Source: Cyclobacteriaceae bacterium
GTDB taxonomy: Bacteria; Bacteroidota; Bacteroidia; Cytophagales; Cyclobacteriaceae
Assembly: GCA_028281285.1 (NCBI GenBank)
Contig: JANQKF010000013.1
Span: forward strand, 186,001-250,000
Direction of reading: 5' to 3'
DNA: 64,000 bases
In this document: positions 1-64,000 of the stretch, piece after piece
Layout of the letters: each line of letters starts with the position of its first letter
How positions within the stretch are numbered: the first letter of the stretch is position 1
Program-made: the position numbers and the translations under genes
The notes under the pieces: model-generated
What the model saw: the letters and a program-made list of their open reading frames with translations, nothing else
What the model was told of the DNA's origin: nothing
Database searches by the model: none

Positions 1-1764
1 TTCCAAAGCATTCGCAATCGGACTGAATTCATTTTTTGACAGTCGTCTTGAAGTGCCACCAATTAAATGGTGTTGTCCTAAATAGATGACTACAAAGCTG
101 AATTGCTTTTTCGAGGAAGTGACTTTTGAATTTACCTCCGTGGTACCGTAGGCCAATTTTTGCATCCCCGCACTTTTTCGCTCGAAGAACAGACTCTTAC
201 TATCGTAATTGAGTATCGTTAAACTTTGTGGGTTATCGGCAAACAATGAAGCCACTGCATAGTGCATGCCCACTTGTGTCAGGGAAAGCTGATAGGGCTT
301 AATGTGCTTGAGGTAAATGTCCTTACCTGTACCCTCTTCTTTAATATTACTGACAGCCTTTTCTAAATCTTCCAAAAATCTGCCTTCAAGCCGATAATCG
401 GATTCGCTCTCAGCCAACTGAATTGCTCGACAGGCATATTGTAGTATTTGAAGGGTTTCAATTCCGGCCACATCGTTAAAGAACCAGCCACAGCTGGTGT
501 ACATCAACATAGCATTACGCTGCATTTCCAGCATGCGCATGATATGTGTACGCTCTTCATCGGCCAGTCTTCGATTAATATGCTTCTTAAGGAATTTTGT
601 AGTATTCAGCTTGGTACGATCGAGAATCACTTCAATGTACTCATCCCTCAATTTCCATGGATCGTCAACGAAACCATTCAAGCCTTGTTCATAGACCTGG
701 ATCATCATGTCCCGGGCATTATCCAGAGCGGTCCGTAAGGGTTCTCGCCATTTTTGGTGCCAATGAGTCTCTCCTCCTGTATGACATCCGCAATTGCTTC
801 TCCATCGCTCCACACCATGGGCACAACTCCATGAGCTATTTTCGTGAATTTCTACCTCATATTCTGGTTCAAAGAGTGACAGGTATTGACCATAGTTGGT
901 CAGATTTGTCATGCCTTTCTCTTCAATATGTCTCAGACAATAGGCCAGCGCCATGTCTCCGTTTTTATGGTGATGTCCATAGCTCTCACCATCGGTTGCC
1001 ACATGAACCAATTCTCGTCCTCCACCAGAATGGTAGGCTTCCATGAGATCTTTAGCAAAAGCTTTTCCATTATCCAGAACACCTTTGAAGGCCACGTTCT
1101 GAGAACGTTCACCATCATAAAAGAAGAGCGCTATCTTCTTTCCATTGGGAAGATTGCACCAATAATGTTTATTAGGATCAATACCCTCATTCCAATAATC
1201 ATTACCAATTTTTCTGAATCGAGCTGCTTGATTTGGTGCTAACAATGAAAACTTGATGCCATGGTCGGCCATAAGCTCCAGTGATTCTGTGTCTACGCCA
1301 GCTTCTGCCAACCACATGCCTTCCGGATCCCTGCCAAAACGCTTTCTAAAATCTTGAATACCCCAGATGATCTGTGTTTCCTTGTCTCTCCTGTTCGCCA
1401 GAGGCATGATCAAATGGTTGTATACCTGGGCCATTGCGGAACCATGACCTCCAAAGTTGTCCATACTCAACCTATCGGAATCGAGAATAGCCTTGTAAGT
1501 GACAGGCGCGTTCTGTTCCATCCACGAGAGCAAGGTAGGACCAAAATTGAAGCTAATTTTTGAGTAATTATTGACAATGTCAATAATCTTACCCTTGTCA
1601 TTCAATACTCTGGAGAAGGCATTCGGGTAATAGCATTCCCGATTAATTCGCTCGTTCCAATCATGGTAGGGAAAGGCGCTAGGCTGAATCTCAATTTTCT
1701 CTAACCAGGCATTCTCTCTCGGGGGCTGATAAAAATGCCCATGGATGCATAAGTATCTCTCCAT
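1..1764 (-). CDS. GH57 family glycoside hydrolase with DUF3536 (partial, runs off left edge)
   Basis: The gene starts at an ATG at 1764 on the minus strand and is open to the window edge, so its C-terminus is missing. The first residues (MERYLCIHGHFYQPPREN) are the typical beginning of GH57/DUF3536 proteins. WLAEAGVD probably carries the catalytic Glu and TDGESYGHHH the catalytic Asp, judged by family pattern. It is the last visible gene of the glgE-maltokinase-glgB operon, 16 bp after glgB. GH57 enzymes include alpha-amylases, 4-alpha-glucanotransferases and branching enzymes. In this operon it most likely cuts or rearranges cytoplasmic alpha-glucan; no signal peptide is seen. The exact activity cannot be told from sequence. 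Confidence 0.85.
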   Translation of the reverse strand, partial: MERYLCIHGHFYQPPRENAWLEKIEIQPSAFPYHDWNERINRECYYPNAFSRVLNDKGKIIDIVNNYSKISFNFGPTLLSWMEQNAPVTYKAILDSDRLSMDNFGGHGSAMAQVYNHLIMPLANRRDKETQIIWGIQDFRKRFGRDPEGMWLAEAGVDTESLELMADHGIKFSLLAPNQAARFRKIGNDYWNEGIDPNKHYWCNLPNGKKIALFFYDGERSQNVAFKGVLDNGKAFAKDLMEAYHSGGGRELVHVATDGESYGHHHKNGDMALAYCLRHIEEKGMTNLTNYGQYLSLFEPEYEVEIHENSSWSCAHGVERWRSNCGCHTGGETHWHQKWREPLRTALDNARDMMIQVYEQGLNGFVDDPWKLRDEYIEVILDRTKLNTTKFLKKHINRRLADEERTHIMRMLEMQRNAMLMYTSCGWFFNDVAGIETLQILQYACRAIQLAESESDYRLEGRFLEDLEKAVSNIKEEGTGKDIYLKHIKPYQLSLTQVGMHYAVASLFADNPQSLTILNYDSKSLFFERKSAGMQKLAYGTTEVNSKVTSSKKQFSFVVIYLGQHHLIGGTSRRLSKNEFSPIANALE

Positions 1765-1780
1765 TACAATTCCTTCTCCT

Positions 1781-3688
1781 TTATGCTCTTTTCAAAATGA
1801 CAACTGATAGTGGAGGAAGTTTGATTTCAACAGAACGTGGTCTTCCATTCCAACTATGATCGTTGCTCGTAATGATTCCTTCGTTTTTCACTCCACTACC
1901 CCAGAATTCTTCATCATCGGAATTTAAAATCTCAGTCCAGTCACCATCATTCACACCTATACGGTAATTGTCTCGAACCATAGGTGTGAAATTGCAAGCT
2001 ATCAGTAAATTGTCCGATTCGTTATGGCCTTTTCTGAAATAAGTCAACACCGAATTTTGCGCGTCATTCAGTTCAATCCATTCAAATCCTTCAGCACTAA
2101 ACCCATGCACATGCATGGCAGGTTCTGATTTATAAATATGATTTAGCGCCTTGGTCAGTTTTTGTACTCCCCTATGTGGAGCATGTTCAAGTAAATGCCA
2201 ATTCACCGAGTAGTCGTGTTTCCATTCTGAAGTCTGACCGATTTCTCCCCCCATAAACACCAATTTGGTTCCAGGATGGGTATACATGTACCCATAAAGC
2301 AATCTCAAATTGGCAAATCGCTGCCATTCGTCTCCCGGCATTCTATCAATCAATGGACCTTTCCCATGTACCACTTCATCATGAGACAATGGCAACATGA
2401 AATTCTCAGTAAAGGCATAATTCAAACTGAATGTAATGTCATTTTGATGATGCTGACGATAAAATGGATCCTTTTTGAAGTATTCCAGTGTATCGTGCAT
2501 CCACCCCATCATCCACTTCATTCCAAATCCCAGTCCACCAGCAAATGTGGGCCGTGATACGCCTGGCCAGGCCGTTGACTCTTCCGCGATGGTTTGAACA
2601 CCTTCAAAGCTTGCATACACCGCCTCATTCAATTCTTTAAGAAATGAAATTGCCTCCAGGTTTTCTCTGCCTCCATGTTCATTTGGAATCCATTCTCCTT
2701 CTTTCCTCGAATAGTCCAGGTAAAGCATGGAAGCTACAGCGTCCACTCTTAGACCATCGGCATGACAAACGTCCAGCCAAAAAATTGCACTGCTAATTAA
2801 AAACGCCCTAACTTCATTTCTGCCGTAGTTGAAAATGTAGGAATTCCAATCCGGATGATAGCCTTGCCTTGGATCAGCATGTTCAAAAAGGTGAGTCCCG
2901 TCAAATTTATAAGGCCCGAAGGCATCGCCCGGAAAATGAGAAGGTACCCAATCCAGAATCACCCCGATCTCAGCCTTGTGGAACGCATCCATTAGAAACA
3001 TAAAGTCTTCCGGTGTTCCGTATCGAGAAGATGGAGCAAAGTATCCCGTACACTGATATCCCCAGGAACCAAAGAAGGGGTGTTCTGTCACAGGAAGGAA
3101 TTCCACGTGAGTGTATTCCATATCCTTGCAGTAGTTAACCAGGTCTTTCGCAAGTTCTCGATAGGACAACGATTCTCCATTTTCGTTTCTTTTCCATGAA
3201 CCTAGATGAACCTCATAGACAGAATAGGGCTTGTCTAAATCGTTGAATTTCTTTCGGTTTTTAATCCATTTAGAGTCCTTCCATTTATAATCCGACTTCC
3301 AAACAATAGACGCTGTCCTAGGTGGAACTTCCCAGTGCATGGCAAAAGGATCTCCCTTTTCCAGGACTTCTCCTGTGTTAGAGTGAATCTTGTACTTGTA
3401 AGCAGTACCCTGGCCAATTCCCTTCACAAATCCTTCCCAAATTCCTGACCCGTCCCATCTTGGATAAAGCTCGTATCCTTCTCCGTTCCAATAGTTAAAT
3501 TCTCCAATTACCTGCACCGTGGTAGCGCTCGGTGCCCAAACTGCAAATAACGTTCCGCCCTCACCTTCTAATTCCAGGATATGTGATCCAAGTTTTTGAT
3601 ATAATTTGAAATGTTTACCCGCCTTGAAAAGGTCGGTGTCAAAGTCGGTTAATAGGGAATAGGAGGTTATATATTGGTGTTGTTCCAT
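1781..3688 (-). CDS. glgB: 1,4-alpha-glucan branching enzyme GlgB
   Basis: Cytoplasmic GH13 enzyme that moves an alpha-1,4 chain segment to form alpha-1,6 branches. From the start chosen here the protein is 635 residues. It has an N-terminal CBM48-like domain (about 45-135, with [22 protein letters not shown]) and a GH13 barrel. The barrel shows the nucleophile in GLRVDAV (D316), the acid/base Glu in TIAEEST (about 369-370) and the transition-state Asp in [10 protein letters not shown]. The C-terminal beta domain ends [11 protein letters not shown]. An upstream ATG at 3739 is in frame but would overlap the maltokinase gene by 73 nt. The ATG at 3688 ([13 protein letters not shown]) leaves a 22-nt overlap and fits family starts better. 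Translational coupling to the maltokinase is likely. Confidence 0.93.
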
Positions 3689-5310
3689 GTATTGTCTTCT
3701 AGAATTTGTTTGATTCCTGTCAAAGGAATAATCACCCAATCAGGTCTGGCTTTCAACTCATAGCCGATTTCATATACCGCTTTTTCAAGGAGGTGGTATT
3801 TGAGCAAATAGCGGATTTCTGACTCGTAGCCTATGTCCAGGTTGTTGTACATGGCGGTATCCACGTATTTCTTCAAAAAGATCCCAGAAATGGCTCGATA
3901 GTATTTTTCACCTGCCTCAAAGAGTCGCTCTTGTGGAAGATCGAATGAATTTTTTTCGTTGAAAATGGTAGCATAAACTGCATAATGAAAGGACCTTAGC
4001 ATTCCAGCCACGTCCTTCAATGGAGTTTGCTTAACTTTTCTATCTCTGATGGTACTTTCCGGCTCACCTTCATAATCAATTATGAAAAAGTCATCTTCTT
4101 CAGTCATCAGAATCTGACCCAAATGTAGATCACCATGTATACGAATTCGGCTACTATTCAATTGAGTTTCTTCAAAGGCATAAAACCGAGTGGTGACTAC
4201 TTCTCTTTGCGCCACAAATTCCTCAGCATATTGCCTGGCAAGCCCTTTCAGTTTTTCAACATTCTCTTCTACCAATATGAACCGTGCATTCAGTTGATAG
4301 ATGATTCTATTCTTTAACCAAACAGTGTAATCACCATTGAATGGAATGGGATTAAATTTGGTATCAACCTTATTATTGAAAAGAGCAATGTGCATTTGGG
4401 CCACGCGCTCTGCCATTCGTTCCACTTTGACCAATGAATCCTCTCCTATCAGTAGCCTGAAATTCGACTTTAAGTCTTCCGGTGCCTTAAATGAAAAGCT
4501 GGGAATATCCTGGATTTCATCTATATCAATGTCTGTGGCTTCAATACGGTCGAAATAGCCTTTGATCCAATCCAGGGTATGATTGAATGCCTCTCCTTTG
4601 TTATCAATACGTTCTTGCATGATACCAATGGAGATGGTCGAATACTTATTGATCACCCAGCTAATGCTTCCTGCATAGCGCGGACAGTTTTTGAATTCTC
4701 CTTCGTCAGAAAGGTATTTGGTCAGTTCCAGATCAGGGTTCGTGTCTTTGAATAGACGCCTGTAAGCTTTGAAGAAATATTTGCCATTGTACTCAACAGA
4801 AGTATTGCTTTGATCAAAGGACATAACCTTCGATGACTCATAAGCCGGGCTTGACCGGAGCACCTTACCCCTTTCAAAAACCAGCTTCGTTGCATTATCA
4901 ATTACATTCTTTTGGGCAATGATCTGTTCGTATATCGCCATCCGGAACGTTTCCCAATACAAGGCATCCACTATCCAGCCTTCCGCATTCGCAATCGTTA
5001 ATTGACAAATTCTTCCCTTCTCATCAATCTCCTCATTCTTGTCCACAAAGGCCAGTGTGAGAAAATAATATTCGGTGAAGCCAGCTACAAAATTGATTTC
5101 AATTGTGATGAAAAAAGCTGTCTTGTTGTCACCCACTTCGAAAGGCATTATTTGCTCAATCCGAAATGATTTTGCAGCCTGAGTTTTTGCAGCATACCAA
5201 CGTGTACCCTGCATATACTCGGGGAGTACTTCTTCGCAAAGTCGATTTCTGAACGACTCAGTATTGAATAATTCTTTCCAGGATTGGATGTCTACCTCCT
5301 CAACAGTCAT
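3667..5310 (-). CDS. mak: Maltokinase (Pep2/Mak1-type), ATP-dependent maltose-1-phosphate synthesis
   Basis: This 547-residue protein has an N-terminal maltokinase cap ([16 protein letters not shown] near 29-45) and a C-terminal aminoglycoside-phosphotransferase-like kinase lobe. The catalytic loop is HGDLHLGQ (392-399) and the metal-binding segment is IDYEGEP (411-417). The family phosphorylates maltose to alpha-maltose-1-phosphate, the donor used by GlgE. It begins 5 nt after the glgE stop and overlaps glgB, so the three genes form one operon. In many bacteria this domain is fused to or next to trehalose synthase (TreS). Here the length fits the kinase alone and no TreS gene is in the window, so maltose must come from a TreS elsewhere or from glucan breakdown. 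Confidence 0.9.
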
Positions 5311-5315
5311 AAGTC

Positions 5316-7259
5316 CTAAACTTGAACTGAAAAAATATGATACGGCACCTGGTAAGGATCAAGTTCAATGTAGTTTACTTCATCTTTCCAGATATAGCTG
5401 TTCCCAGTCACCAAATCACTCACTCGGATGGCACTATCTGCACTCACACCAAGTCGGTATCTCGGTACTCGCAACCACCCACTTTGCTTGTTGTAAGGAT
5501 CCAAATTCACAATACAAAGAACATTGCTTGAACCATCTTCGCTCTGCTTGAAATAGGAAATCAGCTGGTCATTATCTACACCGCAGAATTCAATATTATT
5601 GGTGAACTGAAATGCTGAATACTCTTTTCTGATTTGATTGACTCTGGTAATAAGCTGTTTTAGTTTGTTTGTTTTATTCCAATCCCAATGCCGGACTTCA
5701 TACTTCTCAGAGTTCAAATACTCTTCCTTACCTACCACCGGGGAATGATCAATTTGCTCGTAAACCGGCCCATACATCCCATAATTTGATGACAAAGTAG
5801 CGGCCATCATGTGACGTATGATATAGAGATTTTCATTACCTCCTTGAAGCGGCCAGGGGTTGATATCAGGCGTGTTTGGCCAGAAGTTGGGTCGGAAATA
5901 ATCCTTCATAGGTCCTTTGGTGAGCTCATTCATGTATTCTATTAGCTCACCTTTCGTATTTCGCCAAGTGTAGTAAGTATAACCTTGAGTGAATCCCACT
6001 TTGGCCAATCGCTGCATCACCTTGGGCCTTGTAAATGCTTCAGAAAGGAAAAGTACGTCTTTATCGACCTTCTTCACTTCTGCAATCAAGTATTCCCAAA
6101 AGCCAAAGGGTTTGGTATGGGGGTTATCTACTCTGAATATTTTGATACCCAGCTTATTCCAATGAAGCACGATACTCACGAACTCGTCCCACATGGGTTC
6201 CCAATCCTTTGATTCAAAATAGATGGGGTAAATGTCCTGATATTTCTTTGGTGGATTTTCTGCGTATTGCACAGTGCCATCCGGACGCCATTTGAACCAA
6301 GATGGGTTTTCCTTCACATAAGGGTGATCTGGGGAACATTGCAATGCAAAGTCCAGGGCAATTTCAATCCCTTGCCCTTTTGCTTCCTTGACGACTTTTT
6401 TGAAATCGGCAAGACTTCCCAATTCCGGAAGAATATCTTTGTGACCGCCTTCTTTGTTTCCTATGGCCCAAGGCACGCCTACGTCATCGGGCTCTGGAGT
6501 TGTGGTATTATTCTTTCCCTTCCGATGTGCGGTTCCGATGGGATGAATTGGCGGAAAATAAATTACATCAAACCCCATGTCGGATACGTGAGGCAGGACA
6601 TCAAGACAATCTTTGAATGTTCCGTGTTTCCCTTCTTCTTTGGAGGTGGATCGAGGAAAGAATTCATACCAGGAACTGAAAAGGGCCTTCCCTCTGTCCA
6701 CATATAGAGGGAGATTCTTCTCATATGTTGTAGAGAACTCTTTTGTTGGATTATCATGAAATAAATCATGCAGCTTCTTGGATCGGGCCTCGTTAATGGC
6801 ATGATTATACTGTTCTTCCGACTGAAAAGCCTTGATAAGACTATCGAGATATTCTTTCTCCGTGGGGCATTTTTTCTTGAGCGCTTTCAAATATTGAACG
6901 CCATCTAGCAGTTCAACATTCACATGTTGGCCATCATCAATTTTGCGTTCGATGTTGTGCTGCCATGTCAGCGGATAATCCACCCAAGCTTCAATGGAAT
7001 AGGTATACTCTCCTTGTTTATCCACCGTAAACTCTCCTTTCCAACCATCATTATCGGCATGATGCATTGGTGCGGTCTGCCAATTTCTTGATTTGCCCGC
7101 TTTGTATTTTATTTGAGCATTGAGTACGTCATGTCCATCTGCTAAAATATCGGCAATTACTTCAAATCGTTGGCCAACTACTCTCTTAGCGGCATGTTGC
7201 CCTCCGTTGATTTCCGGGGAGACATTTTCAATCACCACTCTTTTTTGTCCCGATTTCAT
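5316..7259 (-). CDS. glgE: GlgE alpha-1,4-glucan:maltose-1-phosphate maltosyltransferase
   Basis: GlgE (GH13_3) adds maltose units from alpha-maltose-1-phosphate to the non-reducing end of alpha-1,4-glucan. The 647-residue length is normal. After an N-terminal beta domain come the family signature AENPPKKYQDIYPI (333-346), the nucleophile in FRVDNPHTKP (D378), the acid/base Glu in LFLSEAFT (E407), and FRPNFWPNTPDINPW further on. It is the first gene of a four-gene minus-strand operon. A LacI-type palindrome sits about 110 bp upstream. The start codon is preceded by only a weak ribosome binding site, as is usual in this phylum. Confidence 0.95.
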   Translation of the reverse strand: MKSGQKRVVIENVSPEINGGQHAAKRVVGQRFEVIADILADGHDVLNAQIKYKAGKSRNWQTAPMHHADNDGWKGEFTVDKQGEYTYSIEAWVDYPLTWQHNIERKIDDGQHVNVELLDGVQYLKALKKKCPTEKEYLDSLIKAFQSEEQYNHAINEARSKKLHDLFHDNPTKEFSTTYEKNLPLYVDRGKALFSSWYEFFPRSTSKEEGKHGTFKDCLDVLPHVSDMGFDVIYFPPIHPIGTAHRKGKNNTTTPEPDDVGVPWAIGNKEGGHKDILPELGSLADFKKVVKEAKGQGIEIALDFALQCSPDHPYVKENPSWFKWRPDGTVQYAENPPKKYQDIYPIYFESKDWEPMWDEFVSIVLHWNKLGIKIFRVDNPHTKPFGFWEYLIAEVKKVDKDVLFLSEAFTRPKVMQRLAKVGFTQGYTYYTWRNTKGELIEYMNELTKGPMKDYFRPNFWPNTPDINPWPLQGGNENLYIIRHMMAATLSSNYGMYGPVYEQIDHSPVVGKEEYLNSEKYEVRHWDWNKTNKLKQLITRVNQIRKEYSAFQFTNNIEFCGVDNDQLISYFKQSEDGSSNVLCIVNLDPYNKQSGWLRVPRYRLGVSADSAIRVSDLVTGNSYIWKDEVNYIELDPYQVPYHIFSVQV

Positions 7260-7368
7260 CTTAGTCGAATCAATTTTTGTCGTTCAAACCGAGGAATTTG
7301 TTCTCTTGTTTGGGCGGAAAATACGGTAAAAACAAACTGGTTTTCAAGCAATTCGGAATGAATAGTTA

Positions 7369-7382
7369 TGCAATCGGTTGCA
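7369..7382. promoter_or_regulatory. LacI-family-type operator candidate between glgE and the DUF5995 gene
   Basis: The 14-mer TGCAATCGGTTGCA is a near-perfect palindrome with a central CG. That is the usual layout of LacI/MalR/CcpA-family operators (TGCAAnCGnTTGCA). It lies 110-123 bp upstream of glgE and 86 bp upstream of the divergent gene. Alpha-glucan operons are often under LacI-family control, so glgE is the likelier target. No LacI-type regulator gene is in the window. Confidence 0.45.
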
Positions 7383-7467
7383 CTGATTATGAGCGGTTTA
7401 TGTCACAAAAAGTCGTTTTATGTGCCATTGTTCACAGATATTAATGCACTCTCGGTTATATTGGATT

Positions 7468-8217
7468 ATGGAGGCATCAACTATAGATGAAGTTATTGAC
7501 CATTTGGATCAAATCATTGATCACTCCTATAAGGACAAAAGTAGACTGGCCTATTTCCCAATTCTTTATAAAAAGGTGACTGTTGCAGTGAAGGAAGCTA
7601 TAGAGAAGAAGGAGTTTGAAGACAATGAGACAATGGAACGTCTGGATGTTGTTTTTGCAAATCGCTACCTAAAGGCCTATTCCGAATTTCTGGCGAATAA
7701 AACTCCTTCTTCCTGCTGGTTGGTAGCATTTGAAGCAACTGATCGATTTTGGCCGCTAGTTGTTCAACAATTGCTTCTCGGAATTAATGCCCATATCAAC
7801 TTGGACCTGGGAATCGCAGCGGCCGAGATTGCTCCAGGACACAAAATTCATAGTTTGAAAACCGACTTCTACAAGATCAACTCTATCCTCTCTAGTATGG
7901 TGGAAGGAGTACAGACCGATATCAATAAAATATCTCCTATAATTGGTATTCTGGATTTCTTCGCTGGAAAACTGGATGAACGAATCGTTGACTTCAGTAT
8001 TGAAATTGCCCGTGAAGGTGCATGGGATTTTGCACTGGAATACGCCTTCGCGGATGAGCGGCTAAAGACAAAGTTGATTCAAAAAAGGGATAAATCAATT
8101 GCTTGGTTAGGGCGTGACCTTCGAAGCCCTGGCCTATTTATCGGCACCGTAGCAAAATTCATACGAATCTTTGAGACAAAAAATGTTCGAAAAAATTGCG
8201 ATGTCCTTATTGGGTGA
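7468..8217 (+). CDS. DUF5995 family protein
   Basis: An open frame begins at 7420, but the ATG at 7468 gives a sensible N-terminus (MEASTIDEVIDHLDQIIDHS) and 249 residues. The body is mostly alpha-helical and soluble, with FEATDRFWPLVVQQLLLGINAHINLDLGIAAAEI around residues 82-115, which I recognise as the core of DUF5995 proteins. The conserved GINAHINLDLG segment and nearby acidic and histidine residues could bind a ligand or metal. The function of the family is unknown. It is divergent from glgE and convergent with the DUF1684 gene, so it is a single-gene unit. There is no signal peptide or membrane segment. Confidence 0.72.
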   Translation: MEASTIDEVIDHLDQIIDHSYKDKSRLAYFPILYKKVTVAVKEAIEKKEFEDNETMERLDVVFANRYLKAYSEFLANKTPSSCWLVAFEATDRFWPLVVQQLLLGINAHINLDLGIAAAEIAPGHKIHSLKTDFYKINSILSSMVEGVQTDINKISPIIGILDFFAGKLDERIVDFSIEIAREGAWDFALEYAFADERLKTKLIQKRDKSIAWLGRDLRSPGLFIGTVAKFIRIFETKNVRKNCDVLIG

Positions 8218-8239
8218 GTGTCGCTGCGATGAAGTAGCT

Positions 8240-8842
8240 TTAGGATCCTTTAATTCCAGCTTCAATAGCAATTGGCAAATGGTTGGCCTCAGGCACCATT
8301 GGACACTCATAACGTTCATTGTAGGCACATAAAGGATTGTAAAGTTTATTGAAATCAATTACCCATTTGTTCCCCTTGGGAATGCCTTCGTAATGCAGGT
8401 ACCTTCCGGCATCATAGGTAGACACTCCGGTAGTTTGATCTATTATTGGGAGAAAGAGATAAGTTTTTTGTGTGGGCAGGTAGAATTGCCGGACTTGCTT
8501 GTAAACTTCCAGGGTTAGCTTTTTTCCCTTAAGTTCAAAATTCAAATCTCCATGCTTTTTAAATAATTGAGTAGTACCCCTGTTGGTACCAAGAGCGAAG
8601 GGCTTGGCTTCGGGTGTCGCAACGAAATCGGCAACTACACGATATTCGACATCTATGGGAAAAAACTCATGACCTTCAAATTTTGAAAGCTTTTCTCCGG
8701 ACAATGGAGATTTATCAGGATTTAGGAAATCAGCATTTTCTTTTTCGCGATGTTTTTTGATTTCCTCCAAATAGGCATTGCCCTGAGCAGCGCTACTCAA
8801 GACAATTGTTATACCTAAGAATAAGGTCAACAGCCTTTTCAT
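8240..8842 (-). CDS. Exported DUF1684 protein
   Basis: A 200-residue protein with a Sec signal peptide (MKRLLTLFLGITIVLSSAAQGNA). It is followed by the DUF1684 body: KHREKENADFLNPDKSPL near 30-47, KFEGHEFFPID, and the C-terminal YNPLCAYNERYECPMVPEANHLPIAIEAG. The NPxCxY...CP segment with two cysteines is the family hallmark. The function is unknown; a periplasmic or surface location is expected. It is the last gene of a minus-strand run whose members are 2-25 bp apart or overlapping, suggesting one transcript from about 11.6 kb. No terminator hairpin is visible before the convergent DUF5995 gene. Confidence 0.82.
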   Translation of the reverse strand: MKRLLTLFLGITIVLSSAAQGNAYLEEIKKHREKENADFLNPDKSPLSGEKLSKFEGHEFFPIDVEYRVVADFVATPEAKPFALGTNRGTTQLFKKHGDLNFELKGKKLTLEVYKQVRQFYLPTQKTYLFLPIIDQTTGVSTYDAGRYLHYEGIPKGNKWVIDFNKLYNPLCAYNERYECPMVPEANHLPIAIEAGIKGS

Positions 8843-8866
8843 TAATTCAAATCTATAATCTTCAAC

Positions 8867-9373
8867 CTATTTTGTCACAGCCAATCCGGTATATTTGGCG
8901 TATGCATCATCATTTGGTTCCCATAATTCAACTTTAGTGCCATTCAGGTCCTGAATATGAACAAATTTTCCATAGTCATAGGTTTTTATCGAGTCTAAAA
9001 GGCCCACCCCTTTCTCTTGAAGCTGCTTGACTAACCCCTCCATGTTCACCACTCGGTAATTGATCATATAATCTCCATTGAAATAGTTCGTCTTTGCAGC
9101 AAAAGGGCTCCATTGAGCATGACCTAGTCTATCCGGGTTGTCACTATACCTCCATTGAAAATTGGTACCATACTGATCAGTGTTTAGTCCAAGATGTTCT
9201 TTATACCACTCCCTGGTTGCTTGTGGATTCTCTACCTTGAAGAAAATTCCACCTATTCCTGAAACACGAGGTGTTTCCGGCTCAGTACTAAATTGTAAAT
9301 CGGTAATTTCCGAGACCCCAAACCCGATTGAAATCCCAAGGGTCAAGATCGCCAGTATTTGTTTTGTTTTCAT
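8867..9373 (-). CDS. Exported VOC-fold (glyoxalase/bleomycin-resistance-like) protein
   Basis: A 168-residue protein. Residues 1-22 (MKTKQILAILTLGISIGFGVSE) form a signal peptide or anchor. The rest is a single VOC domain (about 37-160): GIGGIFFKVENPQATREWYKEHLGL at its start, and a second half ending VHIQDLNGTKVELWEPND, where the Glu of VELWEP is a usual metal ligand. VOC proteins are usually cytoplasmic, so export is uncommon. Substrate and activity are not predictable. It lies 4 bp downstream of the SRPBCC gene, so the two are co-transcribed. Confidence 0.8.
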   Translation of the reverse strand: MKTKQILAILTLGISIGFGVSEITDLQFSTEPETPRVSGIGGIFFKVENPQATREWYKEHLGLNTDQYGTNFQWRYSDNPDRLGHAQWSPFAAKTNYFNGDYMINYRVVNMEGLVKQLQEKGVGLLDSIKTYDYGKFVHIQDLNGTKVELWEPNDDAYAKYTGLAVTK

Positions 9374-9377
9374 AATT

Positions 9378-9827
9378 CTAATTGTTTTCTACCCATGTTT
9401 TTATATCGTCTAAATCCTTTTGTAATGCTTTACGCGTTGCTCCTTTGAAAAAAGGCCCCATCAATACTGACATCAGCTTAGTCCCGAAATTCTGGGCCTC
9501 TCCTCCAAACTCCATCGACAGGATTGTTTGATCACCGTTCTGTTTGATGGCGATGACCGATTTGTAAATCATGCCATGACTTTCTGCCCTAACATTGTAA
9601 TGGCTGTTCTCTTCAGCCTCAGTAATCCACATCACTTCGGTAGCCGTTTTACCAAACATTGTCCTCGTTTCCTTCCATTTGAATCCAACCAAACCATATT
9701 CTGGCCTTTCCAATACTTCAACTTCTTCGATACCGGAAATGCGCTCTGCAGATCCCTCGATGTTGGTAATCACACTCCAGACCTTCTCTCTTGATCCGTT
9801 GATATTTGTTTCTACTTGTAGTTTCAT
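9378..9827 (-). CDS. SRPBCC (START-like lipid-fold) family protein
   Basis: The protein has 149 residues. It starts MKLQVETNINGSREKVWSVITNIEG, the typical first strand and helix of the SRPBCC fold, and ends with the long C-terminal helix TRKALQKDLDDIKTWVENN. It is a predicted soluble cytoplasmic protein with a hydrophobic cavity. Members bind or transform hydrophobic ligands, or have no known role. It lies between the WD40 gene (17 bp upstream) and the VOC gene (4 bp downstream). No catalytic residues can be assigned. Confidence 0.8.
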   Translation of the reverse strand: MKLQVETNINGSREKVWSVITNIEGSAERISGIEEVEVLERPEYGLVGFKWKETRTMFGKTATEVMWITEAEENSHYNVRAESHGMIYKSVIAIKQNGDQTILSMEFGGEAQNFGTKLMSVLMGPFFKGATRKALQKDLDDIKTWVENN

Positions 9828-9844
9828 TTCAGCTTTGTTTAAGA

Positions 9845-10714
9845 TTATTCAATTGACCAGATTCTGATTCTTTTGTCTGCCGACCCTAATGCGACAACTT
9901 TCTCGTCAGGAGATATTGAAACTGAGTAATTCCCTTTTGCAGAACTCTCAAGAATATATTTTTCATCTAGTGTCCCCGCATCCAGAACAGCCACTCCCTT
10001 TTCACACACCACCGCCAATTCATTTCTACTTTCAATGAATGCTGAACTAAAGACGCCTTTAATCCCAAGTTTCCGACTTGAAAGCACTTCCCATTTATTC
10101 AGATCGAGGACATTCAAATTGCTTTTGTAATCAGTGCACCAGGCGTTGCCGTTGACCGGGTTAATTCGGATACTGGTGATTGCTACTTCACCTACCGCAA
10201 ATTCTGTCACTTTTGCAAGTGAAGGGATTTCAAACACTTGCACCTTATTCCCCAGACCACCTACCATCACATGTTTACTATCATTAGTAACACCCAGAAT
10301 TCCAATGTTTTTGGCATTAGGTTTAAGCTCATGGTTGACCGATCCGTCCAAATCTCTCGTTACAACCATTCGATCCGGTCCACTACTCAATAGATAATTG
10401 CCATTCGGTGTTACACGCAAAGCACCCACACCTTTTTTATGATCCATTATGGAATGGAGCAAGCTTCCTGACTTCAAGTCATAAAAGTTGATGTTCCCTT
10501 CCAGCCCACCTGTAATGAGCTGTGCATTATGTTCAACACCACAGTTTACACTTTTGGAATGCCCTTCCAGATCTCGAATAAGAGACCAATCCTTGGAATT
10601 CCATTGACGGAGTTCTCCGCTAAATCCCATCGAGAAAATGCTTTTTCCATCCTGAGCAAATAGCACCCTATTAATGTGTGATGTGTGCGCTTCAATAATA
10701 TGATCTGGCTTCAT
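9845..10714 (-). CDS. WD40 repeat protein
   Basis: The 289 residues consist of about seven WD40 blades. Clear GH/WD-type units include HTSHINRVLFAQDGKSIFSMGFSGELRQWN, LEGHSKSVNCGV...ITGGLEGNINFYD and VVALGSADKRIRIWSIE, so the whole protein is one beta-propeller. It has no signal peptide, so it is probably a cytoplasmic binding scaffold. Its start overlaps the end of the upstream membrane-protein gene by 23 nt, which indicates translational coupling. The partner is unknown. Confidence 0.85.
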   Translation of the reverse strand: MKPDHIIEAHTSHINRVLFAQDGKSIFSMGFSGELRQWNSKDWSLIRDLEGHSKSVNCGVEHNAQLITGGLEGNINFYDLKSGSLLHSIMDHKKGVGALRVTPNGNYLLSSGPDRMVVTRDLDGSVNHELKPNAKNIGILGVTNDSKHVMVGGLGNKVQVFEIPSLAKVTEFAVGEVAITSIRINPVNGNAWCTDYKSNLNVLDLNKWEVLSSRKLGIKGVFSSAFIESRNELAVVCEKGVAVLDAGTLDEKYILESSAKGNYSVSISPDEKVVALGSADKRIRIWSIE

Positions 10715-11114
10715 TTTTTCTATTATTTACAATTTTACCACCTAGATATGCGAAAGGAATATAACCGGCTGCTGATGCAACAATCAACCAAGTAGGATGT
10801 GGAATCATTACCATGTTGATCAAGGCTCCGATTGACAGAACTACTCCTACTATAATCACATTGTCTCTCCATTTATCAGGGTTTATTTTACTCGTTACCA
10901 TTCCGCTAACCGCTGCGCTCACCATCCAGGAAGCAAATAATAAAACAAAAGCTCCTGCAGGTATCGATGCCATTAAGCGAGCTATAGCTTCTTTAGAGGA
11001 TAAATCAGCCCCTTCCGGCATGGGGTATGCAAAATGATTCAGTTTTTCCAATGCAAATATTGTCAACCAACCGACCATCAAGCCGACCACCACTGGTACG
11101 ATCCGATCTTTCAT
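10692..11114 (-). CDS. Small integral membrane protein, function unknown
   Basis: A 140-residue protein with about four hydrophobic helices (near 7-22, 50-72, 85-105 and 108-126) and short charged loops. I do not recognise a named family; it looks like a small DUF-type membrane protein. It lies 3 bp after the DUF4199 gene and overlaps the WD40 gene. It probably belongs to the same transcription unit, made with a cytoplasmic propeller partner. Confidence 0.7.
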   Translation of the reverse strand: MKDRIVPVVVGLMVGWLTIFALEKLNHFAYPMPEGADLSSKEAIARLMASIPAGAFVLLFASWMVSAAVSGMVTSKINPDKWRDNVIIVGVVLSIGALINMVMIPHPTWLIVASAAGYIPFAYLGGKIVNNRKNEARSYY

Positions 11115-11117
11115 CGA

Positions 11118-11636
11118 TCAGGCCGTTTGTACTTGTTTGGTTTTTAAGATCAGTGAAGAGATTACGCTCAAGACGAACCCGATAAGGAATACAGTCATGA
11201 ACATGGTAATCGTTCCTCCTAATGTACTGTACATGAATCCACCGGATTCCATCATGCTGGAGAATTGCTTTTCAAATTCAGCAGTTCCTCGTTCAAGTCC
11301 CATCTGGTAGGCGAAATACTTTTCATTGAATTCCGGGTCAACCCAGAGCACAAAAATCAGATTATACACTGCAAAGGCGATTCCTCCCAGCACCGAGATT
11401 AATGTCCCGATTTGCAGGCTTTGACCGAAAGAAATTTTTCCATCATTCTCCTTGTCGCGATAGACGCGCATCGCGAAATACACCAGAGACATTGCCACAA
11501 TAATAGAGGTATAACCAACTATTTCACCTGTGGAATAGGAGTCGGGTCCTGTACCAATTATCAAAGAGGACAGCAGCGGTACTCCCACAGCAATTGCCGC
11601 TCCATACAGCCCGTATTTAAGAATTATTTTTTTCAT
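11118..11636 (-). CDS. DUF4199 family membrane protein
   Basis: The 172-residue protein has four predicted transmembrane helices. It matches the DUF4199 pattern common in Bacteroidota: MKKIILKYGLYGAAIAVG at the start, YTSIIVAMSLVYFAMRVYRDKENDGKISFGQSL in the middle, and a terminal helix before LKTKQVQTA. The motif with GKISFGQSLQIG is typical. The function is unknown; members often sit beside regulators. It heads the minus-strand run that continues to the DUF1684 gene. An unusual inverted repeat lies 57-92 bp upstream. Confidence 0.82.
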   Translation of the reverse strand: MKKIILKYGLYGAAIAVGVPLLSSLIIGTGPDSYSTGEIVGYTSIIVAMSLVYFAMRVYRDKENDGKISFGQSLQIGTLISVLGGIAFAVYNLIFVLWVDPEFNEKYFAYQMGLERGTAEFEKQFSSMMESGGFMYSTLGGTITMFMTVFLIGFVLSVISSLILKTKQVQTA

Positions 11637-11692
11637 TGTGCTTTTGCATTTGATCTGAACAAATCAACTTCATCTCCCCACAATGCTGGTCA

Positions 11693-11728
11693 TACTTTAG
11701 TACCAAAATAGTGAATCCTACTAAAGTA
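11693..11728. promoter_or_regulatory. Inverted repeat upstream of the DUF4199 operon (operator candidate)
   Basis: Perfect 10-bp arms, TACTTTAGTA at 11693-11702 and TACTAAAGTA at 11719-11728, are separated by 16 bp. The repeat lies between the membrane LuxR-type regulator gene and the DUF4199 operon. On the minus strand a -7-like TATTTTGG falls inside it, so it probably overlaps the operon promoter. The arms have no T-run beside them, so a terminator is unlikely. Confidence 0.4.
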
Positions 11729-11759
11729 CCACTGAAGAAAACCTGATTAAATTGTTCCC

Positions 11760-12182
11760 TCAGGCGATCAAGCGTAATTCTTTGGCTTTGGTCACTGCTT
11801 GCGTTCTTCGCTTTACATCAAGCTTAACAAACAGGTTAGATACGTGAGTTTTGATGGTGCTTTCGGATATAAAGAGTCGTTCACCAATTTCGCTATTGGA
11901 CAGTCCATCGGAGATTAACTGAAGCACTTCCATTTCTCGATCACTTAAGCCTAGCTCTTCTATACGGGAATTATCAATCTCTACTGGGGCCTGTACTTCT
12001 ACCACTTTGTCTTTTTTGATATTGCCCCCCAAATAAATACCGAGTGCAATAAGAATAATTGCACCAAGACCTATTACAAAGTCTGCCGGAATATCAGGAA
12101 TAAATAGTGAGGCATTGCTCAACTGAAAAATGATGAGCAGGGCAATGATGATAAGGCCAAAGCGAAGAACCGTTTTGAGCAT
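11760..12182 (-). CDS. Membrane-anchored LuxR-type transcriptional regulator (no receiver domain)
   Basis: In this 140-residue protein two hydrophobic helices (about 5-22 and 34-52) are followed by a short linker and a LuxR/NarL helix-turn-helix. The latter starts at [43 protein letters not shown] (about 78-121). There is no receiver or ligand domain, so the membrane part must be the sensor or anchor. It is followed downstream by the DUF4199 operon with an inverted repeat between them, and that operon is the natural target. It lies 80 bp downstream of the ECF42-like sigma gene. Confidence 0.85.
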
Positions 12183-12262
12183 GGCCTTCTAATTTTTCGA
12201 AAAGCAGGCAAAAAGAGAAGCACCTGGATAAAAATTTATAAAAAGACGCAAAAAAGAAGAGC

Positions 12263-13507
12263 TCAATTATTTATCCAAGCCTGAAGTTTTTTTTCAAGGA
12301 ACCTTCGTTCTGTCTGATTCTGAGCCTGACGAATGGCCAACGAAACATGATATCGGGCTTTATTCCAATTCCCGGTTTTCGCATAAAGATCTGCCTTAAG
12401 GGCTTCAAAGGACTGATTCCCGCCAATATCTCCTTCAATTTTCTCCATCTCTTCCAATGCCACTTTTGGCCCATTGAGTTTGCTTAAAACCACAATACGA
12501 CTCATTTTGACAACTGGAATAGGCTTGATTTCAACCAAAACATCATAGAGACCCAATATTTGCTTCCAGTTGGTTTCCTCGTAGGTCGCTGCGTTAGAGT
12601 AATAGCTGGCAATAGCAGCTTCGATTTGGTAGACAGACCTTCCCGGAAATTGTGAGGATTTCTGTAAAAACCGCCAGCCATATTCAATATAGTCTTTTCG
12701 CCATAAGGACCGATCCTGAAATTGAAGTGTGAGCAGATTTCCCTCCTTGTCTGTTCGTGCCGGAAACCTCGCAGCCTTAAAGAGCATCATTGAAATCAGT
12801 GCATTCAACTCACCAGTATTACAAGACTCTTCATTCAAAAGCAGAAATGCCATTCGTATGGCCTCTTCGCTAATGTCATTCTTAATGAGCTTTTCTCCAC
12901 TTGTGGCTTTATATCCTTCATTAAATAAAAGATAAATCACTTGAAGCACTGCCGAGAGTCTCTCCTTGACTGCATCTCCTTTAGGCACATTTAAATCACC
13001 TACATCATTCTTAAATTTCGTCTTTGCCCTGGTGATCGCCTTTTTTGTTGCCTCTTCATTCTTCAGAAGTGCTCTGGCAATTTCCTTTACACTCAAGCCG
13101 CATAATAATTTGAGGCTGAGCATTAATTGCTCCTGGGGTTTCATTGAGGGATGGCAGCAAGCAAAAATCATTTTAAGCTGCTCGTCCTTAATCGCTTCTT
13201 CATCCATTTCCAACATCACATCCTCTGATCTATTTTCATTTACACCTTCCCAAGCCACACTTTTCTTCTCCCTCCTCAGAGTATCGATTAATTTATTGCC
13301 AGCCACACGATAGAGCCATGCAGAGGGGTTATCAGGCATAGGTTTATAGGCCCATATCTTGGCGGCTTTATAAAGCGCCTCCTGAACCGCATCCTCAACA
13401 AGATCGATCATAGATGATGAATATTTGTTAGTAAGCAAGGCAACAAGCTTGCTATATTCATATCTGAACAAGTGATCGAGCTTACGGGAAAGGTTAATTT
13501 CTTCCAT
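12263..13507 (-). CDS. ECF42-type RNA polymerase sigma factor with long C-terminal extension
   Basis: This protein is 414 residues, about twice a minimal ECF sigma. It has sigma-2 (DLVEDAVQEALYKA, WLYRVAGNKLIDTLRR), a sigma-4 helix-turn-helix (LCGLSVKEIARALLKNEEATKKAITRAK), and then a C-terminal extension of about 220 residues that is helical and TPR-like (LYAKTGNWNKARYHVSLAI near the end). That layout is typical of the ECF42 group, whose genes sit beside YCII/DGPF genes. The neighbour immediately upstream is such a gene. These sigma factors have no classical anti-sigma factor; the extension is thought to control activity. A terminator-like hairpin lies directly before its ATG. Confidence 0.87.
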   Translation of the reverse strand: MEEINLSRKLDHLFRYEYSKLVALLTNKYSSSMIDLVEDAVQEALYKAAKIWAYKPMPDNPSAWLYRVAGNKLIDTLRREKKSVAWEGVNENRSEDVMLEMDEEAIKDEQLKMIFACCHPSMKPQEQLMLSLKLLCGLSVKEIARALLKNEEATKKAITRAKTKFKNDVGDLNVPKGDAVKERLSAVLQVIYLLFNEGYKATSGEKLIKNDISEEAIRMAFLLLNEESCNTGELNALISMMLFKAARFPARTDKEGNLLTLQFQDRSLWRKDYIEYGWRFLQKSSQFPGRSVYQIEAAIASYYSNAATYEETNWKQILGLYDVLVEIKPIPVVKMSRIVVLSKLNGPKVALEEMEKIEGDIGGNQSFEALKADLYAKTGNWNKARYHVSLAIRQAQNQTERRFLEKKLQAWINN

Positions 13508-13508
13508 G

Positions 13509-13542
13509 AAAAAAGCCTCTTCTCTTCAGGAGATTGAGGCTT
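13509..13542 (-). terminator. Intrinsic terminator or attenuator between YCII gene and ECF42 sigma gene
   Basis: On the minus strand, 7-bp arms AAGCCTC and GAGGCTT (13536-13542 and 13513-13519) enclose a 16-nt loop that can pair further (TCTC with GAGA). They are followed by a T-run that ends one base before the sigma ATG. It should stop most transcripts from the YCII gene, so sigma expression may depend on read-through. Confidence 0.6.
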
Positions 13543-13566
13543 AAGTTATTCAATAATATCTGCTAA

Positions 13567-13911
13567 TTACATATTCATAATTTCCCTGACCTCAATATTG
13601 CCATCTTCAGCCTGCAGCATCGGACACCCTTTTGACAATTCTACAGCCTCATCAAGTGATTCGGCATTCACCATCAAATAACCACCTACGATCTCGGCTC
13701 CTTCGGCAAAAGGGCCATCGGTAACCACATCCCCATGATTGGTCACTTGTTTGCCAGCTCCATTCAGAGGTAACCCATCGATAAGTTGGCCTTTTTCGGC
13801 AAGTCCGTTCATCCAGACCCTCCATTCTTCCATGTGTGCCTGTTTTTCTTCAGGAGACATCTCAGCCATCATTCGGTCGCCCCCTCTGAATAAGTACAAA
13901 AATTTTGTCAT
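13567..13911 (-). CDS. YCII-related (DGPF-domain) protein, ECF42 partner
   Basis: A 114-residue protein with the YCII fold. It shows MTKFLYLFRGGDR, MSPEEKQAHMEEWRVWMNGLAEKGQLIDGLPL, VVTDGPFAEGAEIVGGYLMV (the DGPF motif is around residue 73) and LDEAVELSKGCPML. The family is a ferredoxin-like fold with unknown chemistry; members are repeatedly found next to ECF42 sigma factors and are thought to be their targets or partners. It is 36 bp downstream of the SRPBCC gene and 60 bp upstream of the sigma gene, with a hairpin in between. Confidence 0.87.
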   Translation of the reverse strand: MTKFLYLFRGGDRMMAEMSPEEKQAHMEEWRVWMNGLAEKGQLIDGLPLNGAGKQVTNHGDVVTDGPFAEGAEIVGGYLMVNAESLDEAVELSKGCPMLQAEDGNIEVREIMNM

Positions 13912-13947
13912 CGTTTTTTGAATTAAATGTTAAGTAATAATAAGTTC

Positions 13948-14370
13948 TTAAAATCGGCTCAAACTCTTTTTACCAGTCTCCAAGTAGGTTTTTAGCCTTT
14001 TCATGTAAAACGCCCAACGATAATTGCATTGGGCAAAATAGGTGGTTTGCTCCTCCCACCCCGAATGGTACATTTTGAGATTGGTGGAATCACCTGCTGG
14101 TTCCATTTCGAAAGCCAGGGTAGTACCAATCCACTCCGGGTCTCCACTTTTGAACTCCCACATCACCCGATGTTCAGGTATTCTCTCAACCAACCTTACT
14201 CTGCCCGAACAATTGGGAGCAAAATGAAAAGTCGAGATTTCATCGATTCTGGAATTGAATCCGGTGGCAACGGCCAACCAGGCTTCCAATCCCTCCTTGG
14301 TAGATAGAGCGTCAAAGACCTTTTTCAAGTCTACCACAGTAGTGCTCAAAATATGGGATATAACGGTCAT
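13948..14370 (-). CDS. SRPBCC/AHSA1-like protein
   Basis: A 140-residue START-like protein with AHSA1 features: STTVVDLKKVFDALSTKEGLEAWLAVATGF at the N-terminus, FHFAPNCSGRVRLVERIPEHRVMWEFKSG in the middle, and a terminal helix (FAQCNYRWAFYMKRLKTYLETGKKS). It is soluble and probably binds a hydrophobic ligand. Such proteins often accompany YCII genes and small regulators. It lies downstream of the MocR-type regulator (75-bp gap) and upstream of the YCII gene. It is a different subfamily from the SRPBCC protein at 9.4-9.8 kb. Confidence 0.8.
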   Translation of the reverse strand: MTVISHILSTTVVDLKKVFDALSTKEGLEAWLAVATGFNSRIDEISTFHFAPNCSGRVRLVERIPEHRVMWEFKSGDPEWIGTTLAFEMEPAGDSTNLKMYHSGWEEQTTYFAQCNYRWAFYMKRLKTYLETGKKSLSRF

Positions 14371-14445
14371 GGTTAATGTGAATTTATTTCGAATTCACTA
14401 CCGTGACGATCTTAAAAAACAAAAGGGACAAACGGATGTATTTTT

Positions 14446-15918
14446 TTATCCAATGGTTCTTAGAACATCGGATAATATCAAAACTGCCTTTTCCTGTTCT
14501 TGAAAGTTAAGACTTGCAAATCCAAATCGATTGTGATTGTGTCCAATATTGAAGGGATCATAATGTTTGGCATGGGGGATTTTCAAATGTCTCTTTCTGC
14601 ACTCATCGCGAACAACATCCCAATTGTATTTTTTGTTGAGACCTACCCAGAAAGCCATACCTCCTTCCGGCACTGAATAGGAAAGGTATTCTCTCAGATA
14701 TTTCCTGAGAAGCATATCGAAATTGTTTCTTCTCTCCTGGTACAGTTTCAATGCCTTTTTGGAATGCCGCTGGTAATCTCCCTGCTTAATCATATTTGCC
14801 ACTGCCCGCTCCAAAATGGGATCGCCCTGACGATCGATGATTCTCCTCAAATGACTTACCTCCTTGATAAAGTCTTTTGATGCCACCATATAGCCAACAC
14901 GATAAGCCGGGGCCACAATTTTACATATGGCACCCATATAGACAACATGATCAGTATCGGCACTGGCCAAAGGTAATAAAGGAGCCCTTCGATAATGAAA
15001 GTCGTAATCGTAATCATCTTCCAGAATGGCAAAGTCATACTCCTTGGCCAGTTGAACCAATTGGACTCGTCTTTCAGCACTCAACGTGACTGTTGTGGGA
15101 TGATGATGATGGGAAGTCACAAAAATCGCCTTCACCTTCTTGCTTCTACAAATCTCCCCAATAGCATCCACTACCAAACCATTTTTATCTACCGGAACCG
15201 TCATGAGCTTCGCACCTCTATCTTCAATAGTCATATTGGCCGTCCAGTAATTAGTATCACCCACAATAACCAAATCGTCTTTATCAAGTATGTATTGCGT
15301 GGCCAAATACATTGCCATCTGACTTCCCCTTGTGATCAGGACATTGTCCGAGGTGATATTCAAACCTCGCGTTTCATGTAGATAATCAGCAAGTACATGT
15401 CTGAGAAGACCGTCACCATAAACCGAGCCATAAGACAAATGCTTTCGGTTATACTCTCTGGCCAAAATATTCTTCTCATGTCTGATCACCTCCTGAACAG
15501 GTGCAATTCGAACATCAGGTATACCCTCATCAATCGTTAAAATGTCCTCAACAGCGAAATCACGTCTATGCAATTTTTTCCGCTGATTGTATTCAAATGC
15601 AGCCTCCCCTTTTGGACATATTATTCCACGACCGTTTAAAAGTGCCTGCGGTTCGATTACAGGAAGCTTACTACTTACAAAAGTTCCTTTTGAAGGCTGA
15701 ACTTCAATCCAACCCTGGCTGGTCAGCTCATCATATGCAGCAATCACCGTCTTTCGATGAACTCCCAATTCTTCTGAAAGTGACCTGGACCCTGGCAATT
15801 TAAACTTCTGGGCGAGTGTACCCCGCTTAATTAAATGTGCCATTGTATTGCTGATTTGAATGAATACTGGCACTTCGGATGATCGATTGATATCGATCAG
15901 GTTTTTAAAAGAAATCAT
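14446..15918 (-). CDS. MocR/PdxR-family regulator (GntR HTH fused to aminotransferase domain)
   Basis: The protein has 490 residues. The N-terminal GntR winged helix (about 13-83, LPGSRSLSEELGVHRKTVIAAYDEL) is joined to a fold-type I aminotransferase domain. The PLP lysine is in MGAICKIVAPAYRVGY (K333) and the PLP-ring Asp is in the EDDYDYDF segment (300-307). The family binds PLP or amino-compound imines and regulates divergent genes. Here the divergent unit is a lipoprotein and a pyridoxamine-phosphate-oxidase-like protein, which fits control of B6 or amine metabolism. Repeated GGAC motifs begin 2 bp upstream of its own ATG, suggesting autoregulation. Confidence 0.9.
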   Translation of the reverse strand: MISFKNLIDINRSSEVPVFIQISNTMAHLIKRGTLAQKFKLPGSRSLSEELGVHRKTVIAAYDELTSQGWIEVQPSKGTFVSSKLPVIEPQALLNGRGIICPKGEAAFEYNQRKKLHRRDFAVEDILTIDEGIPDVRIAPVQEVIRHEKNILAREYNRKHLSYGSVYGDGLLRHVLADYLHETRGLNITSDNVLITRGSQMAMYLATQYILDKDDLVIVGDTNYWTANMTIEDRGAKLMTVPVDKNGLVVDAIGEICRSKKVKAIFVTSHHHHPTTVTLSAERRVQLVQLAKEYDFAILEDDYDYDFHYRRAPLLPLASADTDHVVYMGAICKIVAPAYRVGYMVASKDFIKEVSHLRRIIDRQGDPILERAVANMIKQGDYQRHSKKALKLYQERRNNFDMLLRKYLREYLSYSVPEGGMAFWVGLNKKYNWDVVRDECRKRHLKIPHAKHYDPFNIGHNHNRFGFASLNFQEQEKAVLILSDVLRTIG

Positions 15919-15919
15919 A

Positions 15920-15964
15920 CCGGACTATTTAACAATTGTAAACTGGACCGACATAGTAGTCCGT
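15920..15964. promoter_or_regulatory. Repeated GGAC motifs in the MocR/lipoprotein intergenic region
   Basis: CCGGACTA begins at 15920, CTGGACCG at 15943 (23 bp later), and an inverted copy (AGTCCGT, the reverse of ACGGACT) lies at 15958-15964. MocR regulators such as TauR bind spaced direct repeats of CTGGAC type. The 23-bp spacing is about two helix turns, so both direct copies face the same side of the DNA. This is probably the MocR-type regulator's own operator. Confidence 0.42.
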
Positions 15965-16003
15965 CAAAGATATAAGTTTGACTGATATCAAAAAATTTTC
16001 ACC

Positions 16004-16600
16004 ATGATAAAACAACATATGAGCCTATTCATAGCTGGTGTTTTTTTGATGTTGACTACTTCCTGTGATCAACCTTCACGCGAAGGCCGGCTTGAAGACA
16101 AACCGAATTCCAAAAAACTGATGAGCGACAACAACGGTGCTAACGACTTTGACTTCCTGGCAAATAAGAATTGGAAAGTTCAGAATCGCGTGCTCAAAGC
16201 AAGACTAAGCAATAACAATGAATGGGACGAGTTCGAAGCTGAATTCTATGGGTATCAAAAAATCGCAGGTGGATACGGAAATGTTGATCAATTCAAAGGT
16301 GTGAGGAACGGTCTTGAGTTTGAGGCATCAAGCATTCGAACATTCAATAAAAATTCTGGAGAATGGAGCATCTATTGGATTGATAACATAAGCACTAAAC
16401 TCATTTATCAAGTCACGGGCAAATTTGAAAATGGCATCGGTACATTTTTTGGTGAGGAGCCGTTCAATGGGAAAATGGCAAAGCTTCGTTTCCTATGGTC
16501 AGATATCACCGATACATCTGCTCGCTGGGAACAAGCCTATTACGATAGTCTTGCCAATAAATGGGAGACCAACTGGATCATGGAATTCCACACTGACTAA
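16004..16600 (+). CDS. DUF1579-like lipoprotein
   Basis: A 198-residue protein with a lipoprotein signal (MIKQHMSLFIAGVFLMLTTSC, lipidated Cys at 21). The mature part starts with FDFLANKNWKVQNRVLKARLSNNNEWDEFEAEFYGYQKIAGGYGNVDQF, which resembles DUF1579 proteins of a calycin-like beta-barrel type. Such proteins may bind small ligands, but the function is unknown. An ATG at 16019 is also possible. It is divergent from the MocR-type regulator and 29 bp upstream of the flavin-nucleotide-binding protein, so the two are probably co-transcribed and regulated by it. Confidence 0.72.
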   Translation: MIKQHMSLFIAGVFLMLTTSCDQPSREGRLEDKPNSKKLMSDNNGANDFDFLANKNWKVQNRVLKARLSNNNEWDEFEAEFYGYQKIAGGYGNVDQFKGVRNGLEFEASSIRTFNKNSGEWSIYWIDNISTKLIYQVTGKFENGIGTFFGEEPFNGKMAKLRFLWSDITDTSARWEQAYYDSLANKWETNWIMEFHTD

Positions 16601-16629
16601 TCTATTTTTAACAATTACATACCTCCATA

Positions 16630-17283
16630 ATGAGTGAGTTTGAGAAATCAGCATTGAACAAAGTTGTACGAGGTCCGAACAGGGCCAACTATGATAAAAA
16701 CAAAATATATGAGATTGTCGATTCTCATTTTCTCTGTCATATGGGTTATATCTATGAGGGTACGGCCATCTCCATACCAACGGGCTATGGCAGAGAGGGC
16801 GATGTCATATACTTGCATGGATCTACTAAGAATCGAGCGTTGAATACGGTGCTTCAGCAGGAAAAAGTGAGCTTGACAGTCACTCATATGGACGGCATTG
16901 TATTGGCTCGTTCGGTCTTTCACCATTCATTCAATTACCGCTCCGTAGTGGTTTTTGGAAAGCCAAGGCTCTTGACGGATTGGGACGAACGAATGCATGC
17001 CCTCAAGGTTATCACAGATCATATCATTAAAGGGCGATGGCAAGAAGCCCGAATACCTAATGAAAAGGAGATGAAGGCCACAATGGTATTGGCCGTTGAG
17101 ATTACCGATGCTTCTGCTAAAATCAGAGCCGAGGGAGCCAATGACGAACCAGGTGATATGGAACTTGATGTTTGGGCTGGAGTATTGCCTCTTCAGACAA
17201 CAGCCTCAGCACCCCTTAGAAACGAGGACTGTAAGCCAGATCTTTCGGTTCCGGATTCGGTAAATCAATTTGATACTTTCTAA
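16630..17283 (+). CDS. Pyridoxamine 5'-phosphate oxidase family protein
   Basis: A 217-residue protein with the FMN-binding split-barrel fold seen in flavin-nucleotide-binding proteins. It has HFLCHMGYIYEGTAISIPTGYGREGDVIYLHGST near 37-70, and NYRSVVVFGKPRLLTDWDERMHALKVITDHI. It is the cytoplasmic NimA/Pnp-oxidase-like type, not classical PdxH. It could bind FMN or haem. Its position divergent from a MocR/PdxR-type regulator supports a link to B6 or amine metabolism, but this is inferred. Its end is 3 bp from the convergent anti-sigma gene. Confidence 0.82.
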   Translation: MSEFEKSALNKVVRGPNRANYDKNKIYEIVDSHFLCHMGYIYEGTAISIPTGYGREGDVIYLHGSTKNRALNTVLQQEKVSLTVTHMDGIVLARSVFHHSFNYRSVVVFGKPRLLTDWDERMHALKVITDHIIKGRWQEARIPNEKEMKATMVLAVEITDASAKIRAEGANDEPGDMELDVWAGVLPLQTTASAPLRNEDCKPDLSVPDSVNQFDTF

Positions 17284-17286
17284 GCC

Positions 17287-18675
17287 TTATCGGTGCCGGA
17301 TAAACTGAAGCCCAAAACCATATGGAGTTATTTCTGCTGGTCTATCACCAAAGTTCCGATTCAGCCCATAATATCCGTACGGTCTAATTAGCCATTGAAA
17401 TCTACCCCGTGTCCGTGGAGAAAATGTGAAGCCAAGATTTAGTGTCCATAGCCCTGTTGGATAACTAAGCAATGTATTGTCCTCAAATTCATTGATCAAT
17501 GCATTTTCATAAGTTAGCAGGATATCCAATGCTCTACGCTTAACGTCATCATTATCTATTTGATAGATCATCCCGATAGCTCCTCCAAATGATAAGGCAT
17601 TGAATTTCCCCTCGAATTCTCTGAATTGGTTTTCGCCTTGAGGGACATAGCTCAATTGGATATTGAACCTTCTATAACGGGCAAATACCTGGTTCTTTAA
17701 CCAAAAACGACCGTCCAAATGAAACCACATGTCATAGCCTATTGACATCCCCAAACGTTGAGCGGAAAGGTCAATATCTGATTTACCCTTCTCAAATAGA
17801 ATATCATCTTCCTTATTCGGCCTAATGATACTGTAGTTCATCTGAAAGCCAAAATTCAGTCGCAATAAGAATTTGGATGGTCTGGCTTTAAGAATCGTGC
17901 CTCCTTGAGACTGGAAATCAGGAAATGGGGTCAAATAGTGATCCCATAAATCAATCTTGGAGACTGTTGATTCGGGTTTTCTTGAACCTTCGGTTACAAG
18001 CATTTCAAGGGGTCTTCGTACAAACTCCGGACTTGAAGTCTTAAATTCCACATTCGTTGTTGAAGTGTCAGATATCACTTGGCGTTGCGATAAGATTTCC
18101 GATGCTTTCGGATCTTCAGACAGGAAGACCTTCCTTTCCTTCAATTCCTCAATCACTTCAACCTCACTTGTCTGGATATCGATAGCAGAAGCTTGTTTGG
18201 GCAAATCGGCCGTTAGGACTTGGGTGGACTCTTTGAGAGTGTCAATACTCAATCGTTTTGATTTATCCGTTGCATCTGACTTGATATCATCAATTATTTC
18301 AGACCCTACACTACCAGTATCTTTCGCCATTAAAGGAGTCGCAGACTTAGATTCTGAAATGGATTTTTTCTCAAGCTGTATCTTTCCATTATCCAATGGA
18401 TCATTCGTCTTTCCCTTCCGGATTTCCACTTCATTCGGTTCCTGCTCCAGATTAGCCTCTTGTGAAGAATTTGATCGAAGATACAAGCCACTCAATCCGG
18501 CTATCAATATCAATGAAAACAGTGCCCATAGCAACCATCTTCTTTTTGATCTTTCATTTGTAGAAGCCCCTATTTCACCTGCAATCACCTCCCAAAGCCC
18601 TTCGTCCACGGGAGCCTCAAATTGATCAAATTTTGACCTGATTGTGCCGAATGCTTTATCCATAGAACTGCTCAT
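17287..18675 (-). CDS. Putative dual-membrane anti-sigma factor: inner-membrane helix, long periplasmic linker, C-terminal outer-membrane beta-barrel
   Basis: The ORF has 462 residues. Residues 1-45 are soluble and resemble the cytoplasmic start of anti-sigma factors (MDKAFGTIRSKFDQFEAPVDEGLW). Residues 46-66 (RWLLWALFSLILIAGLSGLYL) are one strong transmembrane helix. Residues 67-265 are a polar Ser/Thr/Asp/Glu-rich linker without clear fold. Residues 268-462 alternate hydrophobic and polar in about eight strands, like PorT-type outer-membrane barrels (LRLNFGFQMNYSI, FGGAIGMIYQI, IRPYGYYGLNRNF). The gene overlaps the upstream ECF sigma gene; the ATG at 18663 gives an ATGGATAA overlap, and an ATG at 18675 is also possible. 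The layout matches, from memory, the Dma (dual membrane-spanning anti-sigma) proteins reported in Bacteroides. Confidence 0.72.
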   Translation of the reverse strand: MSSSMDKAFGTIRSKFDQFEAPVDEGLWEVIAGEIGASTNERSKRRWLLWALFSLILIAGLSGLYLRSNSSQEANLEQEPNEVEIRKGKTNDPLDNGKIQLEKKSISESKSATPLMAKDTGSVGSEIIDDIKSDATDKSKRLSIDTLKESTQVLTADLPKQASAIDIQTSEVEVIEELKERKVFLSEDPKASEILSQRQVISDTSTTNVEFKTSSPEFVRRPLEMLVTEGSRKPESTVSKIDLWDHYLTPFPDFQSQGGTILKARPSKFLLRLNFGFQMNYSIIRPNKEDDILFEKGKSDIDLSAQRLGMSIGYDMWFHLDGRFWLKNQVFARYRRFNIQLSYVPQGENQFREFEGKFNALSFGGAIGMIYQIDNDDVKRRALDILLTYENALINEFEDNTLLSYPTGLWTLNLGFTFSPRTRGRFQWLIRPYGYYGLNRNFGDRPAEITPYGFGLQFIRHR

Positions 18676-19210
18676 CGACTTCAGTTTTTTTTAGTAACTC
18701 TATCATGTTTCGTTTTCCCCTGGTCAATAATACCCGGGAAGTGCTCTCTGCAATATCCAGCCTTTGAGCAATCTCCTTATGGCTGTATCCATCAATTGTA
18801 AAAAGGTTGAATACTATTTGCTGATTGTCTGGTAACTGTTGAAGTAACATTACTACCTCCTCGGCTTTCAATTTTTCGAAAGCGTTCGCGTCTGTGTCCT
18901 TAAACTCAGGAACATCCTCATTGTCCAGGCTCACATGAAGCTGAGATCTTCTTTTCTTATAAGCATCTATTGCTGAATTTGTGGCGATCCTTCGCACCCA
19001 AGCTTCAAAATTGCTCACATTAGCAGCCTGATCAATATTTTTGAACAGACGAATCATGGCTTCCTGAAATACGTCATTGGCATCTTCCTGCATTTTATTA
19101 TATCGCAGACAAATCCCCATAAGTCTTCCTTTGAGCATATCATATAACTCACGTTGCGACTTAGAGTCACCCGCAATGCATCGCTCAATCAAATCCTTAT
19201 ACTCCAGCAT
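18656..19210 (-). CDS. ECF sigma factor paired with the dual-membrane anti-sigma candidate
   Basis: A 184-residue ECF sigma factor. Sigma-2 has MQEDANDVFQEAMIRLFKNI and FEAWVRRIATNSAIDAYKKRRSQ. Sigma-4 has LLQQLPDNQQIVFNLFTIDGYSHKEIAQRLDIAESTSRVLLTRGKRNMIELL. The family recruits RNA polymerase to stress or envelope promoters once released from its anti-sigma factor. The next gene overlaps its end and encodes the candidate anti-sigma factor. The ATG at 19210 (MLEYKDLIERCIAGD) fits family starts. It is probably autoregulated, but the upstream region shows no promoter I can assign. Confidence 0.92.
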   Translation of the reverse strand: MLEYKDLIERCIAGDSKSQRELYDMLKGRLMGICLRYNKMQEDANDVFQEAMIRLFKNIDQAANVSNFEAWVRRIATNSAIDAYKKRRSQLHVSLDNEDVPEFKDTDANAFEKLKAEEVVMLLQQLPDNQQIVFNLFTIDGYSHKEIAQRLDIAESTSRVLLTRGKRNMIELLKKTEVDEQFYG

Positions 19211-19579
19211 ATTCGATTCAGAGGTCTCAAAAAAAGGTCTACTTCGAAGCCTCTATGGCGATCAGATTTGTCTACCCAGTATTACTGTCAATCAGATGTC
19301 GAAGAGTTTGGACACAGATTAATAAACCTGATTCTGTCAGTTACTTACTTTAACTGACTTTGATTAGATAAGAAACGCTTCATTGCGACTCAATTTTTAA
19401 TCGATTCGGCTAAGCATACTTGGCAAAGTGTATCAAAATCTGTTAGGAACGTTCATATAATTGATTATTCAATAATGGCCAGAAAAATTTTTCAGCTTCA
19501 TTGAAGCGTTTGATAAAGGGAAACAGTCTTAATGTTCAGAGAGGTAATGCCGACTGTTTTTGAATTAAACCTTTTAAGA
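19211..19579. other. 369-bp intergenic region between ECF sigma and kelch lipoprotein genes
   Basis: No gene of convincing size is seen. The region must hold the divergent promoters of the sigma gene and the lipoprotein gene. A perfect inverted repeat is at 19336-19358 and AGGTCT occurs twice near 19224-19243. No strong TTTG/TAnnTTTG promoter pair stands out, which fits ECF-dependent transcription, though this is inference. Confidence 0.5.
19336..19358. repeat. Perfect inverted repeat, operator or hairpin of unknown role
   Basis: Arms GTCAGTTA (19336-19343) and TAACTGAC (19351-19358) match perfectly around a 7-bp spacer. It lies 125 bp upstream of the sigma start and 222 bp upstream of the lipoprotein start. 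The sequence after it (TTTGATTAG) is not a good T-run, so it is more likely a protein-binding site than a terminator. Confidence 0.4.
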
Positions 19580-20620
19580 ATGCAACGATTAAAAAAATTA
19601 ACTGTACTAACCTTATTTGCCGGATTGCTTTGGTCCTGTGATGTCGTCAATGATGATGAGATTCCAGTGCAAGGGGTAGATGGTGGTATTGAAGAGCTAA
19701 GTTTTTCTGCTCTCACTACTGTTACCGGTACATTCTCAGGACAAGATATCGCCTTAGTTGGGGATACTACTACCAACAGCCTATACCTTGCATACAAAGT
19801 GTTTGCAGAGCCAACAAGCGATATTCATCCAGTAGTGATTAAGAAAATTGAAGTCTCTACGAGGCAAGAATCGATATTCTCATATCAGCCACAGGCATCC
19901 AGCACTTCGTCCAGGCAGCTTTTAATCGCAGGGGACAAACTTCATGTCGTATCGGGTAGGGCCATTTATTCTTATGATTTCCCTTTAGTTGAAGACGGCC
20001 CCGTTAATGAAGTCAATACAAATACTTTGATGAGTCGATTTGGTGCATTTTATCGAAATGGAAATATCTATACGCTTGGTGGAGAGGGAGGCGTAATCCC
20101 GGAACCCGATCAAATCGGGGACAATATTAGTTTATGGAATATCGAGTCGGAGTCATTTGACCAGGTAGCAACCCTGCCAAGTCCCAAGTACTGGGCCGAT
20201 GCACAGTTAATTGGTAATAAAGTCTATACTTTTGGTGGTCTGAAGTCATGGAATGATTTGAGCCATCCACAAAGTAGCATTTTCGCCTACGACTTCAGCA
20301 CGGACAATGTCGAAACTTACAGCCTACCAAAGGGAGTAAGCTGGACTTATACGGCCCTTTATGGCAACAAGATCATCGTGGGTGGCTTGATAAGGACAGG
20401 GGACGCTTCAAATGCCGATCTCGAGATTTTCCTTGGTGCATTTGATACTGCGACCAACCAATTCCAGGAAATCAACCATAATTTGGATGACAGTGACCTG
20501 AACACCATATGGGACATCGCCACAGTTAAAAACAAACTCTATGTTCTCCATGGAACAAGAGATCTTGGCACATTAACTCCTGTTAACTGGACTATTTTCG
20601 AAGCAGATTTAGATTTCTAA
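19580..20620 (+). CDS. Kelch-type beta-propeller lipoprotein
   Basis: The frame opens at 19532, but the ATG at 19580 gives a proper lipoprotein signal (MQRLKKLTVLTLFAGLLWSC, Cys at 20) and 346 residues. The body carries kelch-like blades with GGxx(G) and tyrosine or tryptophan signatures: FGAFYRNGNIYTLGGEGG, YWADAQLIGNKVYTFGGLKSW and YTALYGNKIIVGGL. It is thus a lipid-anchored propeller, probably facing the periplasm or cell surface. The ligand is unknown. It is a single-gene unit ended by the terminator at 20641-20667. It lies next to the ECF sigma gene and might be a target, which is unproven. Confidence 0.78.
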   Translation: MQRLKKLTVLTLFAGLLWSCDVVNDDEIPVQGVDGGIEELSFSALTTVTGTFSGQDIALVGDTTTNSLYLAYKVFAEPTSDIHPVVIKKIEVSTRQESIFSYQPQASSTSSRQLLIAGDKLHVVSGRAIYSYDFPLVEDGPVNEVNTNTLMSRFGAFYRNGNIYTLGGEGGVIPEPDQIGDNISLWNIESESFDQVATLPSPKYWADAQLIGNKVYTFGGLKSWNDLSHPQSSIFAYDFSTDNVETYSLPKGVSWTYTALYGNKIIVGGLIRTGDASNADLEIFLGAFDTATNQFQEINHNLDDSDLNTIWDIATVKNKLYVLHGTRDLGTLTPVNWTIFEADLDF

Positions 20621-20640
20621 TACCCAACTCAAAATTTCTA

Positions 20641-20667
20641 AAGCCCATTTAATTGAATGGGCTTTTT
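20641..20667. terminator. Bidirectional intrinsic terminator
   Basis: AAGCCCATT (20641-20649) and AATGGGCTT (20656-20664) form a perfect 9-bp stem with a 6-nt loop. It is followed by T's on the plus strand and only a broken run on the minus strand. It separates the convergent kelch lipoprotein and icmF genes and most clearly serves the plus-strand gene. Confidence 0.85.
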
Positions 20668-20668
20668 A

Positions 20669-23600
20669 TTACATATTTCTACGGTACTGCCCCCCAACCT
20701 CAAACAATGCTGAAGTAATCTGACCTAGCGAGCAGTATTTACAGGCTTCCATCAGTTCTTCAAAGATGTTTTGATTTTGAATAGCCGCGGTTTGCACTCG
20801 CTTGATCATCTCTTCTGCCTTGGTGGCATTCCGTTCATGAAGTGCTTCAAGCATCTCGATCTGGTATTCTTTTTCTTCTTTGGTAGCTCTGATCACCTCC
20901 TTGGGTTGAACTGTTGGCGAACCTTTGGAACTTAAGAAAGTATTCACACCAATAATTGGAAATTCACCCGTATGCTTTAATGTCTCATAGTATAAACTCT
21001 CCTCTTGAATTTTACTCCGCTGATACATGGTTTCCATGGCGCCCAGTACTCCACCTCGTTCAGTAATTCTATCAAATTCCATCAAAACGGCTTCCTCAAC
21101 CAAATCCGTGAGTTCTTCGATGATGAATGACCCTTGCATCGGATTTTCATTTTTAGCCAGTCCTAGCTCCTTATTAATGATCAACTGAATGGCCATAGCC
21201 CTTCTCACTGATTCTTCTGTTGGTGTAGTGATTGCCTCATCATAAGCATTGGTGTGAAGGGAATTACAATTATCATAAATCGCATATAGTGCCTGAAGCG
21301 TGGTTCGAATATCGTTAAAGTCAATTTCCTGAGCGTGCAATGAACGTCCGGAAGTTTGAATATGATATTTTAACATTTGGGCCCTGGGATTGGCTCCGTA
21401 TTTATTCTTCATTGCCTTTGCCCATATTCTCCTGGCCACTCTACCAATTACTGCATATTCAGGATCAATTCCGTTAGAGAAGAAAAACGAAAGGTTCGGG
21501 CCGAACTTGTTGATGTCCATTCCCCTGCTCAAATAGTACTCTACATAAGTGAATCCATTCGCCAATGTAAAGGCCAATTGGGAAATTGGATTAGCACCGG
21601 CTTCGGCTATATGATATCCGGAAATGGAAACCGAATAGAAGTTTCTTACATTTTTATCAATGAAATACTGTTGAACATCTCCCATCAACCTCAGCGCAAA
21701 CTCAGTAGAGAAAATGCATGTGTTCTGTGCTTGATCTTCCTTCAATATGTCTGCCTGAACAGTACCCCGAACCTTGGTCAAGGTATCTGCTTTGATTTGT
21801 TCATAAACTTTAGCCGGCAATACTTGGTCTCCGGTTACACCCAATAGCATTAGGCCTAGCCCATCATTGCCTTCAGGAAGATCACCTTGATATTTTGGTC
21901 TGGCCACACCCTTCTTCTTGTAAATCGCCTGGATCTTATTCTCAATCTCGTCTTCCAGCCCTTTTTCTGTAATGTAAAGCTCACACTGCTGATCAATGGC
22001 AGCATTCATGAAAAAACCTAGAAGCATTGGAGCCGGACCATTAATAGTCATCGAAACGGAAGTGGTTGGGTCTGCCAGATTAAATCCTGAGTATAATTTC
22101 TTAGCATCATTCAAGCAGCAGATGCTCACACCAGAATTACCAATTTTTCCATAGATATCGGGTCGATATCCCGGGTCATTGCCATAAAGTGTCACCGAAT
22201 CAAACGCGGTCGAAAGTCTGGCTGCCGGCATTCCCAAGCTTACATAGTGAAATCTCCTGTTGGTTCTTTCGGGACCGCCTTCTCCAGCAAACATCCTAGT
22301 CGGATCTTCCCCTTCTCTTTTAAATGGATAAATACCAGCAGTATAAGGAAACTCTCCCGGAACATTCTCCTGCAACGACCACCTTAAAACATCTCCCCAA
22401 CTTTTGAATTTAGGTAAGGAAACTTTAGGAATCTGAGTGTGTGAAAGTGACTCAGTATGAGTCTGAATGTTTATCTCTTTATCTCTTACCTTAAAAGTAT
22501 AAACCGGATCTGAGTATCTTTTCTTCTTCTCTTCCCAGCTTTCAATTAGCTGAAGGTTGTGCGGATCAAGGTCAAGAGCTACATCAGCATAAGACTCTTG
22601 AAGCCCTTTTATCAGTCGGTCCCTGTCAGCAACAGTAGAATCTTTGAGTGTTTCAATTGACTTATGAAATCCATAAAGTTTGTCTGCCACCTCGGCTTGT
22701 TTGGCAGCCCATTCATCGTAAGACCTATTGTTCTCTGAAATTTCAGAGAGGTAACGAGTACGCTTAGGCGGGATCACGAATATCTTCTCAGACATCTCGT
22801 TAGTTATCTGGAAAGTTGATTTAAGATCCACTCCTGTCTTCTCCACAAGATGATCCATAATCACTTTATACAGTGAATTCATCCCCGGATCATTGAATTG
22901 AGAGGCAATGGTACCAAATACCGGCATATCATCTACCTTCGCTGACCAAAGTCCATGATTTCGTTGGTACTGCTTTTTGACATCTCTTAGCGCATCCAGC
23001 GCACCTCTTTTATCGAACTTGTTGAGCGCAATCACATCCGCAAAATCAAGCATATCGATTTTCTCAAGTTGAGTTGCCGCACCATATTCTGGCGTCATCA
23101 CGTAAAGGGATACATCTGAATGATCTAAGATTTCAGTATCAGACTGCCCTATTCCAGAGGTTTCCAATATAATCAGGTCATAATTGGCGGCCTTGAGCAC
23201 TTGTATTGCTTCCTTTACATGCTTTGACAAAGCAAGATTAGACTGACGCGTTGCCAAAGACCTCATATAAACCCTCGAATTATTGATTGAATTCATTCGA
23301 ATTCGGTCACCAAGCAAGGCGCCACCTGTTTTTCGTTTCGATGGGTCAACTGAAACAATAGCAATATTTTTATCCTTGAAGTCAATCAGAAACCTACGAA
23401 CCAACTCATCCACCAAAGAGGACTTACCCGCACCTCCAGTTCCGGTAATTCCCAACACAGGTGTTTCTACTTTTGCAGCCAACTCATGAACTTTGTCTAA
23501 ATCGGCCTTTGATTCTTCAGGAAAATTCTCTGCAGCAGATATTACTCTGGCTATTGCATTTACATCTTTGGATGAAATATGATCAACTTCTCCATTCAGG

Positions 23601-24049
23601 TTCTCACCAGTAGGGAAGTCACATTGCTCCACCATATCGTTGATCATTCCCTGCAATCCCATTTCCCTGCCATCATCAGGACTATAGATTCTGGTGATGC
23701 CATAATCCATCAATTCCTTGATCTCCTCTGGAAGAATTACACCTCCACCTCCTCCAAATATTTTAATGTGGCCGGCACCTTTCTCTTTAAGCAGGTCATA
23801 CATGTATTTGAAGTATTCGTTATGACCCCCTTGATAGGATGTCATTGCGATGGCTTGAGCATCTTCCTGAATGGCCGTATTCACCACTTCCTCAACACTT
23901 CGATCGTGTCCCAAGTGAATCACCTCACAGCCGGTTGCCTGAATAATTCTCCGCATTATGTTGATGGCGGCATCGTGTCCATCGAAAAGAGACGCTGCGG
24001 TTACTATTCTGACTTTATTCTTTGGTTGATAAGGCGCGACTTCCTGCAT
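20669..24049 (-). CDS. icmF: Fused isobutyryl-CoA mutase IcmF (B12 domain, G-protein chaperone and mutase)
   Basis: The protein has 1126 residues from the ATG at 24049 ([12 protein letters not shown]); an upstream in-frame ATG at 24076 is less likely. The order is: a B12-binding domain (about 12-145, [12 protein letters not shown] at 23-34, a variant of DxHxxG); a G-domain with Walker [10 protein letters not shown] (203-211) and NKFDKRG; and the acyl-CoA mutase barrel (about 560-1126). The family interconverts isobutyryl-CoA and n-butyryl-CoA, or the pivalyl-CoA pair, with built-in GTP-dependent B12 loading. It acts in the cytoplasm in branched-chain acid metabolism. A palindrome over the -33 element suggests repression by a TetR-type regulator. 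Confidence 0.95.
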
Positions 24050-24073
24050 AGATCTTCCGTTGAGATTTGAGCA

Positions 24074-24115
24074 CAAATTTAGCCAAAATACCCCAGTTTC
24101 CTAACGCTTGTTAGG
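24074..24115 (-). promoter_or_regulatory. icmF promoter with palindromic operator over the -33 region
   Basis: On the minus strand a perfect Bacteroidota -7 element, TAAATTTG, occupies 24081-24074. Nineteen bases upstream, in the place of the -33 element, is the palindrome CCTAAC (24100-24105) / GTTAGG (24110-24115) with a 4-bp centre. Its form resembles TetR-family operators of acyl-CoA metabolism. A bound protein would block -33 recognition. Confidence 0.5.
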
Positions 24116-24181
24116 CAGAATCGAGATATGGATCTTCTCGCTTATTTTGGGCTAGAACATAATTCAAGTATATTATAAAAT

Positions 24182-24943
24182 ATGTCAAAATCAGTTTTAG
24201 TAAGTGAATATTTTGGTCGGCAAAAATTTGTTCCAAATGATGAAATAAGTGCCATTACAGGGGCAATGATTAATAATCTAATGTTTGACGAACCAGTCCC
24301 CAAGGAGAAGTTGGCCGAAATAACCCTGGAGGAAGAGTTTGACGACTTGACCGAGCCTAAAGATCAGCTGATTAAAATGACAAAAAAGAAATTTGTAGAT
24401 AGTTTTTTTGAAAATGGAACGATTCGATTGGGGACATTCAGAGATTTTGCCCAAAGTGAAAATAATGAGATTGGTGATAAAAGTGAAGGCTCTTTAATTG
24501 TGGTTGGACGAGATTCACAGATGACAGGATTTGCACGAATAGCATCTGGATTTAACAACTTTGTCTTCTGTACTTATATAGGTAAGCCAGATCCAGAATT
24601 GATACAAAACTTTGAATATGATGACTATTATATAATCAATGATCCAGAAGGCTTCGCAAATGCCATTGCAGACAGGTTAGCATGTCCAACCATTTATAGA
24701 TCAGGTTGCCTCTATAGGACAAACAAGGTGTTGGTTGGGACACCTCCTCCGAATTTTGATTTTTATTCACTATCAGCCGAGTTAAGAAATCTGGTCAACA
24801 AGTCTCAATATTTCATCAAACCACTAAAGTTTAAACCTCAACGAGAATATCGATTTATTTGGGAACTAGATGAGGATGTCGATGATCCGTTTGTATTCAA
24901 CTGCCCAGAAGCAATAAAATACTGTTCCAGAGGAGATCAATAG
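24182..24943 (+). CDS. Uncharacterised protein, faintly DUF2971-like
   Basis: The protein has 253 residues and I do not firmly recognise it. It is soluble, with no signal peptide. Noticeable blocks are FFENGTIRLGTFRDFAQSENNEIGDKSEG (about 76-104), FVFCTYIGKPDPELIQNF, GCLYRTNKVLVG, and the C-terminal FIKPLKFKPQREYRFIWELDED. The last block, a polar segment with a late Arg/Glu pair, recalls uncharacterised DUF2971-type proteins that I associate with phage-defence or toxin contexts. That is memory-based and weak. It is divergent from icmF and overlaps the end of the patatin gene by 7 nt, convergently. Confidence 0.6.
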   Translation: MSKSVLVSEYFGRQKFVPNDEISAITGAMINNLMFDEPVPKEKLAEITLEEEFDDLTEPKDQLIKMTKKKFVDSFFENGTIRLGTFRDFAQSENNEIGDKSEGSLIVVGRDSQMTGFARIASGFNNFVFCTYIGKPDPELIQNFEYDDYYIINDPEGFANAIADRLACPTIYRSGCLYRTNKVLVGTPPPNFDFYSLSAELRNLVNKSQYFIKPLKFKPQREYRFIWELDEDVDDPFVFNCPEAIKYCSRGDQ

Positions 24944-27141
24944 TCTTCAACAAAAAGAGTTCTCAAGCTATGGAGTGATTTTTGATTAAGAGGATGTTCA
25001 ATTGCTCTAATGATGTTTTTCTTCTCTCTTTCAGTAAGCCTCCAACTCAGTGAGGCTCGATCTTTAGGGCTTCCGTCCAGGTTTAAGCGGTATTCAAACT
25101 CTACACGATTCACATGATCTCCCATTGTGGATTTGAGCACATCGTACTGCTTTTCATTTTTAATCGTTTGTACGTAATCCCAATTGTCATATACCCCCTT
25201 CAACGGACTAAAAAGTCGTTGAAATAGCGACTCCTTTTCGATGGATGTAATTTCCGGTTCCTTTTCTGAATCCCTTATAGTGAGTAAAATGACACCTGAG
25301 GTGTTTTCGAGAATCCAATCTTTAAAAACATGCAAGTAAGTCAGTGCATCTGCCACACCAAAGTTGTCAGAGATGCCGGCATCAGCAATTTCAATCGGAG
25401 GTTGCGTAGGTAAGGTCACATTAGGAGTTATGTATGGAAAAGTAGCACTCATTCGCAATGCTGAAAGAAAACGCAAGCTGTCTGCTCCTTGCTTGGTTAG
25501 GAGCCTTCGGAAATCTACTCCCTGTTGTTTTACATCCACCAGATCATGTCCGGTGTTGAAAAACGAAACTGACTGAGAAGAAAGGTAGAGTTTTCGCCCA
25601 TCATTGACTACAGTAGGTGCCATAACCAGTATAGGGATTTCTGCGTTCTGTTCCGCACTGTAATAATCGGCCAGTTTACGGTCTTCCAAAGACAAGTTTT
25701 CCATCAATCGTTGCTCAAAGGCATACCCTCTATCCTTGGGATAGTAGTGACCTGCAAATTCGAAGGTTCCAGTTCGAACAAAAATGTCATTAACGAATAA
25801 CGAGAATATTATCGGGTTAAGGACATCTCTTCCAACCGCATCCAGATCAACAGCCTTGTTTTGCTCTGACCAATATCGGTCACGATAATAGCCGGCACCG
25901 ACCAATCCACCGGATGCTCCTGTCATTAGTACAGTGTTTTTCATCAAATTACCATTCAAAACACTATCAGCACTTTGTAAAACTTTAGTCGTCCAAAGTG
26001 CAGACCGTTGTCCCCCTCCACTTGCTGTAATCAATACCATTTTTGGTTTTGACTCTCCAAATCCAGCTCTCCATTTGTCCAGAATCCCAAGGATATTGGC
26101 CTTGTCTTGCTCAACATTATCCGGACTATTCAGTTTTCGGATCTCCCCAACACTATATTCAGCCCTTTCCACAGTGTAGTCCAATCCGTAGGCTTGATAT
26201 ATGGCCTTAAAAAAACCTGCGATGTGGGTGATGTTCAGAATAAGAAAGAGGCCGATTACCGTGGTGATGGCCCAGGTTCGAAACCAATAGCTGATAGCTC
26301 CTGTAAACATCACGATCATAGTCAACAAAAGCACGATGCTTGCAGCGGCCGGAAGTTGAAACTGCGGAACCGATTTTACTAATCCAAGACTTATAATTAC
26401 AATGAAAAGGAAGAGCTCAATAAAAATCGCATTTCTCTGATTCTGAGTAAATACCCGCAAAATGAGGACCCTATCGAATACCTGCTCAAACCTTCTGGCA
26501 CTGAACACCTTGAATTTAAGACTCACATAGTTCTCAACCCTTACTGCATTTCTTCGTAGTCTCCTTAGCTTTTTGAAAGCATTTTTCTTTCTAGCGGTCT
26601 TGCTCTTTGGTTTGTCCACCGCGATTCCGAGTACTTTGAAAATGTCGCGATTGGTTCGCATAAAATAGGCAAACATTGGGGTTAGGGTAAGCAAGTAGCC
26701 TAATAACAGCCCTAAAATATCTGAAATGATATGCCACCCTGAATCACCTTCCATTGTCTGTTGAAATCCTATTATTCTGATTATGTAATAAATCAAGAAG
26801 GCCAGGGGAATTAGCGAGTTATTTAAACAGAAGTGAGCAAATGGCTTCGGAAGTGTACCCAAAAATGGAAACCGGAAGCTATCCAAGATGTATGAACTAA
26901 TATTGAAAGCCATTGTAAAGCCCGCCAGCACTAACCCCATGATCAGGAAACTCCAGAAATTGACATTGTCCAGGTAAACAGGATCCAGAAACAAGTAGGG
27001 TATTCCCAAAAGGCTGCCAAAGTGCCCACTGACAATAGTGAACAAGAAGACCCAATACAGTACGAGGAAATGATTAAACCTCAGATGGGTGATTACCAAT
27101 CTGACGGGAAATGAAAAATATATTGATCGCAGTACTTTCAA
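24937..27141 (-). CDS. Membrane-embedded patatin-like phospholipase
   Basis: A 734-residue protein. Residues 1-320 hold about seven to nine hydrophobic helices. Residues 360-734 form a patatin domain with the oxyanion GGGQR (375-379), the nucleophile elbow GASGG (Ser410), and the catalytic Asp in ADAGISDNFG (about 600). Patatins hydrolyse acyl chains of membrane lipids. The long membrane part is unusual compared with soluble patatins and would hold the enzyme at the inner membrane, with the domain probably cytoplasmic. It lies 1 bp after the rRNA methyltransferase gene, so the two form an operon. Its end overlaps the convergent hypothetical gene. Confidence 0.85.
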   Translation of the reverse strand: MKVLRSIYFSFPVRLVITHLRFNHFLVLYWVFLFTIVSGHFGSLLGIPYLFLDPVYLDNVNFWSFLIMGLVLAGFTMAFNISSYILDSFRFPFLGTLPKPFAHFCLNNSLIPLAFLIYYIIRIIGFQQTMEGDSGWHIISDILGLLLGYLLTLTPMFAYFMRTNRDIFKVLGIAVDKPKSKTARKKNAFKKLRRLRRNAVRVENYVSLKFKVFSARRFEQVFDRVLILRVFTQNQRNAIFIELFLFIVIISLGLVKSVPQFQLPAAASIVLLLTMIVMFTGAISYWFRTWAITTVIGLFLILNITHIAGFFKAIYQAYGLDYTVERAEYSVGEIRKLNSPDNVEQDKANILGILDKWRAGFGESKPKMVLITASGGGQRSALWTTKVLQSADSVLNGNLMKNTVLMTGASGGLVGAGYYRDRYWSEQNKAVDLDAVGRDVLNPIIFSLFVNDIFVRTGTFEFAGHYYPKDRGYAFEQRLMENLSLEDRKLADYYSAEQNAEIPILVMAPTVVNDGRKLYLSSQSVSFFNTGHDLVDVKQQGVDFRRLLTKQGADSLRFLSALRMSATFPYITPNVTLPTQPPIEIADAGISDNFGVADALTYLHVFKDWILENTSGVILLTIRDSEKEPEITSIEKESLFQRLFSPLKGVYDNWDYVQTIKNEKQYDVLKSTMGDHVNRVEFEYRLNLDGSPKDRASLSWRLTEREKKNIIRAIEHPLNQKSLHSLRTLFVEDY

Positions 27142-27142
27142 C

Positions 27143-28312
27143 TCAGTCCATTTGTCGTTTTGAACCTTGGTAAAGTTCGTACTCTAGCAGCCTAGACTCA
27201 ATGCGAGCGTTGAAAAACTCAACTCTCCTTGAGGTTCTTAAACCAATTCTCTTTGCAAGTTCAAGGTTGCCTGTAAATACGTATCCTTTATAACCTTGAC
27301 ACTTTTGTTTGAAAAAATCACCTATTTGAGAATAGAGCAACTCCAGATCTTTGTCGGCCCCAAGTCGTTCTCCATATTCCGGATTCATCATGATCACCCC
27401 ATTTTCTTTGGGAATGGGTGTTTCTCGAAAGTCACACTTCACAAATTCTATAAGGTGATCTACCCCTGCCAATTTCGCATTGGTTCGGGCAGCTCTCAAT
27501 GCTTCGCTGCTTATGTCAGAAGCGATAATCTTAAAATCAACTCCTTCTTTCTTTTGCAGTCCTGCTAGTCGCTGATAACCCTTCCAGGATTCCTCATCAT
27601 ACCCATTGATGTGCATGAATCCATAGTTATTTCTGATCAAACCCGGCACCGACTTCGTGGCCATAAGCGCTGCTTCAATTGCCAGAGTACCTGACCCGCA
27701 CATTGGATTCACGAATGGACTTTCCATGTCCCATCCCGAAGCCAAAATTGTTGAGGCCGCTAACGATTCAATCATTGGAGCTTTGAATGGTATTTTACGA
27801 TATCCGTGTTTGGAGATAGTATTCCCAGAGGTGTCAAAATATAAACGAACGCGATCTTCTTTCCAGTATACATGGATAACCGCATGATCTCGGGAAGGCC
27901 CCGAATCAGGCCTGGTTCCCGTCTTCTCCACCATTCTGTCGACAATAGCATCCTTAATTCTCACGTTGGCAAAACGCTCATCTTTTATGCTATCATTTCG
28001 TACCCATGAGGTAACCGAGAAGTAACCATCTTTTTTGAGGTACTTCTCCCAAGGTATTCCCAAAATCTTTTTGTAAAGATCATTAGCGTTATTCGCTCTG
28101 AATCTGGAAACCTGGAAAAGGACTCTCCCTGCCGTTCTCAGATACATATTCAGCCTGAGACAATCATCCATGAAGCCTTTGATTTCCACTTCCGATACAT
28201 TCTTACTTTCTACAGTATAACCCAAACTCTCCACTTCCTTGGCCAGCCATGGACTTTGTTTAGGAAAGCACGTGATGACAATTTGGGTGGGAAAAGGAAA
28301 AACGGCACTCAT
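27143..28312 (-). CDS. THUMP-domain class I SAM-dependent RNA methyltransferase (RlmL/YcbY N-terminal type)
   Basis: A 389-residue protein. The N-terminal THUMP region (about 1-150, with FPTQIVITCFPKQSPWLAKEVE) is followed by a methyltransferase domain. This has the substrate-loop motif NPEYGERLG (late in the domain) and a SAM-binding segment around PFVNPMCGSGTLAIEAA (about 200-216). Members make N2-methylguanosine in 23S rRNA (m2G2445 in E. coli). The single-domain length, without the RlmK half, is usual for Bacteroidota. Its stop is 1 bp from the patatin start, which suggests co-transcription. Confidence 0.88.
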   Translation of the reverse strand: MSAVFPFPTQIVITCFPKQSPWLAKEVESLGYTVESKNVSEVEIKGFMDDCLRLNMYLRTAGRVLFQVSRFRANNANDLYKKILGIPWEKYLKKDGYFSVTSWVRNDSIKDERFANVRIKDAIVDRMVEKTGTRPDSGPSRDHAVIHVYWKEDRVRLYFDTSGNTISKHGYRKIPFKAPMIESLAASTILASGWDMESPFVNPMCGSGTLAIEAALMATKSVPGLIRNNYGFMHINGYDEESWKGYQRLAGLQKKEGVDFKIIASDISSEALRAARTNAKLAGVDHLIEFVKCDFRETPIPKENGVIMMNPEYGERLGADKDLELLYSQIGDFFKQKCQGYKGYVFTGNLELAKRIGLRTSRRVEFFNARIESRLLEYELYQGSKRQMD

Positions 28313-28399
28313 GAAACGTGAAGTAGCAAACTTCGCAATGGATTAGAAAATTATTTCAAGCCTTTTGTTCGATCTCGTAGAATTTAGAGGACAAGCCCT

Positions 28400-28407
28400 T
28401 ATCTTCG
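28400..28407 (+). promoter_or_regulatory. Possible -7 element of the DUF4494 gene
   Basis: TATCTTCG at 28400-28407 is one base from the TAnnTTTG consensus. It is 19 bp before the DUF4494 ATG, so the leader would be very short. No clear -33 TTTG is at the right distance. Tentative. Confidence 0.3.
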
Positions 28408-28426
28408 CACACCTAAATTCAACGCT

Positions 28427-28921
28427 ATGCAAATCTGGTTTTCCTGCAAGGTCAAGTATCAAAAAGAAGATGAACAAGGACGAGTTAAAAACGTAACTGA
28501 AGCCTATTTGGTGGATGCGCTGTCGTTTACAGAAGCAGAAGCCAAAATCTATGAGGAAATCGGACAGCGCGTAATGGGCGAATTCCAGGTGACCAGCATT
28601 GCAAAAAGTAAGATTGTTGATGTTTTTGAATATACGGATGCGGAAACATTTTATCAATGCAAGATTTCTTACATGATCATTGATGCGGATAGTGGAAAGG
28701 AGAAGAAAGTCACCAATCTAATGTTAGTTACTGCGCATCATGTGAAAGAAGCTTATGATCGCATCCATGAAAGTTTAAACAACATGCTCGCTACCTTCAT
28801 CGTGCCTGAGGTTAAGGAATCACCGATCATTGAAGTGTTCAAACATGCTAAAGAGCCCGGGGATGAAAAAATACCTGAAAATCTAACTCCGATTTCCGAA
28901 ATTGAGGAGGAAGATGAATAA
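28427..28921 (+). CDS. DUF4494 family protein
   Basis: A 164-residue cytoplasmic protein. It starts MQIWFSCKVKYQKEDEQGRVKNVTEAYLVDALSFTEAEAKIYEE, the standard DUF4494 beginning, and ends with an acidic tail. The family is confined mostly to Bacteroidota and its function is unknown. The stop overlaps the start of the next gene (ATGAATAA), and a strong GAGGAGG site lies just before that next ATG, so the two proteins are made together. Confidence 0.88.
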   Translation: MQIWFSCKVKYQKEDEQGRVKNVTEAYLVDALSFTEAEAKIYEEIGQRVMGEFQVTSIAKSKIVDVFEYTDAETFYQCKISYMIIDADSGKEKKVTNLMLVTAHHVKEAYDRIHESLNNMLATFIVPEVKESPIIEVFKHAKEPGDEKIPENLTPISEIEEEDE

Positions 28922-29171
28922 AGAGTTTGAAAACGTATCGACTACTGCATTTGAATGCCTAAAGACCAAACTCCAGGGTCAAGGCATCACTTTAGAGGGA
29001 AATTCAGGGTATCTTTCCAAGAACGGAATCTCACTAGATTATGATTTTTCGGATGAAAATCAAACGTTAACTATCGAAAACCTGGAGGTAGGGTTCCCGG
29101 CTTCATTGGTTGGAATGAATACTGAAAAGGTAATGGGTATTCTTGAGAAGGCTATCAATGAATGTAAGTAA
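28914..29171 (+). CDS. Small conserved-looking protein, translationally coupled to DUF4494
   Basis: An 85-residue soluble protein (MNKEFENVSTTAFECLKTKLQGQGITLEGNSG...). The ATG at 28914 lies 3 nt downstream of a near-ideal GAGGAGGAAG site and overlaps the DUF4494 stop by 8 nt; the in-frame codon at 28902 is not needed. It appears alpha/beta and has a repeated pattern of isoleucine-leucine strands. I do not recognise a family. Its context makes a partner role to the DUF4494 protein likely. Confidence 0.7.
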   Translation: MNKEFENVSTTAFECLKTKLQGQGITLEGNSGYLSKNGISLDYDFSDENQTLTIENLEVGFPASLVGMNTEKVMGILEKAINECK

Positions 29172-29222
29172 AGACTACTATTTGGTTCATCCATTGATAA
29201 TGATTTTAGATTCTCATTTATA

Positions 29223-29382
29223 CCGCTACAGCAGTAATTTGACTATCTGACTTACCTACTTCATCGTCAATTTAAACTATGAAATCTAATTTTTACTGTT
29301 GTGACAGTAATTATTGCTTGTTTTTATTGCTTATTCTTCTTGAATTGTAAAAGAATACTTAAATTTGCTGCTATGGCAGTAA
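29223..29382. promoter_or_regulatory. Three spaced operator candidates upstream of and over hipB
   Basis: Three 15-bp copies of CTGY-N4-RCAG-TAA occur at 29223-29237 (CCGC, TACA, GCAG), 29296-29310 (CTGT, TGTG, ACAG) and 29368-29382 (CTGC, TATG, GCAG). The first has one mismatch. The copies are 73 and 72 bp apart, close to seven helical turns, so they face the same side. The third includes the hipB ATG (29373). HipB proteins bind such short inverted repeats and autoregulate, so looping between copies is plausible. Confidence 0.6.
29360..29367 (+). promoter_or_regulatory. -7 element of the hip operon
   Basis: TAAATTTG at 29360-29367 matches the Bacteroidota TAnnTTTG consensus perfectly. It sits 6 bp before the hipB ATG and abuts operator 3. 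TTG at 29340-29342 is 17 bp upstream and could be the -33 element. The transcript would then start at or within a few bases of the ATG, a leaderless or nearly leaderless mRNA. Confidence 0.45.
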
Positions 29383-29615
29383 ATAATGATTTAGATAAGA
29401 TAGTAACATTCCATAGAAAGCAGGCCAAGCTAAGCCGAAATGCGTTAGCCGAACTAGCTGGAACAGGAAAGACGGTTATCTACGACTTAGAAAAGGGTAA
29501 AAAAACTGTCAAATGGTCAACAATTATGGCTGTTCTGGAAGCGCTCAATATCAACCTTAAATTTCAAAGCCCACTAATGGAGGAATATGAGAAAAGCACT
29601 GGTAAAAATACATGA
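29373..29615 (+). CDS. hipB: HipB-type antitoxin (Cro/CI helix-turn-helix)
   Basis: An 80-residue protein from the ATG at 29373; the longer frame back to 29301 has an improbable N-terminus. An XRE-type helix-turn-helix spans about 6-60 (ITFHRKQAKLSRNALAELAGTGKTVIYDLEKGKKTVKWSTIMAVLEALN-like region). HipB represses its operon. In three-part HipBST systems HipB mainly regulates transcription and HipS does the neutralising. Its end overlaps hipS by 29 nt. The start codon lies inside the third operator candidate. Confidence 0.85.
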   Translation: MAVNNDLDKIVTFHRKQAKLSRNALAELAGTGKTVIYDLEKGKKTVKWSTIMAVLEALNINLKFQSPLMEEYEKSTGKNT

Positions 29616-29901
29616 TACTAAAGCTGGCATTCTCACCGAGGAAAATCCAAAGCATTATACTTTTCAATATGACTTAGAGTATAATGGTTCACCCATTTCC
29701 CTTACCATGCCTGTAAGAAGTGAGGCCTATGTTTATGAACAGTTCCCTCCTTTTTTTGATGGATTATTACCTGAAGGGACTCAATTAGAAGGCTTATTAA
29801 AGAAATATAAGATAGATAAAAAAGATTACCTCACACAGCTACTGGTCACCGGTCAGGATCTCGTAGGGGCAGTTACCATTGAAAATGCACCTGATGAATA
29901 A
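29587..29901 (+). CDS. hipS: HipS-like small HipA N-terminal-domain protein
   Basis: A 104-residue protein equivalent to the N-terminal (couple_hipA) subdomain of HipA: PVRSEAYVYEQFPPFFDGLLPEGTQLEGLLKKYKIDKKDYLTQLLVTGQDLVGAV. In E. coli O127 HipBST this separate small protein is the actual antitoxin that binds and inhibits HipT. It is preceded by a strong GGAGG site at 29579-29583. It overlaps hipB by 29 nt and hipT by 8 nt (ATGAATAA), so the three proteins are made in tight coupling. There is no sign that a frameshift created the split. Confidence 0.82.
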   Translation: MRKALVKIHDTKAGILTEENPKHYTFQYDLEYNGSPISLTMPVRSEAYVYEQFPPFFDGLLPEGTQLEGLLKKYKIDKKDYLTQLLVTGQDLVGAVTIENAPDE

Positions 29902-30820
29902 GTGTCCTATAACATATGAACCGTGCAAGGATAAGTACAGTAAATCAGGGCTTGCAAAACTATCGCCCCGGCTTACTCATTTAGAGGACCTACCCTTTAC
30001 ATCTCAGGAACAACGAAGGGAAGCCGCTTCGCGAGCAGCTAAGATGTCAATTCAAGGCGTACAGCCTAAACTGAGTGCCAAGCTATCTATTAAAAACCAA
30101 GCCCTGGAAATAGTGGACAGTCACGGCACTTTTATCATCAAACCGCAAAGTGATATTTTTTATCAAGTTCCTGAAAATGAAGATTTGACCATGAAAATGG
30201 CCAAATCTTTCGGGATTGAGGTTCCACTCACAGGGCTTATTTATTCAAAGGATGGAAGCTTTAGTTATTTCATAAAGCGATTCGATAGGTATGCCAAAAA
30301 CAAAAAAAACCACTTAGAAGATTTTGCACAATTGACCGGAAATACAAGGGATACAAAGTATAATTGGTCGATGGAAAAGTTAATCCCAGTAGTTGAAGAT
30401 CATTGTACTTTCCCTGCGCTGGAAAAAAGAAAGCTATTCAGAAGGACTCTATTCTGTTTTCTAACCGGAAACGAAGACATGCACCTTAAAAATTTCAGCT
30501 TGATAACTCGTGATAAAAAAGTAGAACTAAGCCCAGCTTATGATCTACTCAACTCTACCATCTCGATGAATAATGCAGTTGAAGAAATGGCATTACCGAT
30601 AGCAGGAAAAAAGAGCAAAATCAAGAGAGAGGATCTCTTTGAATACTTTGGAAGAGATCGGTTGAAATTGACTCAAAAAACCATCGATTCCGAACTACAA
30701 AATTTGATTGACAGAAAGGACGACCTGGAATACCTGATCTCAATTTCATTTTTATCAGAAGAAATGAGAGACAAGTACCTCGATCTTATTTCTAATAGGT
30801 ACAACAGGCTAATTGGATAG
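29894..30820 (+). CDS. hipT: HipT-like Ser/Thr kinase toxin (HipA C-terminal kinase)
   Basis: A 308-residue kinase from the ATG at 29894. The Gly-rich loop is MSIQGVQPK (Ser52 to Lys59), the ATP lysine is in FIIKPQ (Lys83), the catalytic loop is GNEDMHLKN (D195, N200), and the metal Asp is in LSPAYDLLN (D217). In the E. coli HipT I recall two autophosphorylated serines in a S-I-S loop; here the loop reads S-I-Q, so one is missing. HipT targets include the tRNA synthetase TrpS; the target here is unknown. It is the last gene of the hipBST operon. Confidence 0.85.
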   Translation: MNKCPITYEPCKDKYSKSGLAKLSPRLTHLEDLPFTSQEQRREAASRAAKMSIQGVQPKLSAKLSIKNQALEIVDSHGTFIIKPQSDIFYQVPENEDLTMKMAKSFGIEVPLTGLIYSKDGSFSYFIKRFDRYAKNKKNHLEDFAQLTGNTRDTKYNWSMEKLIPVVEDHCTFPALEKRKLFRRTLFCFLTGNEDMHLKNFSLITRDKKVELSPAYDLLNSTISMNNAVEEMALPIAGKKSKIKREDLFEYFGRDRLKLTQKTIDSELQNLIDRKDDLEYLISISFLSEEMRDKYLDLISNRYNRLIG

Positions 30821-30821
30821 G

Positions 30822-31090
30822 TCATCCAACTATATGGCGATGATCGGTTAGGTAGGTATCATCCACGTCTCTTGACCTGTAGATATGTGAATTCCCATTG
30901 TTGAGAACGAAACTGTCTAGTCCGGTAGTTAATCTTAGATATTCCGAGACTCTTAGACCTCCAACAATGTCCAGATCGTAAGCAGGTGCGGTAGTCCCAA
31001 TTCCTACACTACCAGAATAGGGAAACGTATTTTGACCCTTAGCCCAATCAGAATACACGATGACCAACAGATTGGAATTATTCTTTTCAT
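30822..31090 (-). pseudogene. Frameshifted remnant of a secreted protein
   Basis: The ATG at 31090 opens a signal-peptide-like start (MKRIIPI) that goes out of frame after a few codons. The open frame starting at 31067 continues with LLVIVYSDWAKGQNTFPYSG and then SGSVGIGTTAPAYDLDIVGGLRV, a motif seen in long secreted or tail-fibre-like proteins. One extra C after the seventh codon would join the two frames into a good Sec signal. The reading frame then stops after only about 80 residues, so the rest of the protein is also missing. It could instead be a sequencing error plus a short gene. Confidence 0.5.
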
Positions 31091-31163
31091 GGCCTTAGAG
31101 TTTAAAGAATTATTTGATTTATATCTCTCAGCATGCATATTGAAAAAGGTGAGAATCGGACAT

Positions 31164-31190
31164 AAAAAACCAGATGAGAACATCTGGTTT
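31164..31190 (-). terminator. Intrinsic terminator of the third ECF sigma operon
   Basis: Perfect 10-bp arms AAACCAGATG (31167-31176) and CATCTGGTTT (31181-31190) have a 4-nt loop. On the minus strand they are followed by a T-run (31164-31169). It lies 24 bp after the stop of the 124-residue membrane protein. Confidence 0.85.
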
Positions 31191-31214
31191 CTAGCTTTCA
31201 ACCTTTGAGCTGAC

Positions 31215-31586
31215 CTACTTATTGGTCGTAACCACCTCTTCAAGCGAGGCAAGCCGTTGTTGTATTTCCAGCAGACTAGTCGTACGCATTCTCAGGAACA
31301 TCCCTATAGTGGCCAGAATCGCGATAATCAGGAATAGACTTCCAAGAATCACCGCAAAAGGGACAATAGTCTCAATCACAGATTCGAAGGCTACTGCTCC
31401 TCTATTGTAAAGCCTTACCATTCGACTTAAATCGATTAAGGTGAAGGAGAGGAAAACCAGCAGCATAACCACTGTACCTATCCAAGCCACACGACTTACC
31501 CGTTTTACAAAAGCGTCCTTTTTCTTTTCGCGATCGATTAACTCCCAGATCGCTTCGTTTGGTTTTTGATTTGTCTTTGTCATCAT
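31215..31586 (-). CDS. Small membrane protein after an ECF sigma gene, possible regulator of it
   Basis: About 124 residues. The first ATG outside the sigma gene is at 31586; an alternative TTG at 31592 overlaps the sigma stop. It has a soluble charged N-terminus (about 1-33), two hydrophobic helices (about 34-58 and 78-102) and a C-terminal coiled-coil-like tail (LLEIQQRLASLEEVVTTNK). It lacks an obvious zinc-binding anti-sigma domain. By position it may hold the sigma factor at the membrane, but that is inference. Followed by a good terminator. Confidence 0.72.
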   Translation of the reverse strand: MMTKTNQKPNEAIWELIDREKKKDAFVKRVSRVAWIGTVVMLLVFLSFTLIDLSRMVRLYNRGAVAFESVIETIVPFAVILGSLFLIIAILATIGMFLRMRTTSLLEIQQRLASLEEVVTTNK

Positions 31587-31588
31587 AT

Positions 31589-32155
31589 TCAAGTTTTATT
31601 CATCAGATATTTGAGTTTGACCTTTGCGTTATAAATTCTTGATTTCACGGTGCCCAATGAGCTACCGACTATCAAGGCAATTTCATCATAGTCCATTCCT
31701 TCCAGAAAATTCAGAATCAGCACTTCACGATGCTTGTTCGGAAGTTTTTCAAGGTTCGATTCCAGAGTATTTTTCACTTCGTCAATGTCATCGACAGATT
31801 CTAATTCAGCTTTTTCTGATTCCTGATTAACCTTGTATACTTCCTCGAATTCGGAAATTCGCTTCGTCTTTCTGAAATAGTCGAGCGTTTTGTTTCTGGC
31901 CATTTGGAAAAGCCACATCCTAAAGGCCGAAGGGTTTGACAGGGTTTTAATTCGTTTATATACCGTCAACCAGACCTCTTGATTCAAATCCTCTCCCTCG
32001 TCATTGCCTACCACATTCCTTAGGTAGCGCAACGTTTTCGAACTGAAGTCCGAATAGAGTTCTCCAAAAGCTTGCTCATCACCTACCTGACATCTTAGCA
32101 CCAGAAAGTGCAGCTTCAAATCTTTAGACTCGTCAGACGCTTCTTCTCTACTCAT
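31589..32155 (-). CDS. ECF sigma factor (third in the window)
   Basis: A 188-residue ECF sigma factor. Sigma-2 has VVGNDEGEDLNQEVWLTVYKRI and FRMWLFQMARNKTLDYFRKTKRIS. Sigma-4 has LEKLPNKHREVLILNFLEGMDYDEIALIVGSSLGTVKSRIYNAKVKLKYLM. The N-terminus (MSREEASDESKD) is short and acidic. It is followed after 2 bp by a small membrane protein, a usual place for an anti-sigma factor. It is clearly distinct from the ECF42 and dual-membrane systems earlier in the window. Confidence 0.9.
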   Translation of the reverse strand: MSREEASDESKDLKLHFLVLRCQVGDEQAFGELYSDFSSKTLRYLRNVVGNDEGEDLNQEVWLTVYKRIKTLSNPSAFRMWLFQMARNKTLDYFRKTKRISEFEEVYKVNQESEKAELESVDDIDEVKNTLESNLEKLPNKHREVLILNFLEGMDYDEIALIVGSSLGTVKSRIYNAKVKLKYLMNKT

Positions 32156-32231
32156 TGAAGGAATAAATTATTCAATCTTCGCCACTAAAGACGCCTGACT
32201 TTTGAGATGGTTCATTTTAAACAAGGCGCAT

Positions 32232-32258
32232 AAAAAAAGCCAGACATTCAGCCTGGCT
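32232..32258 (-). terminator. Intrinsic terminator of the sdhCAB operon
   Basis: AGCCAG (32238-32243) and CTGGCT (32253-32258) form a stem with a 9-nt loop. The minus-strand T-run at 32232-32238 follows it. It lies 24 bp downstream of the sdhB stop. Confidence 0.75.
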
Positions 32259-32281
32259 CTCAATTTATTAGATTTCCTTTT

Positions 32282-33055
32282 TTAGACTTCTTCTTTCTTA
32301 AAGCTTGAACTCAAATATTCTCTATTCATTCGAGCAATATTTTCAAGACTAATTCCTTTTGGACATTCTACTTCACATGCCCCCGTGTTGGAACAGTTGC
32401 CAAATCCTTCTTCATCCATTTGCTTGACCATGTTTTGAACACGTTCTGCTGCTTCTGGCCTCCCCTGGGGCAGCAACGCAAACTGAGACACTTTTGCAGA
32501 AACGAAGAGCATTGCCGAGGCATTCTTACAACTGGCAACACATGCCCCACAACCGATACAAGTCGCTGCATCAAAGGCTTTATCCGCATCGGCTTTTGGA
32601 ATCGGAATCGCATTGGCATCTTGGGTATTTCCTGAAGTATTAACACTTACAAAACCACCGGCAGCCATTATGCGATCAAAGCCACTTCTATCAACCACCA
32701 AATCTTTGATCACCGGAAATGCTTTGGCTCTCCAAGGCTCAATGTAAATGGTATCCCCATTATTGAATTCACGCATGTGCAATTGACAAGTGGTAATTCC
32801 TCTTCCCGGACCATGTGCCTCTCCATTGATATACATGGAACACATTCCACAAATACCTTCTCTACAATCATGATCAAATGCCACCGGCTCTTTACCCTCC
32901 TCAATCAATTGTTCATTGAGGATATCCATCATTTCAAGAAATGAGCTATCGGGAGAGATATCAGCTACCTGATAGGTCTCCATCTGACCTTTATCCTTGT
33001 CATTTTTTTGTCTCCAAACTTTTAGCGTTAGGTTTAATCCGTTTGCTCCTGACAT
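32282..33055 (-). CDS. sdhB: Succinate dehydrogenase/fumarate reductase iron-sulfur subunit
   Basis: A 257-residue protein carrying three Fe-S clusters. The N-terminal [2Fe-2S] ligands are in CREGICGMC and a later Cys in GITTCQL. The C-terminal ligands are [11 protein letters not shown] for the [4Fe-4S] cluster and the [15 protein letters not shown] segment for the [3Fe-4S]/[4Fe-4S] arrangement. It passes electrons from SdhA to the cytochrome b subunit and quinone. It is 28 bp downstream of sdhA in a sdhC-sdhA-sdhB order. The C-terminus ends SSSFKKEEV. Confidence 0.96.
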
Positions 33056-33083
33056 ATTTTCTAATGCGTTAAATCCTCAATAA

Positions 33084-35093
33084 TTATTTGTATGACCTGG
33101 TTTTAAGCTCAATGTTGTCGTAGACCAACGATTCAACATGAAGAACCGCATCTGAAGGTTCTCCTTTGAACTCCCATGCAGACACGTGGGTGAAATTCTC
33201 ATCATCACGCATGGCTTCCCCTTCTTCGGTGCTGTACTCTTCTCTGAAGTGACCTCCACAGGATTCATTCCTTAAAAGTGCGTCACGGGCGAAAAGTTCT
33301 CCTAATTCAAGAAAATCAGCGACTCTGCCGGCCTTCTCTAATTCAAGGTTCATTCCATCTGCTACGCCCGGTACCTTCACTTCCTTCCAGAATTCTTCCC
33401 TGATTTGTTTGATCTCCTCGATAGCCTCCTTTAGTCCTTGTTCGTTTCTCGCCATTCCCACCTTGTTCCACATCACTTTGCCTAAGCGCTTATGGAAATG
33501 ATCGACTGACTTAGTACCTGCGTTATTAATAAAGAAATTGATTTGATCCTTTACTGACTTCTCGGCTTCTTCAAACTCAGGTGAGTCTGTTGAGATTGAA
33601 CCAGTGCGAATATCATTGGCCAAGTAATCACCAATTGTATATGGAAGAACGAAATAGCCATCAGCAAGGCCTTGCATCAATGCTGAGGCTCCCAATCGGT
33701 TAGCACCATGATCGGAGAAATTAGCTTCTCCAATACAATAGCAACCTTTGATGGTGGTCATAAGATTATAATCAACCCAAACACCACCCATGGTATAATG
33801 TACTGCAGGATAAATCTTCATTGGCACCTTGTATGGGTTGTCTGCCGTGATCTTCTCATACATCTGGAACAGGTTCCCATATTTTTTCTCCACGACATCC
33901 TCTCCTAATTCTCTCACGCGAGCCTCGGAGGCATCATGCTCTCCATGGATATTAGCTTGTTCTTGTCCATATCTCATAATGGCTGCAGAGAAATCAAGGT
34001 ACACTGCTTCACCACTTTCATTGGTTCCGACACCATATCCCGCATCACAACGCTCTTTGGCAGCCCTTGAAGCTACATCTCTGGGAACCAGGTTTCCGAA
34101 GGATGGATATCTTCTTTCGAGATAATAGTCCCGATCTTCTTCAGGAATATCGACTCCTCGCAATTTACCGGCTCTAACCGCCTCAGCATCTTCTTTTTTC
34201 TTTGGCACCCAGATTCTACCATCATTTCTCAGTGACTCCGACATTAAAGTAAGTTTCGACTGTTGATCACCATGTTGTGGTATACAGGTGGGGTGAATTT
34301 GAGTGTAACAAGGGTTGGCGAAGAAGGCTCCCTTCTTATGGATTTTCCATCCGGCACTCACATTAGAACCCATTGCGTTTGTCGAAAGGAAAAACACATT
34401 GCCATAACCTCCCGATGCAATCACCACGGCATGGGCGGAGTGCCTTTCGATTTCTCCGGTGATCAGGTTTCTGGCTATAATGCCCCTTGCTTTTCCATCC
34501 ACCTTGACGATATCCATCATTTCATGACGGTTATACATCTTGATCTTACCCTTTCCTATTTGACGTGACATGGCAGAATAGCAACCCAAAAGCAATTGTT
34601 GTCCAGTCTGTCCTTTGGCATAAAAGGTTCTTGATACCTGAACTCCACCAAACGATCGGTTGTCTAACAATCCGCCATAATCTCTTGCAAACGGAACTCC
34701 CTGGGCAACACACTGGTCGATGATATTGGTAGAAACCTCAGCTAATCGATATACATTAGCCTCTCGTGACCTATAATCACCTCCTTTTACAGTATCATAG
34801 AATAATCTATAGGTTGAATCACCATCTCCCTGATAGTTCTTGGCCGCATTAATTCCTCCTTGGGCGGCAATCGAGTGAGCCCTTCTGGGTGAATCCTGGT
34901 AACAAAATGCTTTTACATTATATCCCAGTTCAGCGAGCGTAGCCGCGGCTGACCCACCAGCCAGCCCCGTACCGACTACGATCACATCGATAAGACGCTT
35001 ATTGGCTGGGTTAACCAGTTTAATGTTGTTTTTATGATTGGTCCATTTATCCTTGATTGGACCTTCAGGAATTTTAGAATCTAAAACTGACAT
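33084..35093 (-). CDS. sdhA: Succinate dehydrogenase/fumarate reductase flavoprotein subunit
   Basis: A 669-residue protein. The FAD-binding segment [20 protein letters not shown] is near 38-57. The covalent FAD histidine is in [15 protein letters not shown] (around residue 72). The substrate site includes the capping domain with HPTCIP and [11 protein letters not shown]. The length and the type B operon order fit the menaquinone-linked enzyme of Bacteroidota and epsilonproteobacteria. It oxidises succinate to fumarate in the TCA cycle. It is 10 bp downstream of sdhC. Confidence 0.96.
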
Positions 35094-35103
35094 ACTTCTA
35101 AAT

Positions 35104-35775
35104 TCAATGAGCGAGATAGTGAAAAACTGCGATGAAGATATAAAGAGCCGGAACAGCTACCGAGTATAGCTTTCCAAGCTTGACAATAGCAGGTGTGTAT
35201 TTGCTATGTCTTGCTCCAATGGATTGAAATGCCGATTGAAAACCATGAAGCAAGTGCAAAGCCAGAAATACAAATGAGAGACAGTATACTGCTACGCGAA
35301 TTGGATTTTCAAACATATGAACCACCTCTTCATAATAGCGATTCGGATCTGAAGGATTTACCTCAACGTACTTGTAAACCATTTCCGGAATCCAGAAATC
35401 GGCAAAGTGGAAAGCCAGGAAAAATAGAATAAACAACCCACTCCAAAGCATATTTCTCGACATCCATGAGGAATTGGCACTCCCATCATTTTTAGCATAG
35501 CGAACAGCCCTGGCACTCTTATTCTTGATTTCAAGAATAAACCCCATCATAAAGTGAAACACTACTCCAAAAATCAATACAGGTTGCAGGGCGAACTGTA
35601 CGACCGGATTAGTACCCATAAAATGAGACAAACTATTAAAAGTCTTCTCACTGATCACAGATGTGAAATTTATGGCCAAATGTTGCAAGAGGAAAATCAA
35701 GAGAAACAGGGCCGATAGCGCCATTGCAAACTTTCGTCCGATGGAGCTGCTAAAGGTTCTTTTAAACCAACTCAT
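35104..35775 (-). CDS. sdhC: Succinate dehydrogenase cytochrome b subunit (type B)
   Basis: A 223-residue single membrane anchor, with no SdhD. It has about five transmembrane helices, and the haem-ligand histidines of the type B family ([46 protein letters not shown]). It binds two b haems and menaquinone and holds SdhAB at the inner membrane. It is the first gene of sdhCAB, with a good promoter at 35806-35837. Confidence 0.93.
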
Positions 35776-35805
35776 TTATCTAGTGGAGATTTAATTTAAG
35801 GTTGC

Positions 35806-35837
35806 CAAAGTTACATGCCGATTAGTTAGCAATCAAA
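35806..35837 (-). promoter_or_regulatory. sdhCAB promoter
   Basis: On the minus strand TTTG (35837-35834), 20 bp, then TAACTTTG (35813-35806) match the Bacteroidota consensus almost exactly. The -7 element is about 30 bp upstream of the sdhC ATG at 35775. Confidence 0.7.
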
Positions 35838-35979
35838 TGCCTTTGCTATTTGAAAGTATTCTAAAGTACAATGTTGATTATAAAGCACTTTGTTCGGCAA
35901 TTATGTTTAAAAAAAGATAGGAGAATTATAAGCTCAGGAGACATTAGGTCGTTGTTATTCAACAACCTCGAACTTGCTC

Positions 35980-38799
35980 ATGACTCGACTATTAAGGAAG
36001 ACTTGGGGCATTTATGTCCTTTTTCTACTTACTGCATCGACTTCAGTCTATGCCACCCATATTCGTGCTGGTGATATTACCGCTGAGCGCATTTCACAAA
36101 CGAGTTACACCTATCGATTCACATTCAGCATCTTCACAGATATTCGTGCTCCAGCCCAAGTTGGACATCTTACGGTAATAAAATTTGGCGATTCGAGAAT
36201 AATTGATGCCTTAGCAAATGGTGGCAGGGATTGGCTGATGAGACAGGCAGACTCCTGGGTAGAAGAGCAGTTAGACAATGATGTCGGCAAAGTCACGATA
36301 ACCTTCACTCACACCTTCGAATCCGCTGGCACCTTTGAGGTAAGTTATTTCGAAAAATTCAGAAATAACGGGATTCTAAATATCAACGGAGGAGCGTCTG
36401 ATCAGACTGCATTTTTTATAAGAACTACCCTCCGAATTGATCCATTTTATTTCAACAACACTCCGGTTTTGTCTATTGACCCAATCGATCGTGGTTGTAT
36501 TGGAAAGACTTTCATTCATAATCCTGGGGCTTATGACATTGACGGTGACAGTTTGGCTTTCAAGATCGTTGTGCCAATGGAACGGGATGAAACAGATGTA
36601 GCGAGCTACGTTCCACTAGATCATAGCTCGATAGCAACTACCCGCGAGGATGGCGGAAGTCCGGCACTCTTTCAAATGGATCAGGAAACAGGTACGTTCA
36701 TTTGGGATGCACCACTCAGGGCAGGTGAGCACAATGCTGCTTTTATCGTGGAGGAATGGCGTTACTCGGAATTGGAAAACCGCTGGATTCAACTTGGGTT
36801 TGTCACTCGTGACATGCAAATTCTAGTCGAAGATTGTGATAATGAAAGACCGATTTTGACCGTTCCTGAGGGTTTATGTGTGGAAGCTGGCACCACAATA
36901 GAGGAAATAATTCAAGGAATTGACCCAGATAATGATGATGTATTAATTGAAGCGTTCGGAGCCCCATTCGACCTTAATATCTCCCCTGCTCGATTAGACC
37001 CCTCTTCCGCTTTTCAAAGTCAACCGGCTACTGTCAATTTTGAATGGAATACAGACATCGCACATGTTCGGGAGGAACCCTATGAAGTTATCTTTAAAAT
37101 CACAGATGACCCTTCGATTACCTCCGGACCCTCATTGGTAGACTTTCGCACCTGGAAAATAAAAGTCGTTGCTCCTGCCCCAGAAGGACTTAATGCGGCA
37201 GCATTAAATAGGCAAGCAATCCAGCTAGTTTGGGACGAATATGTCGGGAAGGACTATGCACCAACAATGAAAGTCTATAGAAGAGTAGACAGTTTCGATT
37301 TTTCAGCTGAAGACTGTCTCACCGGAATTCCGGCAAATTCCGGGTATGAAAGAATTGCGGAACTGGCTATTGATCACCTCAGTTTTGTGGATGATCAAGG
37401 GATACAGCCTGGTGTGAAATACTGTTATCGACTAGTCGCGCAATTTCCCGAACCGGCTGGAGGTGAAAGCTATGCTTCTACTGAGGTTTGTGTAATCATA
37501 CCGGTCTATGCTCCGGCAATAACTAATGTGAGTGTAACCAACACCGCTGTAAACAACGGAAACATAGCAGTAAAATGGACTCCTCCAATCGATATTGACC
37601 CCATCCTTTTCCCTCCCCCCTATACTTATGAAGTCGTGAGGTTCACAGGGCAATCCGGGAACAACAATGCCACAATTATTGGTACTACAACGGACACGTC
37701 TTTTTTCGATTCGGGGCTTAATACACAAGACCTCTCCTACCATTATAAAATCAATGTGTACAAGGACCAATCATTCATTGACGCTTCGGCAAACGCCTCT
37801 TCCGTGCGTTTGGACGGATTAGGGCTTACCCAGTCTATTGAGCTTGACTGGCAGGCATCGATCCCTTGGTCGAACCGAGTCGATAACTTTCCTTATCATT
37901 ATATCTACAGGGATCGCACGGATATAAATTCAGAAGATGAGATTTTGGTCCTTATTGATAGTGTAAAAACCACAGCGACAGGTTTCAACTATACTGACAG
38001 TGGACAGTTCAACGGAATATCACTTCTTGATGATCGAGCCTATTGTTACTTCATTACAACCAATGGAAGTTACGGGAATCCAGCGATTGATAGCCCTTTG
38101 ATCAATGATTCACAAAAGTTATGTATACAACCCAATGATAGCATACCTCCCAGGGCACCGATCATCAACCCTGCACCGCAAACTGATTGTTCTATTTACC
38201 AGGAAGTACCCTGTGGTTTTTCAGATTATGCAAACCAGATATCATGGAATATAGATAATGCTGAGGTCGATATCTCACATTACAACATTTATTATTCGCA
38301 ATCCGGTGAGGAAGACGATTACATTTTTGTGGGCAGCACTTCAGACAGTCAATTCACGCATTCTGGTTTGTCATCTCTAAAAGGGTGCTACCAAGTGTCT
38401 GGTGTAGATAGGTCTGGAAACGAAAGTGAGAGGAGTCAGTCCGTCTGCTTCGACAATTGCCCCAACTATGTTTTACCAAATGCTTTTACTCCCAATGGTG
38501 ACGGTATCAACGATACATTTTCAGCTTTTGATCAACCTAATGGTCAATGCCCCAGATTTGTAGAAAAGGTAGAAGTCTTAATTTTTAGTCGATGGGGTGG
38601 CAAGCCGGTATTCACCTATACGACTGAAGACAAAGTGGAACCTGATTTTTTTATCAATTGGGATGGGAAGGACCAGGCTGGCAACGACTTGCCATCGGGA
38701 ACGTACTATTATCATGTCAAAGTAACATTTGATGTATTTGATCCTCTTCAGAGGACACGAGAATTCAAAAACTGGGTCAAAATTATTCGTCAGGAGTAG
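35980..38799 (+). CDS. Giant surface protein with gliding-motility/type IX secretion C-terminal (CHU_C) domain, copy 1
   Basis: A 939-residue protein from the ATG at 35980. It has a signal peptide ending STSVYA, then a conserved N-terminal domain (THIRAGDITAERISQTSYTYRFT), and several FN3-like or Ig-like modules. The C-terminal CHU_C domain (about 830-939) has LPNAFTPNGDGINDTFSAFD, WDGKDQAGNDLPSGTYYYHV and FKNWVKIIRQE. CHU_C tails mark cargo of the type IX secretion system, usually for cell-surface attachment. About half the residues match copy 2. It is probably an adhesin or carbohydrate-binding surface protein. The frame opens at a TTG at 35974, but the ATG is preferred. Confidence 0.88.
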   Translation: MTRLLRKTWGIYVLFLLTASTSVYATHIRAGDITAERISQTSYTYRFTFSIFTDIRAPAQVGHLTVIKFGDSRIIDALANGGRDWLMRQADSWVEEQLDNDVGKVTITFTHTFESAGTFEVSYFEKFRNNGILNINGGASDQTAFFIRTTLRIDPFYFNNTPVLSIDPIDRGCIGKTFIHNPGAYDIDGDSLAFKIVVPMERDETDVASYVPLDHSSIATTREDGGSPALFQMDQETGTFIWDAPLRAGEHNAAFIVEEWRYSELENRWIQLGFVTRDMQILVEDCDNERPILTVPEGLCVEAGTTIEEIIQGIDPDNDDVLIEAFGAPFDLNISPARLDPSSAFQSQPATVNFEWNTDIAHVREEPYEVIFKITDDPSITSGPSLVDFRTWKIKVVAPAPEGLNAAALNRQAIQLVWDEYVGKDYAPTMKVYRRVDSFDFSAEDCLTGIPANSGYERIAELAIDHLSFVDDQGIQPGVKYCYRLVAQFPEPAGGESYASTEVCVIIPVYAPAITNVSVTNTAVNNGNIAVKWTPPIDIDPILFPPPYTYEVVRFTGQSGNNNATIIGTTTDTSFFDSGLNTQDLSYHYKINVYKDQSFIDASANASSVRLDGLGLTQSIELDWQASIPWSNRVDNFPYHYIYRDRTDINSEDEILVLIDSVKTTATGFNYTDSGQFNGISLLDDRAYCYFITTNGSYGNPAIDSPLINDSQKLCIQPNDSIPPRAPIINPAPQTDCSIYQEVPCGFSDYANQISWNIDNAEVDISHYNIYYSQSGEEDDYIFVGSTSDSQFTHSGLSSLKGCYQVSGVDRSGNESERSQSVCFDNCPNYVLPNAFTPNGDGINDTFSAFDQPNGQCPRFVEKVEVLIFSRWGGKPVFTYTTEDKVEPDFFINWDGKDQAGNDLPSGTYYYHVKVTFDVFDPLQRTREFKNWVKIIRQE

Positions 38800-38954
38800 T
38801 GTTTCTTTCTAAAATTCCACCATGAATTAGGTGAGAGGCTATTCTTAAGTGTACTTTAGTTGAACATGTTTCTTAACAGACAGTTGTTCAATTAAATTTG
38901 TTATACAGTAAATAATTTTCGCTTATTGCGTTAAGTAGATTAAACAGGGTTTTG

Positions 38955-41822
38955 ATGCAGCTCAGAAGGAAGGTTGGTTTTGTCCTCTTGTTCTTGTTAA
39001 TGATAGGTGTGGAAGCATGGGCTACTCACATTCGGGCGGGGGAAATTACAGCAGTTAGAATATCTCAAACTAGTTTTCGTTACCGCTTCACTATTGTTAT
39101 TTATACTGATACACAATCTCCTATTCAAGCAGGAGACGGGGGTATAATTGACTTTGGACAAGGGACGGTATTTGATGGAACTCAAACCAGTGATCCCAGG
39201 GCATTCCTAATCAGTAAAGAGGAGGACAATTTCTTCGAAGAGGAGTTGATTGGTAACCAAGTCAGAAGGACCATTATGGAGTATGTGGTTACTTTTGATG
39301 CACCGGGGGTTTATTGTATAAGCTATACTGAACAAAACCGAAATGAAAATATTCTGAATGTAAATGGAGGAAGTTCTGATCAGATTCCGTTCCACATTGA
39401 GACCGTATTGCGAATTGATCCGGCATTAAGTAACAATACACCTATTCTTACTTCTCCACCAATTGATCGCGCATGTATAGGTTCGAGATTTTTGCATAAT
39501 CCTGCTGCTTTTGATCAAGATGGAGACAGCCTTGCATATCGACTCGCAGTTCCATTGCAGGAAAGAGATCAGGCTGTTAACAATTATGTAGACCTTGACG
39601 ACCCATCAATAACCACTACGCGCCAAGATGGAGGCTCGCCTGCCCTTTTCACAATTGACGCTGTAACGGGCGATTTTGTATGGGACGCTCCGGCAGTGGC
39701 GGGTGAATACAATGCCGCCTTTATTGTTGAAGAATGGCGTTTTTCCCAGCTTTTGGATCGATGGATATTGCTCGGTTATGTCACCAGGGACATGCAAATA
39801 GTGGTGGAGGATTGTGATAACGAACCACCGGTTCTGGTTATTCCAGATGACATATGTGTCGAAGCCGGAACGACCATAGAACAGCAAATTGTAGGAACAG
39901 ACCCAGATGGAAATCGTGTGAAATTAGAAGCATTTGGTGGAGTTTTTGAATTAAATATCTCACCGGCTTCTCTGACTCCTGATCCTACTTTCAGAAACCA
40001 ACCTACCATTTCCTTATTCGAATGGACAACAGACATCTCACATGTTAGAGAAAGACCTTACGAGGTAACATTTAAGCTATCGGACCAACCCTTTGATCCG
40101 GATGCCCCTTCACTCACCGATTTTCAAACATGGCAAATACAAGTAGTAGCACCAGCGCCAACAGGTCTCAATTCGGCAATAGCTACCGGGCGCTCGATTC
40201 AGCTCGTTTGGGACGACTATATAGGCAAAGATTTTTCTCCGGTTATGCAGATTTGGAGAAGGGAAGAAACTTTTGATTTTACTGCTGAAGAATGCGTAAC
40301 AGGTATTCCTGCTAATTCGGGGTATGAACTTATCGATGTTGTGCCAATTAATCAACTGAGTTATGTCGATGAAAATAACGTGCGGCCAGGAGTAAACTAT
40401 TGTTATCGAATAGTGGCTAAGTTTCCATTACCCAGAGGCGGTGAAAGCTATGCCTCATTGGAAACATGTACCCTTATCCCAATAGACGTTCCTGCCATAA
40501 CTAACGTCTCTGTAACAAATACCGACACAGACAATGGTGAAATAGAGGTGAAGTGGACTCCTCCATTAGAAATCGATGAAACCCTTTTCCCTCCTCCCTT
40601 CAGATATGAACTCGTACGGTTTACAGGCCTCAATGGAGAATCAAATAGGGTTTTGGTTACATCTACCACAGATTTGAGCTTTGTTGATACCAACCTGAAT
40701 ACTGAAGCTAACCCATACCATTATAGAATAAGGTTCTATGATTCTGGTGATAACCTTATTGACAGCTCGGCCGTGGCTTCTTCTGTGAGAACCGAGGCTC
40801 TGGGTTTGTTGGCCTCGGTAGAACTCGAATGGGATGCGGATGTACCTTGGTCAAATCGTGTTCAGGATTTCCCATTCCATGAGATATATCGTAATCGAAC
40901 GGATGTCGATGCAAATGACGAAAATAATTTTGTTCTTATTGACCAGGTCGATGTTACTCAGAACCCGTTCATCTACTTGGATGAAGGTCAGTTCAATGGT
41001 GTGCCTCTAAAAGATGATCGTGAATACTGCTATTTTGTGAAAGTGAGCGGGAGTTATGGCAATCCACTTATTGATGAACCGCTAATCAACGATTCGCAAA
41101 TAATCTGTGTAAGACCGAATGATAATATTCCTCCTGATGAACCGGATATTGATATTGGCAATCCGGTGGATACCACGGTGGTCAACGGAGTTCCATTACC
41201 AATATTAGAGAACCCAAATTGTGGTTCAGCCTTAAATGTTCCTTGCAACTTCGCTGACTTCTCAAACACCTTTACCTGGACTGTAGACAATGCAGACGGA
41301 GATATTGCTTTCTATAATATTTACTACTCTCCAACCGGAGAAGACAACAGTTTTGAGTTAGTAGGCACAGCCAGAGAAACCACTTTCATTCATAACGGAT
41401 TGAGTTCTTATAAGGGATGTTATCGAGTCAGTTCTGTTGATCGATCTAATAATGAAAGCGAATTGAGTGATGCAATTTGTTTCGACAACTGTCCTAACTA
41501 CGAACTTCCAAACGCGTTTAGCCCGAATGGAGATGGTGTCAATGATACCTTTACCGCTTTCGATCGACCGAACACGCAATGCCCGCGTTTTGTGCAAAAC
41601 GTAGAATTCCACGTTTTCAACCGTTGGGGTGGAGCCGAAGTGTTCACATATAGCTCCGGGCAAGCCGAAGGCAACATACTAATCGATTGGAATGGAAGAG
41701 ATAATAACGGCAAAGAACTACCTGCTGGAACCTATTACTACCAAGCTATTGTTACCTTTGATGTATTCGATGAGGATAAAAGAACTCAGGAATTCAAAAA
41801 TTGGGTGAAAATAATACGATAG
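38955..41822 (+). CDS. Giant surface protein with CHU_C domain, copy 2 (tandem paralogue)
   Basis: A 955-residue protein from the ATG at 38955. The signal (MQLRRKVGFVLLFLLMIGVEAWA), the THIRAGEITAVRISQTSFRYRFT domain, the FN3-like modules (for example ITNVSVTNTDTDNGEIEVKWTPPLEID) and the CHU_C tail (LPNAFSPNGDGVNDTFTAFD ... FKNWVKIIR) mirror copy 1 along the whole length. The match is closest at both ends. A segment before the last modules (about 730-760, with DTTVVNGVPLPILENP) is absent from copy 1. It arose by tandem duplication. Its end contains the start of the DCC gene. Confidence 0.88.
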   Translation: MQLRRKVGFVLLFLLMIGVEAWATHIRAGEITAVRISQTSFRYRFTIVIYTDTQSPIQAGDGGIIDFGQGTVFDGTQTSDPRAFLISKEEDNFFEEELIGNQVRRTIMEYVVTFDAPGVYCISYTEQNRNENILNVNGGSSDQIPFHIETVLRIDPALSNNTPILTSPPIDRACIGSRFLHNPAAFDQDGDSLAYRLAVPLQERDQAVNNYVDLDDPSITTTRQDGGSPALFTIDAVTGDFVWDAPAVAGEYNAAFIVEEWRFSQLLDRWILLGYVTRDMQIVVEDCDNEPPVLVIPDDICVEAGTTIEQQIVGTDPDGNRVKLEAFGGVFELNISPASLTPDPTFRNQPTISLFEWTTDISHVRERPYEVTFKLSDQPFDPDAPSLTDFQTWQIQVVAPAPTGLNSAIATGRSIQLVWDDYIGKDFSPVMQIWRREETFDFTAEECVTGIPANSGYELIDVVPINQLSYVDENNVRPGVNYCYRIVAKFPLPRGGESYASLETCTLIPIDVPAITNVSVTNTDTDNGEIEVKWTPPLEIDETLFPPPFRYELVRFTGLNGESNRVLVTSTTDLSFVDTNLNTEANPYHYRIRFYDSGDNLIDSSAVASSVRTEALGLLASVELEWDADVPWSNRVQDFPFHEIYRNRTDVDANDENNFVLIDQVDVTQNPFIYLDEGQFNGVPLKDDREYCYFVKVSGSYGNPLIDEPLINDSQIICVRPNDNIPPDEPDIDIGNPVDTTVVNGVPLPILENPNCGSALNVPCNFADFSNTFTWTVDNADGDIAFYNIYYSPTGEDNSFELVGTARETTFIHNGLSSYKGCYRVSSVDRSNNESELSDAICFDNCPNYELPNAFSPNGDGVNDTFTAFDRPNTQCPRFVQNVEFHVFNRWGGAEVFTYSSGQAEGNILIDWNGRDNNGKELPAGTYYYQAIVTFDVFDEDKRTQEFKNWVKIIR

Positions 41823-42223
41823 TAGATCAAGATGTCCTTCTCTTTGATGGAGTGTGCAACCTATGCAATAACTCCGTCAATTTTGTGATTGATCATGACC
41901 CAAAAGGCAAATTTAAATTTGCTGCGTTACAATCTGATTTTGGGAAAGAAAAACTCAGTGAGCTCGGTTTGAATACTGAAGATTTTGACAGCATCGTACT
42001 CCTTTCAAAGGGTAAAGTATATCGAAAAAGTTCAGCGGCATTGAGAGTAGCGAGAAGGTTGACGGGTTTATGGCCTATGCTTTACGGATTCTATATTATA
42101 CCTTATTTCATACGCGATTTGATCTATGATCTAGTGGCCAAAAACAGATATAAAATCTGGGGTAGACGCGATCAATGTCGGATTCCTACCCCTGAATTAA
42201 AGCAGCGATTTATAGAAGGTTAA
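41801..42223 (+). CDS. Thiol-disulfide oxidoreductase DCC family protein (DUF393)
   Basis: A 140-residue protein with the DCC motif DGVCNLC (LFDGVCNLCNNSVNF near residues 14-28), the thioredoxin-like active site of this family. It continues with GKFKFAALQSDFGKEKL, and later a segment with GFYIIPYFIRDLIYDLVAKNRYKIWGRR. No in-frame ATG is available: a stop lies at 41777 and the only sensible start is the TTG at 41801, inside the 3' end of the CHU_C gene (22-nt overlap). It probably depends on the upstream gene for translation. A role as redox partner is suggested, no more. Confidence 0.8.
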   Translation: MGENNTIVDQDVLLFDGVCNLCNNSVNFVIDHDPKGKFKFAALQSDFGKEKLSELGLNTEDFDSIVLLSKGKVYRKSSAALRVARRLTGLWPMLYGFYIIPYFIRDLIYDLVAKNRYKIWGRRDQCRIPTPELKQRFIEG

Positions 42224-42235
42224 GCTGATAAGCTT

Positions 42236-42243
42236 TACTTTTG
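42236..42243 (+). promoter_or_regulatory. -7 element of fabD
   Basis: TACTTTTG at 42236-42243 matches TAnnTTTG perfectly, 23 bp before the fabD ATG. A clear -33 TTTG is not visible at 17-20 bp upstream. Confidence 0.4.
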
Positions 42244-42265
42244 CGGCTATCTTAATTGTAATTCA

Positions 42266-43138
42266 ATGAAAGCATACGTTTTCCCCGGCCAGGGTGCACA
42301 ATTTCCAGGAATGGCAAAGGATCTTTATGAAGGCTCAGAAAAGGCCAAAGAACTTCTGGAACAAGCCAATGATATTTTGGGATTCCGAATCACTGACACG
42401 ATGTTTGAAGGAAGTGCTGAGGAGCTTAAACAAACTAAAGTAACTCAACCAGCAATTTTTCTACATTCTGTGGTGTTGGCTGCTGTATCAGACTTTACTC
42501 CGGATATGGTAGCGGGTCACTCTTTAGGAGAGTTCTCGGCCTTGGTAGCTAATGGAGTTCTTTCATTCGAAGACGGACTAAGGCTCGTTTCTCAAAGAGC
42601 CCAGGCAATGCAAAAAGCTTGTGAAGTTAATCCTTCTACCATGGCCGCAATCCTCGGTCTTGATGATGATGTAGTTGAGAATATTTGCTCTGGAATCGAT
42701 GAAGTGGTTGTGGCCGCCAATTATAATTGCCCAGGTCAGTTGGTCATCTCCGGTTCTCACAAGGGTATTGAAATTGCCTGTGAGCAAGCCAAAGAAGCTG
42801 GAGCCCGTAGAGCACTTCCGCTACCAGTCGGAGGAGCTTTCCATTCTCCATTGATGGAACCGGCCAGGGTACAGTTAGAAGCGGCTATTGATACGACTAA
42901 CTTCAACCAAGGCTCTTGTCCTGTTTATCAGAATGTTACGGCCAAGGCAGAAACCGACATTGCTCAAATCAAAGAGAATCTAAAAATCCAATTAACTGCT
43001 CCTGTGAGATGGACCCAATCGGTACAAAGCATGGTGGCTGATGGAGCGACCGACTTTATCGAGTGTGGGCCTGGTAAAGTACTCCAGGGACTCGTCAAAA
43101 AGATTCATAGAGAAGCTGAAGTCTCGAGCGTAGCTTAG
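42266..43138 (+). CDS. fabD: Malonyl-CoA:ACP transacylase
   Basis: A 290-residue enzyme that moves malonyl from CoA to ACP for fatty-acid synthesis. It starts MKAYVFPGQGAQFPGMAKDLY. The nucleophile Ser is in GHSLGEFSAL (about 80-89), the Arg is in SQRAQAMQ, and the catalytic His is in GGAFHSPLM (about 190-198). The protein ends with FIECGPGKVLQGLVKKI. The gene stands alone, followed by an intrinsic terminator. No neighbouring fatty-acid genes are in the window. Confidence 0.96.
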   Translation: MKAYVFPGQGAQFPGMAKDLYEGSEKAKELLEQANDILGFRITDTMFEGSAEELKQTKVTQPAIFLHSVVLAAVSDFTPDMVAGHSLGEFSALVANGVLSFEDGLRLVSQRAQAMQKACEVNPSTMAAILGLDDDVVENICSGIDEVVVAANYNCPGQLVISGSHKGIEIACEQAKEAGARRALPLPVGGAFHSPLMEPARVQLEAAIDTTNFNQGSCPVYQNVTAKAETDIAQIKENLKIQLTAPVRWTQSVQSMVADGATDFIECGPGKVLQGLVKKIHREAEVSSVA

Positions 43139-43160
43139 AGATCGGAATTCATAAAGTTTT

Positions 43161-43195
43161 AGAATTCTCTATCTTGGATGGAGAATTCTTTTTTT
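43161..43195 (+). terminator. fabD terminator that runs into the next start codon
   Basis: AGAATTCTC (43161-43169) and GAGAATTCT (43181-43189) form a perfect 9-bp stem with an 11-nt loop, followed by a T-run to 43195. The next gene's ATG begins at 43196. It should end the fabD transcript and could also act as an attenuator for the next gene. Confidence 0.75.
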
Positions 43196-44392
43196 ATGCG
43201 CAAAATTCAAACTCTCTTTTTACTGATCTTCATTATCGGTCTTATGTCATGTGAATCGAGTAATAATCCCCTGAACAAAATTATGGCGAGTGATGCCATT
43301 GAAATAAGTAGGATAAGAGAGAATCTCGATCGACATGAAGTCCAGATTCTATACACTCAAATTGATAGGGATGAAAACGGGAAACCGTTATTTAAAGAGT
43401 ATTCTTATCAGTTAGATGCCAATAACTACTTCTATCCGGCAAGCACCGCTAAAATGCCTGTGGCCATTCTCGCTTTGCAAAGAATCAATGAACTCAAATC
43501 TGAGGGACAGAAAGTAGACAAGCTTGCTCCTTTTTCAATCTTTGAAAAGGACACCGACAAAGTCATTGTCGAAGTTGACTCTACCGAAGAAAACCTGAAT
43601 CCAACTATCGCCCATATGATTAAGAAAATATTCTTAGTCAGCGATAATGATGCCTACAACTATCTGTTTGAATTCTTAGGTAGAGATTACGTAAACCAGG
43701 AACTTCGAAAAAAATCATTGGGGCCCGCTCACCTTAATCATAAATTTCAGGTTGGGGCTGACAACAAAAACATGAACCCAATGTCCTTCAATATGAGTGA
43801 TACATATACCGTAATCGAAGGGACGGTATCCAATGTCGACAAACACTCTTACCCACTCAACAGAATGATCAAAGGTATTGGGTATACCGACAACGAAGGC
43901 AACCTCACAGAAGAGCCTATGGATTTTTCAGAAAAGAACTACTTCTCTATTCAGTCACTCAACCATATTCTCAAAGCAGTAATTTTTCCGGAAGAATTTG
44001 AAGAAGAGTCACGATTCAATCTTACCGATGAAGACTATGACTTTTTGAGGTTTTGGATGAGTCGGACAGCTTTAGAAAGTGAATACCCCAATTACAATGA
44101 CGGAGAACACTACGACAGCTACGTTAAATTCTTCATGTTCGGGGATAATAAAGACCCTATGCCAAAGCATATTCGCATCTATAACAAAGTGGGATATGCC
44201 TATGGCTACCTTACCGATGTGGCCTATATCAAGGACTCAAAAGAAAACGTGGAGTTTATGCTCACGGCCACTGTGCATGTCAATGAAAACCAGATTTACA
44301 ACGATGGGAATTACGAATATGATTCCCTGGGCATCCCCTTTCTGGCAGAGTTGGGCAGACAGGTCTACAACCTTGAGCTCAACCGAAAATAG
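43196..44392 (+). CDS. Lipoprotein serine hydrolase of class A beta-lactamase fold
   Basis: A 398-residue protein from the ATG at 43196. It has a lipoprotein signal (MRKIQTLFLLIFIIGLMSCESS). Catalytic motifs are SxxK in ASTAKMPVAIL (about 86-96), SDN in VSDNDAYNYLFEF and the KxG pair in YNKVGYAYGY. It is more likely an esterase or peptidase-like enzyme than a drug-inactivating lactamase, since the surroundings differ from known lactamases. A longer frame to an ATG at 43178 would place the start inside the terminator loop; 43196 is favoured by the lipoprotein signal. Confidence 0.82.
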   Translation: MRKIQTLFLLIFIIGLMSCESSNNPLNKIMASDAIEISRIRENLDRHEVQILYTQIDRDENGKPLFKEYSYQLDANNYFYPASTAKMPVAILALQRINELKSEGQKVDKLAPFSIFEKDTDKVIVEVDSTEENLNPTIAHMIKKIFLVSDNDAYNYLFEFLGRDYVNQELRKKSLGPAHLNHKFQVGADNKNMNPMSFNMSDTYTVIEGTVSNVDKHSYPLNRMIKGIGYTDNEGNLTEEPMDFSEKNYFSIQSLNHILKAVIFPEEFEEESRFNLTDEDYDFLRFWMSRTALESEYPNYNDGEHYDSYVKFFMFGDNKDPMPKHIRIYNKVGYAYGYLTDVAYIKDSKENVEFMLTATVHVNENQIYNDGNYEYDSLGIPFLAELGRQVYNLELNRK

Positions 44393-44422
44393 GCCATGAT
44401 GGTCTGATATCGAAGTTTTTAA

Positions 44423-44494
44423 ACATTTGTTCTTAATAATAGAAACAAATGTAATTGCTTTTGCGTACTTTCATCCTACAAAATAGAAACAAAT
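44423..44494. promoter_or_regulatory. Operator candidates upstream of the padR gene
   Basis: A perfect inverted repeat, ACATTTGTT (44423-44431) and AACAAATGT (44444-44452), has a 12-bp spacer. AATAGAAACAAAT occurs directly at 44438-44450 and 44482-44494, 44 bp apart (about four helical turns). A second inverted pair, GAAACA and TGTTTC, surrounds the second copy. PadR proteins bind such ATGT/ACAT-bearing repeats near their own promoters. Confidence 0.5.
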
Positions 44495-44543
44495 ATTTTC
44501 TGTTTCGTGCAACCATTCTTGAAATAACAAATACTTTAAAGAT

Positions 44544-44882
44544 ATGAAAGGAACAAACTTGGGGGAGTTTGAGGAGCTTGTACTTCTCATTGTTCTCATC
44601 CTTCAGAAAGAGGCGTATGTGCTCAAGATCAGAGAAGAGGTTCTTGATCAGATTGGCAGAAGTGTAGCCATGGGAGCACTTCACTCTACACTCAGTAGAC
44701 TTGAAAAAAAAGGATTCTTAGAGTCGGTCATGGAAGGCGCAACCCAGGAACGTGGTGGCAGGAGAAAGCGAATCTATGAGCTGACTGCTCTGGGTAAGAC
44801 AGTACTCAAAGATGCCAATCAGCAAAGACAAATGCTCTGGAATCAGGTGCCAGACTATGCATTAAAATTCATCTATGTCTAA
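44544..44882 (+). CDS. PadR family transcriptional regulator
   Basis: A 112-residue winged-helix protein. It starts MKGTNLGEFEELVLLIVLILQKEAYVLKI; the wing and recognition region is IGRSVAMGALHSTLSRLEKKGFLES, and the C-terminal helix GKTVLKDANQQRQMLW is the PadR dimer helix. It likely represses itself and the overlapping permease gene (8-nt overlap). This PadR-plus-permease layout is common in Bacteroidota and probably senses membrane or drug stress. Confidence 0.9.
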   Translation: MKGTNLGEFEELVLLIVLILQKEAYVLKIREEVLDQIGRSVAMGALHSTLSRLEKKGFLESVMEGATQERGGRRKRIYELTALGKTVLKDANQQRQMLWNQVPDYALKFIYV

Positions 44883-47460
44883 AGGGGAAACATATTATTC
44901 AAGTATATCCCTACGACTCATTCGCTGGCTCTGTCGCAAGGAATTACAGGAAGAAATTGAAGGAAATCTCCTGGAATTCAGACTAGAACTACGTCAATCC
45001 GAAATCCGATTTTCTAGAATGAAATATTGGTTTCAGGTGCTTAACTACTTACGTCCTTCTACACTCAAAAAATTCAATCACTCAAAAAGAGGCAACATGT
45101 TCAATTTCAACCCAATCTTTACCATTCGCAGTCTTTTTAAGCAAGGAGTCAGTTCATTAATTAATATTCTGGGATTTGCCCTTGGCTTAGTCTGTGTACT
45201 ATTCTTATACTTCCATATTCAATCCGAGATCAGTTACGATGATTTTCACCAGGACAAAGATCAAATTTACCGTGCAATTAGAATTGCCGATCCTGATGGG
45301 GAAAGGTCAAAAGTCGGAGTTAGTTCAGGGCCGTATGCTCAAGCACTTTTAAATGATTTTCCCAATAGCATCAAATCTGCCGTTAGGGCAATGCCCAGTG
45401 ACGTGTTGGTCACTTTTGAGAACAAAAGTTTTATCGAAGAGCAGATAATTCTAGCCGATAGCAATTTCTTCTCTTTCTTTTCATATCCGTTAATCCGTGG
45501 AAATAGGAATCAGGTATTGAACGGCACTAATAATGTAGTTCTCGGCAAAGAAGCTGCTTATCGGTACTTCGGAGATGAGGATCCGATTGGCAAAATCATC
45601 AAAATCGATAACCAGACTGATTACATGGTTACGGGAGTAATGGATGAGTTCCCCTCACACAGTCATTTAGAGTTTAGCATGGTGATCAACATCAACGTCC
45701 TCAACCTTGGTGGTTGGTGGAACAACGGACTGATTACTTATGTGAAAATTGAGACACCGGAAGAAGCCAATTATGTCAATAGCCAATTGACCAATTTTAT
45801 GAATAAGTACTTTGGCGATGACTTTGAAGCAGGAGATTTTAGAATGGATCTCGAGCTTGAAGCACTTGGAGATGTCCATTTCAATAATGACATCATGTTC
45901 GATTTCGCTGCTCATGGTAACAAAAACACCATTTATATCCTGGGAGCCGTTGGTCTCGCGATTCTATTAATAGCGTGCTTCAACTATGTCAATCTGTCCA
46001 TAGCACAGTCGTTCAGAAGGGCAAAAGAAATAGCCGTCAGAAAAGTGCTGGGGGGAGAAAAAACCAGACTTATCCTTCAGTTTTTGGGTGAATCAATTAC
46101 CATCTTGCTCTTTGCAACAGGTATTGCTGTTGGATTGGCAATCCTGTTGAACCCTACGTTCAACAATTACTTCGAATTGGATGTCAGGTTTGATTGGCTT
46201 GACCCAAATCTGCTCATCTTTGGAGGAATTCTATTGGTAACCACTCTTTTGATAGCGGGTCTCTATCCTGCTCTCCTCCTCTCTTCCTTCGATGCATTGA
46301 AAGTCTTGAAGGGAAGCAAAGTGAGTTCCGGGAAAAACAGCATTATTCGCAAGTCACTGGTTGTGCTGCAATTCTTCATCTCTATCTTCATGATTTCAGC
46401 GACCTTGTTAATCTCCCAACAAATGAGCTATGTTCAGCAAAAAGATTTAGGCTTCGACAAAGAGGCGATAGTGCTCATTGATATCAACAATGGCACTATT
46501 CGAAGCAAGATCGATGTCTTTAAAAAATCATTCGAGGACGAGCCCGATATCATATCATTCACTTCGGTTGGTGGAGAGCCCGGAGGCTTTCACGATATCA
46601 CATTACTCACCTTACCAGAAAGCCCCGATAATCATAGGATCAACATCGGTTGGGGTGATGAAGATTATTTTGAAACTTTCGGAGTGAATATGGTTGCAGG
46701 CCGCTCGTTTGAGCAAAACCTTGAATCAGACCGACAACAAACTGCGGTACTAAATTTGAAAGCAGTTGAAATGTTAGGTTTTACACCAGAAGAAGTCCTT
46801 GAAAAGAAAGTCACGGTTTGGAACAACGAACTTCGGGTTATCGGTGTAAGTGACAATTATAATTTCAGTTCTTTGAAGCAAGAATTAGAACCGTTGATTA
46901 TTGTCAATGGATTGAGACATCGAAGGTTTGCGATTAAAATCAACGCTTCCAAACTATCAGCCGCCATGGAGACGATCTCAAAATCATGGGACGAATTCTC
47001 CCCCGATTACCCTATGCAATATGAATTCTTAGATGAATCAATCGCCAGGCTTTATGAAAGTGAGGCGAAGCAAAGCCGGGTTTTCTCGGCTTTTTCAACA
47101 ATTTCAATCTTTTTGGCGTGCATGGGTGTGTTTGGATTGGCCACCTATACTGCCCGCCAACGCCAAAAGGAACTGGGAATCCGTAAGGTGTTGGGGGCCA
47201 CCGCCAACCAAATCATTAACCTCCTTTCTAAAGAATTCATTTTGTTGATCTTGATCGCTTCAATCCTGGCAACTCCGGTCGCCTGGTACTTTATTGACAG
47301 TTGGCTGAATGAATTTGCTTATCAGATCAGTATATCGGGAAATTGGCTGGTTTTTGCGATTAGCACATTGGCTGTAGGAATTATTGCTTTTGTAACAATC
47401 GGATTGAAGACCTACAGAGCAGCTGTTTCAAATCCCACAGAAAGCATTAGGTATGAATAG
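44875..47460 (+). CDS. MacB/FtsX-type ABC transporter permease
   Basis: An 861-residue protein. It has an N-terminal prefix of about 75 residues (MSKGETYYSSISLRLIRWLCRKELQEEIEGNLLE, typical of PadR-linked permeases), then two MacB_PCD/FtsX units. The first helix is around 87-110 (GVSSLINILGFALGLVCVLFLYFH), and later helices are around 355-490 and 735-855. It should be an ABC permease for lipoprotein, drug or peptide traffic, but no ATP-binding protein gene is in the window. The partner ATPase is unknown. It overlaps padR, so the two are co-regulated. Confidence 0.88.
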   Translation: MSKGETYYSSISLRLIRWLCRKELQEEIEGNLLEFRLELRQSEIRFSRMKYWFQVLNYLRPSTLKKFNHSKRGNMFNFNPIFTIRSLFKQGVSSLINILGFALGLVCVLFLYFHIQSEISYDDFHQDKDQIYRAIRIADPDGERSKVGVSSGPYAQALLNDFPNSIKSAVRAMPSDVLVTFENKSFIEEQIILADSNFFSFFSYPLIRGNRNQVLNGTNNVVLGKEAAYRYFGDEDPIGKIIKIDNQTDYMVTGVMDEFPSHSHLEFSMVININVLNLGGWWNNGLITYVKIETPEEANYVNSQLTNFMNKYFGDDFEAGDFRMDLELEALGDVHFNNDIMFDFAAHGNKNTIYILGAVGLAILLIACFNYVNLSIAQSFRRAKEIAVRKVLGGEKTRLILQFLGESITILLFATGIAVGLAILLNPTFNNYFELDVRFDWLDPNLLIFGGILLVTTLLIAGLYPALLLSSFDALKVLKGSKVSSGKNSIIRKSLVVLQFFISIFMISATLLISQQMSYVQQKDLGFDKEAIVLIDINNGTIRSKIDVFKKSFEDEPDIISFTSVGGEPGGFHDITLLTLPESPDNHRINIGWGDEDYFETFGVNMVAGRSFEQNLESDRQQTAVLNLKAVEMLGFTPEEVLEKKVTVWNNELRVIGVSDNYNFSSLKQELEPLIIVNGLRHRRFAIKINASKLSAAMETISKSWDEFSPDYPMQYEFLDESIARLYESEAKQSRVFSAFSTISIFLACMGVFGLATYTARQRQKELGIRKVLGATANQIINLLSKEFILLILIASILATPVAWYFIDSWLNEFAYQISISGNWLVFAISTLAVGIIAFVTIGLKTYRAAVSNPTESIRYE

Positions 47461-47477
47461 ATGGAATTAGTCGGGCA

Positions 47478-47960
47478 TCAAATTTTCAGTTCAGTAGAAA
47501 GTTGATCGGAACATAGCGAGAAAAGTTCTCGCTGTGTTTGCCCTATCACCGGATGTATTTGGTCCGCCCCTATTTCCACCATTGGCTCCAAAACAAAGCG
47601 CCTGTTCTGAATTTCAGGGTGAGGAATTACCAAATCCTTCTCTTCGATGATTTCATCATTGAAATACAAAATATCGATATCGATGAGTCTTTCTCCCCAT
47701 TTTTCGATTCTCACACGTCCCATCTCCTTTTCGATGACCCCTATACGATTGACCAAAAATCTTGGAGACAAGTCTGTAACCACCTCCAAAACCTGATTCA
47801 AAAAATTCGGCTGGTCTTCCTTTCCCCATGCCTCCGTTTCGTAGATTGAAGACGCTCTACTAATAATTATACGATTGAAAGTCAGCAATTCCTGGGCACG
47901 TATCAAATTCTTTTCTCGGTCTCCCAAATTCGACCCCAATGATAGATAAATTCCTTGCAT
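47478..47960 (-). CDS. folK: 2-Amino-4-hydroxy-6-hydroxymethyldihydropteridine pyrophosphokinase
   Basis: The ATG at 47960 gives 160 residues (MQGIYLSLGSNLGDREKNL); the frame opens at 47993. Motifs are SLGSNLGDR, FLNQVLEV, RIEKWGERLIDIDILYFND (the Mg-binding DxD) and IPHPEIQNRRFVLEPMVEI. It transfers pyrophosphate from ATP in folate synthesis. It is divergent from bioB, with an 84-bp intergenic gap. A strong hairpin lies within its 3' end. Confidence 0.93.
   Translation of the reverse strand: MQGIYLSLGSNLGDREKNLIRAQELLTFNRIIISRASSIYETEAWGKEDQPNFLNQVLEVVTDLSPRFLVNRIGVIEKEMGRVRIEKWGERLIDIDILYFNDEIIEEKDLVIPHPEIQNRRFVLEPMVEIGADQIHPVIGQTQRELFSLCSDQLSTELKI
47510..47538. repeat. Near-perfect hairpin inside the 3' end of folK
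   Basis: Arms AACATAGCGAGAA (47510-47522) and TTCTCGCTGTGTT (47526-47538) pair at 12 of 13 positions with a 3-nt loop. No T-run follows on either strand. It lies 50 bp after the convergent permease stop and may act as a terminator or RNA-stability hairpin for one or both genes. Confidence 0.5.
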
Positions 47961-48044
47961 CGCCCGTAAATATAGTATTTGTGTTGAATCCATTGGAAGT
48001 ACAGCTCTTCCTCTTTATTTTGCCGTGCATTCAAAAAAGAATAG

Positions 48045-49148
48045 ATGAGCGAGATCAGGCACGACTGGACCAGGGAAGAAATTGTTGAAATCTACAATCG
48101 ACCCTTATTGGAATTAGTATATGAAGCAGCTTCCATTCATCGTCAATATCACAACTCTCGTGAAGTTCAAATCAGCACGTTGCTCTCCATAAAAACAGGA
48201 GGATGCCCTGAGGATTGTGCCTACTGTCCCCAAGCTGCAAGGTATCATACGGACATCGAAACCAATGATTTGATGACCTTAGATCAGGTCAAGGCTCAGG
48301 CACTGCGTGCAAAAGCTTCGGGCTCTTCCAGGGTATGTATGGGTGCAGCTTGGAGGAATGTTGAGGATGGCCCTGAGTTTGACCAGGTACTTGATATGGT
48401 TCGCACCATCAACAAGCTTGATATGGAGGTTTGTTGCACGTTGGGTATGCTTAGTGAAAATCAAGCCCAACGATTAGCCGAGGCAGGTTTATATGCCTAC
48501 AATCATAATCTCGATTCATCGGAAGAATATTATAAAGAAATCATTTCCTCCAGAGGCTTTGACGATCGTTTGAAAACCTTGGAAAATGTTAGGAAAACAA
48601 ATGTGACCGTCTGTAGCGGGGGCATTATTGGTATGGGTGAATCCATCGAAGATCGGGCGGGTATGTTAGTGGCTTTGGCCTCGCTTAGCCCACAACCCGA
48701 ATCTGTTCCTATTAATGCGCTTGTGGCAGTCGAGGGCACACCACTGGAAGAACAGGAAGTTGTTCCTATCTGGGATATGATAAGAATGGTAGCGGTAACT
48801 AGAATTGTCTTGCCTTCTACAACGGTTCGTTTGTCCGCAGGCCGTACTGAGATGAGCAAGGAAGGTCAGGCTTTCTGCTTTCTTGCTGGTGCAGGATCTA
48901 TATTTGCTGGCGACAAACTCCTGACCACCCCTAATCCGGATGTGAACGAGGATATGGACCTGTTCAATACGCTTGGTCTGATCCCGATGAAGCCCTATGC
49001 CAAGGGTACAAAGCCCGAAGCTTTGTCAGCAGAAGACATGACCCCCGAAGAAGGTTCCAAAACCAAATGGTCTAGGCCGGGTCATCGCATCGAGCGAAAT
49101 GTTGAGGCGACCAAGAAGGCCAACAAAAAAAGAAAGGAGGCACTATAG
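48045..49148 (+). CDS. bioB: Biotin synthase
   Basis: A 367-residue radical SAM enzyme that inserts sulfur into dethiobiotin. The SAM cluster ligands are in CPEDCAYC (about 54-61). Further motifs are GAAWRNVEDG, HNLDSSEEYY, CSGGIIGMGE, and VRLSAGRTEM. The C-terminal extension (about 50 residues after FAGDKLLTTPNPDVNED) is basic and lysine-rich (ATKKANKKRKEAL). It is the only biotin gene in the window. Its 3' end overlaps a terminator that serves the next gene on the minus strand. Confidence 0.96.
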   Translation: MSEIRHDWTREEIVEIYNRPLLELVYEAASIHRQYHNSREVQISTLLSIKTGGCPEDCAYCPQAARYHTDIETNDLMTLDQVKAQALRAKASGSSRVCMGAAWRNVEDGPEFDQVLDMVRTINKLDMEVCCTLGMLSENQAQRLAEAGLYAYNHNLDSSEEYYKEIISSRGFDDRLKTLENVRKTNVTVCSGGIIGMGESIEDRAGMLVALASLSPQPESVPINALVAVEGTPLEEQEVVPIWDMIRMVAVTRIVLPSTTVRLSAGRTEMSKEGQAFCFLAGAGSIFAGDKLLTTPNPDVNEDMDLFNTLGLIPMKPYAKGTKPEALSAEDMTPEEGSKTKWSRPGHRIERNVEATKKANKKRKEAL

Positions 49149-49153
49149 CCTCC
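49125..49153 (-). terminator. Terminator of the outer-membrane protein gene at 49160-49768
   Basis: GGAGGC (49136-49141) and GCCTCC (49148-49153) form a 6-bp stem; the loop holds the bioB stop codon. Minus-strand T's (49125-49131) follow after a short interruption. It overlaps the last codons of bioB. Confidence 0.6.
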
Positions 49154-49159
49154 AACTAT

Positions 49160-49768
49160 TTAGAAAGAGCTCTTTTTCTTTCTACTAATTAGTTTCAAAC
49201 CCACTGACAACACCAATTGAGTCTGTCTTTGATCGGTATTCAAAAAGCTACTGGCATTGGCGAAATTGCTGAGGTTACCCTCATACTTTAAATCGATGGC
49301 TAATAGATTCAATAAGTCCATCCCGACCCCGGCTTGGTAACCAACAGTAGTCGAATTATAATTCTCTTTAATATCATCTATTGTTCCTCCGATGTCTCGT
49401 TCGGCTTTGGTTAAGAAACTGAAGGTTGGACCAGCCTGAACCCTAAAAAAAAGCAACTTAAGTCCCAGTAATACAGGCATATCTATCTTATTAAAGTCCA
49501 GGTCTGCCTGCACATTATTCACGTTAATTGTCGAATTAGTATCAGAGAATAATAGTTCAGGCATCAAAAAAAATGGCCCCATTTTCAATCGAGCAAAAAT
49601 TCCGAATTGATAACCAAATTCAGCGTCACCTTCTTGAACATTCGCTATGTTCTCTTCAAGGCTTAAATTAGTTGAGATCAAGCTCACTCGGGGACCAAAA
49701 GCTCCTCCTTGTGCAAAAGTAATGTGTCCGATAAGTACCAAACACACGGTAAGTAGAATTCTTTTCAT
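49160..49768 (-). CDS. Outer-membrane beta-barrel protein (PorT-like), copy 1
   Basis: A 202-residue protein with a Sec signal (MKRILLTVCLVLIGHITFAQGG). It is followed by alternating strands (FGPRVSLIS, FGYQFGIFARLKMGPFFLMPELLFSD, VQAGPTFSFLTKAERD, VGYQAGVGMDLLNLLAIDLKYEGNLS), typical of small PorT-type barrels with about eight strands. It is a clear paralogue of the gene just upstream (50.4 kb). The tail RKKKSSF is basic. It has its own terminator; function unknown. Confidence 0.85.
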   Translation of the reverse strand: MKRILLTVCLVLIGHITFAQGGAFGPRVSLISTNLSLEENIANVQEGDAEFGYQFGIFARLKMGPFFLMPELLFSDTNSTINVNNVQADLDFNKIDMPVLLGLKLLFFRVQAGPTFSFLTKAERDIGGTIDDIKENYNSTTVGYQAGVGMDLLNLLAIDLKYEGNLSNFANASSFLNTDQRQTQLVLSVGLKLISRKKKSSF

Positions 49769-49835
49769 AAGCGTTTATTCATCGCTGTAAGTTAAAAAAT
49801 GTCAAGAATTCCGAACAATACCGTCCAATGGGTAT

Positions 49836-49859
49836 AAAAAAAGCCGCTCTAGGAGCGGC
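49836..49859 (-). terminator. Intrinsic terminator between the two OMP genes
   Basis: GCCGCTC (49843-49849) and GAGCGGC (49853-49859) form a perfect 7-bp GC-rich stem with a 3-nt loop. On the minus strand seven T's (49836-49842) follow. It ends the upstream OMP gene. Confidence 0.9.
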
Positions 49860-49881
49860 CCTTTCCGTTAGTTCGATATTT

Positions 49882-50472
49882 CTAAAATAACTTAAATCCT
49901 AGCGCAAATACAATTTGATTCTGTCTTTGATCAGAATTTATTCCTGCCGGAAGTGCATCAGCGAATGCACTCAGGTTACCCTCGTACTTCACATCGACCA
50001 CAAATTTCATCAGGTCAATTCCGATCCCCGCCTGATATCCAACCGTAGCACTTTTGTAGTTATCCTTCACATCCTGTGCCACCGCTCCAGGGTCTGTGCT
50101 CTCTGCTTTGGTAAGAAAACTAAATGACGGACCTGCCTGTAATCGTATAGGTCCAAGTTTATAGCCTACCATTATAGGGATATCAAATTTCCCAAATTCA
50201 AAATCAACTGCACCTCTTCCTGCAATATCCAGGACAGAACTGGTATTAGTCACCAACAATTCGGGCTGAATGTACAACCCTAAGAGCTTTGCCCTTAGAA
50301 ATACACCTACCTGATACCCGATCTCCGGGTCACCTTCAGTAACAGTAGCCAAAGGATCTTTGAGTTTGATTTCAGAGGAAATCAATGCTACTCTCGGACC
50401 AAAATTCACCTTCTGTGCCGTTACGCTACTCGCTACGAGAAGCAACAGGCCAACAATCATGAGTTTTTTCAT
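49882..50472 (-). CDS. Outer-membrane beta-barrel protein (PorT-like), copy 2
   Basis: A 196-residue protein with a Sec signal (MKKLMIVGLLLLVASSVTAQ). It is followed by the same barrel pattern as its neighbour (VNFGPRVALISSEIKL, IGYQVGVFLRAKLLGLYIQPELLVTN, IRLQAGPSFSFLTKAEST, VGYQAGIGIDLMKFVVDVKYEGNLS). Although adjacent and alike, the two are separated by a strong terminator, so they are expressed separately. It is likely an outer-membrane protein of unknown role. Confidence 0.87.
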   Translation of the reverse strand: MKKLMIVGLLLLVASSVTAQKVNFGPRVALISSEIKLKDPLATVTEGDPEIGYQVGVFLRAKLLGLYIQPELLVTNTSSVLDIAGRGAVDFEFGKFDIPIMVGYKLGPIRLQAGPSFSFLTKAESTDPGAVAQDVKDNYKSATVGYQAGIGIDLMKFVVDVKYEGNLSAFADALPAGINSDQRQNQIVFALGFKLF

Positions 50473-50501
50473 AAAAATCTAAAAATGTAGTTAGCTCTTA
50501 T

Positions 50502-51392
50502 TTAATGACCCTTTTGTAATAAGGTTAACCATGCTTTTTCCAGATCATTTTCATTCAGGTAGCGTTGAGCCAATTTATGTAAATGATTCTCAAGGGATTC
50601 AGCATCGTGTTGAAAACGTTTGAAAATCTCTTGTATTTCAGCAGTCTCCGAAAATGCTAAAACAGCTTCATTATCGGGTAATTCACTGATATTTCCTAAT
50701 CTACCCAAATTGTTGCCACTTAGCACTATACTATTGCGGATTGAATCAGGGATTTGATCCACGCCAACACCCAGGTTACGGTTTGGCTTCGGAAGCCTGA
50801 ATACTGCCTCTCCATTCGCCCTGGCATACCAATCACCTCCCATGCGACCTACCAGGTCTGTCTTATGAGGGTCTGGCTTACCATCTGCACCCAGCACTTC
50901 ATCCTTAATATGAGCAAGAATAATCTCGCAAATTACAAGGTTTCCCGCCCCTGGGCTTTCACCCAAGGAAATCACTTCCCTTAGTTTGCATTCGAAAGAA
51001 GCAAATGACTCACCTACCCTTGGTGGTCTGACCTTTTCGGACTCAATCTCCGTCAATCCTGCCTTAATAAACTCATTAACTCCTTTCGGATAAGCCGTGC
51101 TACTCAAAGACATCTGTTCGGCCACAGGATAGCTCACCATATTGATCACTATCTCTCCTGTGTCCATTACATTTTGGAGTGTGTGCTTCTTAGCCCCGTC
51201 TCTTGGCAACGCTGGAGATAATATTAGAGTGGGAGGATTGGAGCTAAAGACATTGAAAAAACTATAAGGAGCAAGATTCACATTCCCTTCATTGTCTACT
51301 GTGCTTGCCCAGGCAATAGGTCTGGGACCGATACACCCCAAGAGGTATCCATGCAAGTCTGGTTGTGCTATTTCCTTTGGGTCTATTCGCAT
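50502..51392 (-). CDS. Flavin reductase-like FMN-binding protein
   Basis: A 296-residue protein with the FMN-binding split barrel: GCIGPRPIAWASTVDNEGNVNLAPYSFFNVFSSNPPTLIL near the N-terminus, then VINMVSYPVAEQMSLSSTAYPKGVNEF, and a C-terminal helical extension of about 80 residues. It is cytoplasmic. The extension is typical of Bacteroidota homologues. It begins at the base after the fahA stop, so the two are made from one mRNA; a role in aromatic amino-acid breakdown is suggested by that alone. Confidence 0.86.
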   Translation of the reverse strand: MRIDPKEIAQPDLHGYLLGCIGPRPIAWASTVDNEGNVNLAPYSFFNVFSSNPPTLILSPALPRDGAKKHTLQNVMDTGEIVINMVSYPVAEQMSLSSTAYPKGVNEFIKAGLTEIESEKVRPPRVGESFASFECKLREVISLGESPGAGNLVICEIILAHIKDEVLGADGKPDPHKTDLVGRMGGDWYARANGEAVFRLPKPNRNLGVGVDQIPDSIRNSIVLSGNNLGRLGNISELPDNEAVLAFSETAEIQEIFKRFQHDAESLENHLHKLAQRYLNENDLEKAWLTLLQKGH

Positions 51393-52670
51393 CTAATCTT
51401 TGGCTGATAATACCTTGGCACTTACCTCTCCAAATCCTATGCGAACACCATCTTTCTCAGCATGTCCCCGCATAATCACCGTATCGCCATCTTGAATAAA
51501 TTTTCGTTCCGATCCATCATTCATGGCAATTGTATTCTTGCCTTGCCATGATAACTCCAACATGGATCCGTATGAATCAGGGGTAGGACCTGAGATGGTG
51601 CCGGAGGCATACATGTCTCCAACCTGAATATTACACCCATTCACCGAATGATGTGCCAATTGCTGATTCACGTTCCAATACATGTATTTAAAACTGGAAT
51701 TACAAACAATGGTCTCGTTCGAGTCCTCAGGAGCTATTCCTACCTGCAGACTGATATCAAAATTCTTTTCTCCCTCATATTTGAGGTATGACAACACTTC
51801 CGGGTCCTGCTTTGGCCCTTTCACTCTAAATGGTTCCAGGGCGTCCATGGTTACAATCCATGGTGAAATATGGGAAGCAAAATTCTTGGCTAGAAATGGT
51901 CCCAGTGGCACATATTCCCACTTCTGGATATCTCTTGCAGACCAATCATTGAACAAGACAAAACCAAAGATATGATCATCCGCCTCAGCTGTTGAAATGC
52001 TATTACCTAGTCCGTTTTCCTTACATGTGATAAAAGCCATTTCCAATTCAAAATCAAGAAGACGACATGGGCCATAGCTTGGAGATGCGGCATCATTTGC
52101 CTTGGTCTGGCCTTTAGGCCGGTGGAATGGAGTGCCGGAAACCACTATAGACGATGCTCGACCATGATAGCCAACCGGCAAATGTTTCCAGTTAGGCATT
52201 AATGCATTCTCCGGATCTCGAAACATGGAACCTACATTTCTGGCGTGTTCTTCCGAGGAATAAAAGTCCGTATAGTTTGGTACCTGAACAGGCATCAACA
52301 TTTCCACTTCATCCATTGGAATGAGTGCCAACTCACGTGCTGCTTTTCTATCCCGTAATTCTTTATTACCAGATTCCAAAAGTTCAGAAATTCTGTTGCG
52401 AACAGCTCTGGTTACATCTTTCCCAAGACCAATAAAGTCGTTGAGATACTTTTGATTGAATACACCTTGAGTTAATCCAAGTCCACTAAGGAATCCATTT
52501 TCATGTAGATAGGTCAAGTCAAGTACATAATTGCCTATGGCTACGCCAGCCCCGGCATCCATGTATTCGGTCCTAAAGATTCCAAAAGGCAAATTTTGGA
52601 TTGGAAAATCGGAGTTTTGAGGGACATCGACCCATGATTTCAACGAAGGGTCATTCGCTTTTATCTGCAT
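51393..52670 (-). CDS. fahA: Fumarylacetoacetase
   Basis: A 425-residue enzyme from the ATG at 52670 (MQIKANDPSLKSWVDVP); the frame opens at 52730. It has the FAH signature YTDFYSSEEHARNVGSMFRDPENALMPNWKHLPVGYHGRASS, metal ligands in EMAF and NDWSARDIQKWEYVPLGPFLAKNF, and the C-terminal SGTISGPTPDSYGSMLELSW. It cleaves fumarylacetoacetate, the last step of tyrosine/homogentisate breakdown. The other genes of that pathway are not in the window. Confidence 0.95.
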   Translation of the reverse strand: MQIKANDPSLKSWVDVPQNSDFPIQNLPFGIFRTEYMDAGAGVAIGNYVLDLTYLHENGFLSGLGLTQGVFNQKYLNDFIGLGKDVTRAVRNRISELLESGNKELRDRKAARELALIPMDEVEMLMPVQVPNYTDFYSSEEHARNVGSMFRDPENALMPNWKHLPVGYHGRASSIVVSGTPFHRPKGQTKANDAASPSYGPCRLLDFELEMAFITCKENGLGNSISTAEADDHIFGFVLFNDWSARDIQKWEYVPLGPFLAKNFASHISPWIVTMDALEPFRVKGPKQDPEVLSYLKYEGEKNFDISLQVGIAPEDSNETIVCNSSFKYMYWNVNQQLAHHSVNGCNIQVGDMYASGTISGPTPDSYGSMLELSWQGKNTIAMNDGSERKFIQDGDTVIMRGHAEKDGVRIGFGEVSAKVLSAKD

Positions 52671-52773
52671 TGAGTGAAAAATTAGATGCTCACCAAAGGT
52701 AAGCATCAACGCTCTAAATTTGTAGCGCAATTAAACTTTAAAGGCTGGGCATAGAACTTAGAACGAATAGTGA

Positions 52774-52809
52774 TATTTTTGCCCACTAATTTCGATTAAA
52801 CGTAGGAGG
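52774..52809 (+). promoter_or_regulatory. valS -7 element and strong ribosome binding site
   Basis: TATTTTTG at 52774-52781 matches TAnnTTTG perfectly. AGGAGG at 52804-52809 is a strong ribosome binding site, 9 bp before the ATG at 52819, unusually good for this phylum. No convincing -33 is visible. Confidence 0.5.
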
Positions 52810-52818
52810 ACCGCATTA

Positions 52819-55497
52819 ATGTCACTTTCAACAAAATATAACCCGTCAGAAGTAGAAGACAAGTGGTATGAACACTGGATGAATAATGGCTATTTCCACG
52901 CCAAAGTTAATCCTGACAAAGAACCCTATTCTATCGTCATTCCTCCTCCGAACGTGACTGGCGTATTGCATATGGGCCATATGCTTAATAATACCATACA
53001 AGACATTTTAATACGCAAAGCTCGTATGGAAGGCAAGGAAGCACTCTGGCTTCCGGGAACCGATCACGCATCAATTGCTACTGAAGCCAAGGTGGTGAAA
53101 ATGCTCCGTGAACAGGGCATCAAAAAATCTGACCTGACGAGAGAGGAGTTCCTCAATCATGCCTGGGAATGGAAAGAGAAGTATGGAGGGATCATTCTTC
53201 AGCAACTGAGAAAACTAGGTGCATCTTGTGACTGGGACCGAACAGCCTTCACGATGGATGACGGTTACTACAAGGCGGTTATCAGGGTATTTGTCGACCT
53301 CTACAAAAAGGGATATATCTATCGTGGCCTTCGAATGGTCAATTGGGACGTTGAAGCCAAAACCACCGTTTCTAATGAAGAGGTAATCTATGCCGACCAG
53401 GACGAGGTTTCAAAACTCTACAAGTTCCAATACAGCATCAAGGACTCTGATGAGAAGGTGGTCATCGCTACTCAACGACCGGAGACCATTATGGGTGATA
53501 CCGCTATAGCCGTGAACCCAAAAGACGATCGGTTCAAACATCTTATTGGCCAAATTGCGCTTGTTCCTGTAATCAACCGCGAGATTCCGATCATTGGAGA
53601 CGACTACGTGGAGATCGAATTTGGAACCGGATGTTTGAAGGTGACTCCGGCTCATGATCCAAATGACTACGAGATAGGACAACGCCATAATCTTGAAGTC
53701 ATCGATACCATCAATCTCGATGGAACATTAAATGAGAAATGCGAAATCCCGGAGTATGTAGGGCTTGATCGCTTTGAGGTGAGAAAAAGAGTGATCAAAG
53801 ACTTTGACAAGGCCGGATACCTGATGGGCCATGAAGAGTTCACCACTAGAATCGGTCGATCAGAGCGAACCAACAGCATTATTGAGCCTAAACTCTCGCT
53901 CCAGTGGTTTATTAAAATGAAGGACATCTCACGCCAAGCTCATAAGGCTGTAATGGACGATGAGGTAGAGTTGCTTCCGGGCAAATTCAAAAACACCTAT
54001 AACCATTGGATGGAAAACGTCCGTGATTGGTGTATCTCAAGACAGCTTTGGTGGGGTCAACAAATCCCAGCTTATTATTTTGGTGAGGGAGAAGACGATT
54101 TTGTGGTAGCGGAGACTAAAGAAGAAGCGCTGGAACTGGCCAAAGAAAAAAGTGGTAATTCAAGTCTTTCTTCTGATCAACTGAAACAGGATGAGGATGT
54201 CCTTGATACCTGGGCTTCTTCCTGGTTGTTCCCCATCGCTCCTTTCAATGGATTTGATGACGAATACTTTGATCAGGAAACCGGCAAAATAATCAAGGGA
54301 AAGAATGCCGATCTGGATTACTTCTATCCTACTTCCACGTTGGTTACTGCGCCAGAGATCCTATTCTTCTGGGTGGCTAGAATGATCATTGCAGGGTATG
54401 AATACATGGATGAAAAACCATTCAAACATGTTTATCTTACCGGTATTGTTCGTGACAAGCAGCGAAGAAAGATGTCAAAATCACTTGGCAATTCTCCCGA
54501 TCCTTTGGATTTAATTGCCGACTATGGGGCGGATGCTGTCAGGACCGGAATGCTCTTTTCTTCACCGGCAGGAAACGACCTACTCTTTGATATGGAGCTT
54601 GTTCAGCAGGGTGGAAAGTTCTCCAACAAAATCTGGAATGCATTCCGATTGGTTAAAGGCTGGGAAGTGGATGAATCGTTGGATGGTGAGGCCGATACCA
54701 CGGCCATCGATTGGTTCACGGCTCGTTTCAATCAGGCTTTGGCTGAAGTGGAAGATCATTACAGCAAATTCAGGATTTCCGATGCTTTGATGAGCACCTA
54801 TAAATTGATCTGGGACGACTTCTGTTCCTGGTACCTGGAAATGGTCAAGCCCGCCTACGGTGAACCAATCGCAGCTTCACTTCGTGAAGCCACCATCCGA
54901 TTCTTCGAAGACATCATGAAGCTCTTACATCCATTTATGCCTTTTATCACTGAGGAAATTTGGTCGCATTTGAAAGATCGTGAAGAGGGAGATGATGTGA
55001 TAGTGGCTAAATACCCGATTGCTGAGAAATTTGATAGTCAGATTATCGAACAAGCAAAACTGGCATTCGAAGTAACTTCCAATGTAAGAAACCTGAGAAG
55101 TAGCAACGGAATGTCCCCTAAAGAACAACTGGCATTGATCATTAATACCTCAAACAGTGCTCCCTATCAGGCATTTGAAAAGGTGATCATGAAAATGGCC
55201 AACCTTGAATCATTGAGCTTCTCGGACGATAAGGTTACCGGTGCTGCGGGTTTTGTAATCAAAGGTGATGAATTCTTTGTCCCTATGGACGGTGCTATCG
55301 ATATCGAAAAAGAAAAAGAAGAAATCTCAAAAGAACTTCAGCGTCTTCAAGGTTTCTTAAAGGGTATTATGGGCAAACTGAACAATGAGCGCTTTGTGAA
55401 CAACGCTCCTGAGCAAGTGGTGGCTACAGAAAAAAAGAAACAAGCCGACACCGAGGCAAAGATCAATGTGCTTGAAGAAAAATTAAAATCACTTTAA
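52819..55497 (+). CDS. valS: Valyl-tRNA synthetase
   Basis: An 892-residue class Ia synthetase. The HIGH motif is in PPNVTGVLHMGHMLN (about 44-58), the editing domain includes the ATQRPETIMGDTA segment (about 217-229), and KMSKS is in RRKMSKSLGNSPDPLDLI (about 552-569). The C-terminal coiled coil (about 830-892, KEKEEISKELQRL) is the ValS tRNA-binding arm. It charges tRNA-Val. It is a single gene with a strong ribosome binding site. Confidence 0.97.
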   Translation: MSLSTKYNPSEVEDKWYEHWMNNGYFHAKVNPDKEPYSIVIPPPNVTGVLHMGHMLNNTIQDILIRKARMEGKEALWLPGTDHASIATEAKVVKMLREQGIKKSDLTREEFLNHAWEWKEKYGGIILQQLRKLGASCDWDRTAFTMDDGYYKAVIRVFVDLYKKGYIYRGLRMVNWDVEAKTTVSNEEVIYADQDEVSKLYKFQYSIKDSDEKVVIATQRPETIMGDTAIAVNPKDDRFKHLIGQIALVPVINREIPIIGDDYVEIEFGTGCLKVTPAHDPNDYEIGQRHNLEVIDTINLDGTLNEKCEIPEYVGLDRFEVRKRVIKDFDKAGYLMGHEEFTTRIGRSERTNSIIEPKLSLQWFIKMKDISRQAHKAVMDDEVELLPGKFKNTYNHWMENVRDWCISRQLWWGQQIPAYYFGEGEDDFVVAETKEEALELAKEKSGNSSLSSDQLKQDEDVLDTWASSWLFPIAPFNGFDDEYFDQETGKIIKGKNADLDYFYPTSTLVTAPEILFFWVARMIIAGYEYMDEKPFKHVYLTGIVRDKQRRKMSKSLGNSPDPLDLIADYGADAVRTGMLFSSPAGNDLLFDMELVQQGGKFSNKIWNAFRLVKGWEVDESLDGEADTTAIDWFTARFNQALAEVEDHYSKFRISDALMSTYKLIWDDFCSWYLEMVKPAYGEPIAASLREATIRFFEDIMKLLHPFMPFITEEIWSHLKDREEGDDVIVAKYPIAEKFDSQIIEQAKLAFEVTSNVRNLRSSNGMSPKEQLALIINTSNSAPYQAFEKVIMKMANLESLSFSDDKVTGAAGFVIKGDEFFVPMDGAIDIEKEKEEISKELQRLQGFLKGIMGKLNNERFVNNAPEQVVATEKKKQADTEAKINVLEEKLKSL

Positions 55498-55507
55498 TTT
55501 ATATCCA

Positions 55508-57913
55508 TCACTCATCAGCTAAGATTCGGGCAGGATTCTCCCTTGCCGATCTGAGCACATGATAACTTATTGTCGCAAGTGTAATTACAGCCAAAATCGC
55601 TACCCCGATCAAAAATGGGGCTAAGCTCATATCGGTTCTATATGCAAATTGATCCAACCATTGTTTCATCACGATCAATACAATCGGTATTACGATCAAC
55701 CCAGCCAATACAAAAAGTCTGACAAAGTCCTTGGATAGTAAGAGGTATAAATTGGCGATTGACGCGCCAAGCACTTTCCGAATTCCTATCTCCTTTTGGC
55801 GTCTTCTTACTGCAAAGGAAATTAGTCCCAAAAGTCCCATGATGGTAATGAATATTGACAATGAGGTAAAACCGGTTAGTGTCTTCTCCAGTCGTGCTTC
55901 CTGATCATAGTACTGGTCGTACAAGGAAGACATGAATTGAAAATCAAAAGGCTCATTGGTTGTGGCATGCTTTTCCCAACTGGATTGAACAAAAGAGACA
56001 ATATCGTTTAAATCGTCACTTTTGAATTTCACAAAGACCATTGGGGAATGCTTACTATAAGTTAAAGCGAAGGGTAGAATCTCATTTCTCAATCCCTCGA
56101 AATTAAAGTCCTTCACTACACCTATGACCATAGCTTCCTTTCCGAAATATCGGATCTGATTCCCTAGTGCCTCGCTGGCATTATTCCAACCGATAGTTCT
56201 TATGGCCTTTTCATTAAGAATAATGCCTTGGTCCAAATCAGTGGGCATCTCAGCCGAAAAAGACCTCCCTGCGATCAATTCAATTCCAAAGGTCTCGATA
56301 AAATCAAACCCCACTTCGATTCTCCTTAACGGCTCCGCCAATTCCAACCAACCTTCATGGCTACTTACCATTGTCGGTTCATTTGGAATGCTTGAGTTCA
56401 TATTATAAAGTGGTCTTACTGTTGCACGGCCCACCCGATCTATCAAAGGATTACTCAAAAGCTCATTTTTGAAAGCTTCATTCCCACCAGCTCTGTTGCT
56501 GGGAATGACGGTTTGAATGATCCCCTCTTTTACAATTCCGATGTCTCTTTTCTTTATGTAATCGAGTTGACTATTGATTACTCCTGTAGAGATGATTAGG
56601 ATCAGAGAAAACGCAAATTGTACGAACAGTAGAGATCTTCTCACGGCTTGGCTCCCTGTTCCCGATCTTGAGTTTTTTCGCATGACATTAACCGGGTTAT
56701 GTCGGGTTAACAAAAATGATGGATAAACGCCAGCCAACATTCCCAGAATCAGACCAAAACCCAGAATCCAGAACCATTGATTCACATAATCAATGCTCAG
56801 GCTCTTACCTACAAACGCATTGTATTGTGGCAGAACGGTTTCAAGGAGAAGGATTGCCAATGCCAGTGCCATTAATGTTAGCAGGACTGATTCAGTCAAA
56901 AATTGGAAAATCAACTGTTTTCTAGCAGCTCCAAACGACTTTCGAATCCCCACCTCTTTTGCGCGTTCGAAAGAACGTGCTGTAACTAAATTGATATAAT
57001 TGATGCTGGCCATAGAAAGAATACCCAACGCCACGATCAACAGAATAAAAACCATCTGGCGGTCTCCTGTCCTCGCCCTGTCATCTTGCAGTTCAGCAGA
57101 ACCAAGGTGAATGTCTTTTAGTGACTGCAGTTTTAAACGATAATCAGAGTTCTCCAAGTTGGCAGAATAGCCTTTCGAATATTCTGTAAGAGATCCCTCC
57201 AATTGTACCAAATCGACTCCCTCATTCAACTCCAGGTAAGTAAAGGTCGGTTGTCTGATCCATCCTGAATTGTTTTTGTTTATGTCCTCAAGGGTCTTGA
57301 ATGAAACCAGATGGTTGAACTGCAAATGTGAACTTTCAGGGACATCCTCGACAATAGCAGTTACCGTTAGAGGCTTCCTCTCTCCTCCATAAACGTAGTA
57401 ACTGAGTAACTCGCCAATCGCGTCAGATGAACCAAAAAACTCCTCTGCCATAGAAGAGGTCAGAACTAGAGAATAAGGTTCGGCCAATGCCTTCCTTAGG
57501 TCACCTCTGACCACGTTGAAATCGAATATCTCAAAAAATTTGGCAGATGCGTAGAAGGTTTCACTCCCTTTGGGAATAATGTATTTTTCTCCTAAGCCTA
57601 ACATAATTGGAGCAGTGAAACCAAGTTGAGCACTCCTCTTGACTAAGGGAAAATCATTGGCAATTGCTTTTCCCAGATTGGGCCAAACATGTGCAAGATG
57701 TCGCTGATCTCCAATTGAATTATTGGACTTTGTTAGGCGATAGATCGTGTTTCTTTTTGAATGAAAGTTGTCAAATTTCAACTCATCGATAACAAATAAC
57801 GAGATCAGGAGAAATGCAGCAATTCCCACAATCAGGCCACTGAGTGTAATAAAGGAATGGAATTTATGACGAAACTGGTAACGCAGGAAATTGTTGAGGT
57901 AATGAGTTATCAT
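55508..57913 (-). CDS. MacB/FtsX-type ABC transporter permease (second, orphan)
   Basis: An 801-residue protein with two MacB_PCD/FtsX units. The first helix is near 20-45 (HSFITLSGLIVGIAAFLLISLFVI). Groups of helices are near 285-410 and 675-790, and the C-terminus has VRRRQKEIGIRKVLGASIANLYLLLSKDFVRLF, typical of this family. It lacks the PadR-linked prefix of the other permease in the window. No ATPase gene is adjacent. Its 3' end is 10 bp from the convergent valS end. It may export lipids, peptides or drugs. Confidence 0.88.
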   Translation of the reverse strand: MITHYLNNFLRYQFRHKFHSFITLSGLIVGIAAFLLISLFVIDELKFDNFHSKRNTIYRLTKSNNSIGDQRHLAHVWPNLGKAIANDFPLVKRSAQLGFTAPIMLGLGEKYIIPKGSETFYASAKFFEIFDFNVVRGDLRKALAEPYSLVLTSSMAEEFFGSSDAIGELLSYYVYGGERKPLTVTAIVEDVPESSHLQFNHLVSFKTLEDINKNNSGWIRQPTFTYLELNEGVDLVQLEGSLTEYSKGYSANLENSDYRLKLQSLKDIHLGSAELQDDRARTGDRQMVFILLIVALGILSMASINYINLVTARSFERAKEVGIRKSFGAARKQLIFQFLTESVLLTLMALALAILLLETVLPQYNAFVGKSLSIDYVNQWFWILGFGLILGMLAGVYPSFLLTRHNPVNVMRKNSRSGTGSQAVRRSLLFVQFAFSLILIISTGVINSQLDYIKKRDIGIVKEGIIQTVIPSNRAGGNEAFKNELLSNPLIDRVGRATVRPLYNMNSSIPNEPTMVSSHEGWLELAEPLRRIEVGFDFIETFGIELIAGRSFSAEMPTDLDQGIILNEKAIRTIGWNNASEALGNQIRYFGKEAMVIGVVKDFNFEGLRNEILPFALTYSKHSPMVFVKFKSDDLNDIVSFVQSSWEKHATTNEPFDFQFMSSLYDQYYDQEARLEKTLTGFTSLSIFITIMGLLGLISFAVRRRQKEIGIRKVLGASIANLYLLLSKDFVRLFVLAGLIVIPIVLIVMKQWLDQFAYRTDMSLAPFLIGVAILAVITLATISYHVLRSARENPARILADE

Positions 57914-58045
57914 GATCGAGTTTTTGATGGCGGTATACTAAAAATACTAAAACGATCGGACAACTGAATCAAGTATTAAATCATCGGTTTCAATGCTTGT
58001 CTTTCAGCATTTGGTCAATCTTCCTATCTTAGGTCATTAACCTTA

Positions 58046-59482
58046 ATGACTATGAGACTAATCACCTCCGTTCTGGCTATTTGCCTGATTTCATTTAGCC
58101 TATCCGCACAAAAAAAGGAAAAAGATGTTCTAGCGGCCCTCGATGCCCAAAAAGACAAGTATGCTGATATCGCGCTCCAAATCTGGAGTAATCCGGAACT
58201 CGGATACCTGGAAGAAGAAAGTTCGGCTCTGCTTCAGAAAACATTAGCAGATGAAGGGTTTAGAATTACAACCGGTGTTGCCGACATTCCAACCGCATTT
58301 ACAGCGGAGTTTGGAAGTGGAAAGCCGGTAATCGGTATCCTGGGAGAATTTGATGCCCTCCCCGGAGTCTCTCAAAAGGCAATTCCCAAAAAAGAAGCAG
58401 TAGTGGAAGGCGGAGCCGGTCATGCCTGTGGCCACCATTTATTTGGAACGGCTTCAGCTGCGGCTAGCATCGCAGTCAAAAACTGGATGGAAGCGACTGG
58501 AACAAAAGGGACCATCCGATTCTATGGTACTCCAGCCGAGGAAGGAGGAGCCGGTAAGGTTTATATTGCCCGGGCTGGTGCCATGGACGATGTCGATGCC
58601 ATGTTACATTGGCATCCGAGCAGCGCGAATGCTGCGGGGGCAACTTCTACACTGGCCAATAAGTCTGCCAAATTCAGGTTCTATGGTGAGGCTTCGCATG
58701 CAGCCGGTGCACCTGAAAGGGGTCGCTCAGCATTAGATGCTGTAGAGGCAATGAACTACATGGTGAATATGCTAAGAGAGCATGTGCCGATGGAAACAAG
58801 AATACATTACGTAATCACGAGAGGTGGTGAAGCTCCTAATGTGGTACCTGCCTTTGCTGAAGCCTTTTATTATGTAAGAAATCCCGATGTAGCCAATGTA
58901 AAAACAATATTCGAAAAGGTGGTGAAGGCTGCTGAAGGTGCAGCCCTAGGTACTAATACTGAAATGAAGTATGAGGTGATCCACGGACTATACAATGTAC
59001 TTCCTAATGAGACACTGGCTAGAATTATGCACAAAAACCTTGAGAAGGTAGGTGGAGTGAAATACTCAGAATCGGATCGCCTCTTTGCCGAGGAGATTCT
59101 CAAGACATACCCTAATGTAAAAGTCTCTCTGGATCAGGCTGATAAAATTATGCCATTCGTTGTTCGTGAAAAAGGAACCGGAGGATCGACCGATGTAGGC
59201 GATGTGAGCTGGCTCGTCCCAACTGCAGGTATGGGGGCCGCTACATGGGTTCCAGGTACTTCAGCACACACCTGGCAAGCCGTGGCAGCCGGTGGCATGG
59301 ATATCGGAATTAAAGGAATGATGGTGGCTGCCAAAACGATTACACTGACAGCCATGGACATTTTTAAAGATCCTTCTGTGACCGGAAAAGCATTAGAAGA
59401 GTTGAGGCGTAGAAGAGGTGAAAACTTTGTATATGAAGCACTCATAGGAGATCGAAATCCACCACTAGATTATCGTAAATAA
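58046..59482 (+). CDS. Exported M20/AbgB-like amidohydrolase
   Basis: A 478-residue protein with a signal peptide (MTMRLITSVLAICLISFSLSAQ; a start at 58052 is also possible). M20-type metal motifs are GHACGHHLFG (about 127-136) and EEGGAGK (about 171-177), and the dimerisation domain contains ASHAAGAPERG. These enzymes cleave aminoacyl or aminobenzoyl-glutamate amides; the substrate here is not known. Its location is the periplasm. It lies 1 bp before the HTTM gene, suggesting co-transcription. Confidence 0.9.
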   Translation: MTMRLITSVLAICLISFSLSAQKKEKDVLAALDAQKDKYADIALQIWSNPELGYLEEESSALLQKTLADEGFRITTGVADIPTAFTAEFGSGKPVIGILGEFDALPGVSQKAIPKKEAVVEGGAGHACGHHLFGTASAAASIAVKNWMEATGTKGTIRFYGTPAEEGGAGKVYIARAGAMDDVDAMLHWHPSSANAAGATSTLANKSAKFRFYGEASHAAGAPERGRSALDAVEAMNYMVNMLREHVPMETRIHYVITRGGEAPNVVPAFAEAFYYVRNPDVANVKTIFEKVVKAAEGAALGTNTEMKYEVIHGLYNVLPNETLARIMHKNLEKVGGVKYSESDRLFAEEILKTYPNVKVSLDQADKIMPFVVREKGTGGSTDVGDVSWLVPTAGMGAATWVPGTSAHTWQAVAAGGMDIGIKGMMVAAKTITLTAMDIFKDPSVTGKALEELRRRRGENFVYEALIGDRNPPLDYRK

Positions 59483-59483
59483 T

Positions 59484-60863
59484 ATGAAGCCTCTCAAGGG
59501 TGAAATCTCTGAAATCTGGGGCAAAGAAAAACTCAAAAACTTATTTGCTCCGATTGATAATTCCACCATCGTTCTCTTCAGAATTATGTTCGGAGGGATC
59601 ATGCTTTGGGAGGTTACTCGTTATTTCAAGTATGATTGGATATGGAGATATTGGATCGAGCCGTACTTTAATTTTGCATACGGTCCATTCAATTTATCTC
59701 CCTTGCCAGAAGACGGCATGTATGCGATCTGGTACATTCTGGGAGTTTTGGCATTTTTCATAGTCATTGGCTTTCTGTACCGGATAAGCACCACACTGTT
59801 TTTTCTGTTATTCACCTATACCTACTTGTTGGAACAAGCCAGGTACCTGAACCATTTTTATTTGGTTGTTCTGATCAGCTTTGTAATGATCTTTATTCCA
59901 GCACATCGCAATTTTTCGGTTGACGCAATTCTATTCAAAAAGATCAAATCTCATTACAATCCGTCCTGGAACCTTTGGCTGATCCGATTTATGATCGGTG
60001 TACCCTATTTCTTTGGAGGAGTTGCCAAAATCAATCCGGATTGGTTCGGTGGTTATCCTCTTAAACTATGGTTGCTAAATGATCTTGAATTTCCCGTCAT
60101 TGGTCAATATTTCACCGAGCATTGGATGATATTGGTGATGTCCTATTCAGGCTTGCTTCTGGATTTGGCAGTTGTTCCCGTATTGCTGTTCAAAAGAACC
60201 AGAGTATGGGGTTTTACCATCATTTGCCTCTTTCATCTGATGAATTCTGAACTCTTTGAAATCGGCATTTTCCCTTGGTTTATGATCGCTGCCACCACGG
60301 TCTACTTTGCTCCGGATTGGCCTAAGAGATTGATCAATAAATTGCTCCCCCTCAAAGAGAACCCTCTCTCCAAGATGGTTCCCACATTCCCCTACCACAA
60401 GCTGACACTTTGGGTTATTGGAGTGTTTGCGGCCCTGCAGATTCTTTTGCCATTCAGACATCTTCTGATCAAGGGAAATGTCCATTGGACAGAAGAGGGG
60501 CATAAATATGCCTGGCATATGAAATTAAGGAGTAAGACGGGTGACACAGACTTTTTCATCCGAAATATAGCCAGTGGCGAGGTGATTCAGGCTGATCTAG
60601 GAGGGTATTTGGAAGAGTGGCAATACAGAAAAATGAGTGGCCATCCCGGTATGATCTGGAAACTTGCTCAATTTATTCGTGAGGAATATGAGCTAATGGG
60701 TCTTGATATTGAAGTTTATGTGGATGCAAAAGCCTCACTGAACGGTAGGGACTTTCAACATATCATCGATCCAAATATTGATCTTTCAAAAGCCAGACGC
60801 CCTTTTTTCGGACATGCCGAATGGATTCTTCCGTTGACCACTCCTCTTTCCAGTCAACGCTAG
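59484..60863 (+). CDS. HTTM-domain (vitamin K-dependent gamma-carboxylase-like) membrane protein
   Basis: A 459-residue protein. Its N-terminal half has about eight transmembrane helices with the HTTM pattern (NSTIVLFRIMFGGIMLWEVTRYFK, HFYLVVLISFVMIFIPAHRNFSVD, LIRFMIGVPYFFGGVAKINPDWFGGYPL). The C-terminal part is a soluble domain of about 120 residues (WHMKLRSKTGDTDFFIRN). Bacterial members resemble the human gamma-glutamyl carboxylase, but their own substrate is unknown. Its end overlaps the convergent MOSC gene by 4 nt. Confidence 0.88.
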   Translation: MKPLKGEISEIWGKEKLKNLFAPIDNSTIVLFRIMFGGIMLWEVTRYFKYDWIWRYWIEPYFNFAYGPFNLSPLPEDGMYAIWYILGVLAFFIVIGFLYRISTTLFFLLFTYTYLLEQARYLNHFYLVVLISFVMIFIPAHRNFSVDAILFKKIKSHYNPSWNLWLIRFMIGVPYFFGGVAKINPDWFGGYPLKLWLLNDLEFPVIGQYFTEHWMILVMSYSGLLLDLAVVPVLLFKRTRVWGFTIICLFHLMNSELFEIGIFPWFMIAATTVYFAPDWPKRLINKLLPLKENPLSKMVPTFPYHKLTLWVIGVFAALQILLPFRHLLIKGNVHWTEEGHKYAWHMKLRSKTGDTDFFIRNIASGEVIQADLGGYLEEWQYRKMSGHPGMIWKLAQFIREEYELMGLDIEVYVDAKASLNGRDFQHIIDPNIDLSKARRPFFGHAEWILPLTTPLSSQR

Positions 60864-61354
60864 CCCAATGGCTTGACAATATCCCCAGGCCTTATTTTCC
60901 CTGATCTAATAATCCTTGCTGTGATACCTCCATGTCCGCGCATTGCATTATATCCACCCTGACCTAGGTTTTCTTCCATTCTTGAGCAAGGGTGACATTC
61001 GCCCGTATATTCCAGAATAGACTCTCCTACACGAAACTCTTTGCCTTTCAATGCCAAAAGGTTAATGCCCTTGACAACAATATTTCTCCTCAGTACCAAC
61101 GGGTCCAATTCTTCAATACCCAACATAGAAGCCACTCCATCGATATGCTCTTGAGAAATCAATGTTACTTGCCTTTTTCCACCAGAACTCGCGTAATGAT
61201 CTCCCCTTAATCCCTCGCCTTCCATGGCCAGCACAAAATCTTTGTTAACGGGAATCTCCTTCCGCTTTGGACGAACCGAAATCGATACTACTTCCCCACT
61301 CTGAGCGAATTGCTTTGTTAAGTGCTTGATATTTTTCTTTTCAAAGGAGAGCAT
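60860..61354 (-). CDS. MOSC-domain protein
   Basis: A 164-residue protein carrying a MOSC domain with the conserved Cys in TGECHPCSRMEENLG (about 115-129). It opens MLSFEKKNIKHLTKQF and contains EGEGLRGDHYASSGGKRQVTLISQEH. MOSC domains bind molybdenum cofactor or carry sulfur from cysteine desulfurase-like donors. It is 5 bp downstream of the sterol desaturase gene and likely co-transcribed. The particular role is unknown. Confidence 0.9.
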   Translation of the reverse strand: MLSFEKKNIKHLTKQFAQSGEVVSISVRPKRKEIPVNKDFVLAMEGEGLRGDHYASSGGKRQVTLISQEHIDGVASMLGIEELDPLVLRRNIVVKGINLLALKGKEFRVGESILEYTGECHPCSRMEENLGQGGYNAMRGHGGITARIIRSGKIRPGDIVKPLG

Positions 61355-61359
61355 ATGGT

Positions 61360-62205
61360 CTATTGTTCTTTTGAAAATTTAGATCCTACCGGTGGCCGAT
61401 AGGGCTGGAACGGGATTTCAAGCAGGTTTCCCATTCGGTCGTTCTCTTCAGGCTTCATATGAGTATCAATTCCATAAACAAGTTCTTTGGTATCTTCGAC
61501 CTGGGCAAATGTCCCAAACAATCTATCCCAAATGGAAAAGATATTTCCAAAATTGGTGTCGGTTAATGGCTGGGTATAATGATGATGCACCTTGTGCATT
61601 AAGGGAGTAATAAACAACAATGACAGCGCCCTATCTACACCTCGAGGCATGTTAATATTAGCGTGAGTGATATGGGCGAATAAAACAGAGAGACTCTGGT
61701 AGACCATCACCAGCCACATAGGCGCTCCAACAATCATTACAGCCAGGATAGTAAAACCAATTCTAAACACCGTCTCCCCCGGGTGATGCCTTAAGCCTGT
61801 TGTAACATCCACAGTCGTATCGCTATGATGAACCAAATGAAATTTCCACATCCACTTCACTTTGTGTTCCACCCAATGCACAAAATAGGCACCTATCAGG
61901 TCGAGGAGTAAAACTCCAACCACTAATTGTCCCCAAAGAGGTAAATCGATGAGATACAACAGGCCAAACTTATTTGCCGCGACAAAATCACTCGCCATTA
62001 AAAGCACCCCGGCAAGCCCAAAGCCAATAATTGCGGTGGTCAAGGTAAAGAACAAATTCAGGCCTGCATGCCTTACTTTCTTGTACTGGAATCGAAACAG
62101 TGGAAGTATACCCTCGAGAATCCAAAAAACTACGACTCCACCAATGAGTATCCCGGCACGGAATTCCGTGGGTATATCATTGAAAAACGAGACAATCCAA
62201 TCCAT
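61360..62205 (-). CDS. Sterol desaturase/fatty-acid hydroxylase family membrane protein
   Basis: A 281-residue protein from the ATG at 62205 (MDWIVSFFNDIPTEFRAGILIGG); the frame opens at 62244. It has about four hydrophobic helices and the diiron histidine boxes: HWVEHKVKWMWKFHLVHHSD (HxxxH plus HxxHH) and KVHHHYTQPLTDTNFGNIFSIWDRLFGTF. Members hydroxylate or desaturate lipids such as carotenoids, sterols or fatty acids. It is co-transcribed with the MOSC gene downstream. Confidence 0.9.
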   Translation of the reverse strand: MDWIVSFFNDIPTEFRAGILIGGVVVFWILEGILPLFRFQYKKVRHAGLNLFFTLTTAIIGFGLAGVLLMASDFVAANKFGLLYLIDLPLWGQLVVGVLLLDLIGAYFVHWVEHKVKWMWKFHLVHHSDTTVDVTTGLRHHPGETVFRIGFTILAVMIVGAPMWLVMVYQSLSVLFAHITHANINMPRGVDRALSLLFITPLMHKVHHHYTQPLTDTNFGNIFSIWDRLFGTFAQVEDTKELVYGIDTHMKPEENDRMGNLLEIPFQPYRPPVGSKFSKEQ

Positions 62206-62313
62206 GCCTGAATATATTCTGCATGCCTCATAATTCCAATTCAAGGGCTAATCCTCCTATTCCCTTTTTTGCCCGACTGCTTTTATTTACCTTAAGTACC
62301 AAACCCTTTCAAT

Positions 62314-63738
62314 ATGAAAACCCGTATTCTTGCCTTACTCCTCCAGATACCGATCATAGTTGTATCGGCAAATGCTCAACAATTTTCGAGAGTGGTTCAG
62401 CCCTATGTCAACGTTCAAAAGTCGATCGTGGCTATTACCAATGTCAAAGTAATTGATGGTACGGGTAATGCAGCATTGAATAATCAGACAATCATTTTTA
62501 AAGATGGTACTGTCACTGACATTGGGCCATCATCATCTACTAATGTTCCATCAGACGCTAGAGTGATCAATGGCTCTGGCAAGACAGTTATTCCTGGGTT
62601 GGTGATGCTGCATGAACATATTTTTTATCCAAAATCCTTCGATGGGACCTTTAGCGTAGCCCAAATGACATGGTCATTCCCTCGTCTGTACCTGGCCGGG
62701 GGGAATACCACCATAAGAACAGCAGGAAGTATTCAACCACAAACTGACCTGAATATTAAGGAATGGGTAGAGCAAGGCAGGATGTTAGGACCTAAAATGG
62801 ATGTAACCAGTCCATTTATAGAAAGAGCAGGTACTCCGGTACCAGAACTTGGGGTGATCAAAAGCTCTGAAGAAGCTGAAGCCATGGTGAACTATTGGGC
62901 CGACCGCGGTATTACATCCTTTAAAGTTTACCAAAATGTGACTAAAGAAGATTTGAAAAAGGTGGTGGATGCTGCCCATGCAAGAAACCTTAAAGTGACA
63001 GGACATATTTGCTCGGTCACCTATAGGGAAGCGGCAGAAATTGGGATAGACAATATTGAGCACGGGTTCTTCCAGAGTTCTGATTTTGTTGAGGGCAAAG
63101 TCGAAAATTTTTGTCCCGCGTTTCAGCGCTCACGTTCATTGACGAATCTTCCAGAAGACAGTCCCGACATGGAAGCGCTTATGGATTACCTGATAGAACA
63201 GAATGTGGCAGTCACTTCCACGCTTCCCGTTTTCGAGCCCTATACTGGTCGAGAAGTAGTCTTGGGAGGTGGTGTGGATGCCATGAGCCCGGAGATCAAA
63301 GAGAAGCTATTGAAGAACCATGTACGCCTTCAATTTCGGGACTCGACATTGATGAGCAACTTCAAAAAACAAATGGCCTGGGAAAAGAAATTCTATAAAA
63401 AAGGTGGAAAACTGGTGGCGGGTACCGATCCCACAGGAGGAGGAAGAACCATTGCTGGCTATGCCAATCAGCGCGTGATCGAACTCTTTGTGGAAGCTGG
63501 TTTTTCAGTGGTGGAAGCCATCAAAATTGCCTCATTGAACGGTGCCAAATACCTGGAGCGCGACAATGAAGTGGGTTCCCTCAAAGTGGGTAAAAAAGCA
63601 GATTTAGTCCTTATCAATGGTGATTTGGAGTCCGATGTTTCCAACATCAGAAATATGGAAATTGTCTTTAAAGATGGTATCGGTTTCGACTCCCAAAAGA
63701 TCTTCGAATCTATGCGCGGAAAGGTGGGTATGAACTGA
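62314..63738 (+). CDS. Exported amidohydrolase-superfamily protein
   Basis: A 474-residue protein with a signal peptide (MKTRILALLLQIPIIVVSANAQ). It has the metal-binding HxH in LHEHIFY (about 104-110), and further motifs TGHICSVTYREAAEIGIDNIEHGFF and VAGTDPTGGGRTIAGYANQ. The last carries the catalytic Asp (GTD). The beta-sandwich ends are VIDGTGNAALNNQTIIFKDGTV and LKVGKKADLVLINGDL. It resembles exported imidazolonepropionase-like or prolidase-like amidohydrolases. The substrate is unknown. Confidence 0.9.
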   Translation: MKTRILALLLQIPIIVVSANAQQFSRVVQPYVNVQKSIVAITNVKVIDGTGNAALNNQTIIFKDGTVTDIGPSSSTNVPSDARVINGSGKTVIPGLVMLHEHIFYPKSFDGTFSVAQMTWSFPRLYLAGGNTTIRTAGSIQPQTDLNIKEWVEQGRMLGPKMDVTSPFIERAGTPVPELGVIKSSEEAEAMVNYWADRGITSFKVYQNVTKEDLKKVVDAAHARNLKVTGHICSVTYREAAEIGIDNIEHGFFQSSDFVEGKVENFCPAFQRSRSLTNLPEDSPDMEALMDYLIEQNVAVTSTLPVFEPYTGREVVLGGGVDAMSPEIKEKLLKNHVRLQFRDSTLMSNFKKQMAWEKKFYKKGGKLVAGTDPTGGGRTIAGYANQRVIELFVEAGFSVVEAIKIASLNGAKYLERDNEVGSLKVGKKADLVLINGDLESDVSNIRNMEIVFKDGIGFDSQKIFESMRGKVGMN

Positions 63739-63796
63739 CCGAAATTTATTTCCATTGTTTCTTGCATTTGAATATTCAGGTTCTACTTTTGTATTC

Positions 63797-63819
63797 TTAT
63801 TTAGACTAAATCTTAATAA
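63797..63819. promoter_or_regulatory. Iron-box-like palindrome before the PepSY gene
   Basis: TTATTTAGA (63797-63805) and TCTTAATAA (63811-63819) form 9-bp arms with one mismatch and a 5-bp spacer. Palindromes of the TTTAGA/TCTAAA kind occur before iron-uptake genes in this phylum, as I recall. It begins 28 bp before the PepSY ATG. Fur or a DtxR-type repressor could bind it. Confidence 0.45.
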
Positions 63820-63824
63820 AAATA

Positions 63825-64000
63825 ATGCAAACCGGACCTAGGTTCAGGAACCTTTCACGCAACTGGCACAGAGACATCGCATACTTCTTTGTCGGGCTTA
63901 TCATATCCTTCTCCATTTCAGGCATTACCCTTAACCACAGAAGAACATTCAGTTCACGCACATTCTCCTATGATGTCGAAAAGATCAAACTGAATCTTCC
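63825..64000 (+). CDS. PepSY-associated membrane protein (partial, runs off right edge)
   Basis: Only the first 58 residues are in the window. MQTGPRFRNLSRNWHRDIAYFFVGLIISFSISGITLNHRRTF is a charged N-terminus followed by one transmembrane helix (about 19-36), the usual start of PepSY_TM proteins. A polar region (SSRTFSYDVEKIKLNLP) follows. Bacteroidota PepSY proteins often work with siderophore or iron-reduction systems, and the palindrome upstream supports this. The rest of the gene is off the window, so the assignment is tentative. Confidence 0.7.
   Translation, partial: MQTGPRFRNLSRNWHRDIAYFFVGLIISFSISGITLNHRRTFSSRTFSYDVEKIKLNL

What the first reader, a model, noticed from the sequence alone, without database searches (positions are those of the whole stretch)
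17287..19210. ECF sigma factor with a candidate dual-membrane-spanning anti-sigma factor
The protein at 17287-18675 appears to combine an N-terminal sigma-binding-like segment, one inner-membrane helix (46-66), a long disordered periplasmic linker (about 200 residues) and a C-terminal eight-strand outer-membrane barrel. It directly follows an ECF sigma factor (8-20 nt overlap). A single chain reaching from sigma factor to outer membrane would give a direct outer-membrane-to-transcription path. This architecture matches what I recall of the Dma proteins that control vesiculation in Bacteroides; I saw it here by reading the chain, not by search.
Basis: partly seen in the sequence, partly recalled or inferred. 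Interest (0 to 1): 0.8.

Follow-up and report, generated by a model that had tools for sequence, protein, structure and literature searches.

The report
Sigma factor wired to outer membrane
A bacterium related to Roseivirga carries a gene switch whose brake appears to be one protein running from inside the cell to the outer membrane, and the switch seems to control little besides itself and one neighbouring surface lipoprotein; the protein design is already known from gut bacteria, but this copy, its likely promoter and its small set of targets appear to be new.

Summary
The 462-residue ORF (17287-18675, -) overlaps an ECF sigma gene (18656-19210, -) by 20 nt. AlphaFold2 gives N-terminal helices, one membrane helix (41-70), about 190 disordered residues and eight C-terminal strands (269-461); Foldseek returns outer-membrane barrels. 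It looks like, and is related to, the Dma/Reo anti-sigma factors of Bacteroidales: its first 66 residues match a Dma2-locus protein (E 2e-6), its barrel matches a Reo/Dma1-type protein (hhalign 97.9%), and its sigma factor falls in one supported clade with theirs. So it is a new member of a known kind, in a Roseivirga-like genome. New here: a candidate promoter, TGAAGCGTTT-N13-AGTC, occurs exactly twice in the 5.16 Mb genome, both beside the sigma gene, one facing the sigma operon and one a divergent kelch lipoprotein. Five relatives have a lipoprotein-sigma-anti-sigma operon behind this site (four exact, one variant); 12 same-genus genomes without the system have no exact site. I infer a largely private, self-activating circuit whose output is a surface lipoprotein. 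Sigma binding, membrane insertion, signal and release step are untested. In passing: related anti-sigma factors in other Bacteroidota end in a type IX secretion signal instead of a barrel.

The parts
18656..19210 (-). ECF sigma factor, 184 aa, cognate (Das-like) sigma
   Evidence: Pfam regions 2 and 4; same clade as the Das1-like and Das2-like sigma factors L201 and L202
17287..18675 (-). [quoted passage not shown]
18556..18675 (-). N-terminal sigma-binding-like domain (residues 1-40) with FEAPV....W..I motif
   Evidence: helices 3-17 and 25-35, fair confidence; motif shared in A1, weakest in L007; BLASTP E 2e-6 to the Dma2-locus protein, the match including the membrane helix
18478..18534 (-). 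inner-membrane helix core (residues 48-66; model helix 41-70), basic residues before it, acidic residues after it
   Evidence: hydropathy, AlphaFold2, sequence
17884..18453 (-). disordered periplasmic linker (residues 75-264)
   Evidence: pLDDT blocks 29-44; poorly conserved
17293..17871 (-). C-terminal eight-stranded outer-membrane barrel (residues 269-461), prediction
   Evidence: end TPYGFGxQF shared by the closest relatives
19356..19382 (-). candidate cognate ECF promoter P1 (TGAAGCGTTT-N13-AGTC) facing the sigma/anti-sigma operon
   Evidence: one of the two exact matches in the genome
19502..19528 (+). candidate cognate ECF promoter P2, same motif, facing the divergent lipoprotein
   Evidence: the other exact match in the genome; not used to derive the motif
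19580..20620 (+). kelch-repeat lipoprotein (lipobox WSC, then CDVVNDDEIP), predicted output of the circuit; the longest ORF starts at 19532, the start at 19580 is my choice
   Evidence: Pfam Kelch_1 1.4e-6 on the ORF from 19532; P2 ends 51 nt before 19580; its mature N-terminus fits C[DN]x4DxxP, seen only in lipoproteins of this system (10 of 108 lipoprotein-like ORFs)

Best explanation
The locus is a self-contained outer-membrane-to-transcription circuit of the Dma/Reo kind. The anti-sigma factor holds its sigma factor at the cytoplasmic face through its N-terminal W-motif domain, crosses the inner membrane once, spans the periplasm with a disordered tether of about 190 residues and is anchored by an eight-stranded barrel in the outer membrane. 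A change at the outer membrane (ligand or partner on the barrel, barrel displacement, or failed barrel assembly) is passed down the chain, probably ending in proteolysis or release of the N-terminal domain, and frees the sigma factor. The sigma factor then acts at TGAAGCGTTT-N13-AGTC promoters, of which this genome has two exact copies: one for the sigma/anti-sigma operon (self-activation plus renewed brake) and one for the divergent kelch lipoprotein, the output. Shown by computation: predicted architecture, kinship to Dma-type proteins and their sigma factors, the motif and its positions. Inferred: sigma binding, membrane insertion, promoter use, signal, release step.
For: Architecture. N-terminal match to the Dma2-locus protein, E 2e-6 over 56 residues; family profile against the Reo/Dma1-type barrel 97.9%, E 3.3e-13, against 1.3% for a FecR protein (FecR confirmed by Pfam). 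Sigma tree: 60-row clade, support 99/95, holding the window sigma with L201, L202 and L205. Motif: a dyad shared by 4 of 8 upstream regions, at most 3 in each of 50 single-base shuffles; read out, the same spacing of 13 in 6 of those 8 (5 exact sites, L085 a variant). In 17 genomes 6 exact sites, all at this locus, in 4 of the 5 genomes given that have the system; 0 exact in the 12 same-genus genomes given that lack it (12 of the 15 that showed no relative). A second exact site in Roseivirga sp. E12 lies 26 nt before a PD40-propeller lipoprotein. Mature N-terminus C[DN]x4DxxP: 10 of 108 lipoprotein-like ORFs, all 10 beside a sigma gene of this clade, the window kelch protein among them (the pattern was first read from some of these). 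Precedents seen in passages: NigD is made when Reo is deleted (PMC13114119); Dma1/Das1 act through nigD1 (PMC13088901).
Against: No co-fold or binding data; the N-terminal domain is modelled at only fair confidence (blocks 50-74). The fused Dma3-like chain L205 matched the profile weakly (19.9%). Three of the 19 alignment rows (L064, L074, L083) align poorly to the barrel, L074 being a T9SS-tail protein. Two of 8 upstream regions (L059, L061) lack the motif and L085 has a variant. The barrel is not required in this sigma group: in a phylum sample 25 of 56 had a short partner, 22 a barrel-like one, 9 were long but unclear, by a rough home-made score. Matches with one mismatch are at chance level (39 matches in all, 6 of them exact, against 40 for the reversed pattern), so further, imperfect targets can be neither shown nor excluded.
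Confidence: 0.77

Rival explanations
1. Assembly sensor: the barrel binds no ligand; the cell reads whether it has been folded and inserted. When the barrel-assembly machinery or outer membrane is disturbed, the barrel stays in the periplasm, the chain is degraded and the sigma factor is freed.
For: A comparable pair in Phocaeicola vulgatus, EcfO-Reo, is induced by the toxin BcpT and by bacteroidetocin A, which inhibits BamA (PMC9308784 and PMC13114119, passages).
Against: That pair controls a wider stress response, whereas the circuit here seems to control one lipoprotein; a genome with up to five barrel-type copies would have redundant assembly sensors. Compatible with the best explanation and not separable from it by sequence.
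Confidence: 0.4
2. Ordinary single-helix anti-sigma factor: the C-terminal domain may sit in the outer membrane but is cleaved off or slack, and regulation happens only at the inner membrane.
For: 25 of 56 partners of related sigma factors are short, without a barrel-like end, so head and helix alone can serve; the linker is long (75-264).
Against: The barrel is kept about as well as the N-terminal part (33-37% identity in the three closest same-genus relatives, against 34% for the two N-terminal matches reported), and related loci end in a different outer-membrane route, a T9SS signal.
Confidence: 0.15
3. Positive partner: the protein activates rather than inhibits the sigma factor, as some FecR-type proteins do (recalled).
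For: Direction of action is not visible in sequence.
Against: Loss of the related Reo, Dma1 and Dma2 proteins turns their regulons on (PMC9308784, PMC13114119, PMC13088901).
Confidence: 0.06

Closest known systems
Dma1/Das1 of Bacteroides thetaiotaomicron and EcfO-Reo of B. fragilis / Phocaeicola vulgatus
   Same: ECF sigma and anti-sigma with N-terminal domain, one helix, long tether, C-terminal barrel; a Bacteroidaceae locus of this type (L201) has its sigma factor in the same clade and a lipoprotein gene beside the locus (NigD there, kelch here)
   Different: Other lineage of Bacteroidota; the adjacent lipoprotein is a kelch or Ig-type protein, not NigD; exact promoter sites only at the locus, whereas the EcfO regulon includes three nigD genes; no vesiculation or oxygen data
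Dma2/Das2 (BT_1558/BT_1559)
   Same: Same architecture; direct N-terminal sequence match to the protein of a dma2-like locus (L202)
   Different: DUF4943, DUF4858 and nitronate monooxygenase neighbours not at this locus; reported effect on glycan-use loci not testable
Dma3 (sigma domain fused to the anti-sigma chain)
   Same: Same modules
   Different: Sigma is a separate protein here; only a weak profile match to the fused chain L205
FecA/FecR/FecI cell-surface signalling
   Same: Outer-membrane event controls an ECF sigma through an inner-membrane anti-sigma (recalled; search listings)
   Different: There three proteins pass the signal; here one chain would. A FecR protein does not match the profile

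Membership tests
[quoted passage not shown]
   BLASTP E 2e-6 (two-sequence comparison), 32% over 56 residues, to the Dma2-locus protein L202; the match includes the membrane helix. The profile comparison with L201 covered only the barrel
[quoted passage not shown]
   helix 41-70, hydropathy 48-66
[quoted passage not shown]
   residues 75-264, pLDDT blocks 29-44
[quoted passage not shown]
   eight strands, Foldseek to outer-membrane barrels; profile match to L201. Prediction only
[quoted passage not shown]
   Sigma factor is in one clade with the Das1-like and Das2-like sigma factors; no ECF21 model was available to score it
[quoted passage not shown]
   needs a deletion strain
[quoted passage not shown]
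   needs fractionation or imaging
Dma1/Dma2 functional role | controls vesiculation | not testable with these tools
   no claim made here
FecR-type anti-sigma factors | similarity to FecR proteins | tested here: not met
   hhalign 1.3% against the FecR protein of L207; no Pfam FecR hit up to E 1

The most novel reading that the evidence does not exclude
Bacteroidota use one sigma-binding head plus membrane helix as a plug-in and fit it with different devices that reach the outer membrane: a barrel (here), a type IX secretion signal (Bacteroidales and Flavobacteriales relatives) or none. The window copy is a closed loop in which the barrel senses, or is capped by, the very surface lipoprotein that the freed sigma factor makes, so that the circuit measures and sets its own surface product.
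Probability: 0.3. Interest if true: 0.72.

Novelty: new member of a known kind. Interest (0 to 1): 0.52.

Why it matters
How a signal gets from the outer membrane to transcription is usually a relay of several proteins. Dma-type proteins would do it with one chain, but the cases studied so far are in gut Bacteroidales and affect many genes. This copy comes with a predicted promoter and two predicted targets, which would make the one-chain idea testable with a simple reporter: one sigma factor, one brake, one lipoprotein. The related T9SS-tailed anti-sigma factors suggest that reaching the outer membrane is what is selected, whatever the device.

Tried and rejected
Scan of genome contigs with the single anti-sigma protein: 162 pattern matches, no relative; the scan with the sigma alignment worked. 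L006 was a false hit, a photolyase by its sequence. NF058625 (PG0214-type sigma family) was considered and rejected: the window sigma scores 95 bits against a cut-off of 130. I expected the barrel to be the rule for this sigma group; a phylum sample does not bear that out (22 barrel-like, 9 long but unclear, 25 short, of 56). That score is home-made and was tried only on 32 window ORFs and 14 ORFs of L201: the window anti-sigma ranks first of the 32, but 4 other window ORFs also pass the strand thresholds used (2 of them also pass the length limit), so 22 is a rough figure. The two propeller lipoproteins (window kelch, E12 PD40) are not detectably related by BLASTP (best E 0.48). The 5 one-mismatch promoter sites of the genome were looked at for neighbours and set aside as chance level. 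The divergent NigD/sigma region of L201 was printed but not analysed. Upstream lipoproteins: by the script, of 54 relatives with an upstream gene, 16 have one on the same strand within 350 nt and 2 a divergent one; 51 of 386 other genes pass the same lipobox test. By eye I add L064 and L076, missed by the script; the one at L071 lies 946 nt away. So the association is real in the Roseivirga-Emticicia-Cesiribacter part and absent in many others (for example Hymenobacter and Saprospiraceae rows). Paper searches: the rows listed (6 to 15 per search, of up to 2,317 papers) showed no report of this system in Roseivirga or of T9SS-tailed anti-sigma factors; the library lacks most subscription papers, so this is weak evidence of absence. 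The Dma1 paper (PNAS 2024) was not held and is known to me only through PMC13088901 and recall.

Full report
What is there. The sigma gene (18656-19210, -) carries ECF regions 2 and 4. The downstream ORF (17287-18675, -) overlaps it by 20 nt and has no family match of its own. The window is part of a 5.16 Mb genome. Three same-genus relatives with the system bear Roseivirga titles: G009 = L043, G007 = L085, G013 = L045, recognised by equal contig lengths and places.

Structure. An alignment of the window protein with 18 relatives from the search for related loci gave a model with two N-terminal helices of fair confidence, one long helix over the hydrophobic stretch, disorder from 75 to 264, and eight strands from 269 to 461 (14 of 20 ten-residue blocks at 81-96). 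Foldseek lists outer-membrane barrels; by target length the best are NspA, OmpA and OmpW (about 0.5), eight-stranded barrels (recalled). The strand count comes from the model, not from Foldseek, because larger barrels also score. Basic residues before the helix and acidic ones after it fit an N-in topology (sequence; inference). About 190 disordered residues have a contour length near 70 nm (arithmetic at 0.36 nm per residue), ample for a periplasm of about 20-25 nm (recalled figure).

Is it a Dma protein? PMC13088901 (abstract, introduction, discussion, part 1 of the reference list and passages seen) describes Dma proteins by four parts and ECF21 sigma partners. I sought Bacteroidales counterparts in the genomes behind L105 (titled Mediterranea sp.) and L097 (Bacteroidales) with the sigma profile and read the surroundings of seven of the matches. 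L202 has DUF4943, DUF4858 and nitronate monooxygenase genes, as the paper describes for the dma2 locus. L201 has a divergent NigD lipoprotein, which fits the EcfO-Reo/Dma1 type. L205 is one chain with sigma regions, a helix and barrel-like strands (the last by eye), like Dma3. The window protein's first 66 residues match the L202 protein at E 2e-6. The family profile matches the L201 barrel at 97.9%, L205 weakly (19.9%) and a FecR protein not at all (1.3%). In a 109-row sigma tree the window sigma lies in a 60-row clade (99/95) with L201, L202 and L205; 32 of the 40 sigma factors of this genome in the tree, and the Bacillota rows, fall outside. The named rows of that clade are Bacteroidota except L044, titled Rhodobacteraceae, which nests among Roseivirga rows and is probably a mis-binned contig. 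So it is a member by the sequence and structure features I could test; ECF21 itself I could not score. Earlier papers describe the same design as reaching from cytoplasm to outer membrane or surface (PMC9308784 and PMC13114119, passages), so the design is not new.

How common. The genome has 43 ECF matches, seven of which score above 100 bits with the sigma profile; 40 of the 43 were read for partners. The tree adds an eighth, L178, to the clade, on a long branch. Of the seven partners, five are long with ends that look barrel-like (L161-L164, L167): L161 by model; OMP_b-brl_2 is over its cut-off for L162, below it for L164 and L167, and absent for L163, which I judge by eye. L165 is short and followed by two proteins with signal-peptide-like starts; L166 is short with no such neighbour in the stretch read. 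In 61 phylum genomes, the window's included, 17 had sigma matches at E<=1e-28. All 56 such places outside the window genome, in 16 genomes, were fetched; each had a downstream ORF on the same strand, 22 barrel-like, 9 long but unclear, 25 short.

Promoter and regulon. A dyad scan of eight upstream regions found a pair shared by four, against at most three in each of 50 shuffles. Read out, it is TGAAGCGTTT, 13 bases, AGTC: exact in five regions, a variant in L085, not seen in L059 and L061. The whole genome has two exact copies, both between the sigma gene and the divergent lipoprotein, one facing each. About 0.04 would be expected by arithmetic with equal base frequencies. Only the sigma-facing copy had been used to find the motif. 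Across 17 genomes there are six exact copies, all at this locus, in four of the five genomes with the system that were given, and none in the 12 same-genus genomes without it that were given; matches with up to one mismatch total 39 against 40 for the reversed pattern. In E12 the second copy ends 26 nt before a PD40-propeller lipoprotein. In L043, L044, L045, L046 and L085 a lipoprotein lies just upstream of the sigma gene on the same strand, downstream of the motif, with Big_9 (Ig-like) matches, over the cut-off in L044, L045 and L046 and just below it in L043 and L085.

A second link between the kelch protein and the system. The mature ends of these lipoproteins follow C[DN]x4DxxP. Of 108 different lipoprotein-like ORFs in the loci scanned, 10 fit: nine upstream of a sigma gene of this clade in relatives, and the window kelch protein. 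I wrote the pattern after seeing several of these, so the ten are not independent of it; that none of the other 98 fits is the test. The window thus seems to have the same kind of lipoprotein partner with a kelch body, moved to a divergent promoter. The likely output is a surface lipoprotein, in parallel to NigD for EcfO-Reo.

Mechanism. Head holds sigma; chain crosses both membranes; an outer-membrane event frees sigma; sigma fires its two promoters. Binding, sensing and release are inferred from the Bacteroidales cases. Ligand sensing, lipoprotein capping and assembly sensing cannot be told apart from sequence.

Side finding. Anti-sigma genes at L208-L217 (the ten loci returned, all ten) follow a sigma gene and have an N-terminal tryptophan motif, one helix and a C-terminal stretch like the T9SS type B signal. 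Pfam CHU_C is over its cut-off in all eight of these ten that were scanned (L203, the same gene as L208, and L209, L210, L211, L213, L214, L216, L217), and in L097, L074 and L084; L098 was scanned with NCBIfam only, below the cut-off. Nine of the ten genomes have SprA_N; G274 shows none. The paper searches named in Tried and rejected listed no report of it.

Noticed in passing
L203:2692-3492 (= L208), L097:5535-6365, L098:5539-6369, L074:5530-6654, L084:5525-6736, L209-L217: Anti-sigma factors with the same kind of head and membrane helix end in a T9SS type B sorting domain (CHU_C up to 7e-23; L074 and L084 with a PKD domain before it) instead of a barrel; the sigma factors placed in the tree (L074, L084, L097, L098, L203) lie in the same 60-row clade; SprA_N found in 9 of the 10 genomes of L208-L217.
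   Followed up: partly
L115:5480-6742 (titled Ignavibacteriota), L118:5481-6731 (titled bacterium): ECF sigma (L115 outside the 60-row clade; L118 not in the tree) followed by a protein with a different N-terminus, a helix at 114-132 and, by eye, a barrel-like end; no Pfam or NCBIfam hit for L115; perhaps an independent origin of the design.
   Followed up: partly
L165:3118-5950 (same genome): Related sigma/anti-sigma pair whose anti-sigma factor (270 aa) lacks the barrel but is followed by two proteins of about 320 aa with signal-peptide-like starts, possibly barrels (by eye; the first has no Pfam or NCBIfam hit, the second was not scanned).
   Followed up: no
L044: Contig titled Rhodobacteraceae carries the Roseivirga-type locus and its promoter; probably mis-binned.
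   Followed up: no
L202:3097-4155: Dma2-type anti-sigma gene that appears broken by a frame change in this assembly; described only.
   Followed up: no
window about 31589-32155 and 12263-13507: Two further ECF-type sigma genes in the window, not in the high-scoring group of this finding; the first is followed by a 125-aa protein with two hydrophobic stretches.
   Followed up: no
window 19336-19358: A perfect 8-base inverted repeat with a 7-base gap (GTCAGTTA ... TAACTGAC) overlaps the AGTC element of P1; perhaps an operator for a second regulator, not followed.
   Followed up: no
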